The position numbers and the translations under genes are program-made. 64,000 nucleotides of DNA from Treponema parvum. GTDB taxonomy: Bacteria; Spirochaetota; Spirochaetia; Treponematales; Treponemataceae. Location: positions 2,542,001-2,606,000 of the forward strand of contig NZ_CP054257.1 of NCBI RefSeq assembly GCF_017893945.1, written 5' to 3'. This document shows positions 1-64,000 of this stretch, one piece after another. The notes beneath the pieces are model-generated. The model had not been told where the DNA came from and did not search any database. It saw nothing but the letters and a program-made list of their open reading frames with translations. Within the stretch, counting starts at the first letter, position 1; the number at the start of each line of letters is the position of its first letter.

Positions 1-1108
1 CGAATTGTATGCGGGATCCGTCAATCAGGACGTATTTGAAATGCGCGCTCGCGGTTACAAATCGAGCTTGGAAAAGGCCTTGTACAAGGATAAGGTTCCG
101 ACGAGCGTCTATCACAATCTCATAGAAACCGTTCATAAAAACCTTCCCGCGCTGCACAGGTTTTACGCGCTTCGCAAAAAAGTTCTTAAACTTGACGAAC
201 TTCGCCACTATGATGTATACGCTCCTCTTGTAAAAACGGTGGACGTTAAAATTTCATATGACGAGGCCGTCGATATTTGTAAAAATGCTCTTTCCGTTTT
301 GGGCGGCGAGTACACCGATATTCTCTGCGGCGGGCTTAAAAACGGCTGGGTAGACCGCTATGAAAACAAGGGAAAAAGAAGCGGCGCGTTTTCATCGGGA
401 GCTTACACGGGTTATCCTTACATTCTTATGAATTATAAGGATACTGTCATACGCGACGTCTTTACACTGGCGCATGAAGGCGGACACTCGATGCATTCTT
501 GGTATTCCGCGCACAACAACCCTTTTATGCAATATAATTATACGATCTTTGAAGCGGAAGTTGCGTCTACGTTTAACGAAGAGCTCGTGTTCAGGTATCT
601 TTTTAAAAACGCAAAAGGCGACGAAATGAAAACCTACCTTTCGGCTATGAGGGCGTGCGACATTACGGCCACTCTTTACCGGCAGACTATGTTTGCCGAG
701 TACGAGCTTAAAACGCACGAACTTGTGGAAAACGGAACACCGCTTTCTGCAAAAGTTCTTAGAAAAACTTACCGAGCCCTATTGGAACAGTATTTCGGTC
801 CTGAAATGTGTTTTGAGCCCAACAGCGACATGGAAGGGCTTAGAATACCGCATTTTTATTCCGCATTTTATGTGTATAAATACGCTACGGGAATATCGGC
901 TGCGCTTGCTCTTGCGGACAGGGTGTTGAACGGCGGTCAAAAAGAAAAAGACGATTATTTCAAATTTTTAAAGGCGGGCGGAACTTATTATCCGATAGAA
1001 ACTCTAAAAGTCGCAGGGGTGGATATGTCGAGTGCCGCTCCGGTGCAAGCTGCGCTTGACGTGTTTACGCAATTAATTGCGCAGCTTGAAAATATGCTCA
1101 AGATTTAG
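1..1108 (+). CDS. pepF: Oligoendopeptidase F, C-terminal part (M3 metallopeptidase)
   Basis: Zinc oligopeptidase of the M3 family that degrades short peptides in the cytoplasm. The frame is already open at the window edge, so the N-terminus is missing and no start is visible; about 368 codons remain of a family usually near 600. The HEGGH zinc motif lies at codons 157-161 counted from base 5, followed by the downstream Glu region (FEAEVASTFNEE) that supplies the third zinc ligand. The C-terminal helical part, including the substrate-contact stretch around HFYSAFYVYKYATG, is intact to the stop. Followed on the same strand by the adenosine deaminase gene after 57 bases. Family assignment is firm; substrate range cannot be told. 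Confidence 0.93.
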   Translation, partial: ELYAGSVNQDVFEMRARGYKSSLEKALYKDKVPTSVYHNLIETVHKNLPALHRFYALRKKVLKLDELRHYDVYAPLVKTVDVKISYDEAVDICKNALSVLGGEYTDILCGGLKNGWVDRYENKGKRSGAFSSGAYTGYPYILMNYKDTVIRDVFTLAHEGGHSMHSWYSAHNNPFMQYNYTIFEAEVASTFNEELVFRYLFKNAKGDEMKTYLSAMRACDITATLYRQTMFAEYELKTHELVENGTPLSAKVLRKTYRALLEQYFGPEMCFEPNSDMEGLRIPHFYSAFYVYKYATGISAALALADRVLNGGQKEKDDYFKFLKAGGTYYPIETLKVAGVDMSSAAPVQAALDVFTQLIAQLENMLKI

Positions 1109-1165
1109 TACCGTTATACCGATGCTATAGATATACAAGTCTGTATAAACTCACGGGGGCATTCG

Positions 1166-2194
1166 TTGGAAAAAGAATTATTTTATTCTTTTATGAAAAA
1201 AATACCGAAGGCGGAAATTCATCTTCACATTGAAGCCGTAGCCAAACTTCATTCCATAGAAAAACTTTATGAAAAACGATTTGGAAAAAAAATAACGGAT
1301 GCCGAACGGGACTCTTTTTTTTCATATACGGATCTTAACGGTTTTATTCAGGCCTTTTTAAAAGTTCAGGATCTGTTTTTGTCCGTCGACGATTTCAATT
1401 TGGTTTTTGAAGATTTTGCCGAATACTTGTCTGAAGATAATATCGTTTATTGCGAAGCCTTCTTTGCTCCTTCAGCCTTTATAAAAAAAGGTTTTAACTA
1501 CAAGGACATGATCGACGTCTTTACCAAAAATATAGTAAAGATAAAGCGGAAAAAAAACATAACGATAAAGCTTCTTCTCGACGTGTCGAGAACGTTCGGC
1601 TGTGAAAACGCAATGCGGAATTACGCTCTTTTAAAGCAATTTCCCTGCGAACATATCTTAGGCATAGGGCTCGGCGGAGCCGAACAAAAAGGACCTGCGC
1701 GCGAGTTCGAGCCTGTTTTTACACAGGCGCACAAGGACGGTTTTCACGCTGTGGCTCACGCAGGAGAAGACGTAGGGCCGGAATCCGTGTGGGATTCAAT
1801 AAATCTTTTGCATGCCGAAAGAATAGGGCACGGAATTACGTCCGTAGAGGATCCCAAGCTTGTAGATTATTTAAAAGACACGCAGCTTCCGCTTGAAATT
1901 TGCCCCACAAGCAATGTGTTTACAAAAAAAGTGGTTAAAAAGATTGAAGATCATCCTATAAGGCAGCTTTACGATAAAAATGTTCTTGTAACCGTGAATA
2001 CGGACGATCCGGTGTTTTTTAAAGTCGGCCTTATAGACGAATACTGGAATCTTTACAGCAAACTGAATTTTACTATGGATGAAATCAAACAGCTCGTCAT
2101 AAACGGTTTTAATTCAACCTTCCTATCTGATGCCGAAAAAAAATCATACATTAAAAACGTAAAAGCCGCGTGGAAAAAAGCATCCGCCGAATAA
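1166..2194 (+). CDS. add: Adenosine deaminase family protein
   Basis: Metal-dependent purine-nucleoside deaminase of the amidohydrolase superfamily, most likely adenosine to inosine for purine salvage. With the TTG start, zinc ligands H19/H21 (HLH), the HAGE motif at 198-201, GHG around H222 and the TDDP aspartates at 280-281 are all present. Length (342 aa) is normal. Two sites differ from the textbook enzyme: HIEA where HLDG/HLEG is usual, and GLGGAE in place of the LAGDE segment, so substrate preference (adenosine versus adenine) is uncertain. The start is uncertain: TTG at 1166, or ATG at 1193, which removes nine residues. Neither has a good Shine-Dalgarno, although a G-run lies upstream of the TTG. 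Confidence 0.87.
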   Translation: MEKELFYSFMKKIPKAEIHLHIEAVAKLHSIEKLYEKRFGKKITDAERDSFFSYTDLNGFIQAFLKVQDLFLSVDDFNLVFEDFAEYLSEDNIVYCEAFFAPSAFIKKGFNYKDMIDVFTKNIVKIKRKKNITIKLLLDVSRTFGCENAMRNYALLKQFPCEHILGIGLGGAEQKGPAREFEPVFTQAHKDGFHAVAHAGEDVGPESVWDSINLLHAERIGHGITSVEDPKLVDYLKDTQLPLEICPTSNVFTKKVVKKIEDHPIRQLYDKNVLVTVNTDDPVFFKVGLIDEYWNLYSKLNFTMDEIKQLVINGFNSTFLSDAEKKSYIKNVKAAWKKASAE

Positions 2195-2214
2195 ACAGAT
2201 AATCGCTGCCGAAT

Positions 2215-2249
2215 AAGCGTGTGCCGTCGGGCGCACAGCAACGCTTTTT
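2215..2249 (+). terminator. Stem-loop terminator after add
   Basis: AAGCGT (2215-2220) pairs with ACGCTT (2241-2246), with a second GTGC/GCAC stem nested inside, and the structure runs into a T-tract on the plus strand. It sits between add and the convergent TPM gene. Confidence 0.55.
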
Positions 2250-2297
2250 CCGGCCTGCAGTCGCCCTGTAAAATACTTATAAACTGTAAAACGCCTG

Positions 2298-3122
2298 TTA
2301 CCAGCTGCCGCTGGCTCCTCCTCCGCCGAAACTTCCGCCGCCGCCGCTAAAACCGCCTCCCGAACTATGTCTCGAGCCGCCAAATCCTGTTGAACCGTCG
2401 AACCCTCCGAGACCTCCTAAAAAAACGCTTCTGCCTAATCCCCCGTATCCAGTTCTCGAGGCAGATGAACCAAATGTTCCTTGCGGATTTGAACGCGGCT
2501 TGAATTTGGAAGCTATTCCCATTATGAATATTAAAAAGTATATTACCAAAAAAGCGAAAACCGGCAGCGGAAGGCCGTCTTTTTCTTCTGTCCCGGTTAT
2601 AAGGGGATTAAGAGAATCCTCGTTTTCCTGAATGTCTTGCCCCGCCGCTTTTAGTACTACGGCGCTAAGCCCTTGTTCGAGTCCTTTTGCGTACGCATCC
2701 TGTCTAAAGTACGGAATCATAACCTGCCTTATTATAAGACCGCAGTATGCGTCCGTAAGAACTCCTTCAAGCCCGTAGCCAACTTCTATGCGCACCTTGT
2801 GTTCGTTCAACGCAAGCAACATGAGAACGCCGTTGTCCTTTCCTTTTTGTCCGAGTTTCCAGTTTTCCGCCACGCGCATGCTGAAAGATTCTATTTCTTC
2901 TCCGTTTAGGGATTTGACGGTTAAAAGAGCGACTTGTATTCCCGTTTTTTCGTTTACATTGTTGAGGTAAGATGACATCTTTTCCTTTGCCGTTGCGGTC
3001 AATATATTTGCGGTATCTGTTACGGCTCCTTCCATCTTAGGTATAGAATTTTCTTTTGCGTGTACGCTTGTAAATATGAATAAAGTTAAAATTATCATAT
3101 TCAGTTTTTGCCTGTAGTTCAT
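2298..3122 (-). CDS. Secreted TPM-domain protein (YgcG-like)
   Basis: Exported TPM-domain (TPM_phosphatase) protein with a C-terminal membrane anchor and a glycine-serine-rich tail. The chosen ATG at 3122 has GAGG upstream and begins a signal peptide (MNYRQKLNMIILTLFIF). The TPM domain spans roughly residues 25-165 (TGIQVALLTV, KDNGVLMLLA, GYGLEGVLTD). A transmembrane helix lies near residues 190-210, and the last ~60 residues are Gly/Ser-rich and end in SGSW, typical of YgcG proteins. It is the last gene of a lemA-TPM-TPM operon. TPM domains have been linked to acid phosphatase activity and to membrane-protein assembly; the role here is unknown. Confidence 0.85.
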   Translation of the reverse strand: MNYRQKLNMIILTLFIFTSVHAKENSIPKMEGAVTDTANILTATAKEKMSSYLNNVNEKTGIQVALLTVKSLNGEEIESFSMRVAENWKLGQKGKDNGVLMLLALNEHKVRIEVGYGLEGVLTDAYCGLIIRQVMIPYFRQDAYAKGLEQGLSAVVLKAAGQDIQENEDSLNPLITGTEEKDGLPLPVFAFLVIYFLIFIMGIASKFKPRSNPQGTFGSSASRTGYGGLGRSVFLGGLGGFDGSTGFGGSRHSSGGGFSGGGGSFGGGGASGSW

Positions 3123-3193
3123 CTTAACCTCGCGAGATTTAATGTTCGCTCTGTGTGCGGCCGCATTCCGCCGGCACAACGTTGGCGGGCAAG

Positions 3194-3889
3194 TCACAAA
3201 ACCGCTAATCCGTCCGGCAATTCGGAGCGGTCTTCATTTTTTTTAGGAAAGTGCTTTGCCAAAAGAACGCCGCATTCTTCCAGAGCGCAGAGAAAGGCCT
3301 TTTCGCCCGATCCCTTTCCCAAATCCGAAGCGAGTTTTGCCGCTATTTTATCCCATACCGCCTGTTCTATTTTTTGCGCAATTCCCGTGTCGGCCAAAAT
3401 AAAGACGTGTTTTTCAAGGTAAGAGGCAAAGATAAGCACTCCCGATCTGTCGCTTGTCTTGTATACGCCGCTTTCGGAAAAATAGCGCAAGGCTCTTTCG
3501 TATACGCTTTGCCTAAAGACGCTTTTGGGCACTATCAGGCGGTCGATCGCTCTGATATTTGCAAGAAAAAAAACCGCGATGATCGCCGATAAAATTCCGC
3601 ATCCGTATACAAAGGGCATGTACCATGCGGGAACTACCCAAAAAAACCGTGCGGAAAACTGCATGATATTTTTTGCAAAGGGTAAAAGGAGCGCAAAAAA
3701 TACCGCCGAAGCTATTACGGCTGCAAAAAGTTCCCAAAACGCATAGGAAGAACTTTCCGCCGTCAGAGCCAAAGCTATTTCACCGCTCGTTGCGCTTTCG
3801 ATCTTTTGAACGGAGCTTTTTATAACTGCAAAAGCTCTTTCGTTCAATCCGAGATCCTTTAACATTTTGCCGGTTTTCATAGATTTCAT
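3194..3889 (-). CDS. TPM-domain membrane protein (COG3762-like)
   Basis: Second TPM-domain protein of the operon, 231 aa. It lacks a signal peptide and instead has two hydrophobic helices near residues 50-75 and 85-110 that interrupt the TPM fold, followed by a cytoplasmic or periplasmic remainder with SGVLIFASYLEKHVFILAD. This arrangement is the usual partner of a YgcG-type protein and LemA. The start at 3889 is the first in-frame ATG; another ATG three codons later is possible, and the ribosome site (GGAT) is weak. lemA ends 27 bases upstream and the secreted TPM gene begins 71 bases downstream. Function not established. Confidence 0.8.
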   Translation of the reverse strand: MKSMKTGKMLKDLGLNERAFAVIKSSVQKIESATSGEIALALTAESSSYAFWELFAAVIASAVFFALLLPFAKNIMQFSARFFWVVPAWYMPFVYGCGILSAIIAVFFLANIRAIDRLIVPKSVFRQSVYERALRYFSESGVYKTSDRSGVLIFASYLEKHVFILADTGIAQKIEQAVWDKIAAKLASDLGKGSGEKAFLCALEECGVLLAKHFPKKNEDRSELPDGLAVL

Positions 3890-3916
3890 TTTATCCGATT
3901 TGCCTGAAAAAACGGA

Positions 3917-4525
3917 TTAAAAACTAACCTGCGGAGCCGTCTGCGCCGCGTCCGATGCCGTAAAATACTGTTTTGCCCTAAAGCCCGACATATTCGCTAT
4001 GATAACGCGCGGAAATTGCCGGATGAACGTATTGTATTGCTGGGCGGCATCGTTAAAACGCTTTCGCTCCGTTGAAATACGATTTTCGGTTCCTTCCAGC
4101 TGATCCTGAAGCGCCAAAAAATTGGAGTCGGCTTTAAGGGCCGGATAGTTTTCAGTTATCATCAAAAGCCGCTGCAAACTCGAACTTAGATTGTTTTGGA
4201 TTTGCTGATATTTTTTAAAACTTTCAGGGTCGTCCAAAACGTTACTGTCTATGTTTACGGTTCCGCCCGCCGCAGCGCGTGCTTTTGCAACATTTTCATA
4301 TACTTCGCTTTCGTGAGAGGCATAAGCTTTTACCGTCGCCACAAGGTTGGGAATAAGATCCATGCGCCGCTGATATTGGTTTTGAACCTGCGCCCATTGG
4401 CTTGTCACGGCCTCGTCCATTTCTACCATACGGTTGTAATTGCCCGTCCAAAATCTGTAAAAACTTAAGCCGATTATCGCTATCGCCGCCAAGACGATAA
4501 GAAGCAGCTTTGTCCCTTTTTTCAT
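3917..4525 (-). CDS. lemA: LemA family protein
   Basis: LemA-family membrane-anchored helical protein, 202 aa, the usual length. A single N-terminal helix (residues 5-25) anchors it, and the rest is coiled helical bundle with the family signature segments NQYQRRMDLIPNLVATVK, ALQDQLEGTENRI and RFNDAAQQYN. The ATG has a clear AGGAG seven bases upstream. It is the first gene of the lemA-TPM-TPM operon. A candidate promoter with TTGACT and TAATTT hexamers lies about 70 bases upstream. Biochemical role unknown; family identity is certain. Confidence 0.93.
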   Translation of the reverse strand: MKKGTKLLLIVLAAIAIIGLSFYRFWTGNYNRMVEMDEAVTSQWAQVQNQYQRRMDLIPNLVATVKAYASHESEVYENVAKARAAAGGTVNIDSNVLDDPESFKKYQQIQNNLSSSLQRLLMITENYPALKADSNFLALQDQLEGTENRISTERKRFNDAAQQYNTFIRQFPRVIIANMSGFRAKQYFTASDAAQTAPQVSF

Positions 4526-4595
4526 TGAAAACTCTCCTGTGGGAACATATAAAAATCGCTGAAGGCGGATTTTTTCAAGATGCCCCTATTCTTAA

Positions 4596-4624
4596 AAATT
4601 AAGGATCATACGGATTATAGTCAA
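4596..4624 (-). promoter_or_regulatory. Candidate promoter for lemA operon
   Basis: On the minus strand, TTGACT (4624-4619), a 17-base spacer and TAATTT (4601-4596). This gives a leader of about 65 bases before a Shine-Dalgarno-led start, unlike the leaderless promoters elsewhere in the window. The -10 is a weak match. Confidence 0.4.
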
Positions 4625-4652
4625 TAGATTCGTTAAAGTTTTAGGCGAATCC

Positions 4653-6024
4653 CTAATTCTTCAAACAACCAATCGGAACAACCAGAACTCCGTCCTCTCT
4701 TTTGTACGCATACCGGCCGACTCCGGTTAAAACCATCAAGAACGAAGGCTCTTTCATCTTGGAAGTATCAATTTTGGAGCCTAGCTTTTTCAAATTTTCT
4801 GCACCTTCTTCTATACAGATTATCGCCACCGAGCTTTATTTCAATTAAACCATATTTACTATTTCTCAGATGAATAACTGCATCACATTCCAAACCTGTG
4901 TTATCGCGATAATGATAAACTGAACCGTCAAGGCTTTCTGCAAATACACGCAAATCACGGACACAAAGAGTTTCAAAGAAAAGCCCGCAGGTGTTCAAAT
5001 CATTCAGCAAATCTTCAGGTCCGATTCCAAGACTTGCAACGGCAATTGAAGGGTCAACATAGTAACGAGTATCAGATGTTCGGATTGTAGATTTTGAGCG
5101 TAGATTAGGATTCCATGCCGTCATATCTTCAATCACAAAGATTTTTTTTAAGGCTTCTATATAGGTGTGAACAGTATCTTCATTTACGCTGGAAACATCG
5201 TTTGCCAGAATGTCATTTGCAACTACTGTTGTTGCAATCCGGCTGCCTTGATTACGTGCAAACGAACGCATTATCCGCTTTACGCGCTCTTCATTTTTTG
5301 TGCTTCCATCAGCCCGATTTATATCATATTTTACAACTCCGTCATAATAATCAAATGCCTGCTGTAAAGCCGGTTTTTCATTCAAATCAATTGCTCCAGG
5401 CCATCCGCCACGGCAGATTAAGAAAGCGAGTTTCTCTATATTATTATGATTCTCTCCATCTACATCAAGATTACCGTTAAACAGTTCTTTTAAGCTGACT
5501 TCGCCCGATGATTCTCCTGATTCAAATAGCGACATCGGTCTCATCAAAAGCCATGAAAATCGGCCTGTACCGGAATGAGTGATTTCTTTAGTATCCGGAG
5601 GAACCGCCGAACCTGTAAGGATGAACTGTCCCATTTTAGCGCGCCGATCTACTTCATATCTTATTGTATCCCAGAGAGAAGGTGCCAGCTGCCATTCATC
5701 AATAAGGCGGGGAACTTCCCCCTTTAAGAGTCTCAGCGGATTTAATTTTGCAAGGTTTAGATACTGCTCTTTTTCTGTAGGATTGTCCATGCGCAAAACA
5801 CTTGCAGATTTCTGTACAGCAGTTGTTGTTTTGCCGCACCATTTAGGGCCTTCTATGAGAACAGCTCCTTTTGCTTCGAGTTTATCTTGTAAGATTGTAT
5901 CAACAATACGAGTTCTATATTTATTATTGCATTTTTCGGCGTTTTGTAAAGATATTTTTCGGCGAGTTGGAATGATTTTTTTCGGCGTCTTAGCTGGCTT
6001 TTATTCGGTGAGTCGACGTATCAT
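4653..6024 (-). pseudogene. DUF4143-type AAA ATPase, frameshifted
   Basis: Predicted ATPase of the AAA/DUF4143 family. The open frame from 6000 encodes a Walker A motif (GPKWCGKTTT, near 5830), a LIDEWQ Walker B region and a PMSLFES segment, then an EIKLGG nuclease-like C-terminal motif. One extra T at 4815 (minus strand) shifts the frame. Skipping it restores IEEGAENLKKL and the expected family C-terminus VVPIGCLKN ending at 4653; without this correction the protein ends early at 4768. The 5' end is also damaged: the only upstream ATG in frame (6024) meets a TAA after seven codons (6003-6001), and no ATG follows until beyond Walker A. Probably a recently inactivated accessory gene; a sequencing error could explain one lesion but hardly both. 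Confidence 0.82.
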
Positions 6025-6062
6025 GTCCTTGCCGTGAATAATAAAAATCTCAGGCCTAACTC

Positions 6063-7049
6063 TTACGTTTTACCGGAACGGTGCAGCCATGTAAGTTCGT
6101 GTTTGTTGTAATTGAGATGCACGATGCGGCTTTCAGGCAGATTTTCAAATTCCTTTATTAAATTCCAATCGATCTTATCCTGCGTTTCCGTTTTTATTTT
6201 CATCTTTATAGTGCAGATCATGTTTTTTGCAAGCCCGCTTTCTACCCATCCTTGAACCCATTTATACAAACGCTCCGGATAGCATATTACGTCGCTGAAC
6301 ACCCAATCGAAGGCTCCCAGTTCTTCGGGTTTTAGGGTAAAGGCGTCGTGTTTTATAAATTTTACAAGCGGATCTTTCATAAGGCCGGGAGCAAGCTCCG
6401 CCCTGTCTACCGCAAGAACGTCGCAGCCGAGCTCCGCAAGCACCCACGTCCAGCCGCCGGGACTTGCGCCCGCGTCAAGGCAGCGGTCTTTCGCTTTAGG
6501 AAACCCCGTACCTAAAAGACAATCGGCCGCGCATAGCGCTTCCTGAAGTTTTAAATAAGCGCGGCTCGGGGGATCTTTGTGATTTTCTTCAAAGTTTATC
6601 GTTCCTGCCGGCAAAAAGCTCGTCGTTTTTGCGGAAGCTATGATAGTATGTTCGTCTATGAGCGTGTACAAGCCTATGGGGCTTTTAGGTATGCAAAAAG
6701 GAAACTTTTTAGGCTTTAAATTTATATAGGGAAGACTTTCTTGAATGAAATTCGAGCGTCTGAACAGCCTGTACGTGTACGGCGCCCAGTTTCTTTGAAT
6801 TTCTTTTAGAGAATTTGCCGCTTCTTTGCAGGAATCGAAATGCAGCAAAAACGGCTCCGTCATTGCAGTTCTACACCAGTAAGGAAGGCTGCCGGCAGGC
6901 CAATCGGAAAAGTAAAGCAGATCGCCGTAGGCGGCGTCGGGCGGCCGTTTTATTCCAAGCCGGTCTCTTAATTCTTCCAAAAAAAGACCTTCCGTTCCGT
7001 GGAACGCTAATAAGGCTGCTCCTGACAGTTTTTCTGTGCGGCAGGACAT
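6063..7049 (-). CDS. RlmM/FtsJ-like rRNA 2'-O-methyltransferase
   Basis: SAM-dependent RNA ribose methyltransferase resembling RlmM, which modifies C2498 of 23S rRNA. The Rossmann SAM site is CLDAGASPGGWTWVL near residues 188-202, followed by DVLAVDRAELAP. The acidic W-V-F-S-D region and a C-terminal TIKMKIK lysine fit the FtsJ K-D-K-E pattern. The N-terminal ~180 residues correspond to the substrate-binding part. It starts five bases after the pilZ stop without its own Shine-Dalgarno, so it is probably translated from the pilZ transcript. Target nucleotide is inferred, not seen. Confidence 0.82.
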   Translation of the reverse strand: MSCRTEKLSGAALLAFHGTEGLFLEELRDRLGIKRPPDAAYGDLLYFSDWPAGSLPYWCRTAMTEPFLLHFDSCKEAANSLKEIQRNWAPYTYRLFRRSNFIQESLPYINLKPKKFPFCIPKSPIGLYTLIDEHTIIASAKTTSFLPAGTINFEENHKDPPSRAYLKLQEALCAADCLLGTGFPKAKDRCLDAGASPGGWTWVLAELGCDVLAVDRAELAPGLMKDPLVKFIKHDAFTLKPEELGAFDWVFSDVICYPERLYKWVQGWVESGLAKNMICTIKMKIKTETQDKIDWNLIKEFENLPESRIVHLNYNKHELTWLHRSGKT

Positions 7050-7054
7050 AGAAT

Positions 7055-7414
7055 TCAGCTTATAAAATCGTTTTTTAAATCCATTTCGTCATCCGCAAGC
7101 TTTTGAATATAATCGTTAAAACGGGCGGTGTCGGGTGATCGAAGGAATTCAAAACCTATCAAAGTGGAACCGTCGTCTTCTTTAAGCCATTGAGGATGGC
7201 ATATAAGTACGAACAAAAGCGATTTATCCATTTGCGTAAATTTTATTTTAAGCGTATAGTCAAGATCCATATCTATCGTTAAAGAAAGTGGAAAACGCAC
7301 TTTGCAGCCGGACTTGCTTATGTCCGCAAGAGCGCCGTGAATTTGACATATATCGGGAGCTTCGACGCGTGCAAAAGTATTAAAGCGTTCAAATCTCCTC
7401 TGGATCTTTGCCAT
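7055..7414 (-). CDS. PilZ-domain protein (c-di-GMP receptor)
   Basis: Small single-domain PilZ protein of 119 aa. The two c-di-GMP binding motifs are present: RRFER (RxxxR) near residues 6-10 and DISKSG (DxSxxG) near residues 32-37, at the normal spacing. This supports real ligand binding. It is the first gene of a two-gene unit with an RlmM-like methyltransferase. Its promoter abuts the ATG (TTGACG, 17 bases, CATACT, six bases, ATG), so the mRNA is predicted to be leaderless. The nitroreductase gene is divergent. Whether the PilZ protein acts on motility or on the downstream enzyme is unknown. Confidence 0.88.
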   Translation of the reverse strand: MAKIQRRFERFNTFARVEAPDICQIHGALADISKSGCKVRFPLSLTIDMDLDYTLKIKFTQMDKSLLFVLICHPQWLKEDDGSTLIGFEFLRSPDTARFNDYIQKLADDEMDLKNDFIS

Positions 7415-7420
7415 GGATAA

Positions 7421-7449
7421 AGTATGCCTTTTTTATCGATCGCCGTCAA
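7421..7449 (-). promoter_or_regulatory. Leaderless promoter of the PilZ gene
   Basis: Minus strand: TTGACG (7449-7444), 17-base spacer, CATACT (7426-7421), then six bases to the ATG at 7414. No Shine-Dalgarno lies between. The transcription start should fall on the start codon. Confidence 0.68.
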
Positions 7450-7466
7450 GAATAGCCGTAATAATT

Positions 7467-7495
7467 TTGACAATAAAGCGAATACAATGTAAATT
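7467..7495 (+). promoter_or_regulatory. Promoter of the nitroreductase gene
   Basis: Perfect TTGACA (7467-7472), 17-base spacer and TAAATT (7490-7495). The leader is about 35 bases and carries a GGAGG ribosome site. It diverges from the PilZ promoter. Confidence 0.6.
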
Positions 7496-7534
7496 TGTTT
7501 TAACGAACAAAAAATATCAGCTACGGAGGTTTTT

Positions 7535-8056
7535 ATGGAAAACAAGGTTATGGACGCCCTGCTGTCACGGCGCAGCTGCCGCTCTTATACAGGCGAAATG
7601 CCCACATCGGAAGAGTTAAAGGCCATTCTAAACGCGGGACTTTACGCTCCCAGCGGAAAAAACAACCAGACATCCGTAACGGTCTGCGTTACCGATAAAG
7701 CCGTCCGCGACAAATTGTCCTGCCTTAATGCGGAAGTTCTCGGGCGCGACGGCGATCCGTTTTACAGAGCTCCCGCCGTAATAGCTGTTTTAGGCGACAG
7801 CACGTGTCCTCTTTACGTTCAGGACGGCTCTCTTGTAATGCAAAATCTGATGCTGGCCTCTTATTCTTTAGGCCTTGCTACGTGCTGGATAAACAGGGCG
7901 TATGAGGTTTTCCGCTCTCTTGAAGGCAAAAAGATCAAACAGGGATGGAAAATTCCGGAACAATATGAAGGTATAGCGTTCTGCATAGTAGGACATGCTT
8001 CAGGCGCTATGGACGAAGCGAAACCGCGCCGCAGCGGCCGCATTATATTTGTGTAA
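7535..8056 (+). CDS. Nitroreductase family flavoprotein
   Basis: FMN-dependent NAD(P)H oxidoreductase of the nitroreductase family, 173 aa. Visible signatures are the N-terminal SRRSCRSY phosphate-binding stretch of FMN, ILNAGLYAPSGKNNQ, and the mid-protein QNLMLASYSLGLATCWI motif. The start ATG has GGAGG seven bases upstream. Substrate cannot be inferred; candidates are quinones, nitro compounds or flavin itself. It is followed after 14 bases by dgt and may be co-transcribed with it. Confidence 0.9.
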   Translation: MENKVMDALLSRRSCRSYTGEMPTSEELKAILNAGLYAPSGKNNQTSVTVCVTDKAVRDKLSCLNAEVLGRDGDPFYRAPAVIAVLGDSTCPLYVQDGSLVMQNLMLASYSLGLATCWINRAYEVFRSLEGKKIKQGWKIPEQYEGIAFCIVGHASGAMDEAKPRRSGRIIFV

Positions 8057-8070
8057 CTTCGACGACTAAA

Positions 8071-9342
8071 ATGCAAGGTTTATTCAACAAAGTCCGCTGC
8101 TGCCCCGAAAGCAGAAATTGGGAGCAATGCATTTTACGCGAAAGCCGGCTTTATTCGCGCGGAAATGATATCCGAAGCGATTTTGAACGCGATTATACGC
8201 GTATTCTGCATTGTCAGGCTTACAGACGCTTAAAGCATAAGACTCAGGTGTTTTTTTCGCCTCATAACGATCACGTGTGCACCCGCATGGAACACGTGCA
8301 GCACGTGGCGTCGGTAGCTTGCACCATTGCAAAATATTTGGGACTCAACACGGAACTTGTCGAAGCCATAGCGCTTGCTCACGACATGGGGCATGCGCCA
8401 TTCGGCCACCACGGAGAAGATTGCCTTAACGGTCTCTTGGAAACCCGCGCTGGAGCCGGCGGTCTTAAAAAATTCTGGCACGAACGGAACAGCCTTTTTT
8501 TTGCAGATTATATTGAAACCTTGCCCGACCCCGACGGGATTGAAAGACGCCTGGATCTCACGTATGCCGTCAGGGACGGAATTATCTGTCATTGCGGTGA
8601 AATCGACCAGCAGGGAATAAAACCGCGGACTTCCGCTATAGATCTGTACTCTATGAAACGTCCCGGGCTTATACAGCCTTATACGTGGGAAGGCTGTATT
8701 GTAAAAGTTGCGGACAAGATCGCCTACCTTGGGCGCGACCTTGAAGACGCAAGAACTTACCACATCCTTGACATGGGGGCTTACAGGCGCCTGCGGGAGA
8801 TAGTTCTTGTTACGCTCGGTCTTAACGATAAGGGAAAAAAGGCTTTGCGGAGCGGAAAGGCGGTAAACACTACCGTTTTGATCAATGATTTGATCGTCGA
8901 TCTGTGCGAACAAAGCTCCCCCGAAAAAGGGCTGTGCTTTTCGCCGGAATATTTTTCGTTTCTTCTTGAGCTGAAAAAATTCAATATCGCGCACATATAC
9001 AGACACTGGCGCCTGGTAGAATTCGGAAAGTACGCTACGAACATTATTGAAACGCTTTACAGAACTCTTTTAAGAACGCAGCCTTACGCACAAAACGGAA
9101 GGATCGCCTCTGCGCTGCGCAATTATCCCAATCTGTGCAAAACCTTTGAGGAATGGCTTTTAAAATATTCGGATTATAAAAAACAGGGACATGACGGCAT
9201 TTTCGGGACTCTGAAATACGATACGAAGGTTGTTTTTTTTGTAAACGACAACGAATCTTTTAAAAAGTGCATAATCGAATACATTTCGGGAATGACCGAC
9301 CAGTATGCTACGACCGTGTATCAGGAAATAATTTCTTTTTAA
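8071..9342 (+). CDS. dgt: dGTP triphosphohydrolase (HD domain)
   Basis: Deoxynucleoside triphosphate triphosphohydrolase of the HD superfamily, hydrolysing dGTP to deoxyguanosine and triphosphate and so controlling dNTP pools. Metal ligands are visible: H75 (RMEHVQH), H104-D105 (AHDMGHAPFGHHGE) and a later Asp in KVADKIAYLGRDLED. Length 423 aa fits the non-proteobacterial type. The start ATG lies 14 bases after the nitroreductase stop and has no obvious Shine-Dalgarno, so translation may depend on coupling. It converges on the ACT-domain gene. Confidence 0.93.
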   Translation: MQGLFNKVRCCPESRNWEQCILRESRLYSRGNDIRSDFERDYTRILHCQAYRRLKHKTQVFFSPHNDHVCTRMEHVQHVASVACTIAKYLGLNTELVEAIALAHDMGHAPFGHHGEDCLNGLLETRAGAGGLKKFWHERNSLFFADYIETLPDPDGIERRLDLTYAVRDGIICHCGEIDQQGIKPRTSAIDLYSMKRPGLIQPYTWEGCIVKVADKIAYLGRDLEDARTYHILDMGAYRRLREIVLVTLGLNDKGKKALRSGKAVNTTVLINDLIVDLCEQSSPEKGLCFSPEYFSFLLELKKFNIAHIYRHWRLVEFGKYATNIIETLYRTLLRTQPYAQNGRIASALRNYPNLCKTFEEWLLKYSDYKKQGHDGIFGTLKYDTKVVFFVNDNESFKKCIIEYISGMTDQYATTVYQEIISF

Positions 9343-9360
9343 AATCGATCGATAGATCGA

Positions 9361-9630
9361 TCAAACCCTGTGCATTGCGGAAAACACTTTTTCGTTCATG
9401 ACGTTGATTTCAACCTGCATTTCTTTACTGATCTTATCCATCTCTTTGCGTAGATCGTCGATGGAAATGTCGGCGGAATCAAGGTTTACCATCATCATCA
9501 TAACGAAATTTCCCGACAAAACGGTCTGCGTGATATCGGCAATATTTATTGAATGTTTTGCCAAAAAGGCGCTCGTTTTTGCTATGATTCCTACCTTGTC
9601 GGAACCCACAACTGTAATAATTGCATTCAT
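9361..9630 (-). CDS. ACT-domain protein (UPF0237 type)
   Basis: Small single-domain ACT protein of 89 aa, starting MNAIITVVGSDKVGIIAKTS, the hallmark of the UPF0237 group. ACT domains bind amino acids and regulate metabolic enzymes. In many genomes this gene precedes a UPF0210 (DUF711) gene; none is adjacent here. The promoter abuts the ATG (TAGAAT six bases upstream) and no proper Shine-Dalgarno exists. The stop overlaps a short palindrome shared with the end of dgt. Ligand unknown. Confidence 0.9.
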   Translation of the reverse strand: MNAIITVVGSDKVGIIAKTSAFLAKHSINIADITQTVLSGNFVMMMMVNLDSADISIDDLRKEMDKISKEMQVEINVMNEKVFSAMHRV

Positions 9631-9636
9631 GCTCTT

Positions 9637-9665
9637 ATTCTAGCAGCAATCATATGTTTTTTCCA
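9637..9665 (-). promoter_or_regulatory. Leaderless promoter of the ACT-domain gene
   Basis: Minus strand: TGGAAA (9665-9660), 17-base spacer, TAGAAT (9642-9637), six bases to ATG at 9630. The -35 is a 4/6 match. Confidence 0.5.
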
Positions 9666-9680
9666 TACGAAAATCCTAAA

Positions 9681-9727
9681 GTCAACACGGGGAAAATTCC
9701 AAAGTTTTGACAGGGAATAATCCAAAG
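9681..9727. repeat. Two imperfect direct repeats, IS-end-like
   Basis: Two tandem copies share a GGGAA-AATCCAAAGT core: GTCAACACGGGG...CCAAAGT at 9681-9704 and TTGACAGGG...CCAAAGT at 9707-9727. Tandem end repeats of this kind resemble the multiple terminal repeats of IS21-family elements, so this may be an IS-end relic. No transposase is adjacent. The rest of the 9631-10015 gap holds two hairpins and no gene. Confidence 0.4.
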
Positions 9728-9940
9728 TCATGTATTTCAAGCTGTAATTTCGACTTACCAATCGTCACAAATACGGCTTTCATAATAACCGCCGCCGGCT
9801 GCTTCGATCCCCAAACCCAAAACTAATCGAAACATCATGGCTTTCTTTGTTTTTAGTTTTTCCCGGTTGCCCTTGCTTCCCGCAAATTTTTAAATAGACA
9901 AAATCTTCGGAAAACGGTATTTTAAAAGCCGCAATGCAAC

Positions 9941-10000
9941 GTGCGCAAGATGCGCACGACTTGCACAGCTCCTAAATCTGAAGATTTACTCGCTGTGCAA
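9941..10000 (+). promoter_or_regulatory. Two perfect hairpins in the rhomboid leader
   Basis: GTGCGCA (9941-9947) and TGCGCAC (9951-9957) form a 7-bp hairpin. TTGCACAGC (9961-9969) pairs perfectly with GCTGTGCAA (9992-10000), enclosing a smaller AAATCT/AGATTT stem. The second hairpin ends six bases before the Shine-Dalgarno of the rhomboid gene and has no T-run, so a leader structure is more likely than a terminator. Confidence 0.5.
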
Positions 10001-10015
10001 TTTTAAGGAATGTTT

Positions 10016-10714
10016 ATGGCTGGTAAAGGCTCGCAAAAAAAAGCTAAAATAAAATTTAAAATCACATACAATGCGCCCGTGACGCTTACTTTTGCGCTGT
10101 TGTCGTCGCTTGTCCTGATTTCGGATTCAGTGATTTTTAACCACAGGCTCATAACTGCGCTTTTTGTTTCTCCCGGATGTCAGGGATCCGTCTATGCCTT
10201 CGATTGGCACAACGGGCTTGATTATTTTAAGCTTTTTTCACACATACTCGGGCACAGCGACTGGAACCATCTGCTGTCGAATTTCGGATTTATCCTCCTT
10301 TTGGGACCGATCCTTGAAGTGCGGTACGGCTCGGCGGTTCTTTTTATCATGATTCTTGTCACCGCCTTTGTCACAGGTATAATAAACGCCTGCCTAATTC
10401 CTTCCCCATTGATGGGTTCAAGCGGCATAGCGTTTATGATGATATTGCTCGCTTCTTTTGCGACTATGTCGCGACACGAAATTCCTCTTTCGTTCCTGCT
10501 GATCTTGGGGCTGTATATAGGGAGGGAGCTGTTTAACAGGAGCCGGGATTCGGATATCGCAACCTTTGCCCATATAGCCGGCGGAATATGCGGAAGCATG
10601 TTCGGATTTCTTGCGTCGCCGACAAGACAATCGTCCGCCGGCAAAAGAAGCGCAAAAAAAGACAAAAAAGAACAGCCGGAAGAAATTTTTCCGGCTGACG
10701 ACATTCCTCAATAA
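10016..10714 (+). CDS. Rhomboid family intramembrane serine protease
   Basis: Membrane-embedded serine protease of the rhomboid family, about six transmembrane helices. Catalytic serine is in GSSG (S136 from the chosen start) and catalytic histidine in FAHIAGG (H186), with the GHSDWNHLLSN loop-helix before them. The C-terminus is a charged Lys/Glu tail. The start at 10016 is preferred over the ATG six bases upstream because AAGGA at 10006-10010 is then spaced six bases away. It converges on serA. Substrates unknown. Confidence 0.9.
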   Translation: MAGKGSQKKAKIKFKITYNAPVTLTFALLSSLVLISDSVIFNHRLITALFVSPGCQGSVYAFDWHNGLDYFKLFSHILGHSDWNHLLSNFGFILLLGPILEVRYGSAVLFIMILVTAFVTGIINACLIPSPLMGSSGIAFMMILLASFATMSRHEIPLSFLLILGLYIGRELFNRSRDSDIATFAHIAGGICGSMFGFLASPTRQSSAGKRSAKKDKKEQPEEIFPADDIPQ

Positions 10715-10731
10715 ATATCCGCAAAAGCAGA

Positions 10732-11916
10732 TTATTTTTTTGCAAAAATAGGGCGAACCTTCGTTACGTTTTCAATGGTCGCAAGAGCTCTGAGCGTTTC
10801 TTCAGGAACCGTTCCGTCCACGTCAATGATATTGTAAGCCAGTTCCCCCTTGTTTTGGTTTATAAGTCCTGCAATATTAAGATTTGCATCGCCTAGAATT
10901 GTCGTGAATTTTGCCACCATCGCAGGCGCGTTTATGTGAGAGATGCAGAGCCTTGTTCCTCCGCCGGGTATCGGATTTTCACTTACGCATTTCGGAAAAT
11001 TAACCGAATTGGTGATGTTTCCGTTTTCCAAAAAATCGCGGAGTTCTTTTACAGCCATCAATGCACAGTTTTCTTCCGCTTCGGGAGTTGACGCTCCGAG
11101 GTGCGGCATGCATATTATCTTGTCGTTATTAAGTATGTCTTCAGACGCAAAATCGGTGACAAAGCACGAAACTTTTCCGCTTTTGAGGGCTTCAAGCATA
11201 TCCGCATTATTTACCAGCCCGCCGCGCGCTATGTTGATTATCTTTACGCCGTCTTTCATAGCCTTCAGCGTGTTCGCACATATAAGACCTTTCGTGTCGT
11301 CCGTCTGCGGAACATGAAGAGTGATGTAATCCGCCTTTGAAAGAAGCGTATCCAATGTTTCTGCGTGCTTTACGTTTTGATTCAGCCGCCATGCCGAATC
11401 AACCGACATGAACGGATCGAAACCTATTACTTCCATGCCGAGCTCGACGGCAGAATTTGCAACCATCGCTCCTATGACGCCGAGTCCTATGACGCCGAGC
11501 CTTTTACCCATGATTTCATTGCCTATGAATTGAGACTTTCCTTTTTCCGTAAGCTCTTCAATTTCATCGCCCTTACCGGCAAGGCCGTTTATCCATTTTG
11601 TCGCCTGAAAGACGGGGCGGCTTGAAAGCAGCAGCGACAGGATGACAAGCTCTTTAACGGCGTTAGCGTTCGCTCCGGGCGTATTGAACACTACGATCCC
11701 TTTGCCGGTAAGCTCCTTTATGGGAATATTGTTCGTACCGGCTCCGGCGCGGGCCACCGCTTTTACGGTTTCTTTTATTTCCATGTTGTGCATATCCTGA
11801 GAACGCACCAGAATTGCGTCCGGATCCTGGATGGACGAAGCTATTTCATAGTCGTCCCGCGGGAATTTATCCAGTCCTCTTGCCGAAATCTTATTTAAGG
11901 TTTGTATTTTAAACAT
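10732..11916 (-). CDS. serA: D-3-phosphoglycerate dehydrogenase
   Basis: First enzyme of serine synthesis, oxidising 3-phosphoglycerate to 3-phosphohydroxypyruvate with NAD. The NAD-binding Rossmann motif GVIGLGVIG lies near residues 140-148, with the RAGAGTNNIP and NIARGG substrate and catalytic segments and the PHLGAST catalytic histidine region. A C-terminal ACT domain (SHINAPAMVAKF, LINQNKGELAYNIIDVD) suggests serine feedback. Strong Shine-Dalgarno AAGGAGAAG. It lies downstream of serC on the same strand, separated by 157 bases carrying a long inverted repeat. Confidence 0.96.
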   Translation of the reverse strand: MFKIQTLNKISARGLDKFPRDDYEIASSIQDPDAILVRSQDMHNMEIKETVKAVARAGAGTNNIPIKELTGKGIVVFNTPGANANAVKELVILSLLLSSRPVFQATKWINGLAGKGDEIEELTEKGKSQFIGNEIMGKRLGVIGLGVIGAMVANSAVELGMEVIGFDPFMSVDSAWRLNQNVKHAETLDTLLSKADYITLHVPQTDDTKGLICANTLKAMKDGVKIINIARGGLVNNADMLEALKSGKVSCFVTDFASEDILNNDKIICMPHLGASTPEAEENCALMAVKELRDFLENGNITNSVNFPKCVSENPIPGGGTRLCISHINAPAMVAKFTTILGDANLNIAGLINQNKGELAYNIIDVDGTVPEETLRALATIENVTKVRPIFAKK

Positions 11917-12008
11917 TTGTCTTCTCCTTGATTCGCGATGTTTCAGCGGTCGAAATTAAACTTCTCCTATTTCGTGCGCGTGCCCCGCAACGAGCGCGTA
12001 AGCGCGAA

Positions 12009-12071
12009 GTTTCGAGCGGCGCACAGTTAAAGGCGAAAGCGCACTGCCGCCGATAAGCGGCCGCTCGAAAC
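12009..12071. repeat. 12-bp perfect inverted repeat between serC and serA
   Basis: GTTTCGAGCGGC at 12009-12020 and GCCGCTCGAAAC at 12060-12071 are perfect complements with a 39-base GC-rich loop. The structure begins two bases after the serC stop in transcript order. There is no T-run, so it may stabilise the serC mRNA 3' end or attenuate serA. Confidence 0.55.
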
Positions 12072-12073
12072 GG

Positions 12074-13171
12074 TCAAAAATTTTCTTTTGCAAATTTTTC
12101 CATAAAAGCGATAAGTTTTTGGACACCTTCGATCGGCATGGCATTGTATATCGAAGCTCTCATTCCCCCGACGGTTCTGTGCCCGGCAAGGTTTACCATG
12201 CCCTGCGCCGCCGCTTCCGACACGAATTTTTTGTTTATAACTTCGGCCTTTTCTGCGTCCGGTTCCTTTGTAAGAAAGGGAATGTTCATTATCGATCGGC
12301 TTCCCTTTTCTACGGTCGAACGGTAAAATTTGCTGTTATCCAGATAATCATAAAAAAGTTCGGCTTTTGCATAATTTTGCTTTTTCATGCCTTCGGCGCC
12401 CCCGTTTTTTTCGATCCAGTCAAGAACCTTCCCCATAACGTATACCGTGTAGCACGGAGGCGTGTTGTACATGGACATTTCGTCGGCGTGCGTTTTGTAA
12501 TTGAGCATCGTGGGAGTTCCCTTGAGCGGAGATCCTGTTATGAGATCGTTTCTGATTATGACAAGGGTAACTCCTGCCGGCGCAAGATTTTTTTGCGCGC
12601 CCGCAAACAAAATCCCGAATTTCGTAACGTCGAGCGGTTCCGAAAGTATGCAGGATGAGATATCGGCTACTAGCGGAATATCGCCGGTGTCCGGAATGTA
12701 TTCAAAATGTGTTCCTTTTATGGTGTTATTAAAGCACACATAAACATAATCGTAATCGCCGCTTATTTTTTCAAGTTTGGGAATATAGGAAAAATTCCTG
12801 TCTTCCGAACTTGCAATTACATCTACGTCCACAAATTTTTGAGCTTCTTTGATCGCCTTGCTTGCCCAGATACCGGTGTTTATATAGGCAGCCCTGCCTT
12901 TTTTTACACCCAGATTCATCGGAACCATGGCGAACTGTGTTGATGCTCCTCCCTGTAAAAACAATACAGTGTAGTTATCAGGAACGTTCATGAGCTTGCG
13001 GACTTTTTTTTCACAGCCTTCGATTATAGGCTTATAATCTTTTGATCTGTGGCTCATTTCCATGACGGACTGACCGGTGCCGTTATAGTCGAGCATTTCA
13101 TCCGCACATTCTTTGAGAACTTCTTCCGGAAGGCAGGACGGTCCCGCCGAAAAATTGTAAACTCTTTTCAT
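12074..13171 (-). CDS. serC: Phosphoserine aminotransferase
   Basis: PLP-dependent aminotransferase making O-phosphoserine from 3-phosphohydroxypyruvate and glutamate. Family signatures are NFSAGPSCLP at the N-terminus, FLQGGASTQF, the PLP-lysine segment AGAQKNLAPAG, and the C-terminal GHRTVGGMRASIYNA. Length 365 aa is typical. Start ATG has GAGAGG upstream. serC and serA together give phosphoserine; no serB phosphatase is in the window. Confidence 0.96.
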   Translation of the reverse strand: MKRVYNFSAGPSCLPEEVLKECADEMLDYNGTGQSVMEMSHRSKDYKPIIEGCEKKVRKLMNVPDNYTVLFLQGGASTQFAMVPMNLGVKKGRAAYINTGIWASKAIKEAQKFVDVDVIASSEDRNFSYIPKLEKISGDYDYVYVCFNNTIKGTHFEYIPDTGDIPLVADISSCILSEPLDVTKFGILFAGAQKNLAPAGVTLVIIRNDLITGSPLKGTPTMLNYKTHADEMSMYNTPPCYTVYVMGKVLDWIEKNGGAEGMKKQNYAKAELFYDYLDNSKFYRSTVEKGSRSIMNIPFLTKEPDAEKAEVINKKFVSEAAAQGMVNLAGHRTVGGMRASIYNAMPIEGVQKLIAFMEKFAKENF

Positions 13172-13260
13172 TTTACCTCTCTCCTCGTGTATTTTATCCG
13201 CCGTTGGCAGCGTTTGCCGCTATCGGCGTCAGTAGTTGCAGGCCTCAGTTGCTGCCGGCG

Positions 13261-13896
13261 TCAGTCGGTGTCTGTACCCGCCGCGCATTCCGCAGCAAGG
13301 TTTGTAAGCACCGTTACGGGTGAAGCGTTTTCAACTGCAATATTTACGGGCAACGAAAGCATCACCGCCGTATAATTGACGATTCCCTTTATTCCGGCGT
13401 TTACCAGTCGTTCCGCCATTTTTTGCGCGTCGCTTTCAGGCACGGCGAGCAGCGCAAATTTTATATTCTGCTGCGCAATTACGGTTTCCAGCTTTGACGC
13501 GGGATAGAGCGGAAACGTTGAACGCAGAATTTCAGTCCGGTTAACGTTCGAATCAAAACCTGCAATCAGCGTAAACGGCGAGCCTTCAAAGAGCCGGACT
13601 TCAAGCAGCGCCGTTCCGAGACGTCCCAAGCCGACTATGCAGCAGTTTTTTTTACCGCCGGCCGCTTCGCTTATTTTAAGCCCCTCACATATCGCGTCGT
13701 ACAAATCTTTTACGGCATATCCGTTAGAAACGCCGCCCTTATATCCGAGCGTAAGAATATCTCTTCTGATAAGGGAATCCGACCATCCTGTCAAAGACTG
13801 TATGGTTTTGGAAGTTATCTTTTCGGACTTTTGTACGGACAAAAGCGCCGCCAACCGGACCAAGCGCCGTTTTGCTGCTTTGGGTATCTGCCTCAT
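13261..13896 (-). CDS. rex: Redox-sensing transcriptional repressor Rex
   Basis: NADH/NAD-sensing repressor. The N-terminal winged helix (residues ~5-75) carries the recognition segment GWSDSLIRRDI and ends with NGYAVKDLY; the Rossmann domain has GLGRLGTAL and the GFDSN segment that reads the dinucleotide. 211 aa is the usual length. The promoter lies very near the ATG (TTGACG, 17 bases, TAATAT, nine bases), giving at most a few leader bases. A candidate Rex operator lies 106 bases upstream, suggesting autoregulation. Rex usually controls fermentation and respiratory genes; other targets were not found here. Confidence 0.9.
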   Translation of the reverse strand: MRQIPKAAKRRLVRLAALLSVQKSEKITSKTIQSLTGWSDSLIRRDILTLGYKGGVSNGYAVKDLYDAICEGLKISEAAGGKKNCCIVGLGRLGTALLEVRLFEGSPFTLIAGFDSNVNRTEILRSTFPLYPASKLETVIAQQNIKFALLAVPESDAQKMAERLVNAGIKGIVNYTAVMLSLPVNIAVENASPVTVLTNLAAECAAGTDTD

Positions 13897-13905
13897 GTCT
13901 AATGA

Positions 13906-13934
13906 ATATTAGATTTTGGCGTGAACGGCGTCAA
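13906..13934 (-). promoter_or_regulatory. Near-leaderless promoter of rex
   Basis: Minus strand: TTGACG (13934-13929), 17-base spacer, TAATAT (13911-13906), nine bases to ATG at 13896. Confidence 0.55.
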
Positions 13935-14001
13935 CATCGAAAATCCGAAATTCGCTTGATTTTAAAAGGAAATGCAAAAAAATGCTGAAATTTGTCGTTT
14001 A

Positions 14002-14019
14002 TTGTGATTTATTTCACAG
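14002..14019. promoter_or_regulatory. Candidate Rex operator
   Basis: TTGTGATTTATTTCACAG is an 18-bp inverted repeat with half-sites TTGTGA and TCACAG and a six-base AT centre, one mismatch from the known Rex consensus TTGTGA-N6-TCACAA. It lies upstream of rex and just after the lytic transglycosylase stop. It is about 67 bases upstream of the -35 assigned to rex, so a second upstream promoter or DNA looping may be involved. Confidence 0.7.
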
Positions 14020-14072
14020 TAAATGCCGGAAGACACGCTGTAGAAAAGTGTGCGGAAAAAGCCGGCGGCGGA

Positions 14073-14870
14073 TTATTTTATCATTGCAAGTTTTACACCC
14101 TTCGGCGTTTCAGGCTGATATAATCTGGCTATCTCATTTGAAAAGGTTGACTCCAGCCCCGATCGGTAGCGCATGATTGCGTCCACATAGTTCAGAGTTG
14201 ACCGGGGCGTATTGTTCCTTCTGACTCTGTTCGCTCCGGCGTTGTACATGGCAAGAGCCGTAACTTCCTCTTCGCCTAGATCAAGGCAAAAGCGAAGGTG
14301 CTTCATTCCGTATTTTGCGCTTACCGTCGGATCATAAAAATCCGTTTCGCTTAGGTGCGGAAAAGAAAAGCTGTTGAGCTGAAACAGGCCCCTGTCGATC
14401 GAGGAATTAGTATTTTTATTTGCGGCTTTAGGATTAAACCGGCTTTCTACGTAAGCCAAAGCAAATGCCAGAGATAGCGGGATGTCGTTTTTATTCGCTT
14501 CCTGCAAGATTGCGTAAGCTATCTCTTTATTTCCGGTGATATTTATGTAAAACCATTCTACGGCCGTTTTTGAACGCGCCTGCCTGTACAGTTCCAGCCC
14601 TTTGTCCGCGCGCTTCGAGTGCTGCAGCACAACGTTGGAAGGCGAAAAGATATTTTCCGAAAGATCCGCTGCGGCTTCGGCAAAAAAATTGTCGCCCGTG
14701 ATCAGCTTGCCCAGCGTTTCCTGAGGCGACGGCATCTTTGCCGGCAAAAAAAACGCAACGGCAAGAGCGGCTGCGGCAAAGAAAACGCAAAACCCGATCG
14801 TTTTCAGGAGCAGCAATTGCATGTTTGAGTGCCTGTAATTATTGGACGTTTGATTCTTTTCCATTCGCAT
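14073..14870 (-). CDS. Lytic transglycosylase (SLT domain)
   Basis: Membrane-anchored murein-cleaving enzyme. An N-terminal helix (residues ~20-43) acts as signal anchor, followed by ~70 linker residues and an SLT/lysozyme-like domain from ~residue 110. The catalytic glutamate is E142 in AYVESRFNP; RGLFQLN and MYNAGANR are the conserved downstream motifs. The start could be this ATG or the one two codons later; neither has a Shine-Dalgarno. The downstream gene in this direction is rex. Likely role is cell-wall turnover or opening the sacculus for envelope machines. Confidence 0.88.
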   Translation of the reverse strand: MRMEKNQTSNNYRHSNMQLLLLKTIGFCVFFAAAALAVAFFLPAKMPSPQETLGKLITGDNFFAEAAADLSENIFSPSNVVLQHSKRADKGLELYRQARSKTAVEWFYINITGNKEIAYAILQEANKNDIPLSLAFALAYVESRFNPKAANKNTNSSIDRGLFQLNSFSFPHLSETDFYDPTVSAKYGMKHLRFCLDLGEEEVTALAMYNAGANRVRRNNTPRSTLNYVDAIMRYRSGLESTFSNEIARLYQPETPKGVKLAMIK

Positions 14871-14972
14871 AAAACAGACATATATTTACATAAAATTGAA
14901 TTTTTATCAACAGTTTCGATGAAAATTTTGCATAGTCATGAAAACCGTGCGTTTTTATGGCTTTTAACGCTT

Positions 14973-15590
14973 TCAATACATCACGATATCCGTATTTGCT
15001 ATGCCGCTCATGCAATGTGCTTTTTCAATTTCACTCTGTTCGGCAAAAAAAATATAATGTTCGTGCTTCTTTTTCAATTCCGAAATATATTCGGCGGCAA
15101 GGCTTTTTTCGCCCAGCAGCCCGCCGGCCAACAGTTTTTCAGGAATCGCAAAGCCTATCACCGACTCGCAATCCTTTATGCGGCGCGCTGCGTGGCTCAC
15201 GGCGGCGATAAACGAGCCTTGAGAATCGCTCGAACCGGCTTGCAATGACCGTATGTCAGAATCATTTTCAAGGCGAGGCGCAATAACAACGTTGATTTCG
15301 CTTTTTTCTATCGCTTTTAGAAAGTCCCTAAGAGAGGCCAGAGCGGTTTCATTATACGCGCCGGAAGAAATTTCCATAAAACTTTGCGGCAAGTCTATAA
15401 AAAGAAATTTGTTTTTTGCGGCGGCCGGTTCGCCTTCGGCTTTTTTTAAAATATCGATTTCAAACGTGCCTTTATAGACGTCGGCCGCTTCAGTCCGCAC
15501 GGGACAAGAAATAGGAATTTCCGTAACACCGTCGGCGCTTAACAGTTTATTGGACTTTACGGTGAATTTCGCTTTGATTTTCATGCGCAC
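14973..15590 (-). CDS. Hypothetical protein
   Basis: Not recognised. A 205-aa soluble protein without signal peptide or membrane segment. The N-terminal ~55 residues look like beta strands (MKIKAKFTVKSNKL, KGTFEID); the rest alternates helices and strands, with INVVIAPRLENDSDI and VIGFAIPEKLLAGG suggestive of an alpha/beta fold. Start is GTG at 15590 or ATG at 15584. It lies 38 bases downstream of the PTS IIA-like gene and probably shares its transcript, which is the only clue to function. Confidence 0.65.
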   Translation of the reverse strand: MRMKIKAKFTVKSNKLLSADGVTEIPISCPVRTEAADVYKGTFEIDILKKAEGEPAAAKNKFLFIDLPQSFMEISSGAYNETALASLRDFLKAIEKSEINVVIAPRLENDSDIRSLQAGSSDSQGSFIAAVSHAARRIKDCESVIGFAIPEKLLAGGLLGEKSLAAEYISELKKKHEHYIFFAEQSEIEKAHCMSGIANTDIVMY

Positions 15591-15628
15591 AGTAAGTCGA
15601 TAAAAGACAGCTTTTACAGCGGCGGAGT

Positions 15629-16075
15629 TTATTCCGTTAAAATCTTTATGACGTCGGCTTTGTCCTGAGTGTTCAGAATCTGCTGGCGCTTATCCGCGCT
15701 TTTGAACAGAAGGCTTACTTCCGCCAAAAATTGAAGGTGCGGCCCCGTCTTGTTTACCGGAGAAAGTGTCATAATAAAGATGCGGCAAGGCTCCTGGTCA
15801 AGCGAATCAAAATCGACCGGCTTGTCGGATATGCCTATGCAGGCTACCAAATCGGATACGGTATCGGTTTTTCCGTGCGGAATGGCGATACCGTGCTTCA
15901 TTCCTGTCGACATCTTGCGTTCACGATCCAACACACATTCAAGCGCAGCCTTTTTATTTGTAACTTTCCCGGCCTTTACGAGAATATCCAACATTTCATC
16001 AATAATTTCTTCTTTTGTGCTCCCCTTGAGGTGGAGATTTACCATGTCGGTTGTTAAAACAGTTCTAAGATCCAT
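15629..16075 (-). CDS. PTS EIIA-like regulator (PtsN type)
   Basis: Phosphocarrier of the fructose/nitrogen EIIA family. The phosphorylated histidine is H67 in GIAIPHGKTD, aligned with the PtsN active site; 148 aa fits a single EIIA domain. No EIIB or EIIC genes are adjacent, which favours a regulatory rather than sugar-transport role. It is the first gene of a unit with the following hypothetical gene. The promoter abuts the ATG (TTGACT, 17 bases, TACACT, six bases) with no Shine-Dalgarno. Confidence 0.92.
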   Translation of the reverse strand: MDLRTVLTTDMVNLHLKGSTKEEIIDEMLDILVKAGKVTNKKAALECVLDRERKMSTGMKHGIAIPHGKTDTVSDLVACIGISDKPVDFDSLDQEPCRIFIMTLSPVNKTGPHLQFLAEVSLLFKSADKRQQILNTQDKADVIKILTE

Positions 16076-16081
16076 GATATA

Positions 16082-16110
16082 AGTGTATGTTTACTTTTTG
16101 GAAAAGTCAA
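16082..16110 (-). promoter_or_regulatory. Leaderless promoter of the EIIA-like gene
   Basis: Minus strand: TTGACT (16110-16105), 17-base spacer, TACACT (16087-16082), six bases to ATG at 16075. One of the clearest cases in the window. Confidence 0.7.
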
Positions 16111-16239
16111 GAAAATAACGGCTCTTATTCGGTTATCGGCAATGAATTTTAAGCGAAAACAAAAACGGCCAAATAGCGAATTTTGAAAATACCGGCTAAT
16201 AATTCTAGGATTTCTGCGGGAACGCTTTGAGGTTCCCGA

Positions 16240-16268
16240 TTGCGTTTTTATCGCCGTATCGCTATCAT
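16240..16268 (+). promoter_or_regulatory. Leaderless-type promoter of the 16277 gene
   Basis: TTGCGT (16240-16245), 17-base spacer, TATCAT (16263-16268), eight bases to ATG at 16277. The intervening bases are mostly T with no ribosome site. Confidence 0.6.
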
Positions 16269-16276
16269 TCTTTTTA

Positions 16277-16681
16277 ATGAACGAATCCGATAAATTTATT
16301 GCCGACCTGAAGCGCATCGTTAAATATGAGCGCGCAAAAAACGGCGGCAGACTTAATATTCATGACGTTTGCAAAGCTATGGCGGATTTTTTTGTAAAGG
16401 CCAATCCCCCTGCGCCTTCGCTTGCCGCCGGGGTTTTTGACTATTGGAAGGGAACTTATGTCGATTCTTCTTCGAACATCGACCTTGAGCCTACGGAAGA
16501 AAATCTTTACAGACTCTGCGCAATGAAAAATTTTCTCTGCGGTGTTGACGATAAAAATGAAATTCTTTGTGAACGGGATTGGAAAGAATTGTCCGAAGCG
16601 GTCAGGTTTGAAGCCGAGGATATTCCGCTTGACCTGTTGGAGCGGATGATGGCGATCGTCGTCGATAAAGACGCGCTTTGA
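16277..16681 (+). CDS. Hypothetical protein upstream of radical SAM gene
   Basis: Not recognised. A 134-aa acidic, mostly helical soluble protein (MNESDKFIADLKRIVKYERA) with several cysteines but no CxxC pair. Its stop overlaps the TTG start of the radical SAM gene by three bases, so the two are translationally coupled and probably work together. The promoter abuts the ATG and no Shine-Dalgarno is present. Confidence 0.75.
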   Translation: MNESDKFIADLKRIVKYERAKNGGRLNIHDVCKAMADFFVKANPPAPSLAAGVFDYWKGTYVDSSSNIDLEPTEENLYRLCAMKNFLCGVDDKNEILCERDWKELSEAVRFEAEDIPLDLLERMMAIVVDKDAL

Positions 16682-17730
16682 ACGTTTTGAATTTTATTCA
16701 GCGCATATTCGAGCTTCATATGCACGACCGTTTGTCTTTATATAAAAAATGTTTTCAGTGCCCGCGCAAATGCGGAACCGACAGAACGGGCAAAAAAACA
16801 GGGGTATGCGGCGAAAGTAAAAGTATAAGAATAGCCTCCGCTTGCCTGCACTTCGGCGAAGAGCCGCTCGTCACCGTTTACGGCGGAAGCGGAACCGTTT
16901 TTTTTACGGGCTGCACGCTTAAATGCGCCTTTTGCCAAAACTATCAGATTGCGCAGCAGGGAATGGGAAGAGACGTTTCTTCAGACGAATTTATAAGTAT
17001 ATGCTTGAAGCTTCAGGACGCCGGAGCGGAAAACATAAATCTTGTTACGGCAAGTCATTGCATTCCCAAACTGGCCGAATACTTACGCGGCGCAAGGCGT
17101 GCGGGTCTTACAATCCCGTTTTGCTGGAATTCTTCCGCATATGAAAATGTCGAAATGCTTGAGCTTTTGCGGGGGACAGTTACGGTATGGCTTCCAGATC
17201 TTAAGACCCTGAGCGCTGCGCTTGCAGGCCGGCTGTTTGCAGCGGAAGATTACCCTCAAACAGCCGTAAAGGCGATTTTATGGATGATGGAAGCGTCTCC
17301 TTTAAAGCTTGTTAAAAAGAATTCGGACGGAAGCACAAAAGAAAAAATACAAAGCGGGGTCATAATACGGCATTTGTTCCTCCCCGGGCGTTTTGAAGAA
17401 ACTGCGGATACCTTGGACTGGCTTAAACACAATGCGGATAAAAAAGCCGTGATTTCTCTTATGTCGCAATACACTCCCGTTCCCTTTGCGGGAACTGAAG
17501 ACGAACTTTTAAAGCGCAAAAAAGCTCTTTCCGCCATAGAAAACAGACTTGTTACGGCTGAAGAATATCAAGACCTGAAAGATCTCATAGAAGCCTACGA
17601 CTTTGAATATCTTTTTTATCAGGAGCTTTCAAACGACACGTCTTGGCTTCCGGACTTTAACCGACGGCAGCCTTTTTCAAACGAGCTGGCAAGGCCGTTC
17701 TGGCACTGGAAGACGGGGTTTTGCATTTAA
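16678..17730 (+). CDS. Radical SAM protein, PflA-like
   Basis: Radical SAM iron-sulfur enzyme related to pyruvate-formate-lyase-activating enzymes. The 4Fe-4S cysteines are C79, C83 and C86 (CTLKCAFC), followed by NLVTASH and FCWNSSAYE strands of the partial TIM barrel. An extra N-terminal cysteine cluster (C25, C28, C32, C44; CFQCPRKC) is typical of this uncharacterised COG1313-like group. Start is taken as TTG overlapping the previous stop; ATG at 16720 would remove 14 residues but keep all cysteines. Substrate unknown; no glycyl-radical enzyme is adjacent. Confidence 0.85.
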   Translation: MNVLNFIQRIFELHMHDRLSLYKKCFQCPRKCGTDRTGKKTGVCGESKSIRIASACLHFGEEPLVTVYGGSGTVFFTGCTLKCAFCQNYQIAQQGMGRDVSSDEFISICLKLQDAGAENINLVTASHCIPKLAEYLRGARRAGLTIPFCWNSSAYENVEMLELLRGTVTVWLPDLKTLSAALAGRLFAAEDYPQTAVKAILWMMEASPLKLVKKNSDGSTKEKIQSGVIIRHLFLPGRFEETADTLDWLKHNADKKAVISLMSQYTPVPFAGTEDELLKRKKALSAIENRLVTAEEYQDLKDLIEAYDFEYLFYQELSNDTSWLPDFNRRQPFSNELARPFWHWKTGFCI

Positions 17731-17765
17731 ATTTTTATTCATGCCCGTACAAAACTTACTAATCA

Positions 17766-17774
17766 TGATATACT
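17766..17774 (+). promoter_or_regulatory. Extended -10 promoter of malQ
   Basis: TGA-TATACT (17766-17774) is an extended -10, with seven bases to ATG at 17782. No convincing -35 lies at 17 bases and no Shine-Dalgarno follows, which predicts a leaderless malQ mRNA. Confidence 0.6.
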
Positions 17775-17781
17775 TTTATAC

Positions 17782-19881
17782 ATGGAAAGTGCTGCCCGCA
17801 AAAAACTTCAGCGTCTTACGGGGACTGTAATTCCCCTCGGCGCGCTCCGCACTGAAAAAAGTCCCGTCATCGGTGAATTTTTGTCATTGATCGACCTTAT
17901 ACCGTTTTGCCAAAAAGCGGAGCTTGAAGTCATACAGCTTTTACCCGTAAACGACAGCGGGACTCACGTTTCTCCCTACAGCGCTCTTTCGGCATTCGCC
18001 TTGCATCCTATTTACGTTTCGATTCCGGAAATCCTTGAGTTTCCTAAGCTTTATAAGAGCGACAAAGACTTTGCCGGCATCTATGACCGATTCATAAAAG
18101 AGCATTCAAAAGCCGCGTCTAAAAAAAGCAACCGCTATGACTACGAAGCGATTCTTGAAAATAAGACCGCGCTGCTGAAGCGCATTTTCGAAAAAAGCGA
18201 AATTGCCGCCGGGCATGTCGGTTCAAAACGCTGTTCGTCGGACGGGAGAGGCTTAAAAACCGCAGCCTCGGAATATGAGGACTTTTCTCTATGGCTTAAA
18301 AAAAACGGCTGGGTAAAAGGCTATGCCGTATTTAAAGCCTTAAAAGAAAAACACCTGCAGGCCTCATGGAAGACTTGGCCTGAAAAAGACCGTAAAGCCG
18401 ATGCGGAGCTTTTATGGGATACCGAAGACGTAACTCGTTGTAAACTGCAGCTTTTTTACGCGTGGGTGCAATTCGTCTGCCACGTTCAGTTTAAAAAAGC
18501 AGCGGACGCCGTTGCCGATGCGGGGATACTTTTAAAAGGCGACATACCGATTTTGATGAATGAGGATTCGTGCGACTGTTGGGAAAACGGCTATGTTTTC
18601 GATCACGGTTTTAGGGCGGGAAGTCCGCCTGACGGCGACAACCCGAGCGGGCAAAACTGGGGCTTTCCCGTATATAACTGGAAACAGCTAAAAAAAAGAA
18701 ATTATTCATGGTGGAAGGAGCGGCTTGCTTTTGCCTCTCAGTATTATAAGGCCTACAGGCTTGATCACATACTAGGTTTTTTTAGAATTTGGGCCGTTCC
18801 CGAAGACGATGTGTCGGCGGAACTAGGACATGCCGAGCCTTTTGTTCCTTGTACTAAAGATGAGCTCGAACGGCTGGGATTCGACGAAGGCAGGATTCAC
18901 TGGCTTAGTGAACCGCACATTCCTACAAAAGTCGTTGAAGATATTACATGGAATCATGAAAACGCTCATAGAATTCTCTCAACAGTTGCAAACCGCATCG
19001 GAAGCGAAGAACTTTGGAATTTCAAAAAAGAACTGAAAGGCAGCAAGGAAATTTATTCCTTGGATTTTTCGTCTTTGTGCGCTCAGGATGCGGAAAAACG
19101 CATAAAAGACGAACTTTGTAAATATTGGACGGACAGGTGCATTCTACAGATAAAAAAAGACATGTTCGTTCCCGTGTGGAAATACAAGGATTCTACGGCA
19201 TGGAAATCTTTAAACATTGACGAACGGGAAAAGCTTGAAAATCTGTTTGAAAAAAAAGATGCCGAACAAAACGAATTGTGGAAAAGCGACGCTTCTGAAA
19301 TTCTTAAAGAACTCACGTCTTCGGTTAGTATGATACCCTGCGGCGAAGACTTAGGCGTTTCTCTGGAATGCGTTCCCGCTGTTATGAATCTTTGCGGAAT
19401 TTTGTCGCTGAAAGTAGTGCGCTGGTGCCGTAATTGGGCGCAAGAAAAGCAGCCTTTCATTCCCTTTGAAGAATATCCGCCGTATTCGGTTACCGCAAGC
19501 TCCGTTCACGACTCTTCCACGCTGCGCCAATGGTGGGAAACAGAAAAGGATTCCGTAGAAGCTTTTATAAAGGCCTTCGCTTTGAATAAAGATTTAGATT
19601 CCGATTTTTCACCGGAAACTGCGTATCTGATCCTTGAAAAAACCGCGCATAGCGCAAGTTTCTGGTGCGTACATCCTCTGCAGGATTTTTTATACCTTGC
19701 AAAGGAATATTATCTTAACGAAAGCTCCGACGAGCGCATAAACGTGCCCGGCACAGTTACAAACACCAATTGGGTGTACCGTATGCCCGTATCCGTAGAA
19801 GAGCTTTCCAAAAACAAGAGCCTATGCGATTCGATAAAAAGAATTTCTGAAATTCACAAAGATAAAGGCGGCCAGAGATGA
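17782..19881 (+). CDS. malQ: 4-alpha-glucanotransferase (amylomaltase, GH77)
   Basis: Transfers maltodextrin segments between alpha-1,4-glucans, releasing glucose, in the cytoplasm. The GH77 nucleophile is D328 (YRLDHILGF), the acid/base E522 (CGEDLGV) and the stabilising Asp is in SSVHDSSTLRQWW. 699 aa is longer than the bacterial core enzyme of ~500, with an insertion near residues 110-200 that includes a Lys-rich helix. The next gene, a GH13 protein, overlaps by four bases (ATGA), so the two are coupled and presumably act on the same glycogen or starch pool. Confidence 0.94.
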   Translation: MESAARKKLQRLTGTVIPLGALRTEKSPVIGEFLSLIDLIPFCQKAELEVIQLLPVNDSGTHVSPYSALSAFALHPIYVSIPEILEFPKLYKSDKDFAGIYDRFIKEHSKAASKKSNRYDYEAILENKTALLKRIFEKSEIAAGHVGSKRCSSDGRGLKTAASEYEDFSLWLKKNGWVKGYAVFKALKEKHLQASWKTWPEKDRKADAELLWDTEDVTRCKLQLFYAWVQFVCHVQFKKAADAVADAGILLKGDIPILMNEDSCDCWENGYVFDHGFRAGSPPDGDNPSGQNWGFPVYNWKQLKKRNYSWWKERLAFASQYYKAYRLDHILGFFRIWAVPEDDVSAELGHAEPFVPCTKDELERLGFDEGRIHWLSEPHIPTKVVEDITWNHENAHRILSTVANRIGSEELWNFKKELKGSKEIYSLDFSSLCAQDAEKRIKDELCKYWTDRCILQIKKDMFVPVWKYKDSTAWKSLNIDEREKLENLFEKKDAEQNELWKSDASEILKELTSSVSMIPCGEDLGVSLECVPAVMNLCGILSLKVVRWCRNWAQEKQPFIPFEEYPPYSVTASSVHDSSTLRQWWETEKDSVEAFIKAFALNKDLDSDFSPETAYLILEKTAHSASFWCVHPLQDFLYLAKEYYLNESSDERINVPGTVTNTNWVYRMPVSVEELSKNKSLCDSIKRISEIHKDKGGQR

Positions 19882-22800
19882 AAAAAGACTTACCCGTATC
19901 GTATAACGAATTTCATGTAAGTAAAACTGTAAGAGATATGTGCGGCTTCGCCGACACACTTTTTTCTTCTTCAGGCAACGTCGTTTTTAGGAACATACGC
20001 GCCGTCCGCCTTTTCGCGCAAAAACTGAACGCACTTTTTGATGCGCAAAAAACTCCGGAGCTGAAAATTTCCGCAGGAAATTTAAATGCCATGGGACTTA
20101 TTGACGAAATTTTCCACATCGTAAGCATGATTTACCGGCGGGACAAATACAGGGCCGCTTTTTTTGAAGCCTTGGAAGCTCTTGATAAAAAATTCGGAAA
20201 AGAAAAAGTCGACGGCATGCTGCTCTGCTTTGTAGAAAATTTTCCGTCTACGGAAGTGTATGCGAAAAAGATTTTTGTCCGCGATTTTTTAAATAAAAAA
20301 GCGTTCGACCAAGGCGTCCGAGCGGAAAGGGAAAACCGAGAAAGCGTTTTGGAAGAGCTTATTCTGCTTTATCTTGCAAACGAAAATCCGGCTTTCAAAC
20401 CTTTTAAAATTCTGTTCGACGATTCTCCTCTTAAAGAGCTTTCAATATACAAGGATGCGTGGACGGAAATCAAGGCGTTTTTTAAAGCAAAACCGGTGTT
20501 CGGACCGTTCAGCCACGATCTCATCACCATGCTGAGGGAACCTGTCATTTTCAGTCCTAACGACTTACGCGGCCAGCTGGAATACATAAAAAAACATTGG
20601 GTTCCGTTTTTCCCCGAGCTCGCGGAAATAGTTTCGCTTCTCTTGTCTTCGCTTGATCTTCTTTCCGAAGAAGCTAAAGCCGCTTGGAGGGCGCCGAATG
20701 CGGGCGGAGCTCTTCCCGACATGTCGGCGTACAGTTATGAAAATTTAATGAACGAGTACGAAAGGTTTAGTCCCGACCGGGAATGGATGCCGAAAGTGGT
20801 TCTTATGGCAAAATCCGTTCTGGTTTGGCTTGATCAGCTCGGCAAAAAATATAACAGAAGCATAACCCGTCTGGATCAAATTCCCGACGAAGAGATAAAC
20901 ATACTTGCCGACGAAGGCTTTACGGGGCTTTGGCTCATAGGTTTGTGGGAAAGAAGCTCTGCAAGCCGCCGCATAAAACAGCTGTGCGGAAATCCCGAGG
21001 CGGCAGCGAGCGCTTATAGCCTTTACGATTACGACATCGCAGCGAATATCGGCGGCTGGGACGCGATAAACGACCTTAGGTTCCGTCTCTGGAAGCGCGG
21101 AATAAGGCTTGCATCCGACATGGTTCCGAATCATACGGGAATGGATTCCCGCTGGATTTCCGAAAAACCGGATCTGTTTATCCAGCGCAAAGACAATCCT
21201 TTTCCTCAATACACTTTTAACGGGGAAGATCTTTCTCACGACCCGCGCATAGGCATATACCTTGAAGACCACTATTACAACAGATCGGACTGCGCCGTCG
21301 TTTTTAAGCGGGTGGACAAGGCTACGGGCGACGTTCGCTATATTTATCACGGTAACGACGGAACGGGCATGCCGTGGAACGATACGGCTCAAATCGATTT
21401 TTTAAATCCTGCCGCCCGTGAAGAAATAATCCAAAAAATTTTGCATGTCGCAAGAAATTTTCCCATAATCCGGTTTGACGCCGCCATGGTTTTGGCAAAA
21501 AAACACATACGGCGGCTTTGGTATCCGGAGCCGGGAAGGGGCGGCGACATAGCTACAAGAAGCGAAACACAGCTGTCTACAAAACAGTTTGAAGACGCCA
21601 TTCCTCAGGAATTTTGGCGTGAAGTTGTGGACAGGGTTGCAAAGGAAGTTCCGGACACCCTGCTTTTGGCCGAAGCGTTTTGGATGATGGAAGGATATTT
21701 TGTTCGCACCCTCGGAATGCACCGCGTGTACAACAGTGCGTTTATGAATATGCTAAAAAAAGAGGAAAACCAAAAATACCGGGACACCGTGAAGAATACT
21801 CTTGCCTTCGATCCGCAGGTTTTAAAACGCTTCGTCAATTTTATGAATAATCCCGATGAAGAAACCGCTGTTGCCCAGTTCGGCAAGGGCGACAAATATT
21901 TCGGCGTATGCACCCTTATGGTAACGATGCCGGGACTTCCCCTGTTCGGCCACGGGCAGATCGAAGGCTTTGAAGAAAAATACGGTATGGAATACACGAG
22001 GGCTTACAAATACGAAGTGCCCGACGAAGGTCTCATAGAGCGTCATCGCAAAGTGATCTTTCCTCTCATGAAAAAACGCTACCTCTTTGCCCAGATCGAC
22101 GATTTTTTGTTCTTCGACGTATGGAACGGTTCTTTTGTGAACGAGAATGTCTTTGCGTATTCAAACCGATGCGGCGACGAAAAAGCCGTAGTTTTTTATA
22201 ACAACAAATATGAAAGGGCTTTCGGCACGATAAAGCAGTCGGTTCCCTATGCGGTAAATACGGGCGGCGAAGGCGAAGTTCAAATGCGCTCCAGAAGCAT
22301 AGGAGAAGGACTGGGGCTCTCTTCGGAGCAAGGAAGATACTGCATATTCCGCGATCTGTCGAGCGGCCTTTGGTACGTGCGCGAAAGCTCGGATATATAC
22401 CGAAACGGCCTGTTTGTGAGTTTGAACGGGTTTGAAACTCAGGTTCTGCTTGACATACGCGAAGTTGCGGACGCGGCGGACGGGAAATGGGGAATTTTGT
22501 GCAGTAATTTGGCGGGCAAGGGCGTCCCCGATCTGGAAATTGCATGGCAGGAGCTTGCGTACAAAGAACTGTATGAAGCGCTGGGCGCCTTTATGTCGGC
22601 GGAATTCATAAGATCCGTAAACGGAATTTTATATCCGGCGGATATTCCGCCTGAAACCGAAAGCGGCTCGGCTGTCCGCATGCATGGCGGCGCGGATACC
22701 GCCGGCGCGGCTGCCGAAGGCAAAAACTCCGCCTATGCGGATGCCGCAGAAAATGACTCGGCTGTCCGCGCCGCTGTGGGCGGCCGCACAGATTCTGCCG

Positions 22801-23714
22801 GCGCTGCCGCAGCGTTGAAATCGCTAAATTCGATCCTCGGAAAGGTAAAGCCGTATGCGCTCGTCTTTTATTCTTCGGCCGCAGAGTTTTACGCAAAAGA
22901 AAAAACCTCTGCGGATAATGAGAACTTAAAGCCTGTAGGTGCGGCAAAGATGATGAGCGCCGTAAAGACGGCGGATAGCGCAAAGCCGGTGGGCTCCGTA
23001 AAGCCGGCCTCCTTTATGCCGGAAAAAGAATTCCGCACGTTTTCAAAAAAAGCCGAAATTCTTGTCAATCTTGCCCAAAAGTCCCGAAATCTTAAATCTT
23101 CTGAAAACGATGCGCTTTCAAAATTTGCGGCAGAAAATCCTCTGTCACTGAACGCTTTGTTCTGCTTGGCGGCGACAGGCAGTTTTGCAAAAACATCGGC
23201 CGCGCTTAAATGGGCATTGCCCAGAAAATTTTGCGCTTTCTTCGCCGATGCGGGAATAACCGCTCCCGGTTTGTATAAGGATCTTGAAACTATGTTCATC
23301 TTAGGCGGATTTACTCCTTTTAAAAAGCAAAAACTTAAAAACGAGGTTTCAAAGAGCTTAATAAAAAAAGACGCATATTCGGTTGCAAAATTCATGATGA
23401 AAAGCGAATTTTCGGCCGCCTTATGCGGTGTAAATGAGTTCGGCGGAGTGCTGTGGTTTAATAAAGAAGCTTCGGAGAGATCTTTAAACCTTTTTGCCGC
23501 CCTTAACATGTTTGAACTTGAAGCCTCCGTGCGCGGAGACTCTCTTGCCGAAAAACAAAGCGCCGTCTTGAAAATGCACAAGATGCTTTCGGACGCTCAA
23601 AAAAAATCCGAGTATAAGGTGGAAAGATTCTTAAAGGAATTCGAACCTAACGGAAAGCCCTTGAAAACAGTCAAAGAAAAAAGCGCAAAGGCCGTTAAAG
23701 CGCCTGCCGAATAA
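19878..23714 (+). CDS. Very large GH13 alpha-amylase family protein
   Basis: A 1278-aa glycoside hydrolase family 13 protein without signal peptide, so cytoplasmic. Residues 1-310 are helical and unique; the GH13 barrel runs from ~330 to ~750. Region I is DMVPNHTG, the nucleophile D534 is in IRFDAAM, the acid/base E599 in LLAEAFW. Region IV reads NNPDE instead of NHD, so the usual histidine is missing. Residues ~925-985 and ~1010-1045 are Ala/Lys-rich low complexity, followed by a ~220-residue helical C-terminus. Start overlaps the malQ stop. Activity (branching, debranching, maltogenic or a phosphorylase-type reaction) cannot be assigned. Confidence 0.88.
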   Translation: MKKDLPVSYNEFHVSKTVRDMCGFADTLFSSSGNVVFRNIRAVRLFAQKLNALFDAQKTPELKISAGNLNAMGLIDEIFHIVSMIYRRDKYRAAFFEALEALDKKFGKEKVDGMLLCFVENFPSTEVYAKKIFVRDFLNKKAFDQGVRAERENRESVLEELILLYLANENPAFKPFKILFDDSPLKELSIYKDAWTEIKAFFKAKPVFGPFSHDLITMLREPVIFSPNDLRGQLEYIKKHWVPFFPELAEIVSLLLSSLDLLSEEAKAAWRAPNAGGALPDMSAYSYENLMNEYERFSPDREWMPKVVLMAKSVLVWLDQLGKKYNRSITRLDQIPDEEINILADEGFTGLWLIGLWERSSASRRIKQLCGNPEAAASAYSLYDYDIAANIGGWDAINDLRFRLWKRGIRLASDMVPNHTGMDSRWISEKPDLFIQRKDNPFPQYTFNGEDLSHDPRIGIYLEDHYYNRSDCAVVFKRVDKATGDVRYIYHGNDGTGMPWNDTAQIDFLNPAAREEIIQKILHVARNFPIIRFDAAMVLAKKHIRRLWYPEPGRGGDIATRSETQLSTKQFEDAIPQEFWREVVDRVAKEVPDTLLLAEAFWMMEGYFVRTLGMHRVYNSAFMNMLKKEENQKYRDTVKNTLAFDPQVLKRFVNFMNNPDEETAVAQFGKGDKYFGVCTLMVTMPGLPLFGHGQIEGFEEKYGMEYTRAYKYEVPDEGLIERHRKVIFPLMKKRYLFAQIDDFLFFDVWNGSFVNENVFAYSNRCGDEKAVVFYNNKYERAFGTIKQSVPYAVNTGGEGEVQMRSRSIGEGLGLSSEQGRYCIFRDLSSGLWYVRESSDIYRNGLFVSLNGFETQVLLDIREVADAADGKWGILCSNLAGKGVPDLEIAWQELAYKELYEALGAFMSAEFIRSVNGILYPADIPPETESGSAVRMHGGADTAGAAAEGKNSAYADAAENDSAVRAAVGGRTDSAGAAAALKSLNSILGKVKPYALVFYSSAAEFYAKEKTSADNENLKPVGAAKMMSAVKTADSAKPVGSVKPASFMPEKEFRTFSKKAEILVNLAQKSRNLKSSENDALSKFAAENPLSLNALFCLAATGSFAKTSAALKWALPRKFCAFFADAGITAPGLYKDLETMFILGGFTPFKKQKLKNEVSKSLIKKDAYSVAKFMMKSEFSAALCGVNEFGGVLWFNKEASERSLNLFAALNMFELEASVRGDSLAEKQSAVLKMHKMLSDAQKKSEYKVERFLKEFEPNGKPLKTVKEKSAKAVKAPAE

Positions 23715-23790
23715 GGCTCGTCGCAACTTGCAGGCGGCGCGGCATTGTCGTGACGGAAGCCCTGCCGGCGTGTCATTTTCAGTGCGGCAT

Positions 23791-25122
23791 TTAAAAACTT
23801 GCGGCCGTAAAATTTTTTGATACGTCCCGCGCTATGCTTAAGACTTCGCTTGAAGACCTCATTAGAGGCTTTCCTATATGCGCGGGGCGGACGGAAGCGG
23901 CAACATTTTCAGGCATTTGCAGATTTTCCCCGATACATCGGCGTATAAAATCCGCATCGAGCGACGGATGATCGTTTACAACTAAGACAAGGGTTCCGTT
24001 GTCTTGGTACGTAGCGGCTTTTTGCTTTAGAGCAGCCGCGTAAGCGCTCGCCGTGTTTTTATCTGCGTAAAGGTGATATTTCATAAACAGCTCTTTTGCG
24101 GCAAAGACCGTATCGTCGTCCGTGATCTTAGCTGCATAAACAAGGTTATGCATGAGAGCCGTATTTGCGGAAAAAATTTCTTCCAATCTTTCAAGGTTTG
24201 AAAGGCAGGAAGGATCAGTTTTTCCGCGCTCGTTCACCGGTACGAGGGCGTCGAGCATCACGCAGCGGCCTGCAGGATCCACCGTAAGGGCGTCGGTCGC
24301 CGGCAGGATAAAGCCCGAAACGGGCATGGCGATCTTCCAGCTGTAAAGCCCTGCCGTAACGTTGCTGAAATTTCCCGGCGGCATGGCATAGTAAATATTT
24401 CCCGTTACTTCTCTCTTTAACCTTGAAAATGCAAAAGGATAGAAAAATGCCTGAGGAAAAAGTCTTCCTATGTTTGCCGTGTTTGCGACGGTCAGATTAA
24501 GATCTTCGACGTTTTTATGATCCGAAAAAATATCTTTTACGATTTTATTGCAATCTTCGATATTTCCGTCAATCTCTATCGGAAAAAGGTTTCCCCCGTT
24601 CCAAATAAGATCTTCTTCCGAAAGTCCTTTTACGGAATTTTTAGGGAACAAAAGTACGGCCTTTATGCGTTTTTTGCCGCGCAGCGCGTTCGCTAAAGAG
24701 GCCGCCAGAGCGGAGGCGTTTACGTCAAGGATGACGGCGTTTGTGTCCTTCATCAAAAGTATGTTTTCAAGGGCTTCGATGAGGTAGCTTACGCCGAAAT
24801 CGCGGTGCCACCCTGTAGGGCCGTGAAAAAGTTCCAAAGTATAAAGCCCCTTGTCCAATTTGGACAGTTTGGGTTCATAAGGAAACGCTTGTGCGGCTAT
24901 CGCTTCGCATATTATCGGACTGAACTCTTCGTTTACGCATGCGAGCGTAAGAGCTCCCGCAACGGAAGCGTAGGTCGTTTTTTCATTTGTAAATAAGATC
25001 CATCGGCGCAGGTCGTTCACTTCCGCAGGAACGTAAAGACCTCCGTCTCCCGGCATGCAGTCGCGAATAGCTTGTTCAAAGCCTACGTTCAATTTTTTAT
25101 TTCTCGTACTGGTAAAACGCAT
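23791..25122 (-). CDS. Threonine synthase-like protein lacking the PLP lysine
   Basis: Homologue of threonine synthase (fold-type II PLP enzyme), 443 aa, with the family layout intact: an N-terminal MRFTSTRN start, ELFHGPT at 97-103, TANIGRLFPQ and YYAMPPGNFSN in the second half. The PLP-binding lysine expected in HGPTxAFKDFG is Arg107 here (HGPTGWHRDFG), and the SGDTG phosphate-binding motif is replaced by LDVNASA. It is therefore unlikely to make threonine. The gene is intact with no frameshift, so a new role (pseudoenzyme) is inferred. Its promoter abuts the ATG. No threonine-pathway genes are adjacent. Confidence 0.85.
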   Translation of the reverse strand: MRFTSTRNKKLNVGFEQAIRDCMPGDGGLYVPAEVNDLRRWILFTNEKTTYASVAGALTLACVNEEFSPIICEAIAAQAFPYEPKLSKLDKGLYTLELFHGPTGWHRDFGVSYLIEALENILLMKDTNAVILDVNASALAASLANALRGKKRIKAVLLFPKNSVKGLSEEDLIWNGGNLFPIEIDGNIEDCNKIVKDIFSDHKNVEDLNLTVANTANIGRLFPQAFFYPFAFSRLKREVTGNIYYAMPPGNFSNVTAGLYSWKIAMPVSGFILPATDALTVDPAGRCVMLDALVPVNERGKTDPSCLSNLERLEEIFSANTALMHNLVYAAKITDDDTVFAAKELFMKYHLYADKNTASAYAAALKQKAATYQDNGTLVLVVNDHPSLDADFIRRCIGENLQMPENVAASVRPAHIGKPLMRSSSEVLSIARDVSKNFTAASF

Positions 25123-25128
25123 AAAAAG

Positions 25129-25157
25129 ATTATATCACTATATGAGAGCTTTGCCAA
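25129..25157 (-). promoter_or_regulatory. Leaderless promoter of the ThrC-like gene
   Basis: Minus strand: TTGGCA (25157-25152), 17-base spacer, perfect TATAAT (25134-25129) with an extended TGA before it, six bases to ATG at 25122. Confidence 0.72.
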
Positions 25158-25197
25158 AGGTGCCGGATGCGACCGTCAACCGCAGTCGATTATTTTA

Positions 25198-25226
25198 TTG
25201 CAATAAAAAAAACTTTATTGTATCAT
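25198..25226 (+). promoter_or_regulatory. Promoter of the DUF3015 gene
   Basis: TTGCAA (25198-25203), 17-base spacer, TATCAT (25221-25226). The leader is about 85 bases and ends in a strong AGGAGG ribosome site. Confidence 0.55.
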
Positions 25227-25318
25227 ATTTATTATATTAAAATCGAAACGGCTTAAAATGTTCTTTAAATCCCGTTTTGCAACGAGACCGATTCGGTTTT
25301 ATAAAAACAGGAGGCTTT

Positions 25319-25762
25319 ATGCTTAAAAAGAAATTTGCGATTGCATTGGCTGTTGCGTCATTGGCGTTTACGGCAAGCACATTTGCAACGGCTGTAGGTC
25401 CGGGTCTCGGATATGTATTCTTCGGCAAAAAGAGCGGTGCCGGATGGGACATCCTTGCCGCTACGACAAACGGATGCTGTTTCACTCAATTTTTTGCCAT
25501 CACGTTCGGAACGTCCGGATATGAAGGCGGACTTATCGGTATGGAAGAAACCGATAAATTCATTGCCGAAAACATGGACTCTCTTGCGGCGGACATAGCA
25601 AAAGGCGACGGCGAATATGTCGACACCCTTTCGACCATGCTTAATGTCGCGGATAAAGTGGCATTTAAAGCTGCCCTGCAGGATAACTTTGATGAAATTT
25701 TCTCTTCATCCGAAGTTTCTGCAAAAGAAGTCAGCGCAAAGATCTATTCTTTTGTAGGCTAA
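25319..25762 (+). CDS. DUF3015 exported protein
   Basis: Small exported protein of 147 aa. The start ATG at 25319 follows AGGAGG; it opens a clear signal peptide (MLKKKFAIALAVASLAF, cleavage likely after TFA). The mature part has the DUF3015 pattern: GPGLGYVFFGKKSG, then ILAATTNG and FAITFGTSG. The second half is acidic and helical. It stands alone between its own promoter and a strong terminator, with a near-ideal ribosome site, so the protein is probably abundant. Function of the family is not known. Confidence 0.82.
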   Translation: MLKKKFAIALAVASLAFTASTFATAVGPGLGYVFFGKKSGAGWDILAATTNGCCFTQFFAITFGTSGYEGGLIGMEETDKFIAENMDSLAADIAKGDGEYVDTLSTMLNVADKVAFKAALQDNFDEIFSSSEVSAKEVSAKIYSFVG

Positions 25763-25784
25763 GCTGACCTTCTATCTTTGTAAG

Positions 25785-25821
25785 ACAGGGTGCGGTAAAG
25801 TCCGCATCCTGTTATTTTTTT
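25785..25821 (+). terminator. Rho-independent terminator
   Basis: ACAGGGTGCGG (25785-25795) pairs with CCGCATCCTGT (25802-25812) with one G-U pair and a six-base loop, followed by TATTTTTTT. It ends the DUF3015 transcript. Confidence 0.9.
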
Positions 25822-25928
25822 GCCTACTTTTTTGTTGTTCAATGAAATGGCGAGTTTTGAAAGCGAGATGCGGCGGCGGGATTCCCAGCTGCGCACAGCT
25901 TTAAGCGTTATACTCACGGAATTCTTCT

Positions 25929-27845
25929 ATGCACAAGGCGACGGTTTCACTTACAATTCTTTTGCTCCTTATTCGGTTTTTTCCGGCCTTTTCAGAGCCC
26001 GTAAACTCCGGCGGATATGAAAAATCCGCAGAATTTGCCGTAAAAAAAGCGCAGGAAATGCGGCTCTCCGAAGATCCGTATTGGCACACATTGCTGCACT
26101 ATAAACCAGCCGGAGAAGGGCGTTATAAAAGTCTTATAGACGATCCCAAATTCTTTTGTGCAAAAAACGGAAAAACCGATCCCGCTGCGGAACTTTCGGC
26201 TACTTTAAAGGCTTTTTTTGCGCTTCCCGTAGAAGGCGAACGCCATGCGGCAGCGCGTTTCCCGGGCAGGTATGCATGGCTTTGCCGTAAGCTCGGTTTA
26301 CAAACCCAGGATTTTCCTTATGACGGCGACGCCGAATATTCAAGTCTCATAAAACTTCTTCGCCCCGGTTCGATTTACTTGGTTTTCCCTTCCGGCTATA
26401 TGAAAAATCCCGCTTCCGTATTCGGACATACCTTGATCCTTGTTGAAACGGAAGGCAGGCCCCAGCTGCTTGCCAATTCCATAAGCTACGGGGCTATTAC
26501 AACTTTAAACACCGGCTTTGTTTACGCCCTTTTGGGGCTCGTGGGCGGGTTTCACGGTTATTACGGCTTTAGTCCCTATTATGAAAAGATAAAAGAATAT
26601 GCAAACATGGATATGCGCGACATGTGGGAATACCGCTTTAATTTTACGGAAGAAGAAAAAGACAGACTTTTGCGCCACCTTCTTGATATGACTGGCATAT
26701 ATTCAAATTATTATTTTATAAGCGAAAATTGTTCGTATAATCTGCTTTTTTTAATAGAAGCGGCCCGGCCTGAAACAAAGATAACTCAAGTAGTGTCGGG
26801 CGTGGTAGAGCCCGTTGCGACAATAAAGGCCATGTACTCCGCCGGATTATACGACGACTTTGTATACAGACCTTCGCTCTTTAAAAGAATAGAAACATTA
26901 AAAACCGCTTTGAGCGCGGAACAAAATAGATACGTAAAATCTCTTTGCACGGGCAAAAAAACGGTAAAGGATTTTCCTTTTGAAACTTCGGATAAAGAAA
27001 CGCAGGCTGTAATTTGGGAGATTTCGGCGGAATATCTTCAATACCTTCTCAACAACGGAAAGATCAGCCCGGAAGAATACAGGCCGCGCTATGTCGAAGT
27101 TTTATCCGAAAGACGAAAACTCGGCGCGATAAAATACGATGCAAAAACAGAAATCCCTAAGGCGCCGCACACGGCGCACGGTTCAAAGAAAATCGCCTTA
27201 GGATGCGGAAAAGACGCCGGCGGAAACTACCTCGGCTTTAATTGCAGGCTTACTGCGCACGAGCAGCTTGAAAATTCCGCCGGCTACAGCGATAATTCTC
27301 AGCTCTTGTTTTTCAACGTAGACGGGCGATTGAGGCCTATGACAAACGAATTTTATCTAAAGCATGCCCTCCTTGCCGATATTATCTCTTTGCCGGTTTC
27401 CGACATATATTTTTTTAATTCAGCCGTCCGCGTTTCATTCGGCTTAAAAAGCAGCGCCTATAAGGATAAGGATGAAAACCTTGCTCTTAATTTAAAGTTC
27501 TTATACGGTACGAGCATAAGTCCCGTTTCATGGATTCAGCTTTATTTGATGGCGGGCGCCGACGCATATTTTAATCATGAATACGACTATTATACGGATT
27601 TGCGGGCCGGCGGCGAAACCGGATTTATAACTACTTTCGGTGCGTGGAAAAATAAAATACAAGCGGAGATTTTTCAGACGCCGCTTGATCCGCAGCATCT
27701 TTTTATAACTTTTTCCGCTGACGAAGAGGTTTCGCTTTCTCAAAATTCGGCTTTAAAGGCCGGCTGCTCGCTCAACATTAACCGAAGGGAACGGCGCAGT
27801 TTATATCGTCCCGAGTGGTACTTTTCCGTCAACGCCTTTTTTTAG
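25929..27845 (+). CDS. DUF4105 (Lnb-like) periplasmic/outer-membrane protein
   Basis: Exported 638-aa protein with an N-terminal signal peptide (LTILLLLIRFFPAFS). The DUF4105/Lnb N-terminal domain spans ~120-300, with the signatures PGSIYLVFPSGYMKNPASVFGHT, NSISYGA, and SENCSYNLLFLIEA. The C-terminal ~230 residues are strand-rich with alternating aromatic residues and end in Phe (VNAFF), consistent with a beta-barrel. A TATACT element at 25910-25915 with a leader of only a few bases is the probable promoter. Role unknown; the family is envelope-associated and has a cysteine/histidine pair suggestive of hydrolase activity. Confidence 0.8.
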   Translation: MHKATVSLTILLLLIRFFPAFSEPVNSGGYEKSAEFAVKKAQEMRLSEDPYWHTLLHYKPAGEGRYKSLIDDPKFFCAKNGKTDPAAELSATLKAFFALPVEGERHAAARFPGRYAWLCRKLGLQTQDFPYDGDAEYSSLIKLLRPGSIYLVFPSGYMKNPASVFGHTLILVETEGRPQLLANSISYGAITTLNTGFVYALLGLVGGFHGYYGFSPYYEKIKEYANMDMRDMWEYRFNFTEEEKDRLLRHLLDMTGIYSNYYFISENCSYNLLFLIEAARPETKITQVVSGVVEPVATIKAMYSAGLYDDFVYRPSLFKRIETLKTALSAEQNRYVKSLCTGKKTVKDFPFETSDKETQAVIWEISAEYLQYLLNNGKISPEEYRPRYVEVLSERRKLGAIKYDAKTEIPKAPHTAHGSKKIALGCGKDAGGNYLGFNCRLTAHEQLENSAGYSDNSQLLFFNVDGRLRPMTNEFYLKHALLADIISLPVSDIYFFNSAVRVSFGLKSSAYKDKDENLALNLKFLYGTSISPVSWIQLYLMAGADAYFNHEYDYYTDLRAGGETGFITTFGAWKNKIQAEIFQTPLDPQHLFITFSADEEVSLSQNSALKAGCSLNINRRERRSLYRPEWYFSVNAFF

Positions 27846-27960
27846 AGGAATCTTTCCGGCGCGCACGCTCCTGCCGGCCGATGTCGCGTGCCTGTCCGCC
27901 GCGCCTTGTTCAAGGATCGGCGTTTCCGAAAGTCCGCATCCGGAAGTTCCGCCATTTCTG

Positions 27961-29094
27961 CTACTTTACAGTAGTTCTGCTTCGCTCCTTTTCCACAACA
28001 TAGAGCACAAGGACGGAACCCTTCGCCAGCTCGTACGGCGCTGTGAAATTCCCGCCCGGATGGTTGAAAGCGATCAGCGTATAAGGTTCTGTTTCGGGCG
28101 ACTGCACTTCGATTCTTACCGGCACGGGATAAGGATAATTTGTAAGCGTTTCGCTTAAAATTCCAAATACAAATTCATCGCCGCCCGCCTCGGGAAAAGC
28201 AAATTCAGCCGAAACCCTTGAATAATTCGGAAGGAATTCTTTGTCGAATGTCTGCTGCTGAACCACAGTTCCCGGAGTTTCATTTGCCTTTGCAATATGT
28301 GATGTAAAATCAAAGACTATCTTACTTGTCTGCATAATTTCGAGCATTTCTTTTACGTTTTTACCGATTATATTCGGGACACGGGTATTTTCAAATTCCG
28401 GCCCGCGGCTCACGATGAGATTTAAGGTTACCGGTTCCGTTATGACCGTACCCGGCGCGGGATTTTGTTCAAGGATCACGCCGGGGGAAGAAACATCGGC
28501 CTTGTAAACAGGATCGGCAAGAACAATAAGCGGATTGGCCGAGCCTGCAAACAATGTCTGCAATTGCATACGGACGTCGTCAAGTATGAGTCCCTTGTAA
28601 TCTTCGATATGGTCTATGACTACGCCCTTGCTTACCACGAGCGAAATCCTGCGGCCTGCCTTTACGATCATGCCGGCGCCCGGATTTTGTTCAAGAATTT
28701 TGCCAGCGTCGCCCGGCCTTTCCGAATAGCGCAATCTTATTTTGGGATAAAGCTCCTTTTCCTGCATTTCGATGAGAGCGTCGGCCAGGGTTTGTCCCGT
28801 TACGTCGGGAACCATAACCTTTTCCTGCCCCTGCACTACCGCAAAGAAAACCACTCCGGCGGAAAAGATCATTAGAATAAAAGCCGAAACAAAAGTAAAA
28901 ATCATAGCTTTTGAATTTTTTTGAAACAGCGACAGAGTGTCCGCCGCATTTATCCGCAGTTTGTTAAAAAAGAAATTTTTAAGTTTAAAAAGAATATCCG
29001 CTGCGTTTATCTTTGTGATTTTGAATTTGTTTTTTCCGAAAAGTGAATTTTTTTTCGATCCGTCGGAATCGGAAGTTTTGTTTTCATCATCCAT
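27961..29094 (-). CDS. PASTA-domain membrane protein
   Basis: 377-aa bitopic protein: a ~65-residue cytoplasmic N-terminus with two INAAD repeats, one transmembrane helix (~residues 66-92), and three extracytoplasmic PASTA repeats starting near VMVPDVTGQTLADAL, IEDYKGLILDDVRMQL and TRVPNIIGKNVKEML, each with the xxPxPG or PGxV edge. PASTA domains bind muropeptides, usually on Ser/Thr kinases or penicillin-binding proteins; here there is no kinase or transpeptidase domain. GAGGAAA precedes the ATG. It is the last gene of a run with def and fmt, an arrangement seen with cell-wall genes elsewhere. Confidence 0.88.
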   Translation of the reverse strand: MDDENKTSDSDGSKKNSLFGKNKFKITKINAADILFKLKNFFFNKLRINAADTLSLFQKNSKAMIFTFVSAFILMIFSAGVVFFAVVQGQEKVMVPDVTGQTLADALIEMQEKELYPKIRLRYSERPGDAGKILEQNPGAGMIVKAGRRISLVVSKGVVIDHIEDYKGLILDDVRMQLQTLFAGSANPLIVLADPVYKADVSSPGVILEQNPAPGTVITEPVTLNLIVSRGPEFENTRVPNIIGKNVKEMLEIMQTSKIVFDFTSHIAKANETPGTVVQQQTFDKEFLPNYSRVSAEFAFPEAGGDEFVFGILSETLTNYPYPVPVRIEVQSPETEPYTLIAFNHPGGNFTAPYELAKGSVLVLYVVEKERSRTTVK

Positions 29095-29104
29095 AGCGTT
29101 TCCT

Positions 29105-30109
29105 CTATTGTAATGTGGTGCCTATAAAATTGCGGCTGCCGTTCATAAAGTCTATGTAATTCATGGCTTTTTTAAACTGCCATTGAAGCTCTGTCGCAAC
29201 AATAAAATCCTTTGCGCAGGCAATGTAAATTCCGCTTTTTTTATCAAAGAAAGCCGCCGTGCCCGGTTTTAATTCCGCCGGACCCTTTAATGCCGGATTT
29301 TTTGACGCGGAAACGAAAGCTGCTGCGGGCAAAGCGCACGATATGCGAGCCTTTAGGATTTTAAGGTTCACGCCCCCGGCAGTTGTAAAACATCCGGGTT
29401 CGCTCGTGTAGGCGCGGATCATCGCTTCGATGTCTTCGGCCGGCTTGTCCCAGCGGATCTTTGAGTCTTCTTTTTTTATAGCAAAAGTGTAAGAAACGTC
29501 GCCTTTTTGCGGTTTTGCCTCAGGCAGATTGCCTGCAGCGGCGGTTTCTTTCAGTATACGGGATATCTCCGCCGCTCCTAAAACGGCGCTTTTTTCCAAA
29601 AGGCTGTCCGCCGTTTCCGTAAAGTCAAGCGGAATTTCTTTTTGATAAAGTAAGTCTCCGGTATCCGTTTCAAGCGCAATTTTTTGTATGCTTATGCCCG
29701 TCGTTTTGTCGCGGTTTAATATGGCCTGGGGAACGGGAGAGCAGCCTCGGTATTTGGGCAGGAGCGACGGATGCAAGTTTATTCCGCCGTATTTTAAGGT
29801 TGCCAGGAATTTCGGGCCGAATATATGACCGTAGGCAAAGCACACTAAAATGTCGGGGCTGAACTTTTCCATTTCAGCGCGGAATTTTCCGTCCAAATGT
29901 TCGGGCGTAAACACCGGGATGTTTGCATTTCGGGCGACGACGTGAACCGGCGTGGGAATCAATTCCCTGTGTCTGCCCCGCGGTGCGGGCGGATTTGTGA
30001 GAACGCTTGAAATTACTACGCCGCTTTCAAAAAGGGATCGGTCCTTTAAAAGAAGTTCAAGCATAACGGCGGAAGCGCCGGGGCTCCCTGCGTACAGTAC
30101 TTTCAGCAC
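29105..30109 (-). CDS. fmt: Methionyl-tRNA formyltransferase
   Basis: Formylates initiator Met-tRNA with 10-formyl-THF. The formyl-transferase core has the NLHPSLLPKYRG motif with catalytic Asn/His, and the downstream ETDTGDLLYQ segment with the conserved Asp; the C-terminal tRNA-binding domain follows from ~210. The start is a GTG that overlaps the def stop by seven bases, with GGAGG inside def as ribosome site. def-fmt is the classic pair that adds and removes the formyl group. The C-terminal part has an Ala/Lys-rich insertion around residues 260-285. Confidence 0.93.
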   Translation of the reverse strand: MLKVLYAGSPGASAVMLELLLKDRSLFESGVVISSVLTNPPAPRGRHRELIPTPVHVVARNANIPVFTPEHLDGKFRAEMEKFSPDILVCFAYGHIFGPKFLATLKYGGINLHPSLLPKYRGCSPVPQAILNRDKTTGISIQKIALETDTGDLLYQKEIPLDFTETADSLLEKSAVLGAAEISRILKETAAAGNLPEAKPQKGDVSYTFAIKKEDSKIRWDKPAEDIEAMIRAYTSEPGCFTTAGGVNLKILKARISCALPAAAFVSASKNPALKGPAELKPGTAAFFDKKSGIYIACAKDFIVATELQWQFKKAMNYIDFMNGSRNFIGTTLQ

Positions 30110-30690
30110 CGGTTCGTTACCTCCGCTTTTTTTGCTTCCTTCGCGGCGATTTTTGCGTTTATTCGGTTCAATTTCGCTTTTTTTTGCGCTTGTTTTTGAG
30201 CGGAACGCTCCGCCCGGATTTTGAATTTCTGTTTTATCTTTTCGGCGAAATCCTTATCGCCCTTGTCTATAAAAAGAATTCCTTCAAGGTGGTCGCTTTC
30301 GTGCTGAATAACGCGAGCAAGCAGTCCGTCGGCTTCGAGTGTAAACGGTTTACCGCTTTCGTCAAGCGCCTGCACGGTTACCTTTTTGGGACGAACGATG
30401 GATTCGTAAGTTTCCGGAATGCTGAGGCAGCCTTCCTCATAGGAACAGACTTCCTGAGAAGTCGATATTATTTGGGGATTTATGAATACGCGGCGTACGT
30501 TGTCGTCAACCATGATGACAAACATTCTTAACGGAAGACCTACTTGCGGCGCCGCAAGGCCTACGCCGTCGGCATTTATCATCGTTTCAAGCATTTGTTC
30601 AGCCAAAGAACGGATTTCGTCCGTTACTTCGGGAACATCTTTTGCTTTTTGGCGTAAAATTTCTTCTCCCAATTTACATATACGAAGCAT
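30103..30690 (-). CDS. def: Peptide deformylase
   Basis: Removes the N-formyl group from nascent proteins. All three motifs are present: GVGLAAPQVG (42-51), EGCLSIP with metal ligand C88, and QHESDHLEG with H130, E131 and H134. The ATG at 30690 has AAGGAG at good distance, so the longer in-frame extension is rejected. The C-terminus adds ~40 Lys/Ala-rich residues beyond the catalytic domain. It lies between hisD and fmt and overlaps fmt by seven bases. Confidence 0.95.
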   Translation of the reverse strand: MLRICKLGEEILRQKAKDVPEVTDEIRSLAEQMLETMINADGVGLAAPQVGLPLRMFVIMVDDNVRRVFINPQIISTSQEVCSYEEGCLSIPETYESIVRPKKVTVQALDESGKPFTLEADGLLARVIQHESDHLEGILFIDKGDKDFAEKIKQKFKIRAERSAQKQAQKKAKLNRINAKIAAKEAKKAEVTNRC

Positions 30691-30756
30691 ATCACTCCTT
30701 AAAATTGCACAGCGCCGGAATTTTACCGCAAGCCGCGGCGCAAAATTCATAAGGTA

Positions 30757-32112
30757 TTATTCTCTTATTCTCAGCCTTGCGGACTCTGCGTGGGCAAAAA
30801 GACCTTCCGCGCATCCCAAACAGGCCGATACCTTTGCGCTTTTATTTACACCGTCATAACCCGGTTTCGTTCTGAGCGTAGTAACGGTTTTTAAAAAACA
30901 CCGCACGCTTAAGCCGCCTGTAAATCGCGCGGAACCGGAAGTAGGAAGCGTGTGATTTATTCCTGCAGCATAATCTCCCAAAACTTCTGCGGAACTGTGT
31001 CCTATAAAAAGAGACCCGTAGTTGTGTACGCGTTTTTCGATTTTATCGAGGTTCGGGCCTTCATCGATCGCAAGCTCAAGATGTTCCGGAGCTTTGCGGT
31101 TTGCAATATCGGCGGCCTGTTCGAGCGATTCGGTTATTATGATCCGGCCGAAATTATCGATGCTTTCCCGCGCTATGTTTTTTGTTTGAAGCGTCTCAAG
31201 CTGTTTTTCTATCTCTTCCGCAACGGAAAAAGCAAGTTCTTGCGACGGAGTTGCCAAAACCGGCTGAGCTACAACATCGTGTTCCGCCTGAGCCAAAAGA
31301 TCGGCTGCTATCCACTCGGGATTCGCCGAAGAATCGGCAATTATGAACACTTCGGTAGGACCTGCCGCCATGTCCAAGCCGACGGTTCCGTAGACTAGTC
31401 TTTTTGCCTCAGCAACAAATTTATTACCCGGGCCTACTATCACGTCGACTTGCGGCACGGATTGTGTTCCGAACGCCATCGCCGCGATCGCCTGTGCTCC
31501 GCCGCAGGCAAAGACGCGGTCGGTACCGCAAATATATGCGGCGGCCATGATTCCTTCGTCGGCGTACGGTTTTCCGCCTGAAAACGCCTTGCCGGAAACG
31601 TTGGCGGCCTTTTTTAGGTCGTCGGGGTGCACCCGCGGAGGAGTACAGAGTATCGTTTCTTTTACGCCCGCCGCCTTTGCAGGCATCACCGTCATTATCA
31701 CGGTTGAAAGGAGCGGGAACCGCCCCGCAGGGACGTATGCTCCGGCTCTTTCAACGGGAACGGTTTTTTGTCCCGTAAACAATCCCGGCCGCAGTTCGAT
31801 TTCAAAGTCGCCGAAAGATTCTTTTTGTTTTTTTGCAAATTCAAGCGCAAGGTCGCGGGAATAAGTGAGCGCTTCGTACAAGGCGGGATCCCGCTTTTCC
31901 ATCTTTTTTGCGGCTGCTTTAAGATCGCTTTGAGGAATTTCAAAGACGGCCGGATCCGCAGCGTCGAATTTTTTAGCGTATTCGTGAAGGGCAATGTCCT
32001 TTTTCGCTTTGACGTCGGACAGGATGGTCTTTACCGTCTCAAGGGAAGATCCGAAATCCCGCCCTTCAAAAAAGTCGCTTTCAATTTCACAGGCTTTTTG
32101 TATTTTTATCAT
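30757..32112 (-). CDS. hisD: Histidinol dehydrogenase
   Basis: Zinc enzyme oxidising histidinol to histidine in two NAD steps, the last step of histidine synthesis. Conserved segments include VERAGAYVPAGRFPLLSTV, the QAIAAMAFGT region, VGPGNKFVAEAKRLV, AGPTEVFIIAD and the PEHLELA histidine motif. 451 aa is slightly longer than usual. It starts six bases after the hisA-hisI-hisE stop. Other histidine genes (hisG, B, C, F, H) are not in the window. Confidence 0.95.
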   Translation of the reverse strand: MIKIQKACEIESDFFEGRDFGSSLETVKTILSDVKAKKDIALHEYAKKFDAADPAVFEIPQSDLKAAAKKMEKRDPALYEALTYSRDLALEFAKKQKESFGDFEIELRPGLFTGQKTVPVERAGAYVPAGRFPLLSTVIMTVMPAKAAGVKETILCTPPRVHPDDLKKAANVSGKAFSGGKPYADEGIMAAAYICGTDRVFACGGAQAIAAMAFGTQSVPQVDVIVGPGNKFVAEAKRLVYGTVGLDMAAGPTEVFIIADSSANPEWIAADLLAQAEHDVVAQPVLATPSQELAFSVAEEIEKQLETLQTKNIARESIDNFGRIIITESLEQAADIANRKAPEHLELAIDEGPNLDKIEKRVHNYGSLFIGHSSAEVLGDYAAGINHTLPTSGSARFTGGLSVRCFLKTVTTLRTKPGYDGVNKSAKVSACLGCAEGLFAHAESARLRIRE

Positions 32113-32118
32113 TTTTCG

Positions 32119-33417
32119 TCATTTTTCCTTATGGCGCTTGTCCAATTCATCGTAAACGTCCTGCCACGTAATTCCGCTCTTATTCATCAATACGCTTACA
32201 AAATACAAAAGATCCGAAGTCTCCCAGACTATTTCATCTTTGGTTTGAGCTTCGCACAGCTCTTCCGCCTCTTCTTCGATTTTTTCACGCACACGCTTGT
32301 CGTTAAGAGTCGCAGTGTACGATCCCGGGCTGGGATCGGCAAAGCGCTCGGCTATAGTCGCGTAAAGCCGCTCCATAGTAGAAGGTTCGTCGGGAGCGGA
32401 CGTAAAGCACGACCAGCTTCCCGTGTGGCACACGCCGCCGTGAGGAACGACGGTAGCTAAAACCGTGTCCCTGTCGCAGTCCGCGCGGAGTTTAACCAGC
32501 TCAAGATAGTGCCCTGAATTTTCACCCTTTGTCCATAAAACGCGCCGAGTACGGCTCCAAAAAGTGAGCTTACCGGTTTTAAATGTCTTTTCAAAGGCTT
32601 CTTTATTTGCGTAGCCAAGCATTAAGACGGCTCCGTGAACGTCCTGAGCGATAACCGGAACGAGCCCTTTTGTCTTTTGCCAATCCAGGCAGGAAATGAA
32701 AGCGTCTTTCAGCGCGATTTTTCCCGTATAAAGCGCCATTCCGATTTGAACGTCGCAATGCATCGTTTCGAGCTTTTCAATTTCTTGGATCGATGAAACG
32801 CCTCCGGCGGCGACAATCCTGCACTTTACGGCTTTGCGAAGCTTTTCTACGGTTTTTATGTCGGCGCCTTGCATGCAGCCTTCTTTTTCGACGCATGTGA
32901 ACAACAGCTCCGAGCAAAAATTCTCCGCGGCCTTCGCTCCGTCTATCAGAGAAATGTTTAAAGATTGCGTCCAGCCTTTTACGGCGATTTTTTCATCGAC
33001 GGCGTCTACTGCGATGATTATGCGCTGTCTGCCTACGGCATTTACGAGTTCTTCCAAAAATGTTTTATTTAAGATATCGCCGCAGGAATTTGCGTCGGCG
33101 TTCCATGCGGCGGAACCGATTATGACTTTTTCAGCTCCCAGGCTGACTAATTCTTTTGCGCGCTTTACGGAGCGTATGCCGCCCCCGCACCTTACGTTTC
33201 CACGGCGTAAAAGCGATTTTAACAAGGCGGTGTTTACGGTGTTTCCTTGAGCATCCGCGTTTCCAAGCGCTGCGTCAAGGTCTATAACGGCGACTTCGCC
33301 GTAACGGTTGAAGTCTTCGATAAGTTTATCCGCGTCGTCGCGCTGAATTACAAGCTCTTTTCCGTTTTTTAATTGAACGACGTGCCCGCCTTTTAAATCG
33401 ATAGAAGCGATTACCAT
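32119..33417 (-). CDS. HisA-HisI-HisE fusion, three histidine-pathway domains
   Basis: Single 432-aa protein joining three activities. Residues ~1-238 are HisA (ProFAR isomerase, TIM barrel: IASIDLKGG with the catalytic Asp, VIDLDAALG, AVDAVDEKIAVKGW with the second Asp). Residues ~245-335 are HisI (phosphoribosyl-AMP cyclohydrolase: FWSRTRRVLWTKGENSGH, and zinc ligands in LRADCDRDT and GVCHTGSWSCF). Residues ~345-432 are HisE (phosphoribosyl-ATP pyrophosphatase: EKIEEEAEELCEA, ETSDLLYF). Together they cover pathway steps 2, 3 and 4 consecutively. HisIE is common; the HisA attachment is unusual. Its promoter abuts the ATG. Confidence 0.92.
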   Translation of the reverse strand: MVIASIDLKGGHVVQLKNGKELVIQRDDADKLIEDFNRYGEVAVIDLDAALGNADAQGNTVNTALLKSLLRRGNVRCGGGIRSVKRAKELVSLGAEKVIIGSAAWNADANSCGDILNKTFLEELVNAVGRQRIIIAVDAVDEKIAVKGWTQSLNISLIDGAKAAENFCSELLFTCVEKEGCMQGADIKTVEKLRKAVKCRIVAAGGVSSIQEIEKLETMHCDVQIGMALYTGKIALKDAFISCLDWQKTKGLVPVIAQDVHGAVLMLGYANKEAFEKTFKTGKLTFWSRTRRVLWTKGENSGHYLELVKLRADCDRDTVLATVVPHGGVCHTGSWSCFTSAPDEPSTMERLYATIAERFADPSPGSYTATLNDKRVREKIEEEAEELCEAQTKDEIVWETSDLLYFVSVLMNKSGITWQDVYDELDKRHKEK

Positions 33418-33423
33418 ACTTCG

Positions 33424-33452
33424 ATTTTATCAGAAATGGAAAGGTCTATCAA
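33424..33452 (-). promoter_or_regulatory. Leaderless promoter of the his fusion gene
   Basis: Minus strand: TTGATA (33452-33447), 17-base spacer, TAAAAT (33429-33424) with an extended TGA, six bases to ATG at 33417. No Shine-Dalgarno. Confidence 0.68.
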
Positions 33453-33493
33453 TTACAGGATGCCCGGCAGCCCGCTGCGCGTTGCGGCATCTC

Positions 33494-35071
33494 TTACACG
33501 TATTCGGCAAATTTTGCGTTTACATACTTGTCGGAAATGCTTCTTACCAAAGCGTTGGCGGCGTCGCACATCTCTTTATTGTTTGCAACGATTTCCCAAC
33601 GGGTCATACCTTCTTCGCTTCGGCTTATTCTTTGAGCCACTTGGAACCACGGTTTTGACATGTCGGTGTCCTTTGTGATAACTTCCGGCAGGCCGTAGCG
33701 CATTAAAGTCGCGTCGAGGCTGCTCTTGTCTTCCATAAATTTTATTACAGTAACGCCGAATTTGTCTTTCATTGCGTTTTCAACGTCGTCCATTATGGAC
33801 TCCTCTTTGGATTCGTCCAAAAAGTGGCACGGCCATTCCCTTATCCTGAAAATATCTTTTTGTCTTTCATAGATTTTTTCATATTTTTCAGGATATTTTG
33901 CCCACATATTCGCGGTTAAAAGCGTGAACAGCAGAGTGTTTTCCGTAGCGGCAAAGCCTTTTGAATAATCGTTCAGATCGAAAGGCTGGTTCAAATAATA
34001 GTGAGCGGACTCTTCGCTTGCCACAATATATTGGCGTTTCAAGTTTGTCCTGAGAGCCTCTTTTATAAACGAGTGTCCGTTACGGATTATGTGAACATTG
34101 AATCCTTCTCTGCATTGATCGTACATCGAAAGCGGATTGGCTTTAACGTCCGAGTACAGATGAGGGTTATAAGTCGAGCCTTCAAAAAATCCGCTTTCAA
34201 AAACGGGGCGATAGATTTCTTTGAATTTGGGAGCCAACAAGGTCATGTTAAAAGCCGGCGCCAACTGCTCTCCGTCGCGGTTCATAATGTCCAGGCGGTC
34301 GCCGTCTCCGTCATAGCAAAAACCGAAGTCATAGCCGCCTTTTTTCATAATATCCCAAGTGGGCTTAATGCTTGAGATTATGATAGGGTTGGGATCTCCG
34401 TTTGGGAAATATCCGTTCGGAACGATATTGCGGGGCGTAACGGAACAGCCCGCATAGGTAAGGGCTTCAACTATTTCACAGCCTGCGGCGCCGGATAAAA
34501 AATCTACAAGAACGGGAACGCCGTTCAAGCTGTCTTTTTCAACGCCTGCAAAGCGCATGCTGTAGTCGATGAATTCGTCCATCACCCTTGAAACTATAAC
34601 TTTTCCCTTTTGCTTTGAAGGAGAAATTTCTTTGTTTTCAACGTAGTATTCTTTGATACATCTTATTCCGCCCTTAGGCCCGCAGTCCGTCGCCAGAGTA
34701 AACATGTCGGGCGCCATGAGCTTTAAGCCTATGTATTCTCCGGGATTGTGGCTTGCGGTAAACATTATGGCAGCGCTTTTTCTGTGTTTCATGCAGGAAA
34801 AATAAAATTGGCACGTTGAAATTTGAAGAGGGTTCAGTATTACGTCCAGCCCGATAGACGTGAACAGATCCGACGCTTCTTGAAGCAGGCCCGGCGCGGC
34901 GAGCCTTGCGTCCCGTCCCAAAACTACGGAGCTTACCTTGAGATCATCTTTAAAGTATCTTCCTGCCGCTTTTAAAAGGCGCTCGGAAACTTCGCTTGTC
35001 ATTTTACCCGATCGGGTTCTTATATCGTATGCCTTAAACATCGATAAATTCAAATCGAAATTTTCATTCAT
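33494..35071 (-). CDS. Phosphohexomutase (phosphoglucomutase/phosphomannomutase)
   Basis: Alpha-D-phosphohexomutase, 525 aa. The phosphoserine loop is TASHNPGEY near residue 105, the metal-binding loop DGDGDRLD near 255, the sugar-binding loop SEESAHYY near 350 and a C-terminal phosphate-binding part. It interconverts hexose-1- and hexose-6-phosphates; glucose or mannose preference cannot be read from sequence. Follows an ABC transporter operon on the same strand (16 bases after the permease stop), perhaps only by read-through. GGGG lies upstream of the ATG. Confidence 0.9.
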   Translation of the reverse strand: MNENFDLNLSMFKAYDIRTRSGKMTSEVSERLLKAAGRYFKDDLKVSSVVLGRDARLAAPGLLQEASDLFTSIGLDVILNPLQISTCQFYFSCMKHRKSAAIMFTASHNPGEYIGLKLMAPDMFTLATDCGPKGGIRCIKEYYVENKEISPSKQKGKVIVSRVMDEFIDYSMRFAGVEKDSLNGVPVLVDFLSGAAGCEIVEALTYAGCSVTPRNIVPNGYFPNGDPNPIIISSIKPTWDIMKKGGYDFGFCYDGDGDRLDIMNRDGEQLAPAFNMTLLAPKFKEIYRPVFESGFFEGSTYNPHLYSDVKANPLSMYDQCREGFNVHIIRNGHSFIKEALRTNLKRQYIVASEESAHYYLNQPFDLNDYSKGFAATENTLLFTLLTANMWAKYPEKYEKIYERQKDIFRIREWPCHFLDESKEESIMDDVENAMKDKFGVTVIKFMEDKSSLDATLMRYGLPEVITKDTDMSKPWFQVAQRISRSEEGMTRWEIVANNKEMCDAANALVRSISDKYVNAKFAEYV

Positions 35072-35086
35072 AAAATCTCATTCCCC

Positions 35087-36817
35087 TTACATCTTAAAAC
35101 TGTTTGACATGCGCAGTCCGCGGATCTTATTTGTTCCGTAGACCACAAGGAACACCACTATGAGCAAAATGGTACTTAAAGCGGACGCTTCGCCTAAAGT
35201 TCCTTCGGCTACAGCGACGTAGATCTGAACAGGAACCGTTCTTGTCTTAGGTCCGTACAAAAGGATCGTCGTGGACAATTCCTGCAACAGCGTCGTAAAC
35301 GTCAGGATTGCGCCGCTTATGATTCCCGGCAGAATCAAAGGAACGCTTACCTTCCTGAAGGTGTAAAACCACGTGGCGCCTGCGATCGTCGACGCTTCTT
35401 CCAGCGACGGATTAAGCTGCGTCAAACTTGCACATACAGAACGGTAAGTGTAGGGTGTACGCCTTATCATATATGAAATAATGATGATCGTGTAAGTACC
35501 ACCGATGCTTATAAACGTATTTCCCGTAAAAGCCGATATGAGGGCAACCGAAACGACCGTTCCCGGCAAAATAAAGGGAATCATTATCGCCATATCGATA
35601 ATGCCGGCTCCTTTGGGACGCTTTCTCTCGGTTATATAGGCCATGATGCTGCCTAAAAATGCGGACAGAACCGTAGCCGCCGTTGAAAGGTAGAACGAAT
35701 TGAAAAATTCATGACCGCTTGTCTTGGGAATTACCTTATAGTTGTTTAGGGTAAAGCCTTCGGGGAACAAACCGTACCATTTTTCAAAAAAGCTCATGAT
35801 GATGATCGTTATCTGAGGCGCCAAAGAAAGCACCAGGACTAAAAGGCAAAAAATAAACGCTAAAATCCTTGCAGCCATGTTCGTGTGCTGCCTGATCTCG
35901 GTGTGCGTCGCGCTTATCGTTTCGTATTCTCTGCTTTTTACCATGCGTTTCTGCGCGTAAAGTATGATGCCCGTTATTATGCAGTTTACTACGGCGATCG
36001 TGCTCGCTCCGTTATAATCGGCAAAGCCGTTTACTCTAAAGTAGATTAAGGTCGGAAGCACGTACTGGTCGCCGCCGATCATGGCGGGAATTCCGAAGTT
36101 TCCGATCGCTCTTATAAATACCAAAAGGGCGGAAGCGCCTAAACTGGGCAGTATGAGAGGCAGCGTAATGGTTCTGAAAATTCTTCCCTTTTTTGCGCCC
36201 ATGAGCATTCCGGCGTCTTCCAAAAGATTGTTCGCTCCGCTGAAAGCGCCTTCGGCCAAAAGGAACACGAAAGGATAATATGACAGAACCATACAAAAAA
36301 TCATGCCGAACATACCGTATATGCTCGGAAGGGTTATTCCGAAGGGCGAAAGCAAAAAGTTGAAAAAATACCTCATTATTCCCTTGTTGCCTAAAAGGAT
36401 AACCCAGCTAAAAGCTCCGATAAAAGACGGCATTATCATGGGAAGAATTCCCAGAGACAGCATAAGTTTTTTACCGGGGATCTTTACTCTGGCCACAAAG
36501 TAGCCCATGGGCACCCCTATGAGCAAGGTTCCGAGCGTTACCGAAAGGCTTGAGATAAGGCTGTTCTTCATGCTCGTCATGTAGAGCTTGCTGGTAAAGA
36601 ATTTCTTAAAGCCGCTTACAGTAAATTCGCTGAGCTTTAACTCTATCCCGCTGGGCATAAAGGCTCTGAACAAGGTTATTACCAAAGGATAGATCAAAAA
36701 TATCAATAAAAATAAAAGCGGAACCAAAAATATAAAAAACTGCGACCTGTCTTTTTTATAAAGAGCGGAAGCGTCTTTTATTGCAGGCGATAAATTATTT
36801 TTGCTATCGGATTTCAT
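35087..36817 (-). CDS. ABC transporter permease, fused double-length (iron type)
   Basis: 576-aa inner-membrane permease with two BPD_transp_1 halves and about twelve helices, as in FbpB-type iron(III) importers. The two EAA loops are visible: EDAGMLMGAKKGRIFRTI in the first half and EEASTIAGATWFYTFRKV in the second. The start codon overlaps the stop of the ATPase gene by one base, so the two are coupled. With the ATPase and binding protein it forms a complete importer. Substrate could be iron(III), 2-aminoethylphosphonate or a related anion. Confidence 0.92.
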   Translation of the reverse strand: MKSDSKNNLSPAIKDASALYKKDRSQFFIFLVPLLFLLIFLIYPLVITLFRAFMPSGIELKLSEFTVSGFKKFFTSKLYMTSMKNSLISSLSVTLGTLLIGVPMGYFVARVKIPGKKLMLSLGILPMIMPSFIGAFSWVILLGNKGIMRYFFNFLLSPFGITLPSIYGMFGMIFCMVLSYYPFVFLLAEGAFSGANNLLEDAGMLMGAKKGRIFRTITLPLILPSLGASALLVFIRAIGNFGIPAMIGGDQYVLPTLIYFRVNGFADYNGASTIAVVNCIITGIILYAQKRMVKSREYETISATHTEIRQHTNMAARILAFIFCLLVLVLSLAPQITIIIMSFFEKWYGLFPEGFTLNNYKVIPKTSGHEFFNSFYLSTAATVLSAFLGSIMAYITERKRPKGAGIIDMAIMIPFILPGTVVSVALISAFTGNTFISIGGTYTIIIISYMIRRTPYTYRSVCASLTQLNPSLEEASTIAGATWFYTFRKVSVPLILPGIISGAILTFTTLLQELSTTILLYGPKTRTVPVQIYVAVAEGTLGEASALSTILLIVVFLVVYGTNKIRGLRMSNSFKM

Positions 36818-37929
36818 TAATTATTTACCTCCGGCTTAAACAAAAACGCTCTTCCTTCTTTTATGCGGACAGATACGTCGTCGTGTTCTTTTAAGCCCTT
36901 TACAAGGAACGGCATGTCGACTTCAAGCGCAACCGGACTGATTTTTTTATCGACGGTTATCTCATAGCGGACTACCTGACCCAAGTGCTGAATGATCTGG
37001 ATTTTACCGGAAATACACGAAGGATCTTTTTCGGACGTAACTTCAAGCATTTCGGGTCTTGCGCCGACAAATACGTCTTTACCCGCAGCGACGGCTCCCT
37101 TCGTTCTGTCGTTATTCTCCGAAACAGAAACGGTGATGTTCGTTGTGTGAATTTTTGCTGATCGTCTGTCCGTAAGTTCGGCGTTAAAATAGTTCATCTT
37201 GCCTATGAAATTTGCAACAAAGGCGTTGTCCGGAGCCGTGTACAGCTCGTCGCTCGAGCCAATCTGTTCTACAACTCCGCGTCTTAAAACGGCAAGCCTG
37301 TCGCCTACGGCCATAGCTTCTTCTTGGTCGTGCGTTACAAAAATTGTGGTTATATTTGTAGCCTTTTGTATTCTGCGGATTTCAGCCCTCATGTAGCGCC
37401 TTAACTTTGCGTCAAGGTTTGCAAGCGGTTCGTCCAAAAGCAAAATATCCGGATCGTAAACTAGTGCCCTTGCAATGGCTACGCGCTGCTGCTGTCCGCC
37501 TGAAAGAGCCGTGGGGAACGGATTTCTTTTTAATTCTTCCTGCAGACCCACAAGCTCCATAACGCTTTCAACCTTTTTTTTGACGGTTTCGTTGTCCGTC
37601 TTCCTTACGCGTAAGCCGTATGCGACGTTTTCAAATATGTTCATGTGCGGATAAAGGGCAAAGCTCTGAAACACCATGCCTATATTTCTTTTATACGGCG
37701 GAATTACGGTCATGTCAGTGTCGCCGTAAAGGATCTTGCCGCTCGTTATGGTTTCAAGACCGGCGGTGCTCCTCAGCAAGGTGGTCTTCCCGCAGCCGGA
37801 AGGACCGAGCAGGCAAAACAATTCTCCCGGTTCTATCACAAAAGAAACATCGCTTAAAGCCTTTACTGCGGAAGGTCCCTTGCCGCCGTAAACTTTATCT
37901 ACATTTTGATAGGTCAAACTTAAACTCAT
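36817..37929 (-). CDS. ABC transporter ATPase (FbpC/PotA type)
   Basis: 370-aa ATPase with Walker A GPSGCGKTT, Q-loop, signature LSGGQQQR, Walker B DILLLDEP and a C-terminal OB-like TOBE domain (FVGARPEMLEV). It energises the adjacent permease. The ATG at 37929 is chosen because AAGAGG at 37940-37935 is then five bases away; an ATG one codon earlier and a longer extension are also open. A hairpin lies just upstream, between this gene and the binding-protein gene. Confidence 0.93.
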   Translation of the reverse strand: MSLSLTYQNVDKVYGGKGPSAVKALSDVSFVIEPGELFCLLGPSGCGKTTLLRSTAGLETITSGKILYGDTDMTVIPPYKRNIGMVFQSFALYPHMNIFENVAYGLRVRKTDNETVKKKVESVMELVGLQEELKRNPFPTALSGGQQQRVAIARALVYDPDILLLDEPLANLDAKLRRYMRAEIRRIQKATNITTIFVTHDQEEAMAVGDRLAVLRRGVVEQIGSSDELYTAPDNAFVANFIGKMNYFNAELTDRRSAKIHTTNITVSVSENNDRTKGAVAAGKDVFVGARPEMLEVTSEKDPSCISGKIQIIQHLGQVVRYEITVDKKISPVALEVDMPFLVKGLKEHDDVSVRIKEGRAFLFKPEVNN

Positions 37930-37972
37930 CATTACCTCTTGTTTTATGAATTCAAAATCCGCTATAGACGAC

Positions 37973-38002
37973 AAGAGCCGGCTTTTATTAAAACCGGCTC
38001 TT
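37973..38002. terminator. Intercistronic hairpin after the binding-protein gene
   Basis: AAGAGCCGG (37973-37981) and CCGGCTCTT (37994-38002) form a perfect 9-bp stem extended by TTTT/AAAA. In the transcript direction (minus) it is not followed by a T-run. It probably protects the binding-protein mRNA or gives partial termination, so that the binding protein exceeds the transporter. Confidence 0.6.
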
Positions 38003-38088
38003 CTTTTACAGGCATAAAATCGGCCGTTGTCAGACCGGCTTTTGCGTTTAGTCTCGAAAATCGCTGGAGACGAGTTTTTCGAGCTGCC

Positions 38089-39093
38089 TTAGAGCATCAT
38101 TTCCGAAAAACGGTCAGTCAGGTCTTTTCTCAATTTTTGCGCTTCGACTGCGTTATAGTCAAAGAATTTTATATTTTTCAAAGACGGTAAAAAGTCCGGA
38201 TCGGGGATATTATCCATTACTACGCGGCGTCCCTGCGTTTCTCTGATCGTCCTGTAGGCGTCTTCCGTGGTTAAAAAATCCATAAACAGTTCCGCAGCCT
38301 TGGGATTCGGCCCGTTGTTTATGATTGCGGAACCGTCGAAGCGGAGACCCGTTCCGTCTTCAGGGTATACGTAGGTTACGTGGCTTCCGCTCACCATAAA
38401 TTTTGAAACATTATATTCTGCGGTAACGCCGATAGCGTATTCGCCGCGGGCGACCGATTCGCCTACCGTTGTGGAATTAGGCGTAAAAGTGCAGTTTTTT
38501 GCAAGGGCGGGAAGAATGGATTCGCCGTACAGTTTATAGATCATATAAAGCTGGGCGTAAGCTCCTCCGCTCAGCGCGGGGTTTCCCATGATGATCTTGC
38601 CCTTGTATTTTGGATCGGCTAAATCTTTCCACGTCTTCGGGTATTCTTCCGGTTTTAAAAGGTCGGTGTTTACCATAAAGCACTGAATAGGCATGGAATA
38701 GCTATAGTACTTGGGAACGTCGGCTCTGTCGCGAAGGTTTTTGTCAAGTTTTGAATCGTTAACAGATTTGTAAGCCCTAAAATAGTTATAAGAACCGTCA
38801 AGAATTTCCTGAGAAGCTCCCAGCAAAATATCTCCGGAAGGCTTGGGCTGTTCGGCGTTAAGCCGCGTATTGAGTTCTCCGGCTCCCGCTCTTATGATGT
38901 TCACTTTAATTTCGGGGTGGATGACGTTGAATTTTGCAACCAAGGCTTTTGCCTCTTTTTCCTGCGCGGCGCTCCAAATCACCAATTCTGTAGGAGCTTT
39001 TTCCTGCGCGGCGGCAGATTCTTTAGAACCGGTTGCAAAAGCCGAGCCCAGCAAAACGGTTAAAACGGATAAAACAGCAAGTGCTTTTTTCAT
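38089..39093 (-). CDS. ABC transporter substrate-binding protein (FbpA-like)
   Basis: Periplasmic binding protein of the iron(III)/2-AEP family, 334 aa. The signal peptide (MKKALAVLSVLTVLLGSAFA) has no lipobox cysteine, so signal peptidase I cleavage is expected. Segments typical of the family are LVIWSAAQEKEA, PKTWKDLADPKYKGKI and AELFMDFLTTEDA. The FbpA tyrosine-ligand pair is not obvious, so iron is not proven. AAGGAAG precedes the ATG. First gene of the transporter operon, separated from the ATPase gene by a hairpin. Confidence 0.9.
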   Translation of the reverse strand: MKKALAVLSVLTVLLGSAFATGSKESAAAQEKAPTELVIWSAAQEKEAKALVAKFNVIHPEIKVNIIRAGAGELNTRLNAEQPKPSGDILLGASQEILDGSYNYFRAYKSVNDSKLDKNLRDRADVPKYYSYSMPIQCFMVNTDLLKPEEYPKTWKDLADPKYKGKIIMGNPALSGGAYAQLYMIYKLYGESILPALAKNCTFTPNSTTVGESVARGEYAIGVTAEYNVSKFMVSGSHVTYVYPEDGTGLRFDGSAIINNGPNPKAAELFMDFLTTEDAYRTIRETQGRRVVMDNIPDPDFLPSLKNIKFFDYNAVEAQKLRKDLTDRFSEMML

Positions 39094-39263
39094 GGATACT
39101 TCCTTTGCGCGTATGCGCAGTAAACCGCGGCGCCGAAAAATTTCAATTTTCCGCGACGCACAGTTTTAAATAACGTTTTATTTATAATATCGGTTATGAT
39201 ACTTTACGGAATGTGATTTTGTCAATGTTTCGGTTAGGTTTTTATGTTGGACAATGCGACGGA

Positions 39264-39292
39264 TTGAAATGTCTTAAACAAACCCATATACT
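39264..39292 (+). promoter_or_regulatory. Leaderless promoter of purL
   Basis: TTGAAA (39264-39269), 17-base spacer, TATACT (39287-39292), six bases to ATG at 39299. No ribosome site between. Confidence 0.7.
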
Positions 39293-39298
39293 TATACA

Positions 39299-42200
39299 AT
39301 GTTCCGCATATATGTAGAAAGAAAAGAAGGTTTTCAAAACGAAGCCTCACGGTTTTTTTCCGAAATAAGAGATTTTTTAGGAATCAAAGGCGTTACGGAC
39401 GTAAGATATCTAAACCGCTACGACATTGAAAACATTTCAAAAGACGTCGCAATGTCCGCCGCGACTCGTATTTTTTCGGAGCCGCAGAGCGACCTTTACA
39501 CGTTTTCAGAAATTACCGTAGAAAAAGACGAAACCGTCATCGCGTGGGAATACCTTCCCGGGCAGTACGATCAGAGAGCGGATTCTTCCCGGCAGTGTCT
39601 TCTTTTGCTGCGTGAAGATCTTTCGCGGTCGGTCAGAACGGAAGAGAACCCTCCTCTCGTGTACTGCGCAAAGATGCTGATTTTAAAAGGAAATTTGTCG
39701 GCCGAGGACATAAAAAAAATAGAAAACTATGTCATAAATCCTGTAGATTCTAGGCTCGCTTCTCATGAAATTCCTGAAACCCTTGTTATGAAAACAAAGG
39801 ATCCGGAAGATATCGAAGTTCTTGACGGTTTTATTTCTCTAGATGAGAGGGCTCTTGAAACTTTGCGACTGGACATGGGTTTGGCGATGGATTTCGCGGA
39901 TATAAAATTTTTGCAGGATTATTTTAAAAAAGAAAACCGAAATCCTACGGAAACCGAAGTCCGTGTTTTGGACACATATTGGTCGGATCACTGCCGTCAC
40001 ACCACTTTTTTAACAGAGCTCGGCGACATTCAAATTGAAGACGGCCCTTATTCGCAATTATTTAAAAAATCCTTAGAAAACTATAATTCCATGAGAGATG
40101 ATCTGTATGCTAAAAAAAGCGGCAAGCCGGTAACTCTTATGGATATGGCGACGATAGGGGCCAAATATCTTCGTAAACACGGCAAACTCGACGATTTGGA
40201 AGTTTCCGAAGAAAACAACGCCTGTTCGATTTACATCGACGTGCATTACACGGCCGATAAAAACGGAAATCCCGTTACAAAAAGTTCCGAAAATTCCACC
40301 GAACGCTGGCTCTTGATGTTTAAAAATGAAACGCATAATCACCCTACGGAAATAGAACCTTTCGGCGGAGCGGCCACTTGTATAGGCGGAGCTATAAGGG
40401 ATCCGCTTTCGGGACGCTCGTGGGTATACCAATCAATGCGCATTACGGGAGCGGGAGATCCCACCGTTCCTCTTTCCCAAACCCTGCCGGGAAAACTTCC
40501 GCAAATAAAGCTTGTGCGTGAAGCCGCCCAGGGATTTTCTTCTTACGGAAATCAGATAGGGCTTACGACAGGGCAGGTCACAGAATTGTATCACGAAGGA
40601 TACAGAGCCAAGCGCATGGAATTGGGAGCAGTCATCGCCGCCGCGCCTGCAGACACCGTCATACGCAAAACCCCTGAAAAAGGGGACGCCATAATACTCC
40701 TAGGCGGCGGTACCGGACGGGACGGAATAGGCGGCGCGACGGGATCTTCCAAAGTACACACAAAAAAATCCGTAACTACGGCTGCAGCTGAAGTGCAAAA
40801 AGGGAACGCCGTTGAAGAGCGGAAGATCCAGCGCCTTTTTAGAAATCCCGACGTAAGCCTTATGATACGGCGCTGCAACGACTTCGGCGCGGGGGGAGTT
40901 TCGGTAGCGGTAGGGGAACTTGCGCCGGGGCTGGATATTGACCTGGACGCCGTTCCTAAAAAATACGAAGGCCTTAACGGCACGGAGCTTGCCATTTCGG
41001 AATCTCAGGAACGTATGGCCGTTGTCGTAAAAAAAGAAGACGTTGCAAAATTCATAAAGGCGGCTGCCGAAGAAAATTTGCAGGCCGTCGCGGTAGCTGC
41101 CGTAACCGATACGAACCGGCTTGTCATGAGGTGGCGCAAAAAAGTCATCGTAGATATAGCGCGTGAATTTTTGGACGCAGCGGGCGCTCCACATAAGGCG
41201 AACGCCCTTATCGAAAGCCCCGCAAAGCCTGAGGGTTCTCCCTTAGTGCATCCGCTCTCTTCCGTTTCAAAAGAGCTTAAAAGCAAGGCAGAGCCTGAAA
41301 ACCGCCTTAAAAGCGCATGGCTTAAAAACATGGCCGACCTTGCCTGCTGCTCGCAAAGAGGACTCGGCGAAAGATTTGACGGTTCCATAGGATCATCCAG
41401 CGTCCTGTTTCCGTACGGAGGAAGGCGGCAGGCCACTCCCGAAGCGGGAATGGCGGCAAAAATTCCCGTGCTCTCTCCTTCGGAAACTTCTACCGTAAGC
41501 CTTATGTCATTCGGTTTTGATCCCGGAATAAGCGAATGGAGCCCTTGGCACGGCTCTCAGATATCGGTTCTTTCGTCTCTTGCAAAAATTCTTTGCATGG
41601 GAGGAAGGCCTGATTCAGCGCGTCTTTCTTTTCAGGAATTCTTCGGCAGGGCTGTGGACGAAAAAACATGGGGCTATCCCGCAGCGGCTCTGCTGGGCGC
41701 GCTGTATGCGCAAAACGCCATGGGAACAGCGAGCATCGGCGGAAAGGACAGCATGAGCGGCAGCTTTGAAAACATGAACGTGCCGCATACGCTCGTTTCT
41801 TTTGCCGTTACCCACGAAGAAGTAAAAAACGTAACTTCTGGTTCATTTAAAAAAAGCGGCAGCTCCGTATACTTAGTCCTTACCCCTTATTCCGAAAAAC
41901 TCGTTCCCGATTTTAAAACATTTAACAAAAATGCAAATACGCTGTACCGGCACAACAGTGAAGGTAAGATTTTTGCAATGTATCCCGTATGCGCCGGAGG
42001 AATTGCGGAAGCCGTAACCAAGATGGCCATGGGAAACAACATAGGAATGAAGATAACGTCCGCCCCGAAAGGCGGCTCTGTTTGTGGCATGGACATGCCT
42101 TCTTCGGATGTTCCGTTTTCAGATCTGTTTACGCCGTTTTACGGCGCCGTCATAGTTGAAACCGACTTCGACCTTGAAACCGACCCCGATCTGGTTCATA

Positions 42201-43312
42201 AAACCGTAATAAAACTCGGGGAAACCCAAAAATCCCCTGAAATTACAATTTATGCGTCGGCATCGGCGGCTGAAAAAGATTCGGAACCGGTTTCCATACC
42301 ATTAAAAGAAGCCGAAGCGGCATGGGAAAGCACGCTTTCAAAGGTATTCCCTACAAAATCGGGAAAAAATTCTTTAAAAGATCTGCCGGATTTTGCAAAA
42401 AAAACGCATCCTTCCGTAGCAGACGTCAGAAAAAATCCCGTTTTTAAAACCGTATCCACAAAACCCTTAGTGCTGCTGCCTGTCTTTCCGGGCACCAACT
42501 GTGAATACGATATGGCCAGAGCTTTTAATCTTGCGGGAGCGAAAACGAAAATTCTCGTGTTCAAAAACAATACGCAAGAAGCGCTTAAAGCCTCCCTAAA
42601 AGAATTTGAAAAAGCGATTTCCGAAGCCCAAATTCTCGCTCTTTCGGGCGGATTTTCGGCAGGAGACGAGCCGGACGGTTCGGGCAAATTTATAGCGAAC
42701 GTTCTTCGCCAAAACAGCATTTCGGATGCGGTTATGTCCCTGCTTGAAAAGAGGAACGGCCTCATACTCGGTATATGCAACGGCTTTCAGGCGCTCATAA
42801 AAACGGGTCTTTTACCCTACGGCAAGATCATTCCCATAACGGAAAATATGCCTACGCTGACATTCAATACTATAGGGCGGCACATTTCAAGAATTTCGCG
42901 TACGAAAATAGTTTCAGCCGTAAGCCCGTGGGCGCAGGATCCGTCGGTGATCGAAGACAAAATACATCTTGTCCCCGTATCTCACGGCGAAGGAAGAATC
43001 TTTATGCGCACCGAAGAAGCGAAGTTCCTGTTTGAAAATGGACAGATTTTCAGCCAATATGCGGATGAGCAGGGGCGCCCCGCGCTTTCGGAGCCTGACA
43101 ATCCCAACGGTTCGCTGTTCGCCATAGAAGGCATAACAAGCCCTTGCGGAAAAATCCTTGGAAAGATGGGGCACAGCGAGCGCACGATAGGAAGCGGAAA
43201 AAACGGTTGTTCAAGGGATTTAATAAAGAATGTTGCGGGCGATCCGCTTACAAACGAACACGAAAGTTCCTGCCAAAACATCTTTGCCGCAGGCGTGCGT
43301 TATTTTTATTAA
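39299..43312 (+). CDS. purL: Phosphoribosylformylglycinamidine synthase, single chain
   Basis: Fourth enzyme of purine synthesis (FGAR to FGAM), large single-chain form of 1337 aa. The N-terminal PurS-like part is followed by the linker with WSDHCRHTTF, two AIRS-type synthase halves (NHPTEIEPFGGAATC, IGGKDSMSG) and a C-terminal class I glutaminase from ~1060 with nucleophile C1160 (GICNGFQ), VSHGEGR and GHSER. GICNGFQ differs from the common GxCNGCQ by one residue outside the catalytic Cys. The ATG follows its promoter by only six bases, predicting a leaderless mRNA. No other pur genes are in the window. Confidence 0.95.
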   Translation: MFRIYVERKEGFQNEASRFFSEIRDFLGIKGVTDVRYLNRYDIENISKDVAMSAATRIFSEPQSDLYTFSEITVEKDETVIAWEYLPGQYDQRADSSRQCLLLLREDLSRSVRTEENPPLVYCAKMLILKGNLSAEDIKKIENYVINPVDSRLASHEIPETLVMKTKDPEDIEVLDGFISLDERALETLRLDMGLAMDFADIKFLQDYFKKENRNPTETEVRVLDTYWSDHCRHTTFLTELGDIQIEDGPYSQLFKKSLENYNSMRDDLYAKKSGKPVTLMDMATIGAKYLRKHGKLDDLEVSEENNACSIYIDVHYTADKNGNPVTKSSENSTERWLLMFKNETHNHPTEIEPFGGAATCIGGAIRDPLSGRSWVYQSMRITGAGDPTVPLSQTLPGKLPQIKLVREAAQGFSSYGNQIGLTTGQVTELYHEGYRAKRMELGAVIAAAPADTVIRKTPEKGDAIILLGGGTGRDGIGGATGSSKVHTKKSVTTAAAEVQKGNAVEERKIQRLFRNPDVSLMIRRCNDFGAGGVSVAVGELAPGLDIDLDAVPKKYEGLNGTELAISESQERMAVVVKKEDVAKFIKAAAEENLQAVAVAAVTDTNRLVMRWRKKVIVDIAREFLDAAGAPHKANALIESPAKPEGSPLVHPLSSVSKELKSKAEPENRLKSAWLKNMADLACCSQRGLGERFDGSIGSSSVLFPYGGRRQATPEAGMAAKIPVLSPSETSTVSLMSFGFDPGISEWSPWHGSQISVLSSLAKILCMGGRPDSARLSFQEFFGRAVDEKTWGYPAAALLGALYAQNAMGTASIGGKDSMSGSFENMNVPHTLVSFAVTHEEVKNVTSGSFKKSGSSVYLVLTPYSEKLVPDFKTFNKNANTLYRHNSEGKIFAMYPVCAGGIAEAVTKMAMGNNIGMKITSAPKGGSVCGMDMPSSDVPFSDLFTPFYGAVIVETDFDLETDPDLVHKTVIKLGETQKSPEITIYASASAAEKDSEPVSIPLKEAEAAWESTLSKVFPTKSGKNSLKDLPDFAKKTHPSVADVRKNPVFKTVSTKPLVLLPVFPGTNCEYDMARAFNLAGAKTKILVFKNNTQEALKASLKEFEKAISEAQILALSGGFSAGDEPDGSGKFIANVLRQNSISDAVMSLLEKRNGLILGICNGFQALIKTGLLPYGKIIPITENMPTLTFNTIGRHISRISRTKIVSAVSPWAQDPSVIEDKIHLVPVSHGEGRIFMRTEEAKFLFENGQIFSQYADEQGRPALSEPDNPNGSLFAIEGITSPCGKILGKMGHSERTIGSGKNGCSRDLIKNVAGDPLTNEHESSCQNIFAAGVRYFY

Positions 43313-43316
43313 ACAT

Positions 43317-43332
43317 GTGCGCTTTTGCGCAC
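43317..43332 (+). other. Short perfect hairpin after purL
   Basis: GTGCGC (43317-43322), TTTT loop, GCGCAC (43327-43332), starting four bases after the purL stop. No T-run follows, so termination is doubtful. Confidence 0.4.
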
Positions 43333-43389
43333 GAAAACGGCATTCTCGGAAATCGAAATTTCCTCGCATGTCGTTTTGCAAGGAGTGTT

Positions 43390-44439
43390 ATGAAAAAAAA
43401 ACTGACGGCTATGACGGCCTTATTGGCTGCTGCGTCCTTATTTATAAGCTGTAATTCAAACCGCCCCGACCGGTTCGGCTGGTACGAAGACTTTGACAAG
43501 GCAAAAGAAGTCGCTCAAAAAAACGATAAAGACATTCTTCTTTTTGTAAGCCTTATGGGCGAAGACGAAAGAAGCTCCTTTTTCAGCGATAACATAATCC
43601 GAACCGAAACTTTTAAAGATTTTGCAAAAACGTCTTTAGTTTGTGTAAATTTGGATTTTTCCGACAAAAAATATCCGGGTTTGCCGGTCGACGAATCCGC
43701 TTCGGAAAAAGTCAAAAAATCTATGATAAAACTTCAGCAAAAATATGACAAAAACTTACGCATAGCTACGAGTTTTTATGTCGAATCCACCCCCGCCGCG
43801 TTTTTGATTACAAAAGAAGGGTATTTTATTTCTTCTCTCAGCTGCGACGGCTCGATCATTAAGCCGGAAGATTTTATTTCCGTCATAGATTCCAAAGCGG
43901 AAGAAAGATCCCGTTTAAACGCCCTGGTTGAAGCTACGAAATCCGGCGGAAAAATCGACCAGGCAAGGGCGATAGACGCCTTATGTGAAGCGACTCCTCC
44001 ACAAAACCGAATTCTTTTGACAAATGAAATAGAGCGCTTTTTAGAGCTGGACAAGGAAAATGAAACCGGCCTTATCGGGAAATACACAATAGCTTCGGTA
44101 AATATTGAAGTTCAAAATGCTTTTATGAACGGAGACATGAAAGCTGCCGTTGAAGCTCTTGAAAAAATCACTTCTTCAAACTTTGTAACGGATGAAGAAA
44201 AGCAGCAGGCGTATTATATGTCCGCCTATATTTTGAGACAAACGGATGTTGCAGATATCGATGTTACAAGAAGGATTTTTGAGCTTCTTCAAAAGGCCTA
44301 TGCCGCAAGCCCCGAAAGCGAAGCTGCGCCGGAAATTCTGCAGGCCATAGAAATAACAAAGGAAGCTTTCGATCTGCAGCAGCAGCATCTCAGCGAAGAT
44401 AAAAGGGAACGGCTGCCTGACGGCCCGCTTTCAAATTAA
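43390..44439 (+). CDS. Thioredoxin-fold lipoprotein
   Basis: 349-aa lipoprotein. ATG at 43390 has AAGGAG upstream; the signal peptide ends at a lipobox with C21 (SLFISC). Residues ~35-180 look like a thioredoxin-like fold (YEDFDKAKEVAQKNDKDILLFVSL, then TPAAFLITKEGYF with the cis-Pro turn), but the CxxC is absent (position reads SLMGED). The C-terminal 170 residues are helical, TPR-like. Likely a periplasm-facing scaffold rather than a redox enzyme. It precedes the CorC pair by 21 bases. Confidence 0.75.
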   Translation: MKKKLTAMTALLAAASLFISCNSNRPDRFGWYEDFDKAKEVAQKNDKDILLFVSLMGEDERSSFFSDNIIRTETFKDFAKTSLVCVNLDFSDKKYPGLPVDESASEKVKKSMIKLQQKYDKNLRIATSFYVESTPAAFLITKEGYFISSLSCDGSIIKPEDFISVIDSKAEERSRLNALVEATKSGGKIDQARAIDALCEATPPQNRILLTNEIERFLELDKENETGLIGKYTIASVNIEVQNAFMNGDMKAAVEALEKITSSNFVTDEEKQQAYYMSAYILRQTDVADIDVTRRIFELLQKAYAASPESEAAPEILQAIEITKEAFDLQQQHLSEDKRERLPDGPLSN

Positions 44440-44460
44440 AATTTCAAAGAGCTTTTCCGT

Positions 44461-45918
44461 ATGAAAGCTGCATCACTTTCTTCGGCAGATATAGGTTTTT
44501 CAGCGCTTTTAATTTCGGCCCTATGCCTTATAGCGCTTTCAATGCTTTTTTCCATATCGGAAAGCTCCTTTTTGTCCATAAACAAGCTGAGGCTGCTCTC
44601 TAAAATAAACCGCCGCGATAAAAAGGCCTTACGCGCAGGCAGGCTTTTGCAAAAAAAAGAAAAAATGCTTAATACTTTACTGGTGGCAAATGAACTGGTA
44701 AACACCTTGCTTTCCGTCATTTTAACCGCAGCGGCGCTAAAACTTTTCGGACCTGCAGGAGTAGGGATAGCTACCTTTTTTGCAACCGCATTATTGCTTG
44801 TCTTCGGAGAAATTACGCCCAAGGCTATTTCCACCCGTCATCCCGACGTCTTCGCCTATAATCTTTCCTTTTTTGTGCAGACCGTAGTCAAAATTTTTTC
44901 ACCCGTGGTTCCTATCTTTACATTCGTTTCCCGCGCCGTATTAAAACTTTTCGGCGTTGAAATCAAAAAAAGCTCAGGTTCTTTTACCGAAGAAGACATC
45001 AAAACAATTATAGACGTAGGTAAGGACGCAGGGCTTTTCGGTAAAAGCGAACAAACAATGATGCACAGCGTCTTTAAATTTACCGATCTTGAAGCGCAAA
45101 GCATTATGATTCCGCGCACGGATATAGTCGCCGTTCCTATTAACGCCAGCCACAGAGATATTTTGGAATTATCTGAAAGAACGCATTTTTCGCGTTTTCC
45201 GGTTTATCGTAACGACATAGACGACATCGTAGGCATTCTTTATATAAAAGACCTTCTGTTTTATACAGGATCTCAAAAAGATTTTAGCGTACAAAATATC
45301 ATGCGTCCGCCGCTCTTTGTTCCGGGAACAAAAAACATATCGTACGTACAAAATCAGCTTGCAGAAAAGCATCAGACCATAGCCGTAGTTATCGACGAGT
45401 ATTCCGGGACGGACGGAATTCTTACACGGGAAGACATAGTGTCTGAAATTTTCGGGATCATAAAAAAAGATTCTCCTGAAAACCGTTCTTCCGTCGATCT
45501 TTCAAAGCTTGAAACCTCAGGAGAGGCTCTTCTTCCCGGCGAAACTCGTCTTATAGACTTAAGAGAAGGCCTTCATCTGCCCATAAACTCGGATATAAAC
45601 GAAACCTTAGGCGGCTGGATAACGGAAAAGCTGGGACGCCTGCCGGAGAGCGGCCGCATCCGCGAGCGTTCGGAATTTGTTGATTTTGCGGGATTCCGGT
45701 TTATCGTAGAAAAGTTACACGGCCGGCGCATTGAAACGGTTCGCGTGAAAAAGCTCTCGCCGTCTAAGGAAAATGCGCCCTCTGCGCCGTCCAAAGAATC
45801 TACGGAGTCCATGGCGTCTGCGGGATCAGCGAAGCCTGCAGCGGCTTTGCAGCCTGCGGAATCTACACTGTCTGCTCCTGAAGTCCGATCTGAAAATCAA
45901 AAGGAAAAAGAAAAATGA
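44461..45918 (+). CDS. CorC/HlyC (CNNM-type) transporter-like protein
   Basis: 485-aa membrane protein with an N-terminal DUF21 (CNNM) domain of three to four helices (ISESSFLSINKLR), a CBS-domain pair (~215-340: IMIPRTDIVAVP, VVIDEYSGTDGILTREDI) and a C-terminal CorC_HlyC domain. Related proteins handle magnesium or cobalt efflux and were once called haemolysins. A ~45-residue Ser/Ala/Pro-rich tail is extra. The stop overlaps the start of a second, similar gene by four bases. Confidence 0.9.
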   Translation: MKAASLSSADIGFSALLISALCLIALSMLFSISESSFLSINKLRLLSKINRRDKKALRAGRLLQKKEKMLNTLLVANELVNTLLSVILTAAALKLFGPAGVGIATFFATALLLVFGEITPKAISTRHPDVFAYNLSFFVQTVVKIFSPVVPIFTFVSRAVLKLFGVEIKKSSGSFTEEDIKTIIDVGKDAGLFGKSEQTMMHSVFKFTDLEAQSIMIPRTDIVAVPINASHRDILELSERTHFSRFPVYRNDIDDIVGILYIKDLLFYTGSQKDFSVQNIMRPPLFVPGTKNISYVQNQLAEKHQTIAVVIDEYSGTDGILTREDIVSEIFGIIKKDSPENRSSVDLSKLETSGEALLPGETRLIDLREGLHLPINSDINETLGGWITEKLGRLPESGRIRERSEFVDFAGFRFIVEKLHGRRIETVRVKKLSPSKENAPSAPSKESTESMASAGSAKPAAALQPAESTLSAPEVRSENQKEKEK

Positions 45919-47189
45919 GCACGCTCCAAATTATTCTTACGGTTTTGTTTTTCTTTGTCCTCGTTTTGTGCATAGCATTTTTTGCGGCGTCCGAAACCGC
46001 ATATCTTTCAATTTCAAATTTTACGCTTAAAAGAATGCTCAAAAACAACGAAGGCGGCGCAAAAAAAATAGCGGCCCTATACAACCGTATGGACAGGCTT
46101 TTAACGATCGTTTTGATCGGAATCAATTTTTTCAGCACGCTGTCGGCTTCAATAGGAGCGGCCGCAGCTATTTCCATTCTCGGCGCCCGCGGAATAACCG
46201 TATCCACCGTGATCGTCACTTTTATCATAACGGTAGGAGGTGAAATAATACCCAAAACCGTAGCGGCTTCTCATCCCTTGCCCATCGCAAAAACCGCCGC
46301 TCCCGCCCTTCTGGTGTTGCAAAAAATCTTTTTTCCCCTTATATGGACATTTACAAAGATATCCCAAGCCGCTTCGTCCGCTACCGAAAAGTTTTGGAAA
46401 CACGAAGATCCTCTTATCACGGAAGAAGAACTTAAAACACTCATCGACGTGGGAGCCAAAGAAGGCGTTCTTGAAAGCTCCGAACAGCATATGTTCTACA
46501 AATTATTTGAATTTAACGACCTGCACATTTACGACATAATGCGGCACAGATCCCTGATAAAAGCCGTCCCCGTAAACATAAAAAGTACCCGCCTCATCGA
46601 AATTTTTACGAATACGGGACTTTCAAGACTTCCTGTCTACAAAGGTTCCATCGAAAACATAACCGGTTTTTTTCATTACAAAAAACTTTTGTTTGCGGGG
46701 AAAAAAGAAATTTCAAAATCGGATTTTGTCGAAAAAAATCAAAGCCCCGCTCTCTTTGTTCCCGAATCCCTTACTGCGATAGAATTGCTTACGCTGTTTA
46801 AAAAGAACAACGACGATATAGCCGTAGCCCTTGACGAACAAGGCTGTGTAGCGGGGCTTGTGACTATGGACGATCTTTTGCGTTCCGTCTTTGACAGAAT
46901 CACCGACGAATTTTCAATTTCCGAAATACCGCCTGAAAAACGCATAAAAATTCTTTCCGCAAATGAATTTTTAGTTCCCGGCGACATGCACATTAAAGAC
47001 GTAAATTCCGTGTTAAAACTTAACCTTAAATCCGAAAATTTTATAACGCTCGGCGGCTGGCTCCTGGAACGCTTTGACGCCTTGCCTTCGACCGGTGAAT
47101 CAATAAAAAAGGACGGTATGCTGTTCGTTGTCGAAGATCAGGCCTCCCGCCGGATACAGACGGTGAGAATAAAATTAAATTGCCGCTGA
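45915..47189 (+). CDS. Second CorC/HlyC (CNNM-type) protein
   Basis: 424-aa paralogue of the preceding protein with the same DUF21 (AASETAYLSISNFTLKRM), CBS pair (IMRHRSLIKAVP, VALDEQGCVAGLVTMDDL) and CorC_HlyC parts, but without the Ser/Ala tail. ATG overlaps the upstream stop (ATGA). The two CBS motifs differ between copies (EYSGTDG versus EQGCVAG), suggesting different nucleotide or metal responses. They may form a hetero-oligomer. Confidence 0.9.
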   Translation: MSTLQIILTVLFFFVLVLCIAFFAASETAYLSISNFTLKRMLKNNEGGAKKIAALYNRMDRLLTIVLIGINFFSTLSASIGAAAAISILGARGITVSTVIVTFIITVGGEIIPKTVAASHPLPIAKTAAPALLVLQKIFFPLIWTFTKISQAASSATEKFWKHEDPLITEEELKTLIDVGAKEGVLESSEQHMFYKLFEFNDLHIYDIMRHRSLIKAVPVNIKSTRLIEIFTNTGLSRLPVYKGSIENITGFFHYKKLLFAGKKEISKSDFVEKNQSPALFVPESLTAIELLTLFKKNNDDIAVALDEQGCVAGLVTMDDLLRSVFDRITDEFSISEIPPEKRIKILSANEFLVPGDMHIKDVNSVLKLNLKSENFITLGGWLLERFDALPSTGESIKKDGMLFVVEDQASRRIQTVRIKLNCR

Positions 47190-47222
47190 CGTGCCGACTG
47201 ACATGTTGACGCAAGGCGGTTT

Positions 47223-47870
47223 TCAGCTCTTAGTCTGTTCGGCCATCTTACAGATTATCTTGGCAGTTCCGTCTATTCCTAAAAAAGAGCTGTCTATGGA
47301 CAGATTGTAATTGTTACACTTTCCCCACGTGTTTTCCGTAAAAGTGTTGTAATGGTTTGCACGGCGTTTATCGATCTGAGTGATTATCTTTTTAGCCTCT
47401 GCGGCGGGAAGTCCGTACTCGTTTACCGCGCGGTCTATGCGGTCGTCCAAATTAGCGTAAATAAAAATATTGAATACGTCGTTTTTATCCGTTTCGCCCG
47501 AAGAATTTATTATGTAATCCGCACAGCGGCCTACGATCACGCATTTTTTATCTTTTGCGATGTTTAAGATCACCTTTCTTTGAGCGTTAAAAATTTGATC
47601 CGCCAAAGGCAAAATCGGGTTTGCAGCCCCCGGCGTCGCTCCCGCCGTACCTATCGCATAGCTTGAACCGAGCATCATATTGTAAAGCCATCCGCTTGAA
47701 ATATTCTGTTCGGTCTTTGCGATAAAGTCAGGGGAAAGGCCGCTCTCTTTGGCAGCCATGTCTATAAGTTCTTTATCGTAAAATGAATATCCCAACATTT
47801 CGGCAATTTTTCTGCCGATCATTCGTCCGCCGCTGGCATACTCGCGGCTTATCGTAATAATATTTTTCAT
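47223..47870 (-). CDS. Cytidylate kinase-like protein
   Basis: 215-aa P-loop protein of the cytidylate-kinase-like group (Cytidylate_kin2). The modified P-loop is REYASGGRMIGRKIAE at residues 8-23, followed by FYDKELI and GRCADYI and the lid region DKRRANHYNTFTENTWG. This family is distinct from Cmk and its substrate is not known. ATG at 47870 has AGGAG at proper distance; a longer frame begins ten codons earlier without support. Preceded by a strong terminator for the upstream gene. Confidence 0.85.
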   Translation of the reverse strand: MKNIITISREYASGGRMIGRKIAEMLGYSFYDKELIDMAAKESGLSPDFIAKTEQNISSGWLYNMMLGSSYAIGTAGATPGAANPILPLADQIFNAQRKVILNIAKDKKCVIVGRCADYIINSSGETDKNDVFNIFIYANLDDRIDRAVNEYGLPAAEAKKIITQIDKRRANHYNTFTENTWGKCNNYNLSIDSSFLGIDGTAKIICKMAEQTKS

Positions 47871-47903
47871 ATGAACTCCTGTCAGATCGTTTATGGGCAT
47901 CTT

Positions 47904-47930
47904 AAAAAACTCGCCTTTAGCGAGTTTTTT
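47904..47930 (-). terminator. Rho-independent terminator (bidirectional)
   Basis: AAAAAACTCGC (47904-47914) and GCGAGTTTTTT (47920-47930) form a perfect 11-bp stem with a five-base loop and T-tracts on both strands. It ends the transcript of the omptin-like gene. Confidence 0.9.
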
Positions 47931-47961
47931 AGCTTATCCGCCCTATCTCTATATTATAACC

Positions 47962-48945
47962 TCAAAATAAAAATTTTACCGCCACAGAGTATTCAAAATA
48001 TTCGGAAGAAAAGCCGTCTTCCGCGTCGACTTTGTAATATCCCTTGTCTCTTTCGTTTGATTGATATGCTTTGGAAGTATGAATTTCTCCGGTTACAAGG
48101 CATCCTGCTTCCAGTTTAAGCGAAATTTTCTCTTTTAAACTGTAATTTGCAGCGATCTTCAGTTTTCCGGCGCAAAACTGGTCGTATCCTATATCGACAA
48201 AGTAAATGCTCCGCAAAAAATGAGAATCCCGCGACCACATGTACACATACGGCGCAACGTATCCTGAAACAGAAAAATTCCATTTGTCGGAAAAAACCCA
48301 ACTTGCTCCGCAGCCGAGCCAAACATAGACGTCCCGTCTTTCATAATCTATCACTTTTCCGAAAAAATCCTGGGTCGTGCTGTAGCCGCCACCTGCATTG
48401 TAGGGATAAAAATTGTCTCTCCCGTACCAAGCGGTTCCGTCGCGTCCTGAAAAATACATGTCTTGGTATTCAATGGCGAAAAGAGGAAAAACAAAAATTT
48501 TTTCAGACGGGCAAAATTTATAAGCGATTTCTCCGAATGACGAAAAACCCGAAACCAGAGAATTGTCGTGTTCGGAATAATTTGTCTTTACGGAACGATT
48601 TCCGCCTGGGCGAAGGCCCTGAAGCCAGTCGGAATCCTGCATATAACCGCAGGAAGCGGGAACGAAGCCTTTTAAATTGACAAGAAAAGAAAATTTTTCG
48701 GAAGCGGCTTCAAGGTCTACGCCGTAAAACCACAAAGGCTTCATATCCCATTCAAGATAACTTAACTTGTCGGAAGAGCCTTTGTCGTAATATGCATATT
48801 CGCCCATGCGGCCGTATATGAACCCGAGCGACGCCTCTGCCGACCACGTCCATTTCTTTTTATCGCTATGACCGCTTTGAGCGCAAACAAGAGCCGTTGC
48901 AAATGCAAGAGCTGTCGCTATAAAAAACTTTCGCCGTTTATTCAT
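47962..48945 (-). CDS. Omptin-family outer-membrane protease
   Basis: 327-aa outer-membrane beta-barrel with signal peptide (LAFATALVCA). It follows the OmpT/Pla layout of amphipathic strands ending in Phe. Catalytic residues align with OmpT: D104 and D106 in MQDSDW match D83/D85 of MVDQDW, and D240-S-H242 matches the D210-E-H212 pair. YSEHDNS also resembles the SRHPD loop. Omptins cleave between basic residues and are surface proteases in enterobacteria. GGAAG precedes the ATG inside a palindrome, and the gene follows rluA by 34 bases on the same strand. Confidence 0.82.
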   Translation of the reverse strand: MNKRRKFFIATALAFATALVCAQSGHSDKKKWTWSAEASLGFIYGRMGEYAYYDKGSSDKLSYLEWDMKPLWFYGVDLEAASEKFSFLVNLKGFVPASCGYMQDSDWLQGLRPGGNRSVKTNYSEHDNSLVSGFSSFGEIAYKFCPSEKIFVFPLFAIEYQDMYFSGRDGTAWYGRDNFYPYNAGGGYSTTQDFFGKVIDYERRDVYVWLGCGASWVFSDKWNFSVSGYVAPYVYMWSRDSHFLRSIYFVDIGYDQFCAGKLKIAANYSLKEKISLKLEAGCLVTGEIHTSKAYQSNERDKGYYKVDAEDGFSSEYFEYSVAVKFLF

Positions 48946-48953
48946 ATTTTCTT

Positions 48954-48965
48954 CCGTAATTACGG
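48954..48965. promoter_or_regulatory. 12-bp palindrome over the omptin ribosome site
   Basis: CCGTAATTACGG is a perfect 12-bp palindrome; its last bases on the minus strand are part of the GGAAG Shine-Dalgarno, so it could be an operator or mask translation. Confidence 0.4.
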
Positions 48966-48979
48966 TTTTAAGTCAAAAT

Positions 48980-49726
48980 TCATTTGAGCGGATCGACCGA
49001 AAAAATTTTTTCAAATTGCTTACGCACCGCTTCCATGTCTCTGGGATACGGAGCTGTAAAACACATCTTTTTTCCGCTTAAAGGATGCGCAAATTCAATA
49101 CCGTAGGCGTGAAGCGCCAAACGATTTAAAAGAGGTTTTTCTTCTTCTCCGTCGCCGTGCCAATTACGTTTAACATCGCTCAATCGAACAGGCTTTTGAT
49201 TTCCGCCGTACAAGGGGTCGCATACGATGAAAAAACCGTTTTCCGCAAGATGCGCTCGAATTTGATGTGTCCTTCCCGTCCTGGGACGCGCTTCCATCCA
49301 TGAATAAGGCCCGCATACTCCAAGCAGCCTAAAATCCGTGACGGAAGGTTTTCCGGAACGCTGATTCGCTACGGTTCTGTGGCGGGAGTCTCCGTCAACC
49401 TGTAATTTTAAATCAACGCGCAGAGTTTCCCAAAGCGGACGCCCGTTTACCAAACAGTGATAAATTTTTTCAACTTCCCTGTTTTCAAACTGCATTGAAA
49501 GAGCCTTTTGCGCTTCCGCCGTACGCGCATACACGATTATACCGGAAGTATCTTTGTCTATGCGGTGCACTGCGAACAACTTTCCGAATTCTCTTTCTGC
49601 GCTTAGATCAAGCCTTGGAGCGGCCGCGTCATAGCGGTCGGCTGCAACCGAAAGCCCTGATCTTTTATTCAAGACCGCAATATCGTTATCGCAGTATATC
49701 ACCGTATAATCGGGAACAAATTTCAT
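48980..49726 (-). CDS. RluA-family pseudouridine synthase
   Basis: 248-aa RNA pseudouridine synthase. The catalytic Asp is D57 in HRIDKDTSG and the second motif is GRTHQIRAHL. There is no S4 domain. The ATG at 49726 is chosen over a longer open frame because a promoter ends seven bases before it and conserved sequence starts there. Target is rRNA or tRNA, unassigned. Followed by the omptin gene on the same strand, which probably shares its transcript. Confidence 0.9.
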   Translation of the reverse strand: MKFVPDYTVIYCDNDIAVLNKRSGLSVAADRYDAAAPRLDLSAEREFGKLFAVHRIDKDTSGIIVYARTAEAQKALSMQFENREVEKIYHCLVNGRPLWETLRVDLKLQVDGDSRHRTVANQRSGKPSVTDFRLLGVCGPYSWMEARPRTGRTHQIRAHLAENGFFIVCDPLYGGNQKPVRLSDVKRNWHGDGEEEKPLLNRLALHAYGIEFAHPLSGKKMCFTAPYPRDMEAVRKQFEKIFSVDPLK

Positions 49727-49733
49727 GCTATTA

Positions 49734-49761
49734 AGTATAGCAAAAATTTCACTTATTGCAA
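49734..49761 (-). promoter_or_regulatory. Leaderless promoter of the rluA-like gene
   Basis: Minus strand: TTGCAA (49761-49756), 16-base spacer, TATACT (49739-49734), seven bases to ATG at 49726. No ribosome site. Confidence 0.65.
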
Positions 49762-49959
49762 AAGTGCGGGCATTTGTCTGTATAAAAAAAGCCGCCATAG
49801 GCGCTCTTGTCATGTTTTGTCCATATTCATCTTTCCGTTGCGCAAGAAATTTCGCGCTTCGCCCTCTGCAAAGCGGCGCAGTTAACCCTAATAGGCTGCC
49901 CCTGTAGTCGTCTCAGCCTCCATGTCCTGCCAGCCAACACACATCCTGCCGTATCCTTC

Positions 49960-49988
49960 TTGCCCTAACCTCGGTTTGCTTATATATT
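49960..49988 (+). promoter_or_regulatory. Leaderless promoter of rsmI
   Basis: TTGCCC (49960-49965), 17-base spacer, TATATT (49983-49988), six bases to GTG at 49995. Confidence 0.58.
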
Positions 49989-49994
49989 TTATCT

Positions 49995-50681
49995 GTGTCT
50001 GTCTTATATATGGTAGGAACGCCCATCGGGAACCTCGGCGACATAACCTTACGGGCGCTTGAAACATTCAAATCCTCAGACTTCGTCGCATGTGAAGACA
50101 CTCGACACACTCTTCAGCTTTTAAATCATTTTGAAATAAAAAAACCTCTTATTTCCTGCCGCGCACAAAACGAACTTTCCGCCGCCGCAAAAATCATTAA
50201 ACTCCTTGAAGAAGGAAAAAACGTCGCCTACGCAAGCGACGCGGGAACGCCGGGCATAAGCGATCCGGGCGCCGTGCTGGCGGACAAAGTAAGGAAGGCA
50301 GGCTACGATGTAATCCCTATTCCCGGCGTTTCGGCTTTGACGGCGCTCGTCAGCGTTGCAGGAACAGGGGGAAAAACCATTATCTTCGAAGGCTTTCTTT
50401 CTCCGAGCCCCGGAAAACGTAGAAAACGCCTTAAAGAGCTTTTGCTTACCGAAGAAGCCTTTATCTTATACGAATCGCCTTTCAGAATCTTAAAACTTTT
50501 GTCCGATCTTGCCGATATAGAAGGTATGCGCAGAATAGTAGTCGGCAGGGAACTTACCAAGCTGCATGAAGAAATTATAGAAGGTTCTGCAAAAGAACTT
50601 TTTACTAATTTTCAAAAACGTGATATACTTAAAGGAGAGTTTACCGTTTTTGTTTCCGGCATAAAAAAGTCTCAACTTTAG
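49995..50681 (+). CDS. rsmI: 16S rRNA (cytidine(1402)-2'-O)-methyltransferase
   Basis: Ribose methylase of the tetrapyrrole-methylase fold acting on C1402 of 16S rRNA. Signatures are VGTPIGNLGDITLRAL at the N-terminus, EDTRHTLQLL, SDAGTPGISDPG and the C-terminal GEFTVFV strand; 228 aa lacks the usual ~50-residue tail. The GTG start lies six bases after a -10 and no Shine-Dalgarno is visible. The next gene is flgM. Confidence 0.93.
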   Translation: MSVLYMVGTPIGNLGDITLRALETFKSSDFVACEDTRHTLQLLNHFEIKKPLISCRAQNELSAAAKIIKLLEEGKNVAYASDAGTPGISDPGAVLADKVRKAGYDVIPIPGVSALTALVSVAGTGGKTIIFEGFLSPSPGKRRKRLKELLLTEEAFILYESPFRILKLLSDLADIEGMRRIVVGRELTKLHEEIIEGSAKELFTNFQKRDILKGEFTVFVSGIKKSQL

Positions 50682-50718
50682 AAAAATATTACCGATAATT
50701 ATATAAAGGCAGGATAAT

Positions 50719-51006
50719 ATGATGATAGATAAAATAGGAGGAGTTAATCCTCTCAATAACCTTCAAAACACAAAGCGAACCGACGAAACTTCAAGGTATG
50801 ACGCAGGTTCAGATTCTATTTTTGTGTCCGAAGAAGCCCAAAAAATGGCCGAATCTTTTTATCTTAAGGAAGTTGCGGATGCAACTCCCGACGTGCGTGC
50901 AGATCTTGTCGCCGAAATAAAACAAAAGATAAAAGATCCGTCATACCTGAATGCCGACACGATCGGTTCTGCCGCCGACCGTATTCTATCCAGCTTTGGT
51001 TTGTAG
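50719..51006 (+). CDS. flgM: Anti-sigma-28 factor FlgM
   Basis: Small flagellar anti-sigma factor that holds FliA (sigma-28) until the hook is complete. 95 aa, with a disordered Asn/Thr/Asp-rich N-terminus, a SDSIFVSEEAQKMAES segment, and the C-terminal FliA-binding helices around PDVRADLVAEIKQKI and SAADRIL. Start may be either of two consecutive ATGs (50719 or 50722); AGGA fits both. It follows rsmI by 37 bases and ends before a terminator. Other flagellar genes are outside the window. Confidence 0.9.
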   Translation: MMIDKIGGVNPLNNLQNTKRTDETSRYDAGSDSIFVSEEAQKMAESFYLKEVADATPDVRADLVAEIKQKIKDPSYLNADTIGSAADRILSSFGL

Positions 51007-51010
51007 TCTG

Positions 51011-51028
51011 CCTTATAGCTTTATAAGG
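51011..51028 (+). other. Stem-loop directly after flgM
   Basis: CCTTATA (51011-51017) and TATAAGG (51022-51028) with a GCTT loop; no T-run, so possibly a 3'-end stabiliser. Confidence 0.4.
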
Positions 51029-51061
51029 ATGTAATAATAGGGAATTTAATGGTGTTTTAAC

Positions 51062-51093
51062 AAAAAGGCGGATCTTGTGTTCCGTCTTTTTTA
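51062..51093 (+). terminator. Rho-independent terminator of rsmI-flgM
   Basis: AAAAAGGCGGA (51062-51072) pairs with TCCGTCTTTTT (51081-51091), one G-U pair, eight-base loop, T-tract. Confidence 0.85.
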
Positions 51094-51182
51094 TTAGTGC
51101 GAAGGTTCAATCCTCGTTGCCGCTTAAAGTTTCGCAGCAAAGCTTTGGCTGGGTTGTTGATTGTTTAAAATACGGAAATTTT

Positions 51183-52328
51183 ATGGCTGATTTTATTTTT
51201 AAAATTTCACCGAATATTACATTGGGATCATACACGGCAACCAGACTGGGTCAGTTTTGCCGTGAATGGGGCTCCAAATTCATTGTTATCATAGATCCCG
51301 TATTAAAAGACGCCGGCGTTTACGAAAAAATTTTACAATCTTTAGACAGCCGCAATCTTGATTTTTTTGTGTTCAGCGAAATTAGCGAAGGCGCTTCTAC
51401 AAAAGCCATACAGCAGGCTCTCGCCCTTGCAAAAGATGCACATGTTCACGGCGTCATAGCGGTGGGCGGAAGCAAGGCTTTGCAGGTAGGGCGGGCCGTA
51501 AGCGCTTATTATTATGAAATACAGGATCTTTATTCCTTTGTAGACGGCTCTTTGCCTTCTTCGGCGTCTCTTCCGCTCATATGTGTTCCCACGACGCCCA
51601 GAGCTCCGTTTGTTTTTACGAATTTTATTCCCGTAACGGATTCAAGAACGATGAGCATAAAGCTGCTAAAAATTCAAAACGGACTTTGTAAACTTGTCTT
51701 ATTCGATCCGAATTTAACCGTTACGCTCACCGAAAACCAGATTACCTCCATGTCGATTGAAATTCTTTGTCTGGCAATAGAAGCATATCTTTCACCCAAA
51801 TCAAATTTTTTCAGCGATATGGTAATTGAAAAAGGCATAGAATTGCTCAGCTTCGCCCTTGACGGAAATCCTTCCCTTTCGACGACGCCCGCCGAAATCC
51901 TTCTTTCTCAAGGAGGATGCTTGGCTTCTTTGGGTTCTTCATGCAGCTCTATCGGGGCGGCATCTCTGCTTTCTTTGTGTATAAACTCGCGCTTTAGAAT
52001 TTCACGCTCGCTTACGTCGGCAATTCTTCTTCCCTACATAATCGAAGACGCAGGTCATTTTAAAACGGACAAGATTGTTAAACTGGCGCGCATATTTCGC
52101 ACGGCGTCGACTTCCGACGCTCCCGAAAATATAGTCGCCGCCTTTTCAGACAATATAAGACAGAGAATCGCAAAGACGAATCTTCCGCCGAGATTAAAAG
52201 ATCTGTCATTTTCCGTTGAACAACTATCCCTTGCGGCCGAAGACGCAGGAGAGCTTGACCTGATAACGTCCCTTCAGAGAAGTATGACTTCCGACGATCT
52301 GTTCGATCTTATAAAACTCGCCTATTAG
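51183..52328 (+). CDS. Iron-ADH family homologue lacking metal ligands
   Basis: 381-aa protein with the iron-containing alcohol dehydrogenase fold (VVIDP-type start, VGGSKAL nucleotide segment, VPTTPRAP, LAIEAY, AILLPY). All four metal ligands of FucO-type enzymes are replaced: Asp by E193, and three His by L197, S261 and R275. The GGGSxxD motif is also altered (VGGSKAL). It is therefore unlikely to be a metal-dependent oxidoreductase. Reading frame intact and in operon-like spacing (11 bases) with a SpoU-type methylase. ATG at 51183 is chosen because GGA lies upstream and conserved sequence begins there. Confidence 0.82.
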   Translation: MADFIFKISPNITLGSYTATRLGQFCREWGSKFIVIIDPVLKDAGVYEKILQSLDSRNLDFFVFSEISEGASTKAIQQALALAKDAHVHGVIAVGGSKALQVGRAVSAYYYEIQDLYSFVDGSLPSSASLPLICVPTTPRAPFVFTNFIPVTDSRTMSIKLLKIQNGLCKLVLFDPNLTVTLTENQITSMSIEILCLAIEAYLSPKSNFFSDMVIEKGIELLSFALDGNPSLSTTPAEILLSQGGCLASLGSSCSSIGAASLLSLCINSRFRISRSLTSAILLPYIIEDAGHFKTDKIVKLARIFRTASTSDAPENIVAAFSDNIRQRIAKTNLPPRLKDLSFSVEQLSLAAEDAGELDLITSLQRSMTSDDLFDLIKLAY

Positions 52329-52339
52329 TCTATAAAAAA

Positions 52340-53182
52340 ATGATCGACCCGTCCAAAATTTTTCAATTAAAAGGCGGCCAAAAACGCAGAAAACTGGCTC
52401 TGTGCTTCGGCTCTCTTGAACGCGATATTGCGGGAATCGCCGAAAAAGGAACGGAATATGATTTTCCGCAAATGCCGCGCCGCGAATACATAAAAAACCT
52501 TGTAAACATCCTTTTTAAAGATCCTAAATTAAGTCCCGCAGCTCAAAGCGAACTTCAAAATTTGTTAAACGAAGCTCCTTTTGACGAAAGGCGCGTCTGT
52601 AATTGCGCTAAAAATCATCTTTTAGCGATTTTAGGAACCTTTCCTGCGGAGTGGGATTTGGTCATAGCGCCGCATTCCGCCCCCGGCTTGCACGGCACTG
52701 TAAAAAAACGCTTTTTTTATCCCGGCGTCTTTATCTATGCGGAAGACATCCGCTCTCCTTTTAACATAGGCTCAATTTTTCGTACCGCAGAGGCAATGGG
52801 CGCACAAAAGATATTTATTTCTCCGGGATGCACGGACCCTCTGCAACCAAGGGCCGTACGAAGCGGCATGGGCTGTATCGAAACCTTGGAGTATGAAAAA
52901 AGAGCTCTTTCCGAACTGCCTAAAAACATGCCCGTCTTTGTACTTGAAACGGGCGGAACCGACATAACGGATTTTGTATTCCCGAAGCAGGGGATATGCA
53001 TAATAGGTTCCGAAGAATTGGGCGTAAGCCCGCAAGCTCTAAAAACGGCTTCTTACGGCCGCGTTACAATACCTATGAAAGGCCTAAAAGCCTCTCTTAA
53101 CGTGGGCGTAGCTTTGGGAATATTGATGCAAAAATGGACGGAATTCTTGGACAGGGCGGATCGGGCGGCAGCCGTAGATTAA
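52340..53182 (+). CDS. SpoU/TrmH-family RNA 2'-O-methyltransferase
   Basis: 280-aa RNA methylase of the SPOUT class. The C-terminal ~160 residues carry the three motifs: EDIRSPFNIGSIFRTAEA, GSEELGVSP and IPMKGLKASLNVGVA. The N-terminal ~125 residues are helical and unusual for the family. There is no clear Shine-Dalgarno; it begins 11 bases after the iron-ADH homologue and is probably co-translated. Target RNA unknown. Confidence 0.9.
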   Translation: MIDPSKIFQLKGGQKRRKLALCFGSLERDIAGIAEKGTEYDFPQMPRREYIKNLVNILFKDPKLSPAAQSELQNLLNEAPFDERRVCNCAKNHLLAILGTFPAEWDLVIAPHSAPGLHGTVKKRFFYPGVFIYAEDIRSPFNIGSIFRTAEAMGAQKIFISPGCTDPLQPRAVRSGMGCIETLEYEKRALSELPKNMPVFVLETGGTDITDFVFPKQGICIIGSEELGVSPQALKTASYGRVTIPMKGLKASLNVGVALGILMQKWTEFLDRADRAAAVD

Positions 53183-53217
53183 ATAAAAATATCCGCCGCC
53201 AATAGAAAAAGCCTGAT

Positions 53218-54726
53218 TCAGTCGTTTTCTTTTTCAAGCGCCTGTCCGAGTTTTTTTACAATGCGGTCGAACTGTTCCTGTGACTCGATGTGAAACATTT
53301 CAAGCAGAGATTCGTCTATCTGGTAAAAATCTATATTTCCGTCGTAATAGTCCACCATCAGTGACGCAAGCGAAATCAAAGACGTCAGTTTTCTATACGC
53401 TTCCGGCGCCTGATCCGGGTCGTGATGATAGCGGATCACATTTGTTATGACTTCAGGGAAATTCCACCTTTCCGTTATCATAGCGCCTATTTCACCGTGG
53501 TTTACGCCTGCAATCATAAGTTCAAAAACCGGAACGGGGATGTCTTTTTCCGAAAATTTATTCCTCAAGTCGTTTATAAGGTTGGGATGCGCCGTCTGAA
53601 AAAGCAGTTTTCCTATGTCATGCAGCAGTCCGCATATGTAAGAATCGTCTATGAGCTGTCTTTCCGAAGAACAATAATTCCGCGCCATATTGTATGAAAA
53701 AAAGGCGACTTTTTGGGCGTTTTCCCAAATTTTTCTTTTGACCTTATCGTTTCCGGGAGCAAGGGTTTCCATTGAACCGATTGAAAATAAAAGGTTTTTT
53801 ATTCCGCGTATTCCGATAAGTTTTACCGCGTCCGCAACATTATGACAGGGAGTCGCAAGCGCAAAGGCCGCAGAATTTACCAAATGCAGCAATTCAGTGG
53901 TCAAAGAAACGTCGCTGCTTATGGCCGCGGCAATATCCGACATCTTTGAATCCGGATCGTTCAAAAGGCGGTTTATCTTAGTGATATGTTCAGGGAATTG
54001 CGGAATTTCGTTTATGGATTTTACGAATTCTGCGGAAAGTTTTGTGAGGCTGTCCTGTGTTTCTTTATTAAGAGGAAGCGTTATTCTCGTTATCGTTTCA
54101 CCGTCTTGGCAAAGAGTTTGGAAATTTTCTTCGGTAAGCCCGATCTTTGAAAGCATGAGGATCATAATTATGAGCCCCAGCCCCGCTCCTTCTGAGCTGT
54201 CAAGTATTTGCGAAATCGCCTCGTTTATGGAAGTGTACTGCTGTGCGCGGGAAAGCTTGTCATGGACGCGCTTGTATTCAAAAACGGTCATTTCGGCATT
54301 ATTACGGACTTCTATTCTTATTTTGTCTTTTCGCATTTGAAGTCTGAATTTCACATAAAGCCCGGCTTTTTTTTGCAACTCAAGATAATAATTGATGTTT
54401 TTCATCGTATCTTCTTTAAAAGTCGCCATTCCTTTTTCGTAGTCGCCGATATTATTTATATCCAGATTTTTTGTCCGAAAATATACGCGTTTCGTATTGG
54501 CTTTTTTCGCATTGGTTATCAGTTCGCTCAAACAATAGCTTAAATATTCTATCATTTGTTTTTGGCCCAATTCGGTCAAAAAAACGGTCAAAACTTCCGT
54601 CATATATACTTCAACATCATGCGGCAAAGTATATGTTGTTATTGAAAGAGGGACGCCGGTTTCTATCGCCATCCGTATTTTAGAACGATCCACTGTAACC
54701 TTATTCGAATTCTCCATAACGCACAT
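53218..54726 (-). CDS. HATPase-like plus HDOD signalling protein
   Basis: 502-aa two-domain protein. Residues ~30-220 look like a GHKL-type ATPase domain with an N-box-like SELITNAKKAN (67-77) and G-box EGAGLGL (179-185), but no phospho-acceptor histidine is apparent. Residues ~240-450 are an HDOD domain with LLHDIGK (H369-D370) and YHHDP. HDOD proteins often act in c-di-GMP or chemotaxis pathways. Start may be ATG at 54726 or 54717. The upstream region has AT-rich direct repeats. Confidence 0.82.
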   Translation of the reverse strand: MCVMENSNKVTVDRSKIRMAIETGVPLSITTYTLPHDVEVYMTEVLTVFLTELGQKQMIEYLSYCLSELITNAKKANTKRVYFRTKNLDINNIGDYEKGMATFKEDTMKNINYYLELQKKAGLYVKFRLQMRKDKIRIEVRNNAEMTVFEYKRVHDKLSRAQQYTSINEAISQILDSSEGAGLGLIIMILMLSKIGLTEENFQTLCQDGETITRITLPLNKETQDSLTKLSAEFVKSINEIPQFPEHITKINRLLNDPDSKMSDIAAAISSDVSLTTELLHLVNSAAFALATPCHNVADAVKLIGIRGIKNLLFSIGSMETLAPGNDKVKRKIWENAQKVAFFSYNMARNYCSSERQLIDDSYICGLLHDIGKLLFQTAHPNLINDLRNKFSEKDIPVPVFELMIAGVNHGEIGAMITERWNFPEVITNVIRYHHDPDQAPEAYRKLTSLISLASLMVDYYDGNIDFYQIDESLLEMFHIESQEQFDRIVKKLGQALEKEND

Positions 54727-54733
54727 ACCCTTC

Positions 54734-54816
54734 TATATATAAAATATATCACGTTATATATAAAATTAAAACAAAAAAATAAAAATTCTCCAATATATCC
54801 GATATATCCGATATAT
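54734..54816. repeat. AT-rich direct repeats upstream of the HDOD gene
   Basis: TATATATAAAAT occurs at 54734-54745 and 54755-54766, exactly 21 bases (two helix turns) apart. Further upstream ATATATCCG is tandemly repeated at 54793-54810. They occupy the promoter region of the ATPase-HDOD gene, so binding-site or promoter function is possible. Confidence 0.45.
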
Positions 54817-54899
54817 TTAAAACTTTTTTGTGTCGTTTACATCAGCAGGCCAGGGGCTTCTTCAGGCGGAGTTTTGCGGCGCAGCGTTTTATCCATAAA

Positions 54900-55772
54900 T
54901 TAAAACTGAATCGTGTCAGGGTCGCGCACGGGAACGATGCCCGTGTCCTTGAGTGTCCCGATCAGGCTGCATTCCCTTTCCGTCAATTCAAATGAAAAAA
55001 CATCCGCATTTTGCCGAATTCTGTCGGCTTTTACCGATTTCGGAAGCGGAAGGAAACCCTGCTGCAAACACCATCTGACGCACACTTGAGCCACCGACGT
55101 TTTATGTTCGTCCGCTATCTTTTTCATTTGCTCGTTTTCAAGGATAAGACCCGTCCCCATGGGACTGTAAGCTTCAAGCAGCATTCCCTGCGATCTGCTG
55201 TACGAAACCGTTTCCGGCTGTGTTATTCCGGGACAAAGTTTTATCTGGTTTATCACGGGCTTAATCTCCGCCGTTTTTAAAAGTTCTTCAATATGGTGCT
55301 GCCTGAAATTGCTTATCCCTAAAGAACGGATCTTTCCTTCGCGGACGGCTTCTTCCATAGCTTTGTATGCGCCGGCGTTGGCTGTTTGCCATACGGAGCG
55401 CGTTTTAATGGGATTCGGCCAGTGTATCAGATATAAATCCAAATATTTTAAATTTAAATCTTTTAAAGATTTTTCTATCGCAGCCTTGGCTTCTTCATAC
55501 CCGTGATCGTTGTTATGTAATTTTGTAGCAATATAAAGATCTTCTCTTTTGCATTTGCCCTGTTTCAAAAATTCGCTTACGGCTTTACCCACGCTTGCTT
55601 CATTGCCGTACGCGGCGGCGGTATCTATGTGACGGTACCCGCATTCCAGCGCTGCAAGAACCGCGTCATAACATTCTTCACCGTCTTTCGACTGCCAAGT
55701 TCCGAAACCTATACACGGTATTTCATTTCCGTCGGAAAGTTTGTATTTATCGGTAAGGGATTTAAAATTCAT
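54900..55772 (-). CDS. Aldo/keto reductase
   Basis: NADPH-dependent reductase of the AKR superfamily, 290 aa, TIM barrel. The catalytic tetrad is complete: D50, Y55, K84 and H117. IGFGTWQ near the start and GISNF plus PLPKSVKADRI complete the signatures; PIPKS-like NADPH site is PLPKS. AGGAGGAAG precedes the ATG. It is monocistronic and marks the last ordinary gene before the AT-rich accessory region. Substrate unknown; AKR5-like 2,5-diketogluconate or methylglyoxal reductases are nearest in style. Confidence 0.93.
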   Translation of the reverse strand: MNFKSLTDKYKLSDGNEIPCIGFGTWQSKDGEECYDAVLAALECGYRHIDTAAAYGNEASVGKAVSEFLKQGKCKREDLYIATKLHNNDHGYEEAKAAIEKSLKDLNLKYLDLYLIHWPNPIKTRSVWQTANAGAYKAMEEAVREGKIRSLGISNFRQHHIEELLKTAEIKPVINQIKLCPGITQPETVSYSRSQGMLLEAYSPMGTGLILENEQMKKIADEHKTSVAQVCVRWCLQQGFLPLPKSVKADRIRQNADVFSFELTERECSLIGTLKDTGIVPVRDPDTIQF

Positions 55773-55940
55773 TTATCTTCCTCCTAGACAACTAAGGATA
55801 GCAAATATTTATTTTTTATTAAAGTCTTAGAAAATGGCAGAAAGCGTTTATGATTCGCAGCTATGACGCGCGACTATGAGCGCAAGCATGCCCTGGCGCT
55901 TCTTGCGCCGGGGTTGTTAATTGGAATTACTGCATCATGC

Positions 55941-55957
55941 TGCGGGAGCATCCCGCA
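55941..55957. repeat. Hairpin after the toxin gene
   Basis: TGCGGGA, GCA loop, TCCCGCA, perfect 7-bp stem, 11 bases after the toxin stop. A second GC-rich hairpin follows (about 55890-55910). No T-run. Confidence 0.45.
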
Positions 55958-55968
55958 TTGGTACTTCG

Positions 55969-56286
55969 TTATTTGTTTAATTCTTCTTCAATATTTCTTC
56001 CACCATATATTACACGAATAATATAAACTTTTTTATCCGATTCGGATGGTATGTAAAAAATCAAAAATTTATCAACAGGCATAACGCGCAAGCCCTTACT
56101 GCACCAAGGTTCTTTTTGATATGCTCTAAAACGCTTAGGCATTTGATCAAGGCTCATAATACCATCTTTTAGTCTCATTAATTGCCGAGCGGCAGCTTTA
56201 GGTGAAAACAACTTAAAGGCAATATATTCGTAAATGGCTCTTAAATCGGATTCTGCATGGCTGGAAATTTCGATTTTATATGTCAT
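55969..56286 (-). CDS. RelE/ParE-family toxin
   Basis: 105-aa toxin of the ParE/RelE fold: ATG at 56286 overlaps the antitoxin stop by four bases (ATGA). Conserved parts are AESDLRAIYEYIA, AARQLMRLKDGIMSL, GLRVMPVDKFLIFY and VIRVIYGGRN; the C-terminal R-basic strand ends. ParE toxins poison gyrase and RelE cleaves mRNA; the sequence looks more ParE-like, but the target is uncertain. Confidence 0.88.
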   Translation of the reverse strand: MTYKIEISSHAESDLRAIYEYIAFKLFSPKAAARQLMRLKDGIMSLDQMPKRFRAYQKEPWCSKGLRVMPVDKFLIFYIPSESDKKVYIIRVIYGGRNIEEELNK

Positions 56287-56588
56287 ATACAATAATCTTT
56301 TTGAATCTTATCAAAAACTTCTGCCGCTGCTTTTTTATTTCCATTCGTTATATCTGAATAGCCTTTCATAAGTTCTCTATTTAAATCTTCTTCAGTTAAA
56401 TCTGCTAAAACAAGAGGAGACGTTGCCGGAAGTTTTAAATCAAAAGGAATGCCCCGGGTTAAAATTATTTGTTTATAAAACATCGTTATTGCATTAGATG
56501 CAGGAATTCCAAGTGAATCTAAAATAATTTCAGCCTGCTCTTTTATTTCAGGTTCAATTCTTGCATAAAGATTTGCTGTTTTTGCCAT
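56283..56588 (-). CDS. RelB/DinJ-family antitoxin
   Basis: 101-aa antitoxin. Its ribbon-helix-helix N-terminus is AKTANLYARIEPEIKEQAEIIL, with ASNAITMFYKQIILTRGIPFDL matching RelB/DinJ proteins. GGAGA precedes the ATG. It is upstream of and overlaps the toxin gene, the normal antitoxin-first order, and would repress its own promoter. Confidence 0.9.
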   Translation of the reverse strand: MAKTANLYARIEPEIKEQAEIILDSLGIPASNAITMFYKQIILTRGIPFDLKLPATSPLVLADLTEEDLNRELMKGYSDITNGNKKAAAEVFDKIQKDYCI

Positions 56589-56691
56589 TTTTTCTCCAAA
56601 ACTGCTAATATCTATATTATACGCTCATGTGCTTACAAAGGCAATACAATAGCTTTTGAGGATAGCTGGACTCCCCTCTCATCTCCCTTCC

Positions 56692-57006
56692 CTATTCGCC
56701 GAGAGCAACACTGTAGCATTTTTTAAATGCAGTTTGAAAAATACTCGTCGCCGTAATAGTCCACTTCATGACAATCTGTGTAATTGATAAATCGCTGCTT
56801 TTTAAAAGCCCAACTGTTCCCTGTCCTTCCAATAATCTTCTATCGTCCTCATGTAAAGAGGAACTTATTCCTGTTGACTTCATTTCATCGAGTTTGTGCC
56901 CGAGGAGTTTGGTTTTAAAATATATTTTGCACCAACAGAAAGGAATAGCAGCCAATAAATGAAAAAATTCTATGTTGCTATTACACGGGTTAAATCTTCT
57001 GAACAT
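56692..57006 (-). pseudogene. AraC-type regulator C-terminal remnant
   Basis: The minus-strand frame carries LLKSSDLSITQI and FQTAFKKCYSVALGE, which resemble the two halves of the AraC/XylS helix-turn-helix region (LLxxSDLSIxEIA, FxxxFKKxYGxxPGEYR). The upstream half is not recognisable, and no intact start precedes it. Regarded as a decayed fragment; assignment rests on one domain. Confidence 0.45.
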
Positions 57007-57337
57007 GACTATCCAGGTCGATTAATCATAAGTTCATATATCTGGATACATGGGATTGAGGCTTTAAAAATGGGATTGAGCGCAAATCCCAAAAAATATT
57101 TGCCAGTATCTTCTACAAGATTTATAAATGATTTCGGTTGCACAGCACCTAGAACAATACTTGGAAGAGACTGTGAAGTTATTCAGTAGGCTGCGGTAAA
57201 AAGTTTTAATGCGGGTATGTCGGGCAAGCAGCTGACAGTGACTGTTTCTTTTTTGAATATAAAATACTGCTGGTCTTTTATCAAGAGTTAAACACAAAAG
57301 ACAGCTTCCCTGCCGGGCTGTTGTCTTTTTTTCTAGA

Positions 57338-57617
57338 TTAGTCCAGCAGACGGTCGTCATAAATTATGCACATTTCACCGTAGGCCTGGCCCCAGTTGTG
57401 GATCGGCTTAAGTCCATTTTTTTGTTGTTTCAAAAGTTGCAAGATATAAAGCTTTAAGCAGAGACTGATCACTGGGAAAAACGTTCCGCTGTCGATTCAG
57501 TTTTCGATAGCTGGAATTGAGACTTTCGATGGCATTCGTTGTGTAAATAATTTTCCTGACATCTTTCGAGAACTTGAAAATCGGCACGATAACATCCCAG
57601 TTTTCAATCTAGCGTTT
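57338..57617 (-). pseudogene. IS256-family transposase remnant
   Basis: C-terminal part of a Mutator/IS256 transposase. The hallmark IIYTTNAIESLNSSYRKLN is intact, followed by FPSDQSLLKALYL and TKKWT. An extra T then shifts the frame; the next frame restores KPIHNWGQAYGEM and ends LLD at 57338. A TAG interrupts the tryptophan-rich segment upstream (near 57608), and the N-terminal two-thirds are absent. A relic, not mobile. Confidence 0.88.
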
Positions 57618-57683
57618 CATGGAGTTCGATCATATCATAAATTTTGTGTTAACAAAACAACGCAGTTCACTTAGATGTATTTA

Positions 57684-58088
57684 TCAATTCATTGCATCAA
57701 CACTTGTATAATTTAAGATTCCCATATATGAAGATGCATCAAGAATTGTTTCCAAAGGAACTTTTTCCAATTTTCTATAAATAACAAAAAAGCCATTATC
57801 ATTTAATTCTCGAATTTCTTCATCTTTTTCTGTATATAGTTTTCTTACACTTAGCAAAACGTTGGCATTTTGCCCAAAAACATACACATAATAAATCTCA
57901 TATTCTGAAATTCGATATTTTGTTATTTTTTTTATTTTTATCTCAAATTCCGGATAATAATATTTATCATCTTTTCTTGTTAAATCTGTTATTTCCCCTT
58001 TTATATATTTCCCCAGTGCTGGATTACCATCGCCTTTTACTGTAATCTCTCTTGAAAAACATGATATAAGGTTTAAAAGTATAATGTC
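57684..58088 (-). pseudogene. Lipoprotein gene lacking its start
   Basis: Open frame of 134 codons beginning directly after a TGA at 58091-58089 with no ATG, GTG or TTG near its expected 5' end. The first residues are a lipobox (DIILLNLISC), then EITVKGDGNPALGKYIKG and a ~110-residue soluble domain. It overlaps the end of an Rhs fragment by 16 bases. The 5' end was probably replaced by Rhs sequence through microhomology. A part from the GTG at 57887 may still be translated. Function unknown; immunity-like position. Confidence 0.55.
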
Positions 58089-58867
58089 TCACTTGAGTTG
58101 GAGAGAGTCCATTTGGCAGCTCTGTTTCCGTCCGCACTATATGCATAACGCGTGTCATAGACAGAGTTTACGCTTCGGCTTAAAAGGTTTCTGCTGTTCC
58201 ATTCATAGGTGCGTTTGTTAGTTGAGACAGGCTTTTTACCCGTATTGTTATTACCCCACGGCCATGCCCATGCATAGTTTGCTTCATAGACGGGTGAGCC
58301 TTCGTCATTAGTATGAGTTGTTATAGTTACGGGTGTGAGAGTTGATGTATCTTCATTAGAAGACGTTCCGTCGTTTTCGGATGTAACATTCCCGTTTTTA
58401 TCATATGTATAATACCTAAAGCCTTTCTTTTCATTTCCCACTCTCTTTAAGCGGTGTGCATAGTCCGTATCATACTCATATGTAAACTCATAGTTTAAAT
58501 CATCCCCATTCTTCTTCTGCATTGCAGGAGTGATTATTTCAGTGCTCTTTTTGCTTATCATATTCCCTATTTCATCAAAAGAGAAGTTTTGACTGTAAGA
58601 GCTTAGATAGTCGGGCGATCCTATAATACCGTAGGGATTATCTTTCGTAGTACCTTCTGCAAAAGTAAGCTGGTAAAGAGAATCATATGTGTATGTCTGT
58701 TTTGTGTTGTAGCGAGCTCCGTTCATACAGTTATTATCATAGCCTAACACATTACCTACATCGTCAAAGGTGTTGTCAACCATATTTTTTATGCCTGTAA
58801 TACGATCATAATTTTTGATAATGCATTGAAGACTTTTGATGCTGGAATATAAACTGAAATCAATCAT
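58073..58867 (-). pseudogene. Rhs core fragment (middle of repeat region)
   Basis: 264-aa Rhs/YD-repeat fragment. YD-type motifs are visible: YTYDSLYQLTFAEG, FDEIGNMISKK, YTYDKNGNVTSE, YEWNSRNLLSRSV, YSADGNRAAKWTLS. It stops at SETLYF, where normal Rhs proteins continue into the core domain. Both ends are junctions: the 5' end overlaps the WG-repeat gene stop, the 3' end overlaps a lipoprotein frame. No signal peptide or N-terminal part. Confidence 0.8.
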
Positions 58868-59966
58868 AATCTGAAAAACTTATAAACTTTCCATTTGAAT
58901 TCAGATAATTATAATTTTCATTAAACTTAATCAAGATCATGTCATCATCTATAATTTTTATAAGTTCAAAGTTCTCCGATTTCCTTTTTCCGTTTGTATC
59001 AGTAAGATAAAATAATTCTTTATCAAATGAAACAACTAATAATTTTTTAGCCAGTACATAAATAAACTTATAACCTTTATCAAGTATAACTTCTCCTTTT
59101 TTATTGATAAGAATAAAATTTTCATTATCTTTGCTTACTTCAGCCATGCCATATTTAAAATTATCAGCGTATATATAGATCGGAGAAATTATCCATTGAT
59201 CATTCAAGTTTTTATATCCGTACAATGAATATTCCTCTCCATTTTCAGATAAATATTTTTCTTTGCATTTTATCGCATCATCCGATACTATAGTATACTC
59301 TCCTAAAGTGAAGGAAATAATTACATTCCCCTTTTTATCAACAATTCCACCCAAAGCTCCCGACACCCATTCTTGAGCTCCTTTGATTTCTATACCATTC
59401 TCAATATACGGGATATAAAAATCGGGTTGAACTTGTTTCAACACATAGGAATAACCATTTACAAACTTTGTTACAACATGATAATCGAAATGCTTAAACA
59501 TATTCCCGGACTTATCAATTAATCCATAGGCATCTTCCGCAGGATAACGAGCCCATGCAACACCGCCTGAAAAAGGCAAACAGAGTTCATATTGCGCAGG
59601 TATAACATAATTTCCGCTTATATCTATATATCCGTATAAACCGTTTTTTTCTTCTTTTTTATCTAACAATCCATTTGAAAAAACATGATCTTCAAATTGT
59701 CCTTTTCGCTGAAAATCAATTAAAAATAATTTTGCTCCTGAAAAATCATAATAAGTAAATATATCAGACTCCATTTGGGTTGTCGGAAACTCATATGCTT
59801 CATATTTAGAGACACCGGTTATCTTTGCTGTTATAACTTTTCCATTATTGTCAATGAAAGTTACATTACCATCCTTATTGATTGGATACAACATTAAGTT
59901 TTCAGCAGCACACGAACAAAAGACTGTAAACAAGAAAGAAAAAACAAGTAAAATAATTTTTTTCAT
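58860..59966 (-). CDS. WG-repeat lipoprotein, likely Rhs-associated immunity
   Basis: 368-aa lipoprotein with signal MKKIILLVFSFLFTVFCSC, then about six WG/KWG-type beta repeats (GYIDISGNYVIPAQYE, YGLIDKSGNMF, GGIVDKKGNVI, LINKKGEVILD). Its ATG overlaps the stop of an Rhs tail frame (ATGA), exactly the coupling seen between CT toxins and immunity proteins, and its stop overlaps the next Rhs fragment. Shine-Dalgarno GGGAAACGGAAA is weak. Immunity function is inferred from position only. Confidence 0.72.
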   Translation of the reverse strand: MKKIILLVFSFLFTVFCSCAAENLMLYPINKDGNVTFIDNNGKVITAKITGVSKYEAYEFPTTQMESDIFTYYDFSGAKLFLIDFQRKGQFEDHVFSNGLLDKKEEKNGLYGYIDISGNYVIPAQYELCLPFSGGVAWARYPAEDAYGLIDKSGNMFKHFDYHVVTKFVNGYSYVLKQVQPDFYIPYIENGIEIKGAQEWVSGALGGIVDKKGNVIISFTLGEYTIVSDDAIKCKEKYLSENGEEYSLYGYKNLNDQWIISPIYIYADNFKYGMAEVSKDNENFILINKKGEVILDKGYKFIYVLAKKLLVVSFDKELFYLTDTNGKRKSENFELIKIIDDDMILIKFNENYNYLNSNGKFISFSDYD

Positions 59967-60119
59967 TTTCCGTTTCCCATATTTTCATCATTTACATTTG
60001 GTATAGGAACAGATTCTGACTGAGATGCGACGTAATCATTTAGCGGGACATATTTTAATTCTCTCGTACTCTTGTCCTTCGCTGTCGGTTATCAGGTGTG
60101 CACTTCCCAAGTGGTCGCT
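59963..60119 (-). pseudogene. Short Rhs core tail remnant
   Basis: Frame from 60119 reads SDHLGSAHLITDSEGQEYERI, the Rhs core hallmark, then shifts into a 30-residue tail ending at 59963 (ELKYVPLNDYVASQ ...). The tail stop overlaps the WG-repeat ATG. Only ~50 residues of Rhs remain. Confidence 0.7.
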
Positions 60120-60124
60120 AAAGA

Positions 60125-60502
60125 CTATGCTTTTTCAGAATATGATTTACATATGATAACACCATGTGCTCCATAACTTTCAACCAATTCTACTAAAATA
60201 AGTGATTTACTATGTATATGATTGATAATAGATTGCACCCACTCATTTTGTAATTCATCTATTTCTATATCATACAAAAAGCATAATAATCTGTACAAGT
60301 CTTTTTCCTCTGTTAAATCATTATAAATATTAACTTCTAACAAAATATTACCAGTTTGGAAATTATTAATTTTCATACGAATTGGATTTTTAAAAACTAA
60401 TACCTTTCTTTTTTTTCCTCTCAAAACTAATGAGACATTTCTTTGAGCATCAAGTAGTATACCTATTAATCTAAAATCATGAATATTTTCCAAATTATAC
60501 AT
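60125..60502 (-). CDS. Putative Rhs immunity protein
   Basis: Not recognised by family. 125 aa, no signal peptide, alpha/beta pattern (FRLIGILLDAQRNVSLVLRG; ILLEVNIYNDLTEEKDLYRLLCFLYDIEI). GGGAG lies before the ATG. It begins 20 bases after the Rhs-CT frame stop and is followed by another Rhs fragment, so an immunity role is the best guess. AT-rich relative to chromosomal neighbours. Confidence 0.6.
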   Translation of the reverse strand: MYNLENIHDFRLIGILLDAQRNVSLVLRGKKRKVLVFKNPIRMKINNFQTGNILLEVNIYNDLTEEKDLYRLLCFLYDIEIDELQNEWVQSIINHIHSKSLILVELVESYGAHGVIICKSYSEKA

Positions 60503-60522
60503 CTATATTACTCCCAAAATTT

Positions 60523-61378
60523 TCACTCTATAGGTGCACCTGGCTGTCGATTATCCGCTGTCGGAGGAGAACCATCTTCCGGCCTCGTCCATTTATACTG
60601 ATGCGGTTGCCCCTGTCCATGATTATGATCATAATCAATGTCAATATCTGGGTATCCATCATCTCCATATTTCCTTGTCTGCTTCGGTTTGCCGTTATTA
60701 TCGTATGTCGTATTTGTATCTCCTGGCTTCCCCTTGAAAGGATTACTTTTAGGTTTTGTATCCTTTGAATTTGAATCAGTTGGTATTTGTTCCGATGAGG
60801 AAGTTTGTGCTTTTTTTTCTTTATTTTTATCATCCGGCGAGATAGGAACTGGGGCAGCTGCCTGTGCTTTTCCTTCTATATTTTCTTTCGCCATTGAAGA
60901 TACCACCCATGCCCGGCAGGCTCTGGTTGTGTTTCTTAGCCTTGTCACTTACAGGCGCCTGCGGAATATACTCCCCTACCGCAGGATCCGTTGACAGCCA
61001 TCTTGAGTACTTCGCATCGAGATACTGTGCTCCGTAGTAATAGAGCCCCACACACGAAACGCCGGCTATCGTGCGTGCTTCATCCTGCTCTTTAGCAGTG
61101 AACGCCGCAACCTTACGGTTGCTTCCCGAGTTTTGCGTTGCAAAACTCGTAGAAAAAGGCTCCGATCTGAACTCCATTTCATTTTCTGACTTCTTCTCTA
61201 CCCACAGCTCTCCATACGGCGTGTATTCTATACGTTGGTATTCGTTTCCCTCATAGTCTGTCACAAGTTGTGCTGAGCCTAGGTGGTCAGGATGGTAGTA
61301 ATACCTGTGGTGATATTCATCGCTTTGCTCATAACTTATATCAAGCTTACTTGTCTGCTTGGTTACGATCCTTGTCAT
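60523..61378 (-). pseudogene. Rhs core plus C-terminal tail, frameshifted
   Basis: Rhs core fragment starting TRIVTKQ, then YYHPDHLGSAQLVTDYEGN, RFTAKE-type AAFTAKEQDEA, GLYYYGAQYLDAKYSRWLSTDPA and PVSDKAKKHN. At about 60890 a single-base insertion shifts the frame; continuing in the other frame gives a Pro/Lys/Ser linker and a YPDIDIDYDHNHGQGQPH tail that is a common Rhs C-terminus. The 5' end lacks the whole YD-repeat region and joins the recombinase fragment. Two open frames overlap at 60830-60948. Confidence 0.8.
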
Positions 61379-61391
61379 AGGGCAGAATTTC

Positions 61392-61772
61392 CTATATGCC
61401 GCCTTCGTTAGGAACTGTTAAATCTACAAGTTCCAGTTCTCCAAATTTCTCAACAAAGATATTAAGCATAAAACGCTTTACATTTAAAGTTTCAATCGCA
61501 TAAGATTTACCAAGCTTTTCCATTCGTTCAAGATATGCACCGCCTGGAATATACATCCATTCTGCAATTTTCGCGATTGTAATTTTCTTTTCCTGAAACA
61601 ATGGGGGTAGGGCAGACACAAAAGCATATGCTTCAACCTGTGTCTTACAACCCTTACAGACTTTTTGATGCATTACACCTGTTATCGGGTCATTCCAATA
61701 ACAATACCATTTATGAACGATCTTATCCTTTGATTGTATTGATTTCTTAAAAATGTGATAATTTAAATCCAT
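61392..61772 (-). pseudogene. Truncated tyrosine recombinase (integrase) N-terminus
   Basis: 126-aa fragment starting with a GGAGG-led ATG at 61772. It has a Cys pair (VCKGCKTQ) arm-binding-like N-terminus and a core-binding (SAM-like) segment ITIAKIAEWMYIPGGAYL and SYAIETLNVKRFMLNIFVEKFG. It stops before the catalytic domain, where Rhs sequence begins. A normal recombinase of this type has ~350-400 aa. Position just 3' of the tRNA is typical for an integrase using that tRNA as att site. Confidence 0.65.
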
Positions 61773-61869
61773 AGAAACCTCCAAGTTCTTTGTTAAGCAC
61801 TTAACATTTGCTTAACATTTCCAAAAACCTGAAGATCAGATAATTTTATAAATGCTTATATTATAAAGA

Positions 61870-61895
61870 TTTAGCACTTATCCCGAAGCGCTAAA
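61870..61895 (-). terminator. Stem-loop 3' of the tRNA
   Basis: Minus strand TTTAGCGCTT and AAGTGCTAAA pair with one G-U and a six-base loop, four bases past the tRNA end; the following run is only moderately T-rich. Confidence 0.5.
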
Positions 61896-61898
61896 ATA

Positions 61899-61972
61899 TG
61901 GGCCATCCTGGACTTGAACCAGGGACCAAAGGATTATGAGTCCTCTGCTCTAACCAACTGAGCTAATGGCCC
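61899..61972 (-). tRNA. tRNA with CAT anticodon (Ile2-type or Met)
   Basis: 74-nt cloverleaf: acceptor GGGCCAT/ATGGCCC, D-arm AGCTCAGTTGGTTAGAGCA, anticodon loop ACTCATAATC (CAT), T-arm GGTTCAAGTCC. Discriminator base A; CCA is not encoded. The anticodon arm and T-arm resemble tRNA-Ile2 (lysidine-modified) more than initiator tRNA, but elongator Met is possible. A TilS search is needed to decide. Confidence 0.93.
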
Positions 61973-61984
61973 GAATTGATAATA

Positions 61985-62014
61985 ATAATATCATAAAGGC
62001 CTAGTTTTGATCAA
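61985..62014 (-). promoter_or_regulatory. Promoter of the tRNA
   Basis: Minus strand: TTGATC (62014-62009), 18-base spacer, TATTAT (61990-61985) with an extended TGA; the tRNA 5' end lies 12 bases further on. Confidence 0.5.
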
Positions 62015-62204
62015 TATATAAACACGACATGAAACAGTATAATTTAGATAATAAACCGGAAGCCCGCAATACTAAAAACATTGCCCTATCTTAGTAATTA
62101 TATTTTTCCTCCCATTATCTATCGACACAAAAAATTTTAACTGCGAACAGAATACCCGTCTCGCAATGACCAAACGTCCGGATATGATTTTTTTAAAGTA
62201 ACTA

Positions 62205-62213
62205 TGTTATAAT
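62205..62213 (+). promoter_or_regulatory. Extended -10 promoter of the DUF262 gene
   Basis: TGT-TATAAT at 62205-62213, about 70 bases before the ATG. The rest of 61973-62281 is AT-rich with no gene seen. Confidence 0.5.
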
Positions 62214-62281
62214 ATTTAAATTAATAAGACAAAATACTGAAAAAAATAAAATTATGGATTTTTTGTGAGGATTTAAAAAAA

Positions 62282-64000
62282 ATGACAAATACGTTTACTT
62301 TAAAAGAGATATCAAATAAGACAATAGACGGAATATGTGTAGAAATTCCCTCAATACAAAGAGGTCTTGTTTGGACTCCCAGGCAAGTTGAATTTTTGTG
62401 GGATTCTATTTTGCGCGATTTCCCAATAGGAGGTTTTGTTCTTTCAGAGAATAATAAAGGTTCTTACGACTTGATGGATGGACAGCAAAGATTTAATTCA
62501 ATACAGATCGGATTTGCTGAACCTGATAAGGAATCTAAAGCAATTCTTTGGCTCGATCTTAAACTTAGTGATATGGTACGGGGAATTACGCGAAAATATT
62601 ATGTAAAAGCTACAACAATTTCACATCCATGGGGATATAAAAACAATGATGAATGCAGTGTTCTTTCAGCTAAAGAAAGAAGAGCCGCTTTGACATTATA
62701 TTATGATACGGATTCCAAGAATATATATAAAGACGATATCAAAATAATCGATACATATCCATTTGAATCTAGAGACGGATTTCCTATACCTTTAGCATTT
62801 TTTCTTAATAATGATTCAAGTAATGCAGAAAATTTTTTACGAGCTATTACTAAGAGTGTAGAATCTTTACCTGAAAAATGGCAAATAAGATTCTGGAATG
62901 AAAATAATAAGAAATTATTAAACAACAAGAAAGAAAAATTATACGAATTATTTTCGCGGATAAAATCTACATACAAAGTTCCTTTTAGTATTCTTCCTAA
63001 AGGGTCCATGGAAAGAGAATCTAATACGGAAGTGAATCCGGAAGAAAAATCTGATTTAGAGATATTATTTAACCGCTTGAATACGGGCGGAACCAGAATA
63101 ACTCAATCGGATTTATCCTATTCGGCTATAAAAGCATACTGGAGCGAAATTAATAGTAAGAATGAGGAACTTGCAAAACAGTTTATGCCGGCTCCAAAAT
63201 TAGTTATGTTGCTTTTCCGTTTATATCTAACGCTGGAAATACCTGATTGTGAAAAGTTTGAACCGCAATTAACTATCAAAAAAATCCGTTCTTTGGCGCT
63301 GGATCAAGAGAAGAAAAAAAAGATTGCGGATTTTTTTCTGAATGACGATAAGGCTAAAAAAATTTTAGACTCTGTCAAATATGCTTTAATAGACATTCCT
63401 AAATTTGTCCAAATGAGAATTTTGTCTGAAAAACAAGAGTGCTTTTTATTGTTATTTTTTTTAGCGGCTAAAGAATTTGATTTAAATGAAATAAATGCAA
63501 AGGGTCTTGTTTTATTACTGTTTTGGTTTTGTTTGGATATCAATTATGCTTGTAATACATTGCTTAAAAGTTTATCGGAATGTTGCAATAAAACGGATGT
63601 TCTCAAAAAAATTAGGGATTCCATTTGTTCCCTAATTGAAAATGAAAAAATCGTAATTATATATAGTCCCCAAGATATAAAGGGTTCTCTTTTAAATGAA
63701 AATGGAGTATTGAAAGAAGATTTTAAAAGAGAATCTGTCTTTCCTCTTTTACGCAGAATATTATCAATGAAAACATGTCTCGTGTATGCACAACGAAACT
63801 ATCTTGATTCTATATTTCCTAAATTTAATCCTGCTGATACGATTTCATGGGAAGATCACAACCGTCCTTGGGATTATGACCATATTATGCCTAAAGATTG
63901 GTCTTACAATCATTTTAAGAGTGTTCTTAAAACAAGGGTTGATTTCTGGCGTGATACTATAGCTAATCTTGCTGCCATTCCTTTTGAAATAAACCGGGCA
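62282..64000 (+). CDS. DUF262/HNH-type nuclease protein (incomplete)
   Basis: At least 573 codons, running off the window. The N-terminal DUF262 domain has IPSIQRGLVW near 22-31, DSILRDFPIGGF and LMDGQQRF, the ParB-like nucleotide-binding pattern of GmrS/DUF262 proteins. Near residue ~530 DYDHIMPKDW matches the HNH (DUF1524-type) nuclease motif, so both GmrS-like and GmrD-like parts may be in one chain. The start ATG at 62282 has GAGGA at 62266-62270, a distance of 11. GC is low like the island. Probably a modification-dependent anti-phage nuclease; the C-terminus is unseen. Confidence 0.78.
   Translation, partial: MTNTFTLKEISNKTIDGICVEIPSIQRGLVWTPRQVEFLWDSILRDFPIGGFVLSENNKGSYDLMDGQQRFNSIQIGFAEPDKESKAILWLDLKLSDMVRGITRKYYVKATTISHPWGYKNNDECSVLSAKERRAALTLYYDTDSKNIYKDDIKIIDTYPFESRDGFPIPLAFFLNNDSSNAENFLRAITKSVESLPEKWQIRFWNENNKKLLNNKKEKLYELFSRIKSTYKVPFSILPKGSMERESNTEVNPEEKSDLEILFNRLNTGGTRITQSDLSYSAIKAYWSEINSKNEELAKQFMPAPKLVMLLFRLYLTLEIPDCEKFEPQLTIKKIRSLALDQEKKKKIADFFLNDDKAKKILDSVKYALIDIPKFVQMRILSEKQECFLLLFFLAAKEFDLNEINAKGLVLLLFWFCLDINYACNTLLKSLSECCNKTDVLKKIRDSICSLIENEKIVIIYSPQDIKGSLLNENGVLKEDFKRESVFPLLRRILSMKTCLVYAQRNYLDSIFPKFNPADTISWEDHNRPWDYDHIMPKDWSYNHFKSVLKTRVDFWRDTIANLAAIPFEINRA

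Follow-up and report, generated by a model that had tools for sequence, protein, structure and literature searches.

A threonine-synthase paralogue found throughout the family of Treponema is probably a pseudoenzyme in which lysine and arginine replace each other at the Schiff-base position

Treponema parvum and its relatives carry, in addition to the canonical threonine synthase (ThrC), a ThrC-like protein that is real and family-wide and is probably a ThrC-derived pseudoenzyme. We found it encoded within a window of 64,000 nucleotides (contig NZ_CP054257.1, positions 2,542,001 to 2,606,000), and the window protein and its orthologues are together called P here. The explanation that we favour, and that we hold to be reasonably probable, is that P binds a small anionic ligand non-covalently in the old catalytic cleft and, in a regulatory or sensory role, acts on a partner. 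The features on which the analysis rests are the following (coordinates of the window):

23791..25122, minus strand: ORF of P, a 443-aa threonine-synthase-like putative pseudoenzyme (Thr_synth_N, PALP and TIGR00260 scores)
25129..25157, minus strand: putative sigma-70-like promoter TTGGCA-17-TATAAT (11/12 matches), ending 6 nt before the ATG of P
24802..24804, minus strand: CGC codon of R107, which stands where ThrC has its Schiff-base lysine (read from the sequence; K43/R37 in 80 orthologues)
24703..24720, minus strand: residues 135-140, NASALA, the former substrate-carboxylate loop TSGDTG (by alignment)
24463..24483, minus strand: residues 214-220, NTANIGR, a polar motif retained from ThrC (all 80 orthologues have N217 and R220)
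24361..24381, minus strand: residues 248-254, PPGNFSN, the former PLP-phosphate loop PSGNFGN, partly kept (by alignment and profile register)
23974..23976, minus strand: residue 383, Asn, in place of the Thr of TAHPAKF, the putative pyridine-N1 partner (by alignment)
19878..23714, plus strand: gene of a 1278-aa GH13 amylase-type protein, the convergent neighbour and synteny anchor (49 of 83 loci have it downstream of P)

The frame of P is uninterrupted and runs from an ATG through 443 codons to a stop (25122..23791). The initial annotation had placed the gene correctly and called its frame intact, which it is, also in dozens of orthologues; the strand, which was absent from that annotation, is minus. 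A second single-contig genome contains P at 98% identity with identical features. A promoter spacing like that of P was seen upstream of ~15 orthologues (judged by eye), and the upstream sequence suggests that the P transcript may be leaderless. With the Pfam models, the window protein scored 32.9 bits for Thr_synth_N (PF14821, cut-off 25) and 35.5 bits for PALP, barely over the cut-off of 35. The thrC model matched all 60 P orthologues that were scanned (best E 4.5e-40), but with TIGR00260, the NCBIfam thrC equivalog, the window protein reached 116.3 bits and so fell below the curated cut-off of 167.1, as did two further P members with 117 and 123 bits. The closest solved structures by sequence are all threonine synthases. 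An AlphaFold2 model built on an alignment of 95 relatives (pLDDT 91.5, pTM 0.91) had E. coli ThrC (1vb3) as its best structural match (Z 40.0; 404 residues aligned with an rmsd of 3.3 and 25% identity). The fold is thus confidently predicted to be that of ThrC throughout, including the Thr_synth_N domain, in agreement with the earlier remark that it is well kept.

The window genome also encodes a canonical ThrC of 487 aa with intact HGPTCAFKDFG and SGDTG motifs (at C1:1460083), which scores 245 bits with the thrC model. An 841-aa frame of the same genome contains a homoserine dehydrogenase domain. With a profile built from 60 orthologues, P was detected in 142 of the 155 sampled genomes of the family (Treponema and kin) and in 105 of the 111 high-quality ones. 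Nearly all genomes with P also have a canonical ThrC. None of the complete genomes checked had P but lacked canonical ThrC; where P occurred alone, the assembly was fragmented, and three such assemblies contain parts of thrC. Among the good genomes, four had ThrC without P and two had neither. Because ThrC accompanies P in these complete genomes and some genomes with ThrC lack P, P seems to depend on a cell that makes threonine, but not the reverse. This pattern would suit a P that forms heteromers with ThrC or another aspartate-pathway enzyme or regulates it allosterically, and the same fold class offers a precedent: TSB-like of eudicot plants is a TrpB-derived fold-type-II pseudoenzyme that has lost its activity and activates TSA (PMC12727527). 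However, the P and thrC genes are not adjacent, and three genomes of genus g45 have a ThrC only 31-33% identical to that of the window genome and still keep P, which makes an intimate complex less likely. We consider such a partnership unlikely.

Where the canonical enzyme reads HGPTxAFKDFG, the window protein reads HGPTGWHRDFG; R107 replaces the Schiff-base lysine, as the initial annotation had correctly seen, and its CGC codon is at least two base changes away from any Lys codon. Judged by this sequence, P with R107 cannot form an internal aldimine through residue 107. The ATSGDTG of ThrC has become VNASALA in the window protein (residues 134-140), and the loop Asp of TSGDTG was kept in 0% of the 80 P sequences. 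It had been claimed that SGDTG, taken as the PLP-phosphate loop, is replaced. SGDTG is indeed gone, but homology marks it as the substrate-carboxylate loop, and the phosphate loop proper is the partly kept PPGNFSN. In O-acetylserine sulfhydrylase (OASS), the residues G179-T183 hold the PLP phosphate and S274 meets the pyridine N1. The OASS loop TSGNT, which is the equivalent of SGDTG in fold-type-II PLP enzymes, binds the substrate carboxylate. The PLP-binding residues given for OASS are K44, N74 (inside TSGNT), G179, T180, G181, T183, S274 and D302 (PMC9547175, PMC12895370). The assignment of the two loops in P leans on the register of a ThrC versus CysK profile comparison, not significant as a match (E 0.037), in which FKDFG falls on IKDRA, SGDTG on SGNTG and PSGNFGN on GIGTGGT. 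The loss of the PLP site appears to go beyond the residues named at first, to the putative N1-partner Thr, which is Asn383 in the window protein. This Thr of TAHPAKF is present in all canonical and sister-family sequences and in only 3% of P.

These motifs bear on a second alternative, that P works as a lysine-independent PLP enzyme or as an amino-acid sensor, with PLP, PMP or the external aldimine of PLP and an amino acid still bound non-covalently. Most P members retain the GN of the former phosphate loop (G250 in 86%, N251 in 96%), with flanking residues that vary. In the solved structure 3vsc, a fold-type-II enzyme with its lysine mutated to alanine holds an external aldimine, and ColD/E1, lysine-less enzymes of the aminotransferase fold with His in place of Lys, are active (PMC8987622). 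Three lysines of P (K150, K154 and K236) are conserved, and one of them may take over the role of the cofactor lysine. On the other hand, 97% of P lack the N1 Thr, the substrate loop has been rewritten, and several members have a damaged phosphate loop (DCDRYGT, DSENYGN, SSSNYGN). Retained PLP binding strikes us as rather improbable. An enzyme with a new, PLP-independent chemistry in the old cleft is more doubtful still. It would fit the strong purifying selection on P and the new loop consensus, DxTxG[EG]LG, that the P clade has acquired, but the window's own lineage departs from this consensus (NASALA), and neither a new catalytic triad nor a metal site was recognizable.

Among the 80 P orthologues, position 107 is Lys in 43 and Arg in 37, and nothing else occurs there. 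Arginine in 37 of 80 sequences rules out R107 as a private oddity of the window species, which has Arg whereas its nearest relative (L032) has Lys. At least eight Lys/Arg exchanges, in both directions, are required on the tree; their exact number depends on branches of middling support, and the starred nodes alone require several events. Arg arose twice within a Lys clade (L026, L083), and changes back to Lys took place within an Arg clade (L055, L088, L090). Two of these returns bear a damaged phosphate loop (GPDTYGT in L055 and DCDRYGT in L088), and their Lys is therefore unlikely to hold PLP. As the Arg codons at 107 are mostly CGN (24 of 33), Arg is established at this position and is not one step from Lys. 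Only 3 of the 281 columns that are as variable as position 107 are two-letter columns, and position 107 is one of them. The simplest reading of this pattern is that selection at 107 keeps a positive charge and that the Schiff base is not needed. R107 as the defining trait of P was not borne out, since Lys and Arg are interchangeable and the PLP site is already degenerate in the Lys members. Some of the Lys-type orthologues, about half of all, could still be PLP enzymes.

In the tree, P groups beside ThrC paralogues of the sister family (L036-L045), and the branch that leads to P is long. The tree makes these paralogues orthologous to P, and so does the convergent amylase neighbour in three of their loci. 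Unlike P, the sister-family copies all have the Lys (10 of 10) and keep the PSGNFGN phosphate loop and the N1 Thr, and the two that were scored exceed the thrC cut-off of 167.1 (210 and 230 bits). Canonical ThrC has 83 invariant columns; the sister copies keep 56 of these, and P keeps 22. In 49 of 83 loci, a convergent GH13 gene (~1200-1390 aa) follows downstream of P. Three of these loci (L036, L037, L038) belong to the sister family, and P is therefore tied by position to the PLP-intact sister copies. The tree thus places the thrC duplication before the split of the family (Treponema and kin) from the sister family. Because the positional orthologues in the sister family still have the N1 partner and the phosphate loop as well as the Lys, the PLP site was lost at the base of the family; what went was the N1 partner, together with the substrate loop and some of the phosphate loop. 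By the same sequence comparisons, P evolved fast on its basal branch and was then held under purifying selection beside the real thrC. The dN/dS of close P pairs was 0.05-0.18 (Nei-Gojobori; synonymous sites were near saturation in some pairs), and that of the window gene versus the 98% relative was 0.23 (YN00); the gene, judged from its sequence, is not decaying. The lost active-site residues might suggest a decaying pseudogene or a sequencing error, but we can practically dismiss both of these as well as an assembly error, given open frames in ~140 genomes, dN/dS of ~0.2 or less, 98% identity in the second single-contig genome and the confident predicted fold.

Of the traits expected of a pseudoenzyme paralogue, the sequences show a lost catalytic residue, purifying selection and a retained intact paralogue. 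In the non-covalent ligand model that we favour, P would no longer work via a Lys-PLP aldimine. Residue 107 and the kept residues N214, N217, R220, N309 and R312, together with the GN (with N251) of the former phosphate loop, would hold an anionic ligand in the old cleft. This ligand would be small, phosphate- or carboxylate-bearing and of the amino-acid type. Domain closure driven by the ligand would then act on a partner, with P as the regulator or sensor; in this reading the role of P is probably non-catalytic and regulatory. A functional pseudoenzyme with a new ligand had been proposed in the initial annotation. The pseudoenzyme part agrees with a conserved and selected paralogue, a canonical thrC elsewhere in the genome, a score below the thrC cut-off and no aldimine via residue 107; the new ligand is what we infer.

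To our knowledge, few PLP-fold pseudoenzymes have been described, and we found no paper on a ThrC pseudoenzyme in the open-access literature. P shares with ThrC (E. coli 1vb3, yeast 1kl7; TIGR00260) the full-length predicted fold and the HGPT..DFG, ANxxNxxR and GN motifs. It differs from ThrC in having Arg for the Schiff-base Lys, in lacking TSGDTG and the N1 Thr, in scoring below the curated cut-off and in being a separate gene beside a real thrC. The nearest precedent is TSB-like, which is also an inactive paralogue of a fold-type-II PLP enzyme and has kept a regulatory role (PMC12727527); for P such a role would be the counterpart. Unlike P, however, TSB-like derives from TrpB, was inactivated at other active-site residues and has a known partner, TSA (PMC12727527). 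Rv3778c of M. tuberculosis is a PLP-fold protein without the PLP lysine and is thought to be non-catalytic, but it is related to cysteine desulfurases and not to ThrC (PMC12910592). In the case of P, one bacterial lineage displays the whole series from the canonical enzyme through a PLP-intact paralogue and a PLP-degenerate Lys copy to an Arg copy, with exchanges in both directions. Such a series, with natural K and R versions, makes it testable what selection keeps once catalysis goes. It is also a warning, as P genes can easily be mistaken for a second threonine synthase in annotation.

None of the genes next to P is conserved well enough to point to a pathway. The malQ gene and the 1278-aa GH13 gene (17782-23714) are convergent to P across genera and in the sister family, while the other flank is reshuffled. 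We rejected amylase/malQ as a functional partner, as these genes are convergent and not co-transcribed with P, and regard them as a synteny anchor only. A single-copy ArgR gene lies directly upstream of P on the same strand, mostly at 3-90 bp, in 21 loci (L034, L052-L055, L076, L079, L084, L085, L087, L089-L098, L111), all in one subclade of the tree. In the window genome ArgR is located away from P. ArgR was rejected as a universal partner because it is a neighbour in that subclade only, and its adjacency is a lead and no rule. As a more speculative extension, which we think improbable, P could be a family-wide sensor made from ThrC, in which a basic residue, Lys or Arg interchangeably, would hold a free anionic metabolite instead of an aldimine and which, beside ArgR in the one subclade, would report the aspartate/threonine or arginine state. 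The divergent neighbour at 25277-25762 encodes a small DUF3015 protein whose N terminus is signal-like and adjoins P in the closest relatives only.

Two further observations concern other ThrC relatives. The substrate loops of the sister-family copies (L036-L045) are variable (TTGDTG, AREDTG, AKPDTG, ARGITG), and this sequence variation suggests that their substrate may have changed. A ThrC-like protein from a different family of the same order (L075:1142-2668, plus strand) reads GPSGSSEDAG, with Glu at the Schiff-base position and the other PLP motifs gone, and is possibly an independent pseudoenzyme.
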